Origin: JAFGIT01 sp016929465 [NCBI: Candidatus Coatesbacteria bacterium]
GTDB lineage: Bacteria > B130-G9
DNA length: 13,703 bases
Assembly: GCA_016929465.1 (NCBI GenBank)
Contig: JAFGIT010000161.1
Location: 1-13,703, forward strand
Direction of reading: 5' to 3'
The position numbers and the translations under genes were made by a program. The notes beneath the pieces were generated by a model, which was given only the letters and a program-made list of their open reading frames with translations, ran no database searches and was not told the DNA's origin. Below, one piece after another: positions 1 to 13,703 of the stretch. Position 1 is the stretch's first letter; each line of letters begins with the position of its first letter.

Positions 1-220
1 AATACGCCTTCCACGCGGTACTGATGCCGAACCCGGAGGTCGGGATTGGTGATGGAAATCCGAGGATCTGCTCATCTCATGAGCCCCCATCCCATGGCCG
101 GAGTTCGCAAGGGGCCGGGAGCGGCTGAAACCGGAAGTCAGCCTGGGAGATTGTGTATGCTCTCGTTCGCCCATCCATTTCGCTTGCATTTGCAGTCCGG
201 GGAGCCTATTGTACTCTTGC
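1..220. other. Left-edge region with no confident gene
   Basis: No reading frame here has the look of a real gene. One plus-strand frame is open from base 3 to a TGA at 126-128 (41 codons, beginning YAFHAVLMPNPEV). It could be the 3' end of a gene starting left of the window, but it is Gly/Ser/Pro-rich toward its end and matches no family I recognise. Other open frames over this stretch are short and have no ribosome binding site. The sequence after 128 appears to be the upstream regulatory region of the plus-strand gene at 313. Confidence 0.4.
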
Positions 221-245
221 AGCTGTACTTTCCCGGAGTACAGCT
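221..245. repeat. Perfect 9-bp inverted repeat upstream of promoter
   Basis: AGCTGTACT (221-229) and AGTACAGCT (237-245) are exact reverse complements separated by the 7 bases TTCCCGG. The dyad ends 5 bases before the -35 hexamer of the promoter at 251-279, placing its centre about 53 bases upstream of the expected transcription start. This position suits a dimeric activator or repressor site. It could instead be an RNA hairpin ending an upstream transcript, but no T-run follows it on the plus strand, so an operator is the better reading. The binding protein is unknown. Confidence 0.55.
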
Positions 246-250
246 TGGGT

Positions 251-279
251 CTGACACTGCCAAGGTCGAATTATATAAA
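251..279 (+). promoter_or_regulatory. Sigma70-type promoter for the propeller gene
   Basis: CTGACA (251-256) lies exactly 17 bases before TATAAA (274-279). These match the -35 (TTGACA) and -10 (TATAAT) consensus at 5/6 and 5/6 with optimal spacing. The expected start of transcription is near 286, giving a leader of about 27 bases. AGGAG at 301-305 then sits 7 bases before the ATG at 313. Taken from pattern only; no other candidate in the upstream region is as good. Confidence 0.65.
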
Positions 280-312
280 CGTACTATGACTCTGTCCTGA
301 AGGAGTAGAGCA

Positions 313-2511
313 ATGAGAGCAGCTGCTATTTCGGCCTTGATTGTCGCCGCGCTGAGCCTTTGCGGTTCATCCCTGGCCACCCAATTCGACACCTTTACAA
401 ACACCAACATCAACACCGAGGCCATTCTTTTCGACGGCCCTTTCATCTGGGTGGGGACGGACGGAGGCCTCGTGAGGTGGTGCCTTGCTGATGGATCGAG
501 TGAGAAATTCACAACTTCGAGGGGACTCGTCCACAATCAGGTGTCATCACTCGCGAAAGACTTATCCTCGGGCATCTGGGCCGGGGCATTCGCGGGCGCC
601 AGTCGGTTCTACAAGGAGATGTGGATGAATCTCGACGAAACAACGGGCTTGGTAAGCCCAAGAGTCGAGGCCGTGTACACAGATGACTCGGGCAACGTCT
701 GGTTCGGAACAACGGGCGGCGCAACGGTCTATGACTGGGATGAATTCACGAGCTATACGACCGATGACGGCCTTTCAGACGGCTGGATAAAGGACATAGT
801 CGAGTACTCTGGCAAGATGTACTTCGCCACCAGTCAAGGTCTTGCGGTGTTCGATGGCGTGGCCTGGGATACGATAACTACGTCGGATGGGCTCCCCGGC
901 AATAACATCAATTGCCTGACCGCTTCCTTGGACGGTCTGTTCGTGGGAACCCATGGCGTTGGTGTATGCTTCTTCGACGGGAATTCGTGGCGTTCGTTCA
1001 GCGGGTCCGATGGAATCGATGGTTCCGTCATCAAGGACCTGTTCACAGACCCGAGCGGCAACGTATGGGCCGTAACCGAGCTGGGCGTTTCGCTTTACTT
1101 CGACTCCAACTGGCTCTCCTTCGACCATTTAGATGGCCTTCCTGACGACCAATTGCTATCGATCGCTGCCGATGGTTCGGGAAAGGTCGCCGTCGGTACC
1201 GCACACCAGGGCCTTTGGTGCTGGTGCGAAGGGAGTGCCATTCTGCTCGGGTCGCCTGCAGGGGTGCTGGACAACCAGGTCCGTAGTGTCACATCAACTG
1301 CCGATGGCAAGCAATGGTTTGGGTGTGACGGTGGTCTTTCCTGTCTACAGCCGGGAGGGATCTGGACCTCTCACGCCAAGGTCGATGGCCAGGACATTGG
1401 AACGGTGAACGACATCGTGGAAGGCATTGATGGGGGAGTCTGGATTGCCACCGCAGAGAGCGGACTGCTTCATCTTGCAGATGGCGACGTATGGACTGTC
1501 TATGGCGTCACCGATGGTCTTTGCGATAACAGAGTTCATTCGCTTGCGATCCACGAAGGAGTGATTTACGCCGGGACCGGGATGGGCCTGTCGATCTTGA
1601 CTGGGACGCAATTTCAGTCGATTACCGCCGGTGATGGCCTGCCATTCGACTCGGTCGAATCTGTGGCCATCGACCCAAATGGACGGATTTTGATGGGCAA
1701 TCGCTCAACGGCCGGGGGATTAGCCATCCTCGATGACGGGGAGATAAGCCACTACACGACCGACGACGGACTACCCTCGAACAGCATCTACTCGATAAAC
1801 GCGGAGAGAGACGGAATGGTCTGGCTTGGCACTAACATGGGGGCAGTCGAATGGGACTCCGATGGAATGACCATTTTCAACAAGAGCGACGGGCTGGCTG
1901 GCTTCTTGGTAACCGAGATCAGCTATGGGCCAAAAGATGACGTCTGGTTCGGAACCACAAATGGGATTTCGTGTTTCGACGGCGTCTCATTCGAGAGCCT
2001 AACACAGAGCAACGGGCTGGCCGACAACAGGGTAGAGGGCATCTGCACAGATCTGAATGGAGATATTTGGGTGGCGACGCTCGGCGGAGTAACGAGAATC
2101 CGTCTGCAGCCAAGCGATAGACCGACGATAGCGGTCTCGGTCTCGAGTCCCAACTATTCCCTGGGAGACAGTGTCAAGTGCTCATTGTCGCTCTCTAATC
2201 CCGGAGACACCAGGTCCCTGGACTTCTATCTCGGGTTGATCGACGACAGCAACACAATCTACTGCTTCGGACCAAACGGCGGCTGGCTCGAGGGCAATAT
2301 CTGCCCGTGGGCACAGGGATTCATCGCCCCAGCTGGTGTGCGCATGACGCTCGATCCATTCCTTACGATCGATCTACCTTCATACTTCCCGCCGATCTTC
2401 GAGTCCGGGTATTACACGTTCGCAGCTGCAATCTGCGACGAAGGTTCTACGGAGTTCATCGGTGACGTTAGCCTTGCGACATTCGAGCTCATGGCTCTGA
2501 TGGTGCCGTAG
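313..2511 (+). CDS. Secreted two-component-regulator-type beta-propeller protein
   Basis: This is a 732-residue protein with an N-terminal signal peptide (hydrophobic residues 5-20, likely cleavage after SSLA near residue 22). Residues about 25-600 are a run of 40-44-residue repeats of the reg_prop (two-component regulator propeller) kind. Each has a linker like DGLPxNxI, then I/V-x-x-D-x-x-G-x-VWxGT, then a GG-x-x-x-FDG strand. I count 13 such linkers plus a leading one, hence about 14 blades, which fits two seven-bladed propellers. Residues about 605-732 look like a beta-sandwich domain with no recognised name. In hybrid sensors this propeller array is followed by a membrane segment and histidine kinase. 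Here there is neither, so it is a free exported or surface protein, possibly a binding or scaffold module. Start: ATG with AGGAG 7 bases upstream and a good promoter. It is convergent with the polysaccharide operon, with only 52 bases between stop codons and no clear terminator there. A functional link to the operon is not shown. Ligand unknown. Confidence 0.85.
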   Translation: MRAAAISALIVAALSLCGSSLATQFDTFTNTNINTEAILFDGPFIWVGTDGGLVRWCLADGSSEKFTTSRGLVHNQVSSLAKDLSSGIWAGAFAGASRFYKEMWMNLDETTGLVSPRVEAVYTDDSGNVWFGTTGGATVYDWDEFTSYTTDDGLSDGWIKDIVEYSGKMYFATSQGLAVFDGVAWDTITTSDGLPGNNINCLTASLDGLFVGTHGVGVCFFDGNSWRSFSGSDGIDGSVIKDLFTDPSGNVWAVTELGVSLYFDSNWLSFDHLDGLPDDQLLSIAADGSGKVAVGTAHQGLWCWCEGSAILLGSPAGVLDNQVRSVTSTADGKQWFGCDGGLSCLQPGGIWTSHAKVDGQDIGTVNDIVEGIDGGVWIATAESGLLHLADGDVWTVYGVTDGLCDNRVHSLAIHEGVIYAGTGMGLSILTGTQFQSITAGDGLPFDSVESVAIDPNGRILMGNRSTAGGLAILDDGEISHYTTDDGLPSNSIYSINAERDGMVWLGTNMGAVEWDSDGMTIFNKSDGLAGFLVTEISYGPKDDVWFGTTNGISCFDGVSFESLTQSNGLADNRVEGICTDLNGDIWVATLGGVTRIRLQPSDRPTIAVSVSSPNYSLGDSVKCSLSLSNPGDTRSLDFYLGLIDDSNTIYCFGPNGGWLEGNICPWAQGFIAPAGVRMTLDPFLTIDLPSYFPPIFESGYYTFAAAICDEGSTEFIGDVSLATFELMALMVP

Positions 2512-2563
2512 CTGGCCCGATCTCTGCGCCATCTCGCAATGGGCGCCGCGCACGCGAGGCCAA

Positions 2564-3928
2564 TCAGTTCGCGCCCTGGCGGTCGATGATTTTCTTGAAG
2601 GTCTTGAGGATGATCTTGATGTCGAGTGAGAGGCAATGGTTTCGCATGTAATACATGTCATATCGGAGCTTCGCATTGATCGACAAGTCATCCCTGCCGC
2701 TGATCTGTGCAAGTCCTGTTACGCCTGGCTGGGCGTCGAGGACTCGTCTCTGCCATCGCTCGTATTCCGCAACGATTGAGGGTACTTCGGGCCTCGGCCC
2801 TACGAGGCTCATCTCGCCCTTCAATACGTTCACGAGCTGCGGCAACTCGTCGATGCTCGAATATCGCAGGAATTTTCCTATTCGAGTTATCCGCGGGTCA
2901 TTCCTCTCGGTGAGAACCGGGCCGAGCTTGTCGGCATCCTGCACCATCGTCCGGAACTTGTAAATCTTGAAGAGCTTGCCGCCTCTCATAACTCTCGTCT
3001 GAGCGAAAATGATCGGGCCCTTGGAGGAGAGCTTCACGGCGATCGCGGCAAGCAGGAAGATCGGCGAGAGCACGATCAGACTAATTGAGGAGACCACTAC
3101 ATCGAAGATCCGCTTCACGATCTTCTGCTCTCTTCGGATGCGATTCTCGAAGAAACTCATGAGGAGGAGATTGGCGGTATCATCCATCGGGGCCTTTTGA
3201 GTGATAATCTCATAGAAGCTGGGGACAATGCTGTACTCGGTGGATGTCTCGTCACAGATCAAAATGAAGTCCGAGATTGTCGCACGATCGACTGAGGGCA
3301 TCGCGATTACTACTCGATCGACCCGGTGCTCCTTTATGATCTCCCTGATATTCTCTCGCGTCCCGAGAATCTCGAAGCCCGAGACGACGGAGCCGGTCTT
3401 CTCCGGATTGTCATCGACGAATCCGACGATCTCGTGCTTCTTGTCTATCGAATCACGCATCTGGGTCGCTATTCTCGCCCCCGCGTTCCCCGCACCGACT
3501 ATAAGGACGCGCCTGGTCTCCCTGGCTGATTTCAAAAGGAGTCTTGTGTCGATGTATGCCCTCCACGAAAAAAGCAGAATCGCGTCGAGCAAGAAAAATG
3601 CGAGCATAACGTCCTTCGGGAATGAGTGCTCCTCGAAGGCAAACACGTAGGCTATCAAGAGAAGCGTGGAGGCGGCGCAGGCTTTGATCGCGGAGAAGAG
3701 CAGCCGGATCTTGTCCCTCAGAGTCTCAATGTGATACAGGCCGAAGTAGTAGTAGCATAGCAGCGATATTCCAATCGCAAGAAGGCCGACTCGCCAATGA
3801 GTCAAAGCGTCTTTGACTCCGTCGCCAACGCCCTTCGAGAATACGAAACCAAGAAGAAACGCCAAGATGACAAGGAGAAAATCTGCCAGGATTATCTGCC
3901 ACCAGTTCGACTTATTCAGGAGCTTCAT
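2564..3928 (-). CDS. Polyprenyl-phosphate sugar-1-phosphate transferase (EPS initiating PGT)
   Basis: This 454-residue enzyme belongs to the WcaJ/WbaP (exopolysaccharide polyprenyl glycosylphosphotransferase) family. It moves a sugar-1-phosphate from a UDP-sugar to undecaprenyl phosphate on the cytoplasmic face of the inner membrane, the first step of repeat-unit assembly. Domains: four or five membrane helices (about 10-130), a Rossmann-like CoA_binding_3 domain (about 138-245, opening RRVLIVGAGNAG), a membrane-reentrant helix (about 273-300) and the catalytic bacterial sugar transferase domain. Family motifs are intact: KFRTM (324-328), the Asp-Glu pair of DELPQ (360-364), VGPRPE (376-381) and PGVTGLAQ (401-408). 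Length is normal. It is the last gene of the minus-strand block, 27 bases after the preceding glycosyltransferase. The ATG start has only a weak Shine-Dalgarno (AGGGA, somewhat far), so translation may depend on coupling. The exact sugar (Glc, Gal, or a diNAc-type sugar made by the neighbouring dehydratase) cannot be read from the sequence. Confidence 0.93.
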   Translation of the reverse strand: MKLLNKSNWWQIILADFLLVILAFLLGFVFSKGVGDGVKDALTHWRVGLLAIGISLLCYYYFGLYHIETLRDKIRLLFSAIKACAASTLLLIAYVFAFEEHSFPKDVMLAFFLLDAILLFSWRAYIDTRLLLKSARETRRVLIVGAGNAGARIATQMRDSIDKKHEIVGFVDDNPEKTGSVVSGFEILGTRENIREIIKEHRVDRVVIAMPSVDRATISDFILICDETSTEYSIVPSFYEIITQKAPMDDTANLLLMSFFENRIRREQKIVKRIFDVVVSSISLIVLSPIFLLAAIAVKLSSKGPIIFAQTRVMRGGKLFKIYKFRTMVQDADKLGPVLTERNDPRITRIGKFLRYSSIDELPQLVNVLKGEMSLVGPRPEVPSIVAEYERWQRRVLDAQPGVTGLAQISGRDDLSINAKLRYDMYYMRNHCLSLDIKIILKTFKKIIDRQGAN

Positions 3929-3955
3929 GTCACTCTGTCCCTGGTTTGTATTGGT

Positions 3956-4639
3956 CTAGCCGATGAGGTTATATTTCAATATGCAATAGATGGCCCTTAT
4001 TCCATCTCGCCAGCCGATCTTCTTGCCCTCGATATAGGTGCGGCCGCTGTATGATATCCCCACTTCAAAGACACGGGCCTTCGCCTTCGCGATTTTCGCC
4101 GTCACTTCCGGCTCGAAACCAAACCTGTCTTCCTTGAGGTCGATGGATTTGATCAGCGAAGCCCGAAACGCCTTGTAGCATGTCTCCATATCGGACAGGT
4201 TCAAGTCGGTGAACATGTTGGACAAAATTGTGAACACGCGATTCCCTAGGTAATGCCAGAAGTATAGAACTCTATGTTCTTCGCTGCCCTTAAAGCGTGA
4301 CCCGAAGACTGCGTCAGCTCTTCCATCGAGTATCGGGCGCAATATCCTATGATATTCGTTGGGATCGTACTCGAGGTCTGCGTCTTGGATGATGATGACG
4401 TCTCCACTTGCGGCCTTTATGCCGTTTCTGACCGCCGCGCCCTTCCCCATATTCCTGTCGTGAAGAATCAGTTTGCCTATGTGATTCTGCATTTGGGGAT
4501 AGATATCCCGTGTGCCATCAGTTGAGAAATCATCTACAACGACGATCTCCTTGTCCATATCAACCGCGAGGACCCTCCTCAGGAGTTCCTCGATCGTATC
4601 CTTTTCGTTATAGACAGGGATAACTACGGATAACCTCAT
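3956..4639 (-). CDS. Family 2 glycosyltransferase, DPM1-like (second of a pair)
   Basis: This is a 227-residue GT-A fold glycosyltransferase of family GT2. It shows the opening [13 protein letters not shown], the nucleotide-binding [11 protein letters not shown] (Asp36-Asp37) and the metal-binding QDADLEYDP (Asp86-Ala-Asp88). The C-terminal stretch [15 protein letters not shown] (about 199-213) is a hallmark of a bacterial subgroup annotated as dolichol/polyprenyl-phosphate mannose synthase-like. There is no C-terminal membrane domain, so it is soluble or peripheral. It may load a sugar onto polyprenyl phosphate or act as a repeat-unit transferase; donor and acceptor are unknown. Its ATG overlaps the stop of the preceding gene in an ATGA (4636-4639), which implies translational coupling. 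GAGG lies only two bases before the ATG, too close to act alone. Confidence 0.88.
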
Positions 4640-5379
4640 CGCCTCTTCAGTCTCCTCAAGCTCTTCAACAAGGCGAGATACCCCATCGAGGTCCTCACCA
4701 ACCTCAATTTACTACTACCATGCTTCCTATCATACCTAAGCGAAAGAGGGATTTCAGCCGCCTTTGCGCCAATCGAGAGAATCTTGATCAAGATTTCCGC
4801 ATTACAGGAGAAGTCGGCTCGAGTGATAAAATGGTCCCCAAAAGTGTCGAGAGCTTCTCTGATGCAGGATGCTCTGTATGCTCTGAAGCCTGATGTGTAA
4901 TCCCTTACGCCCACCGCCGGATAGACTGTGGAGAGAACAACCGCTGCTGCTCTGCTCAGCATTCGCCGATAGAGCGACAGGCCAATCACCTCTCCGCCGC
5001 TTTCGAATCTGGATGCGATTACTACATCGAAGCCCTCGGAGAGTTTGCTGGTGAGAGGCAGGAATAGTTGCGGGGGGTGAGTGTTGTCCGCATCGAGCGT
5101 GCATATCAGGTCACCGTCATCGCATTCGGGAGCGAGTTCTTTGAAACCAGTGAATAGCGCGCTTCCGAGCCCCATATTCCGGGAATGCCTTATCAGATTG
5201 ACGGTGCGATCCTTCGAGCAGTTGCTCATAATGGACGCGGTCTCGTCGGTGCTTCCGTCATCGACAACGGTGATATCGTACTCGAAAGGAGCTTTCTCGA
5301 GCACCGATATGCAGGATGGTATTAGGATAGCGAGGTTCTCTGCCTCGTTAAAGGATGGCAGGAGGAGTCTAAATTTCAA
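4636..5379 (-). CDS. Family 2 glycosyltransferase, DPM1-like (first of a pair, TTG start)
   Basis: This is a 247-residue GT2 enzyme with [12 protein letters not shown] near the start, [10 protein letters not shown] (Asp40-Asp41), the [10 protein letters not shown] segment typical of polyprenyl-phosphate mannose synthase relatives, and the DXD-like LDADNTHPP (Asp96-Asp98). The C-terminus is basic (ends KSLRRLKRR), with no membrane helices, so membrane association would be peripheral. The start codon is TTG. No ATG or GTG lies in frame upstream after the previous stop, the family's N-terminus begins exactly here, and AGGGA lies 8 bases upstream. It follows the dehydratase by 45 bases and overlaps the next GT2 by 4 bases. 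Although both belong to GT2, the two proteins differ clearly in C-terminal motifs and are not a recent duplication. Substrates unknown. Confidence 0.87.
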
Positions 5380-5424
5380 CTGCGATGTCCCTGAAAATGA
5401 GGAGTAAGTATCCCTGGGGACCGC

Positions 5425-7380
5425 TTAGGCTTTCTTCGCTCTTCCGGCGGAGCCCCCCGAACCGGCCTGAATATCTGATGTCTGAACCTTCGGCTTCATG
5501 GACTTGAGCGATAGGGCCTTCAGTTTAGCAATTTGATCGACCGGACCTTCGCCGACATATTCGGGAATCAAGCGGCGCATCATCTTGAAGGTCTCCTGGA
5601 GGTCTCCCTGCTTCGTGGCGTTGATCAGGGCGTCAATCTGCTCTCTCGTCCTGGCCGTATCCCTCTGCTCCCGCGCGGCGACCAAGATGTCCTCATGCTC
5701 CGTGGTTCCGAGATTCTCACCTTCCAGCAGCAATTCCTCGTATAGCTTCTCGCCTGGCCTAAGACCCGTATATACAATTTCTATATCCTCTCCCGGCGTC
5801 AGTCCGGATAACCTTATCAAGTCTCTGGCCAGATCGATTATCCTTATCTGCTCGCCCATCTTGAGAACGAATACTTCACCGCCGTGACCCATGGTTGCGG
5901 CCTCGAGCACGAGCTGAACTGCTTCTGGAATGGTCATGAAGTAACGCGTGACATCCGGATGGGTGACCGTTACTGGGCCGCCTTGACGAATCTGTCTCAT
6001 GAACAGCGGCACGACGCTTCCGGTCGAGCCGAGGACGTTCCCAAAACGAACGGTCATGAAGGCCGTACTGGCCGAATTCACGCAGTCTTGAACGAAGAGC
6101 TCGGCCATGCGCTTCGAAGCACCCATTATGCTAGTCGGATTCACCGCTTTGTCGGTCGATATGAGAACGAAGGAATCCGCGCCGAATTCGATGGCGGCCT
6201 CCGCCAGGATTGAAGTGCCCAGCACGTTATTCTTGAAGGCCTCCATCGGATTGCTCTCCATTAGCGGCACGTGCTTGTGTGCCGCCGCATGGAATATGAC
6301 ATGTGGTCTCGCAGCCTCGAAGACCTTTCTGACTCGCTTCCGATCGCAGATATCGGCAACCATTGTCGCATGCTTGACCGTTGGAACCATCTCGCGTTCG
6401 AGCTCGTAATCAATGGCATATAGGCAGTTCTCCGCCTGCTCGAGGAGTATGAGAACCTCGGGATCGTATTTGGCCACCTGCCGGCAGAGCTCGGAGCCAA
6501 TCGACCCGCCGGCCCCAGTCACAATTATCCTCTTGTTGCCGATTGAGCTTAGGATGCGCTCGGTGCTCAACTGGATTGGAGGCCTGCGCAGAAGGTCTTC
6601 GACCTGCACATCTCGGATCTGGTTTACCGAGACCATTCCCTTTATTATGTCTCCAAGTGGAGGCAGTGTTCGGAACTTGACGTTCTCCTCCTTGCATACG
6701 TCAATGATACGTCTTACCTGCGCGCCGCTCGCCTTGGGCATTGCGATGATGACTTCCTCAACTCCGCTGTCAGCAGAGACTTCCCCTATCTCACCTATCG
6801 TCCCCAAGACGGGAACGCCGTGGATCCTGGTGCCGACGAGGTCTGGGTCCTCGGTGATCAATCCGACGGGCTCTAGTCCAACTGACGGGCTATTGAATAT
6901 CTCCCGGGTCAGCATCTCGGCCGGGTCCCCGTCACCCACGATGAGCACCTTCCGCATTGACTTGGGCTGTTGAAGGACAATCAGACGGTAGCCTCTAGCG
7001 AGGAACCGAACTGCGCCAACTGCGAATATCGTGAGCAGCCAGTCGATTATATAAACGGGAACCGGGCAAGTTTCGAGATCATATATCAGAACGACCGCGA
7101 CTATTGAAAGCACGGTTGCCATGCATGTGGCTCTTATGACAATCAGAAGGTCAACCATACTCGCATAGCGCCATATACCTTTGTAGCATCCTGACAGGTA
7201 GTAGGAGAGCATCTTGATTGCTAGAACAATGAGAATCGTCTCCCTGAAGAGCTGGGCTCTACTCTCAGGTAGGGGGAACTCGAACTTCAAATAGAAGGCC
7301 AAGAGGTAGCAGCCCAAAACTGCTAACGCGTCGGCGAACATCAGTAGAAGTCGCTTCTCTCGCGACGTTAGATCACGCAT
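5425..7380 (-). CDS. Membrane nucleotide-sugar 4,6-dehydratase, WbpM/CapD/PglF type
   Basis: This 651-residue protein has the full architecture of the large WbpM/PglF family. It has four N-terminal membrane helices (about 11-130), a CoA_binding_3-like Rossmann domain (about 143-250, opening RKVLIVGDGD) and a C-terminal extended SDR domain (about 280-600). The NAD(P)-binding motif TGAGGSIGSE is at 288-297. The catalytic region is STDKAVNP (408-415) followed by Met419-x-x-x-Lys423. Met replaces the usual SDR Tyr of YxxxK, as is known for WbpM-type enzymes. Family members convert UDP-GlcNAc to its 4-keto-6-deoxy derivative, feeding QuiNAc/FucNAc/bacillosamine-type sugars into surface glycans. 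The ATG at 7380 has AAGGA 7 bases and GAGGG directly upstream. It sits between the single-domain regulator and the glycosyltransferases. Its middle domain is related to that of the PGT at 2564-3928. UDP-GlcNAc as substrate is inferred from the family. Confidence 0.92.
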   Translation of the reverse strand: MRDLTSREKRLLLMFADALAVLGCYLLAFYLKFEFPLPESRAQLFRETILIVLAIKMLSYYLSGCYKGIWRYASMVDLLIVIRATCMATVLSIVAVVLIYDLETCPVPVYIIDWLLTIFAVGAVRFLARGYRLIVLQQPKSMRKVLIVGDGDPAEMLTREIFNSPSVGLEPVGLITEDPDLVGTRIHGVPVLGTIGEIGEVSADSGVEEVIIAMPKASGAQVRRIIDVCKEENVKFRTLPPLGDIIKGMVSVNQIRDVQVEDLLRRPPIQLSTERILSSIGNKRIIVTGAGGSIGSELCRQVAKYDPEVLILLEQAENCLYAIDYELEREMVPTVKHATMVADICDRKRVRKVFEAARPHVIFHAAAHKHVPLMESNPMEAFKNNVLGTSILAEAAIEFGADSFVLISTDKAVNPTSIMGASKRMAELFVQDCVNSASTAFMTVRFGNVLGSTGSVVPLFMRQIRQGGPVTVTHPDVTRYFMTIPEAVQLVLEAATMGHGGEVFVLKMGEQIRIIDLARDLIRLSGLTPGEDIEIVYTGLRPGEKLYEELLLEGENLGTTEHEDILVAAREQRDTARTREQIDALINATKQGDLQETFKMMRRLIPEYVGEGPVDQIAKLKALSLKSMKPKVQTSDIQAGSGGSAGRAKKA

Positions 7381-7441
7381 CCCTCAGTCCTTTTAGCTCC
7401 ATCAGTCCGATTACGAAAACCTGTCACAGCTCGAAAATCTG

Positions 7442-7819
7442 CTACACACTCTGCGGCGCCAGCATCTTGAGGATGCTCTGAACCTCCGAAATTCGGAATG
7501 GCTTCACCATAACCGAATTGGCTCCGTATTTGAGAGCCTTTTCAACCATTTCGCGATTCGCGGCCGCGGTCATAATGATTACGATAACCCCCGGATACAC
7601 GGATTTGATCATTTTGATGGCCTCGCATCCGTCCAAGACGGGCATATAGAGATCCATGAAGACGACGTCATACTCCTTGCTCCGCGCCATCTCGAGCCCC
7701 TGCTGACCATCGCAGGCAACATCGACCTTGTACTTGCGCTTCGGCAAGGCATCAACTATCACATCGCATATCGCCTGCTCGTCATCAACCACCAGGACAT
7801 TGTAGATCTTATTCTTCAT
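7442..7819 (-). CDS. Single-domain response regulator (CheY-like receiver)
   Basis: This is a 125-residue stand-alone receiver domain with all conserved residues: the acidic pair Asp12-Asp13 (VVDDEQ), phosphoacceptor Asp56 (FMDLYMP), Thr84 (MTAAA) and Lys106-Pro107 (MVKPF). No output domain follows. Such proteins act by docking on partners or as phosphorelay intermediates. The frame is open further upstream to a TTG at 7837, but the ATG at 7819 is preferred because GAGGA sits 5 bases before it and the receiver fold begins there. Gaps of 62 and 61 bases separate it from the tyrosine kinase before and the dehydratase after, so it is very likely co-transcribed. No histidine kinase is visible in the window. 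Its placement suggests control of polysaccharide assembly or a read-out of it (inference). Confidence 0.9.
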   Translation of the reverse strand: MKNKIYNVLVVDDEQAICDVIVDALPKRKYKVDVACDGQQGLEMARSKEYDVVFMDLYMPVLDGCEAIKMIKSVYPGVIVIIMTAAANREMVEKALKYGANSVMVKPFRISEVQSILKMLAPQSV

Positions 7820-7824
7820 ATCAA

Positions 7825-7829
7825 TCCTC
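7825..7829 (-). promoter_or_regulatory. Ribosome binding site deciding the receiver start
   Basis: On the minus strand this reads GAGGA, 5 bases before the ATG at 7819. The alternative TTG at 7837 has no comparable site. Confidence 0.7.
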
Positions 7830-7881
7830 GCCCTCAAATATACGAATCAGGTCAATGAGCATTCTCAAATCCGCGAGCCTA

Positions 7882-8886
7882 CTACATGCGCCTTGAATAA
7901 GCATATACTCTATAGAACGGCTTATGCATATCGACCTCATTCAGGATTGCACCGAGAATTCGGCATCCGACGTTCTCCAGCATCTGAACGGCGACCCCGG
8001 TCTGCTGGCGAGAGGTGCGATCTGCCCTCACCACGATCAATGCATCCCCGAGTATTGTCCCGATCACCACAGCATCAGTCAGGCCAATAATGGGTGGTGC
8101 ATCGGCGAGAAGCACATCGAATTGCCCCGCCAAATCAGTCAACAGGTCTCGAACCGTTGAGGATGACAACAGCTCCGCCGGATTCGGCAGAAGCGGGCCG
8201 CTTGGGAGCAAATGCAGCCTATCGAACACAGTATGGCTAATTGCCATATTGGGCTCAATTCCGTCGAATACGATGCTGGATAGCCCAACAGAATTGTCGA
8301 TACCCAGAAAGCTATGAAGGACCGGATTTCTCAGGTCCATATCCACCAACAACGTCCTTTTTCCGGCATTCGCCATTGCGATGCCGAGATTCGTTGCAGT
8401 GGTGGATTTGCCCTCCTGCGGCGATGCGCTTGTCAAGAAGAGGCTGTTGATGCCGCCCTGATTCATGCGGACAAGCAGATTCGTTCGTAAGGTCCTGAAC
8501 GATTCGACGACGACATCATCGCTGGCAAAGAACTTGACACGCTCGAACATCTTCGCTTCATCGGCGCCCTTGGCAAGGCGCAATGAGTGCTTGCGTTTGG
8601 CGGACTCCAATAGAACAGTCTCTTCTGCCGAGAAGACACCTGTTCCCTCTCTTATGTCCAGCATACATCCGAGCTTCTCGAGCTCCTGTTTTGCTGATTG
8701 AGCTGAATCGAAGTTCATTCTGCGGAATGAGAATGGCGGATTATCAACTGCGACCTGAATGTCTTGTCGTGCGGCCCCCTTGCAGAACCTGGCCAGTTTC
8801 TCTATGATCGCATTCTTGTCGGCTTCAGGAGAGATGTTATTGACACATACCATGTAGTTATCGAGAGAAGTGGATTTCTTCATCAT
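7882..8886 (-). CDS. BY-kinase (CpsD/CapB-type tyrosine autokinase) with extra N-terminal domain
   Basis: This 334-residue cytoplasmic P-loop kinase is expected to autophosphorylate on C-terminal tyrosines and, with the Wzz-like partner, regulate polymer length and export. Visible motifs: the oligomerisation motif EX2RX2R (Glu128, Arg131, Arg134 in ESFRTLRTN), Walker A SPQEGKST (155-162), Walker A' VDMDLRNP (181-188), Walker B VLLADAPP (258-265), and a short tyrosine cluster at the very end (Tyr325, Tyr328, Tyr330). Unusually, about 110 residues precede the kinase core. Residues about 10-80 look like the ribosomal L7/L12 C-terminal fold: a beta strand, a helix with paired Lys/Glu, a VDNPPF turn, then a helix rich in Ala/Glu/Lys and an LG-x-x-LDI strand. 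Start: the first of two consecutive ATGs (8886 or 8883), with GGAG 6 bases upstream. It overlaps the Wzz gene stop by 4 bases, so the two are coupled and act as a CpsC/CpsD-like pair. Confidence 0.9.
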   Translation of the reverse strand: MMKKSTSLDNYMVCVNNISPEADKNAIIEKLARFCKGAARQDIQVAVDNPPFSFRRMNFDSAQSAKQELEKLGCMLDIREGTGVFSAEETVLLESAKRKHSLRLAKGADEAKMFERVKFFASDDVVVESFRTLRTNLLVRMNQGGINSLFLTSASPQEGKSTTATNLGIAMANAGKRTLLVDMDLRNPVLHSFLGIDNSVGLSSIVFDGIEPNMAISHTVFDRLHLLPSGPLLPNPAELLSSSTVRDLLTDLAGQFDVLLADAPPIIGLTDAVVIGTILGDALIVVRADRTSRQQTGVAVQMLENVGCRILGAILNEVDMHKPFYRVYAYSRRM

Positions 8887-10304
8887 TTGTCTCTCCGCTG
8901 CTTTCTGTGACCGGATGATATATCGGCGAAGCCCAATATCGCTTCCGTGCCCGGCTCAAACCTGGGTATCATCCCGATGACCCACAACCCGAGATGCTTC
9001 TCGATATCCTCTGGAGTCTTATATGTCATCTCCAGGTAGTCAATTAAGAAAGCAAGTCCTACACCGATCATAAGGCCAATTATCGACGCGACCACGAGCT
9101 TGAGTGCCATTTTCTGAGCAACTGGCTTTGCGGGCACAACGGCCGGCTCGACTACGCTCATTCTTCGCCTGCTGACGCCGCTTTCGACCGCACTCTTCTT
9201 TCGCCGCTCTACTAGCAGGTCATATAGCTCCCGGGAAGATGTTACTTCTCTCTCGAGGATTGAATACTGAAGCTCCAAGGCGTTGAGCTTCTGCACATCT
9301 TCCTTGTATTCCGAAAGCGTCTTCTCGAGAGACTCCTCGCTAGCCATCAGACTCTGAACCTTAGTCCGCTGTGTATTGACAATGTCCTGCTCCAGGCTGG
9401 CTAGCTGAGAATTCAGTAGCCTTATCTTCTCCTTAAGCTCGACGATGACCGGATGCTTGGGCTTGAAAATGCCCTCTTTTTCTCCCAGCTCGGCCTTGAG
9501 CTCGTCAATCTGTGACTTCAGCGACGTAACCTCGGTGGAACCATAGCTTGCAAACGTGGGAACAGCCGCAACCGGCCCTTTCTTCAGGGCCTCCTCCAGC
9601 GCTTGGAGAGCGATTTCCGCGTTTATCCTCTCTAACCGAACCTGGAGATGGTTCCCTGAGGATGTATTTACTTTCAGCGCCAATTCCTGCTTGCGCTCGT
9701 CGAGACCGATGATCCCATTCTCGAGTTTGAAGTCCTGAAATTTCTTCTCTGCATTCTTGACCTTCTCGCGCATGTCAGAGAGCTGTTCCCCGAACCAATC
9801 AATCCAGGTATTAGCCTCATTCAGTTCACGTCTGCGGGTCTCTTCTATATATGTGCGGCTTACGGCATTTGCGATCTTGGCTGCCTCAGGTGCCGAAATT
9901 GACTCTGCAGCTATTGATACTAGAGTCGCACTCTTATTGAAGCTTATCCTGATTTGTGATCTCAATGATGCTATTCGCGCAATCCTCTCGTTCTCAGAAA
10001 TTGAGTCGAAGTATGGATCCGAAGTCCGAAGAACAGAACTCATCACTGGCCGGCTTTTCAGCAGAGCCTCCTCGACTTCCGGATCGACTGACTGCTTTGA
10101 ATATCCGGTCTCATCTATTATTGCCTGGCCCTGCTCGATCAAAATGGTCGAACTTGCCTCATAAACGGGTTCTTCTCTCAGAAGGACTATCAATGCAGGA
10201 ACAAATACGACTGCAAGCGCGATGAGGACTAGCCAGTATTTCTGACGTATAACGGCCAGATACTGCCTGAGATTGATCTCCTGAGTGTCATCTCGTTCGG
10301 TCAT
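8883..10304 (-). CDS. Wzz/GumC-type polysaccharide co-polymerase (chain-length determinant)
   Basis: This is a 473-residue inner-membrane protein with a Wzz domain at the N-terminus (INLRQYLAVIRQKYW), a first membrane helix at about 24-42, a long periplasmic part with strong coiled-coil character (about 160-370), and a GNVR-like segment (around SSRELYDLLVERRKKS). A proline-rich run into the second membrane helix (about 401-422) and a short cytoplasmic tail follow. The tail carries no P-loop kinase domain, which is instead encoded by the next, overlapping gene. In this class the protein sets polymer length and spans the periplasm toward the OPX protein, whose gene lies 22 bases upstream. The ATG is preceded by GGAGG 4 bases away, a strong but slightly close site. 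Length and topology match GumC/EpsB-like members. Confidence 0.92.
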   Translation of the reverse strand: MTERDDTQEINLRQYLAVIRQKYWLVLIALAVVFVPALIVLLREEPVYEASSTILIEQGQAIIDETGYSKQSVDPEVEEALLKSRPVMSSVLRTSDPYFDSISENERIARIASLRSQIRISFNKSATLVSIAAESISAPEAAKIANAVSRTYIEETRRRELNEANTWIDWFGEQLSDMREKVKNAEKKFQDFKLENGIIGLDERKQELALKVNTSSGNHLQVRLERINAEIALQALEEALKKGPVAAVPTFASYGSTEVTSLKSQIDELKAELGEKEGIFKPKHPVIVELKEKIRLLNSQLASLEQDIVNTQRTKVQSLMASEESLEKTLSEYKEDVQKLNALELQYSILEREVTSSRELYDLLVERRKKSAVESGVSRRRMSVVEPAVVPAKPVAQKMALKLVVASIIGLMIGVGLAFLIDYLEMTYKTPEDIEKHLGLWVIGMIPRFEPGTEAILGFADISSGHRKQRRDK

Positions 10305-10326
10305 TATTCCTCCAGACGAGTTCTAT

Positions 10327-11322
10327 CTAAAATAGCGAGCGAGGGACATGGACGACATCGCCGGGCTGAAGCGGTATATCAGCGCTCTGGTCGCCGCCCT
10401 CTATGATTTCATTGATGTTGACCTTGAGAGTGATAACGCCGCCCTCTGTGGTTCTCTTGATCTGGACCCTTGATTTGGCGGCTTCCTCAGTGAAATTGCC
10501 AGCCTTCAAAATAGCCCTGAGCACGGTCAGCCCCTTGGTGTAGGGGACGATGCCCGGATTCTTTACTTCGCCAAATACGAGGACATTCCCGCGCTCCAAT
10601 CCGGAGAATTCGGCGGCCTGTTCACCCGACAGAACATATATTATGTCCCCAGTTAAGACGGGGACATTCAGGTCGCCCTTCGGATCACTCATCAGGTCCA
10701 GTAGGTTGACAGTATATTTCGCTGTTTCCGGGGCCTGCCCGATATCTGTTGCGGATTCGGGAAGGCGTATAAGGAATACGGTCTTATTGAAGCCGTTCGT
10801 GGGACCACCAGACCTGACTATAATGTCCTTAAGAGTCTCAGTCTCGGCCTGAAGATAGTAGGTCCCGGCTCCCACCATTTCGCCGACGATTGTTATCGGA
10901 TGACTCTTCCTGTTCTTCAGCGTCACGAAGACCTCGGGCGAGACCAAATAGTCCTTACCCAGGAGCATCTCCACCTCACGGGCAAAGCCGGAGATTGTCA
11001 ATCCAGATGCCCTGACCTCATTGACCATCGGCAACATCACCGTCCCCTGGGGAAGCACGGTGACGTCCACTGTCTGGCGATAGCCGCCTTTTCCGCTGAT
11101 TACGACAGTGAGCTCATCCTTGGGGCCGAGCTTGTAGGTCTTGTCAGAGGTGTCAGTATTTATCGGAGCTGCAACCATCACCGGTGGGGAGAATGTGGCG
11201 GATGGCGCGACAAATTCCTCCTCAGCTGGTTCGATTTCAGGGGGCCTGTGCTGGCAGCATATTGTGCATAAAAGAGCCAATAACCCCAAAAACACTGCGA
11301 TATATGCAGCTATCCTATCCAC
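10327..11322 (-). CDS. Short OPX (Wza-like) polysaccharide export protein
   Basis: This 331-residue protein has a hydrophobic N-terminal signal, then a Poly_export (PES) domain (starting near YKLGPKDELTV) and two SLBB domains (ITIVGEMVGAGTYYL and NVLVFGEVKNPGIVPY). It ends at QPGDVVHVPRSLF. It would form the periplasmic part of the polysaccharide exporter, meeting Wzz/GumC. Cysteines 19, 22 and 23 lie at the end of the signal, but none has a canonical lipobox before it, so lipidation is uncertain. The protein stops right after the SLBB region and lacks the C-terminal amphipathic helix by which E. coli Wza crosses the outer membrane. The adjacent beta-barrel may fill that role. Start: GTG at 11322 is chosen because AAGGAG lies 7 bases before it. 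A GTG six codons upstream (11340) is in frame but has no Shine-Dalgarno. Confidence 0.9.
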   Translation of the reverse strand: MDRIAAYIAVFLGLLALLCTICCQHRPPEIEPAEEEFVAPSATFSPPVMVAAPINTDTSDKTYKLGPKDELTVVISGKGGYRQTVDVTVLPQGTVMLPMVNEVRASGLTISGFAREVEMLLGKDYLVSPEVFVTLKNRKSHPITIVGEMVGAGTYYLQAETETLKDIIVRSGGPTNGFNKTVFLIRLPESATDIGQAPETAKYTVNLLDLMSDPKGDLNVPVLTGDIIYVLSGEQAAEFSGLERGNVLVFGEVKNPGIVPYTKGLTVLRAILKAGNFTEEAAKSRVQIKRTTEGGVITLKVNINEIIEGGDQSADIPLQPGDVVHVPRSLF

Positions 11323-11329
11323 ATTGCTG

Positions 11330-11335
11330 CTCCTT
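11330..11335 (-). promoter_or_regulatory. Ribosome binding site deciding the OPX start
   Basis: AAGGAG on the minus strand lies 7 bases before the GTG at 11320-11322. The alternative GTG at 11338-11340 overlaps this region and has no site of its own. An ATG also follows the site but is out of frame and stops after four codons. Confidence 0.6.
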
Positions 11336-11364
11336 TTCACTAAAGGTTCTGCCAGTCAGCGAGA

Positions 11365-12576
11365 TCATCTCGAAAGCTCATATTCGAAGCAGACAGAAGC
11401 ATGTACAAGTTCATTATCATACTCGTATGTTTGTATTGTCGAGTCAACTTTCGCAAAAGTATAGCCTGCTCTCAAAGAAAGCCACTTGAGAAACCTGTAG
11501 CCGGCCGTCGCGGACAAACGATACACATAATCACGGCGGTCGTTGCCTCTCTCATACCTTCTGCGCTGGACCCGCCCATCCAAAAAGGTCTCTACGCGGT
11601 CCAGGAAAATATGCCTTATTGATGTCCTAACGGTCGTTGTAAGATAATATTCACCGGCATACTCCTCACTCGACCAATATCCAGAGTCCGCCGCAAGAAG
11701 AGCGCGGGTGTTCCGACCCAAGTCCCTACTTATGCTCAACGAGCCAGTGAAACTTGACCGCTTGCAGTCTCTTGAATCATCCTCGAGATCATTTCTGTGC
11801 TTGAGCTCTGTGGTAACGAAGCCAGCCTCGGCCCGAACGACCGTGTCCAGTCCTCTGAGATCTCTATTCACATAGCCTCTTGCGGAATACTCAAACCTGT
11901 CATCGCTCGAATCGGATGTCTCGTAGTCGATTAGTCCCCAATCACCAATTATCCCAACCTGGGTCGAATGGCCAAGATTCGCCCCAACGCTCCCGAGCGC
12001 AAAATTCTCTTCTCTGTTACGGTATTCTTCCTCCTCTTTACGATGCCATTTTACCGATGTTCGATGGCCCAGCATAAAGACCAGCCTACGTCCCGGCCTG
12101 AATTCGAGCTTTTCCGAGGCACTGTTCTCAAAACGCCTTGAGTCAAGATACGGATTGTCAGACCACGACTGAGTGCCAACATCGGAATCGCTCAGACTAT
12201 CCTCCAAGAACAGAGATAGATTATCAGTGATATACAGCTCACCGCCAAACGCTCCGACATGCGTCCTATAGGAGGTGTGCTTGCGCCCTGAGACATAATA
12301 CGTACGATAGGACGGGGTGTAGAGTAGCCTGAAATCGCCGATTCCAGCAGTATAATCAAGCTCTATCTCCGGCGAGTATCTAGCGACATAGCCCTCATTT
12401 ACCGTGTAGTCAGCCTCTTCCTTCTCCTCGTCGCTCAAGAGAAGCGGATTGCGTTCGTATTCGCCCGTGACTTCGAGGCTCGTCCTCAGAGTAAATGCCC
12501 CTTTGGCCAAGATCGGAAGACCTAGCAAGAAAGATGCAAGTGAGAAGGCAGCAAGTATGTTGGATTTAAAACGCAT
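11365..12576 (-). CDS. Outer-membrane beta-barrel protein of the polysaccharide export locus
   Basis: This 403-residue protein has a clear signal peptide (RFKSNILAAF, then a hydrophobic stretch; cleavage likely near residue 24-27). The rest is built of alternating polar/hydrophobic strands rich in Tyr, Arg, Asp and Glu, with a last strand LVHASVCFEYELS, which together look like an outer-membrane beta-barrel. It resembles the putative porin families (BBP2-like) commonly found in exopolysaccharide loci; that assignment is by overall look, not a motif. It sits 42 bases upstream of the OPX gene. The combination resembles the OPX/Wzp beta-barrel arrangement described for Myxococcus xanthus, where a separate barrel carries polymer across the outer membrane. 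Start: ATG at 12576 with GGAG 5 bases upstream. The frame extends to a GTG at 12681, but the extra 35 residues precede the signal peptide and have no ribosome binding site. Confidence 0.8.
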   Translation of the reverse strand: MRFKSNILAAFSLASFLLGLPILAKGAFTLRTSLEVTGEYERNPLLLSDEEKEEADYTVNEGYVARYSPEIELDYTAGIGDFRLLYTPSYRTYYVSGRKHTSYRTHVGAFGGELYITDNLSLFLEDSLSDSDVGTQSWSDNPYLDSRRFENSASEKLEFRPGRRLVFMLGHRTSVKWHRKEEEEYRNREENFALGSVGANLGHSTQVGIIGDWGLIDYETSDSSDDRFEYSARGYVNRDLRGLDTVVRAEAGFVTTELKHRNDLEDDSRDCKRSSFTGSLSISRDLGRNTRALLAADSGYWSSEEYAGEYYLTTTVRTSIRHIFLDRVETFLDGRVQRRRYERGNDRRDYVYRLSATAGYRFLKWLSLRAGYTFAKVDSTIQTYEYDNELVHASVCFEYELSR

Positions 12577-12581
12577 GATCA

Positions 12582-12585
12582 CTCC
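12582..12585 (-). promoter_or_regulatory. Ribosome binding site deciding the beta-barrel start
   Basis: GGAG on the minus strand lies 5 bases before the ATG at 12576, supporting that start over the GTG at 12681. Confidence 0.65.
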
Positions 12586-12612
12586 ATGTTGATCCGCCAA
12601 TTGTCTGCAAAA

Positions 12613-12629
12613 TTCTCTCAGAAAGAGAA
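12613..12629 (-). terminator. Weak hairpin followed by TTTT (attenuator-like)
   Basis: On the minus strand, TTCTCT, loop TTCTG, AGAGAA form a perfect 6-bp stem directly followed by TTTT (12612-12609). The stem has only two G-C pairs and the T-run is short, so termination would be partial at best. It lies in the leader of the beta-barrel gene, 33 bases before its start codon. Confidence 0.25.
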
Positions 12630-12656
12630 CAGGCAATTGACTCGACAGCAGATAAA

Positions 12657-12677
12657 TGGCGGCATCCCCGCCCGCCA
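12657..12677. repeat. 6-bp GC-rich inverted repeat in the barrel gene leader
   Basis: TGGCGG (12657-12662) and CCGCCA (12672-12677) are perfect reverse complements around a 9-base spacer. The dyad could be an operator or an RNA hairpin in the 5' leader of the export genes. Short GC-rich dyads arise by chance, so this is a weak call. Confidence 0.3.
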
Positions 12678-12823
12678 ACACAATATACGGTATCGTCTTT
12701 CATGGTTAGCTTCAAGCCAATTATCTGTTCAGAGGGTCGGATATACCTGTTCCGATGAGATGTATTTACGAGAATATAGCGGGTCATAGAGCTGCCGGAT
12801 AGTACTATTTCGCGCGGCGGAGA

Positions 12824-13703
12824 TCAGATTTCCAGATCTGAGTTCTCTCGGTATTTCTCCCTGGTGCCCCGATGCCCAAATGAGAATGTGCGATACGAAA
12901 ACGCCCCACTGGAATCTGCATCAGCAGACTTTGATATGTGAATGCCACGTGCCTTGAGGGCCGCAATCAGTCGCTTGATCACATATTGCCCCGAATCGTT
13001 ATTGGTCTCCGGCAACATGATAAGGACCCATGGATGTCTATAGGCCACCAGGTCGGAATTCCTGAGATTGGGAGTGAAGATGCGCAAGATCATCTTCGCC
13101 AGCTCTGTGTCTTGAGTCAACCCAAACTCCGCCCTGGCCTGAGTAAGGTCGTTGAGATCTACCTTTATGAGCGTTAAAGCACGTAAATACCGAATGGCTC
13201 TATCGATCTCCTCCTTGACTCTGACCGCGAAATACGCGGCCGTTTTGCACCCGTACTCCTGGTCCTGAACCTGCGATGTCGGATCGGCTTCTTCCCAGAC
13301 TTTCTCCAGAAAGGCGCGAGCCTCTCGGACAGCGGAGTCCCAACTTGCGCCGGACGGTTCGGGGGCCTTTTCCACTACCGGCGGTTTCTCCCGCTTGGCG
13401 GCCATCTCCTCGCGCATCCTGAGGCCCACATCGATCAATGAGAGCAGCTCGCGATACGAATAGGGCTTCTTAAGAAGGCTGTCGAAGACATCTCCGGGGT
13501 ATTGCTCTCTTAGCGCATACGGGCTGCTGCCTGTGACGAGAATGGAGTATGTACCATGACCGAGGGCTTTTACCTTAGTGATGAGCTCGACGCCATTCAT
13601 TGCGGGCATCGAGAAGTCTGTGAGAAGAAGATCGCATCCCTCCTCCTCGATGAACTTGAGCGCCTGCCGCGGGGAAACGAAGGTCCTTATATCACACTCG
13701 GAC
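12824..13703 (-). CDS. Response regulator with receiver and degenerate GGDEF domain (5' end outside window)
   Basis: The frame stays open to the right edge, so the true start is outside. At least 292 residues are present. Reading upstream of the internal Met at 13609 gives LLLTDFSMPAMNGVEL, whose Asp (codon 13616-13618) is the receiver phosphoacceptor. Thr (LVTGS) and Lys (LLKKPY) complete the active site. The receiver's first strands, including the acidic pair, lie outside. A linker rich in Lys/Glu/Pro follows. The C-terminal part aligns with diguanylate cyclases: an IDRAIRYLRALTLIKVDL segment, then NSDLVAYRHPWVLIMLPET, which matches the typical SDLVARYGGDEFVVLLPET but has the GGDEF signature replaced by HPW (YRHPWV encoded at 13025-13042), and an FSYRTFSFG strand. 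Without the signature residues it should not make cyclic di-GMP; no RxxD inhibitory site is obvious at the usual place. It probably acts as a phosphorylation-controlled binding module, upstream of the export genes. Confidence 0.85.
   Translation of the reverse strand, partial: SECDIRTFVSPRQALKFIEEEGCDLLLTDFSMPAMNGVELITKVKALGHGTYSILVTGSSPYALREQYPGDVFDSLLKKPYSYRELLSLIDVGLRMREEMAAKREKPPVVEKAPEPSGASWDSAVREARAFLEKVWEEADPTSQVQDQEYGCKTAAYFAVRVKEEIDRAIRYLRALTLIKVDLNDLTQARAEFGLTQDTELAKMILRIFTPNLRNSDLVAYRHPWVLIMLPETNNDSGQYVIKRLIAALKARGIHISKSADADSSGAFSYRTFSFGHRGTREKYRENSDLEI

Follow-up and report, generated by a model that had tools for sequence, protein, structure and literature searches.

The window analyzed here, the whole stretch of 13,703 bp, derives from a fragmented draft genome of a Candidatus Coatesbacteria bacterium that is 86% complete. 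Its minus strand carries one operon-like cluster which extends from a REC-GGDEF gene through the gene of a phosphoglycosyl transferase (Table 1). Two neighbouring genes of this cluster, encoding a polysaccharide export protein of the OPX family and a putative outer-membrane beta-barrel, are the subject of this study. Both ORFs were found where an earlier note on this DNA had placed them.

Table 1. Features identified in the window, with positions, strand and the basis of each assignment
Feature	Position	Strand	Basis or remark
REC + degenerate GGDEF protein, truncated by the window end	12824..13703	(-)	conserved upstream neighbour; GGDEF Pfam match below cut-off
Putative outer-membrane beta-barrel (Wzp/EpsX-like partner porin), 403 aa, signal peptide and probable 18-strand barrel	11365..12576	(-)	PF10082, by-eye strand layout, low-confidence AF2 model, weak Foldseek matches
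OPX protein, Poly_export + 2 SLBB, without C-terminal helix	10327..11340	(-)	D1-D2-D2 type, Class 3
Cys29 of OPX, candidate lipidation site	11254..11256	(-)	invariant in 4 homologues
Poly_export (PES) domain, D1 of OPX	10918..11148	(-)	Pfam
Second SLBB domain of OPX	10345..10584	(-)	Pfam; 5 residues remain to the protein end
PCP (Wzz/GNVR), chain-length determinant homologue	8883..10304	(-)	Pfam, NCBIfam
BY-kinase-like ATPase with N-terminal extension of ~118 aa	7882..8886	(-)	TIGR01007 above cut-off
Single-domain response regulator, conserved in the cluster	7442..7837	(-)	Pfam and cluster comparison
Membrane NDP-sugar 4,6-dehydratase family protein	5425..7380	(-)	Pfam, NCBIfam
Glycosyltransferase family 2	4636..5379	(-)	Pfam
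Glycosyltransferase family 2, closest NCBIfam model AglJ (below cut-off)	3956..4639	(-)	Pfam, NCBIfam
Large phosphoglycosyl transferase (initiating enzyme)	2564..3928	(-)	PF02397 E=4.7e-68; TIGR03025 above cut-off

The genes around the OPX are closely spaced. Between barrel and OPX there are 24 bases (42 if a later OPX start is used) and between OPX and PCP 22 bases, while the PCP and kinase genes overlap by 4. The best NCBIfam match of the PCP was TIGR03007 with 176.4 bits, compared with a cut-off of 278.85. The N-terminal extension of the kinase (8533-8886, minus strand) had no credible Pfam match. Neither a flippase nor a polymerase gene was recognised within the window. On other contigs of the same genome, 13 Wzy_C (O-antigen ligase/polymerase) and 4 Polysacc_synt matches were present, and a pathway of the Wzx/Wzy type is a guess. 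With 3.2 Mb in total, the genome contains these 13 Wzy_C matches versus one OPX match. Facing the cluster, a plus-strand gene (313-2511) encodes a protein of 732 aa with two-component-regulator propeller repeats (Reg_prop, Pfam).

The Pfam search of the OPX protein placed PF02563 at residues 65-141 (E=1.4e-15) and SLBB_2 in two stretches (E=3e-15), the best of which spans residues 253-332 of 337. Wza_C was absent among the Pfam matches of the protein. Additionally, the OPX homologues of all four genomes of the phylum share VPRS[LI]F as their common C-terminal end. A profile of these homologues matched the E. coli Wza chain (2j58) from residue 65 to residue 323 of 359, so that its last 36 residues, presumably the region of the membrane helix, have no counterpart in the OPX. 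The D1 and SLBB domains are shared with Wza, whereas the C-terminal helix D4 of Wza is missing.

Since the C-terminal Wza_C helix is missing, the OPX was ruled out as a member of Class 1 (Wza). Judged by Pfam, it fits Class 3 of Saidi et al. (Poly_export-SLBB(1-7) only, without Wza_C or GfcC), a scheme for which these authors used HHpred too. The best sequence match among solved structures was 9n9a_A (E=4.4e-14), which the Foldseek listing names as the class-3 OPX WzaB of M. xanthus. With the predicted model of the window OPX (mean pLDDT 60.3, pTM 0.38), Foldseek put Wza chains first.

For the N-terminus an alternative start was found. The GTG at 11322 is preceded by AAAAGGAG and is on this ground the likelier start than 11340, resulting in a protein of 331 instead of 337 aa. 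In the alignment, the residues ahead of Cys29 read LLCTIC in the window protein and ALG or TCG in the relatives. By the lipobox rule the former is an atypical and poor lipobox, and Cys29 is regarded as a candidate for lipidation. A linker of approximately 35 residues leads from Cys29 to D1, and the excess length of the OPX comes partly from this N-terminal linker. With 331-337 aa the protein exceeds the empirical limit of 280 aa for short OPX proteins in the survey of Schwabe et al., which focused on fully sequenced genomes (PMC9601211), and consequently lies outside that survey set.

In the source genome PF02563, BBP2_2 and a search with the window OPX gave a single match each. A second OPX was thus not detected in this genome (86% complete), nor was there a match to PF18412 (Wza_C), for which E. 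coli alone among 14 control genomes was positive, as expected of the control. The best NCBIfam match of the OPX was the XrtA-type model TIGR03027 (123.8 bits, cut-off 180). As both OPX and PCP had XrtA-type matches, an exosortase-associated EPS system was considered. It was rejected, since no PF09721 match was found at E<=0.01 in the source genome (86% complete); in the control genomes PF09721 matched in M. jannaschii only. Exosortase (PEP-CTERM) EPS clusters differ in this respect from the cluster described here, even though the barrels EpsL and TIGR03016 of such clusters showed a weak C-terminal similarity to the window barrel, far below the NCBIfam cut-off.

The N-terminus of the barrel protein is hydrophobic and reads by eye as a signal peptide. 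PF10082 (BBP2_2) matched only the C-terminal residues 311-397 (E=1.5e-9), and a barrel profile found no sequence relative among solved structures up to E=1. On the amphipathic pattern of the protein 18 strands were placed by hand. In this layout 9 long links (6-20 residues) alternate with 8 short ones (2-4 residues), and the 122 inward positions include 23 K/R and 23 D/E. The mean inside/outside hydrophobicity alternation was 2.27 compared to 1.29 +/- 0.22 (maximum 2.10) for identical windows on 2000 shuffles of the sequence; picking the strand limits by eye biases this comparison in favour of the 18-strand layout. Five of the 18 strands (4, 8, 9, 11 and 17) were below the shuffled mean. The outcome of an automatic peak count varied with its input: the window barrel on its own yielded 20, the set of four phylum members 19, and a set of 13 barrels (those shorter than 475 aa among 19 described below) 17; with this range, the number of 18 is a reading rather than a measurement.

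For the barrel, AF2 with an alignment of three sequences gave a model of low confidence (mean pLDDT 43.8, pTM 0.40). It contained 16 strand segments on 15 of the 18 hand-placed positions. Strands 7-17 were clear and strands 5, 6 and 18 were missing, and by itself this model would not prove 18 strands. Foldseek ranked maltoporins, which are 18-stranded, first (E=1e-4, TM 0.44) and AlgE 20th (E=6.8e-3), ranks that lend weak support because of the low-confidence model. AlgE is 18-stranded as well (PMC9601211). We read the protein as a barrel of probably about 18 strands.

The earlier note had described an OPX that ends right after its second SLBB domain without a Wza-type helix, and next to it a signal-bearing, strand-rich protein of about 400 residues. 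Both descriptions are borne out by the five residues left behind the SLBB fold, the lack of Wza_C among the matches and the shared VPRS[LI]F end on the one hand, and by the length, the by-eye signal peptide, the PF10082 match and the strand layout on the other. The structure prediction which the note had proposed as a check put strands at 15 of the 18 positions, but remained a weak check due to the low confidence of the model.

An 18-stranded barrel next to an OPX gene could also be a surface anchor. Wzi is likewise 18-stranded, Wzi homologues are located near OPX genes of all classes (PMC9603273), and Wzi is required for anchoring but not for synthesis or export (PMC9601211). According to such a reading the window barrel would bind already exported polymer instead of forming the pore. 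We consider this improbable. The by-eye end of the signal peptide is followed by strand 1 after only about 5 residues, so the barrel has no helical plug domain, and the Wzi family was absent among its Pfam matches at E<=0.1. Furthermore, some pore would still be needed, since the window OPX is helix-less and no other OPX was detected in the genome (86% complete).

The pair was then compared within the phylum, for which the relatives include two MAGs (Candidatus Coatesbacteria bacterium and 'bacterium isolate AUK292'). All four genomes examined contained an OPX, with one PF02563 match each. The barrel adjoins the OPX in each of them and is consistently located between the REC-GGDEF gene and the OPX gene. 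Two long relatives (L031 and L032) keep the order of the cluster, as does the short contig L049 up to its end; only for the first glycosyltransferase no match was found in L031.

A barrel-led pattern scan of genome contigs confirmed 2 loci out of 39 pattern matches, and a barrel-only profile matched in 20 of 386 genomes. One locus per matched genome was examined, the window's own being left out, which gave 19 loci. A barrel ORF was present in 18 of these and an OPX in 12, each time directly downstream and on the same strand; outside the phylum this arrangement was found in 9 of 16 loci. The seven loci without OPX comprise three full stretches of 17 kb and four shorter contigs, one of which also lacked the barrel ORF, and the OPX profile used for the 19 loci is narrow, so that a distant OPX can escape it. 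Five of the six barrels without OPX are at least 495 aa long. These BBP2_2-like barrels of 495-600 aa (L037, L040, L043, L044 and L047), for which an OPX was not found in the examined stretch, may on account of their length represent a longer BBP2_2 subfamily with a different role.

The linkage was also counted for the Pfam families as such. PF10082 was present in 53 and PF02563 in 249 of 376 genomes. At least 32 of 62 BBP2_2 genes were located less than 5 kb from an OPX gene, compared to 0.44 expected under uniform random placement, an expectation that ignores the clustering of envelope genes. Among the matches listed, all 32 BBP2_2-OPX pairs were on the same strand and 27 had the order barrel-then-OPX. 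The other 30 BBP2_2 genes had no OPX within 5 kb among the matches listed. Five of them are pairs known from the other locus searches and seven belong to genomes without any OPX match, while for the remaining 18 no nearby OPX was present among the matches listed.

These many BBP2_2 genes without a nearby OPX among the matches listed would suit a general porin, or one for sugar uptake, that is linked to the export genes by the shared operon alone, and the closest folds of the weak barrel model, maltoporin and CymA, are both uptake channels. Such a likeness is generic for large barrels, however, and was obtained with a low-confidence model. The position of the barrel between REC-GGDEF and OPX in 4 of 4 genomes and the direct OPX adjacency that recurs in distant lineages make an uptake function highly unlikely.

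Work on M. xanthus published in 2022 proposed composite translocons of an OPX and a barrel, supported the proposal by experiments and reported such translocons to be widespread (PMC9601211); the same class was likewise described in PMC9603273 (2022). The proposal is based on EpsX and EpsY, which interact in pull-down experiments and stabilise each other (PMC9601211). This pair (WzpX/WzaX; PMC9601211, PMC9603273) shares with the window a helix-less OPX gene adjoining a barrel gene within a polysaccharide cluster. EpsY is a D1-D2 protein of 217 aa (PMC9601211), whereas the window OPX of 331-337 aa has an extra SLBB domain and the linker of ~35 residues. The NCBIfam EpsY model reached 72 bits with a cut-off of 320. 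EpsX and the window barrel are likened by gene position. VpsN/VpsM of Vibrio cholerae, a short OPX with coupled barrel, is comparable by description (PMC9601211).

Closer in domain composition are the D1D2D2 proteins coupled to barrels, a make-up found in the five OPX of more than 250 aa modelled by Schwabe et al. (PMC9601211). They have the same Poly_export and two beta-grasp/SLBB domains, no helix and a barrel as neighbour; the window OPX is longer than these and stems from a fragmented draft genome. In total, Schwabe et al. reported coupled short-OPX/barrel pairs in 10 phyla and 453 OPX proteins of up to 280 aa with a coupled barrel and without a helix, and 93% of the barrels occurred with an OPX inside the 280-aa limit and 7% with a longer one (PMC9601211).

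The same survey gives room to an OPX that crosses the outer membrane unaided by a barrel, or to one that acts as the ring of a pore whose gene lies elsewhere. Of 1,230 OPX proteins of up to 280 aa, 777 lacked a coupled barrel, and a C-terminal helix was present in 535 of these (PMC9601211), and the remaining 242, a difference computed here from these figures, have neither barrel nor helix. For the window this is hardly to be expected: the barrel is an immediate and conserved neighbour, and the OPX stops at the SLBB fold without any spare segment.

We therefore consider it very probable that OPX and barrel form the part of a polysaccharide export machine that sits at the outer membrane, with the barrel as pore. 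Synthesis of the polymer would begin with the phosphoglycosyl transferase of the cluster, and PCP and tyrosine kinase would control its lengthening. A lipid on Cys29 would anchor the OPX in the inner leaflet of the outer membrane, and its D1-D2-D2 domains would form a periplasmic ring above the PCP/kinase complex, an octamer by analogy with Wza. Because the OPX has no membrane helix, the neighbouring barrel, folded with probably 18 strands, is proposed to supply the pore in place of the helix pore of Wza. In analogy with EpsX/EpsY, the ring would contact the barrel and guide the polymer from the PCP/kinase complex into it and on to the surface.

The pairing of helix-less M. xanthus OPX proteins with separate barrels, to which the earlier note refers, corresponds to the proposed EpsX/EpsY translocon (PMC9601211). 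Two further points that it had named for checking also turned out in its favour, as the genes are adjacent in 4 of 4 phylum genomes and the search for a helix-bearing OPX found neither Wza_C nor a second OPX in the genome (86% complete). Its description of the pair as an example of this export route stands, while the wording 'independent, possibly divergent' is weakened by the pairs published from 10 phyla, D1D2D2 proteins included (PMC9601211), and by WzaB as the best structure match. The evidence supports that the pair fits the known composite OPX/barrel translocon, and it adds little beyond the published examples, since the route including D1-D2-D2 OPX proteins is already described (PMC9601211). 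Modestly new are the lineage, the counted tie between BBP2_2 and OPX and the two response regulators residing in the cluster. The literature records searched for PF10082, BBP2_2 or 'beta-barrel porin 2' contained nothing on PF10082, and 'PF10082' and 'BBP2' are absent from the main text of PMC9601211 and PMC9603273. For Coatesbacteria and polysaccharide, the records found offered nothing beyond each word occurring once.

The single-domain response regulator was present in 4 of 4 phylum genomes. Its receiver aspartate, threonine and lysine are kept, which we take to be the motif of a working receiver. In the three genomes whose contigs extend that far, the initiating transferase shares the cluster with this regulator. 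EpsW of M. xanthus, likewise a single-domain regulator, stimulates the transferase EpsZ (PMC12802240), and by analogy the regulator described here may be a non-myxobacterial case of this type of control. In all four genomes the REC-GGDEF gene immediately precedes the barrel gene. All 4 sequences have other residues in place of the GGDEF signature, and the Pfam match to GGDEF was below the cut-off, for which reasons the protein is probably not a cyclase.

A wider reading, which we put forward as speculative and rather unlikely in full, would join these observations. BBP2_2, named in Pfam as putative beta-barrel porin 2 without a function, would at heart serve helix-less OPX proteins of different phyla as their general partner in the outer membrane. 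In the present lineage the translocon would be genetically locked to two response regulators, of which the phosphorylatable single-domain one would act as a switch on the initiating transferase, in the manner of EpsW on EpsZ, while the REC/degenerate GGDEF one beside the barrel would gate export. If true, phospho-signals would control the pathway at its start as well as at its exit.

The pair of the window leaves the current understanding of polysaccharide exit from the cell unchanged. With it, the OPX/barrel export route reaches into a sparsely sampled phylum, represented by four genomes with one detectable OPX each, and the Pfam family BBP2_2, so far named only as a putative porin, gains a working context.
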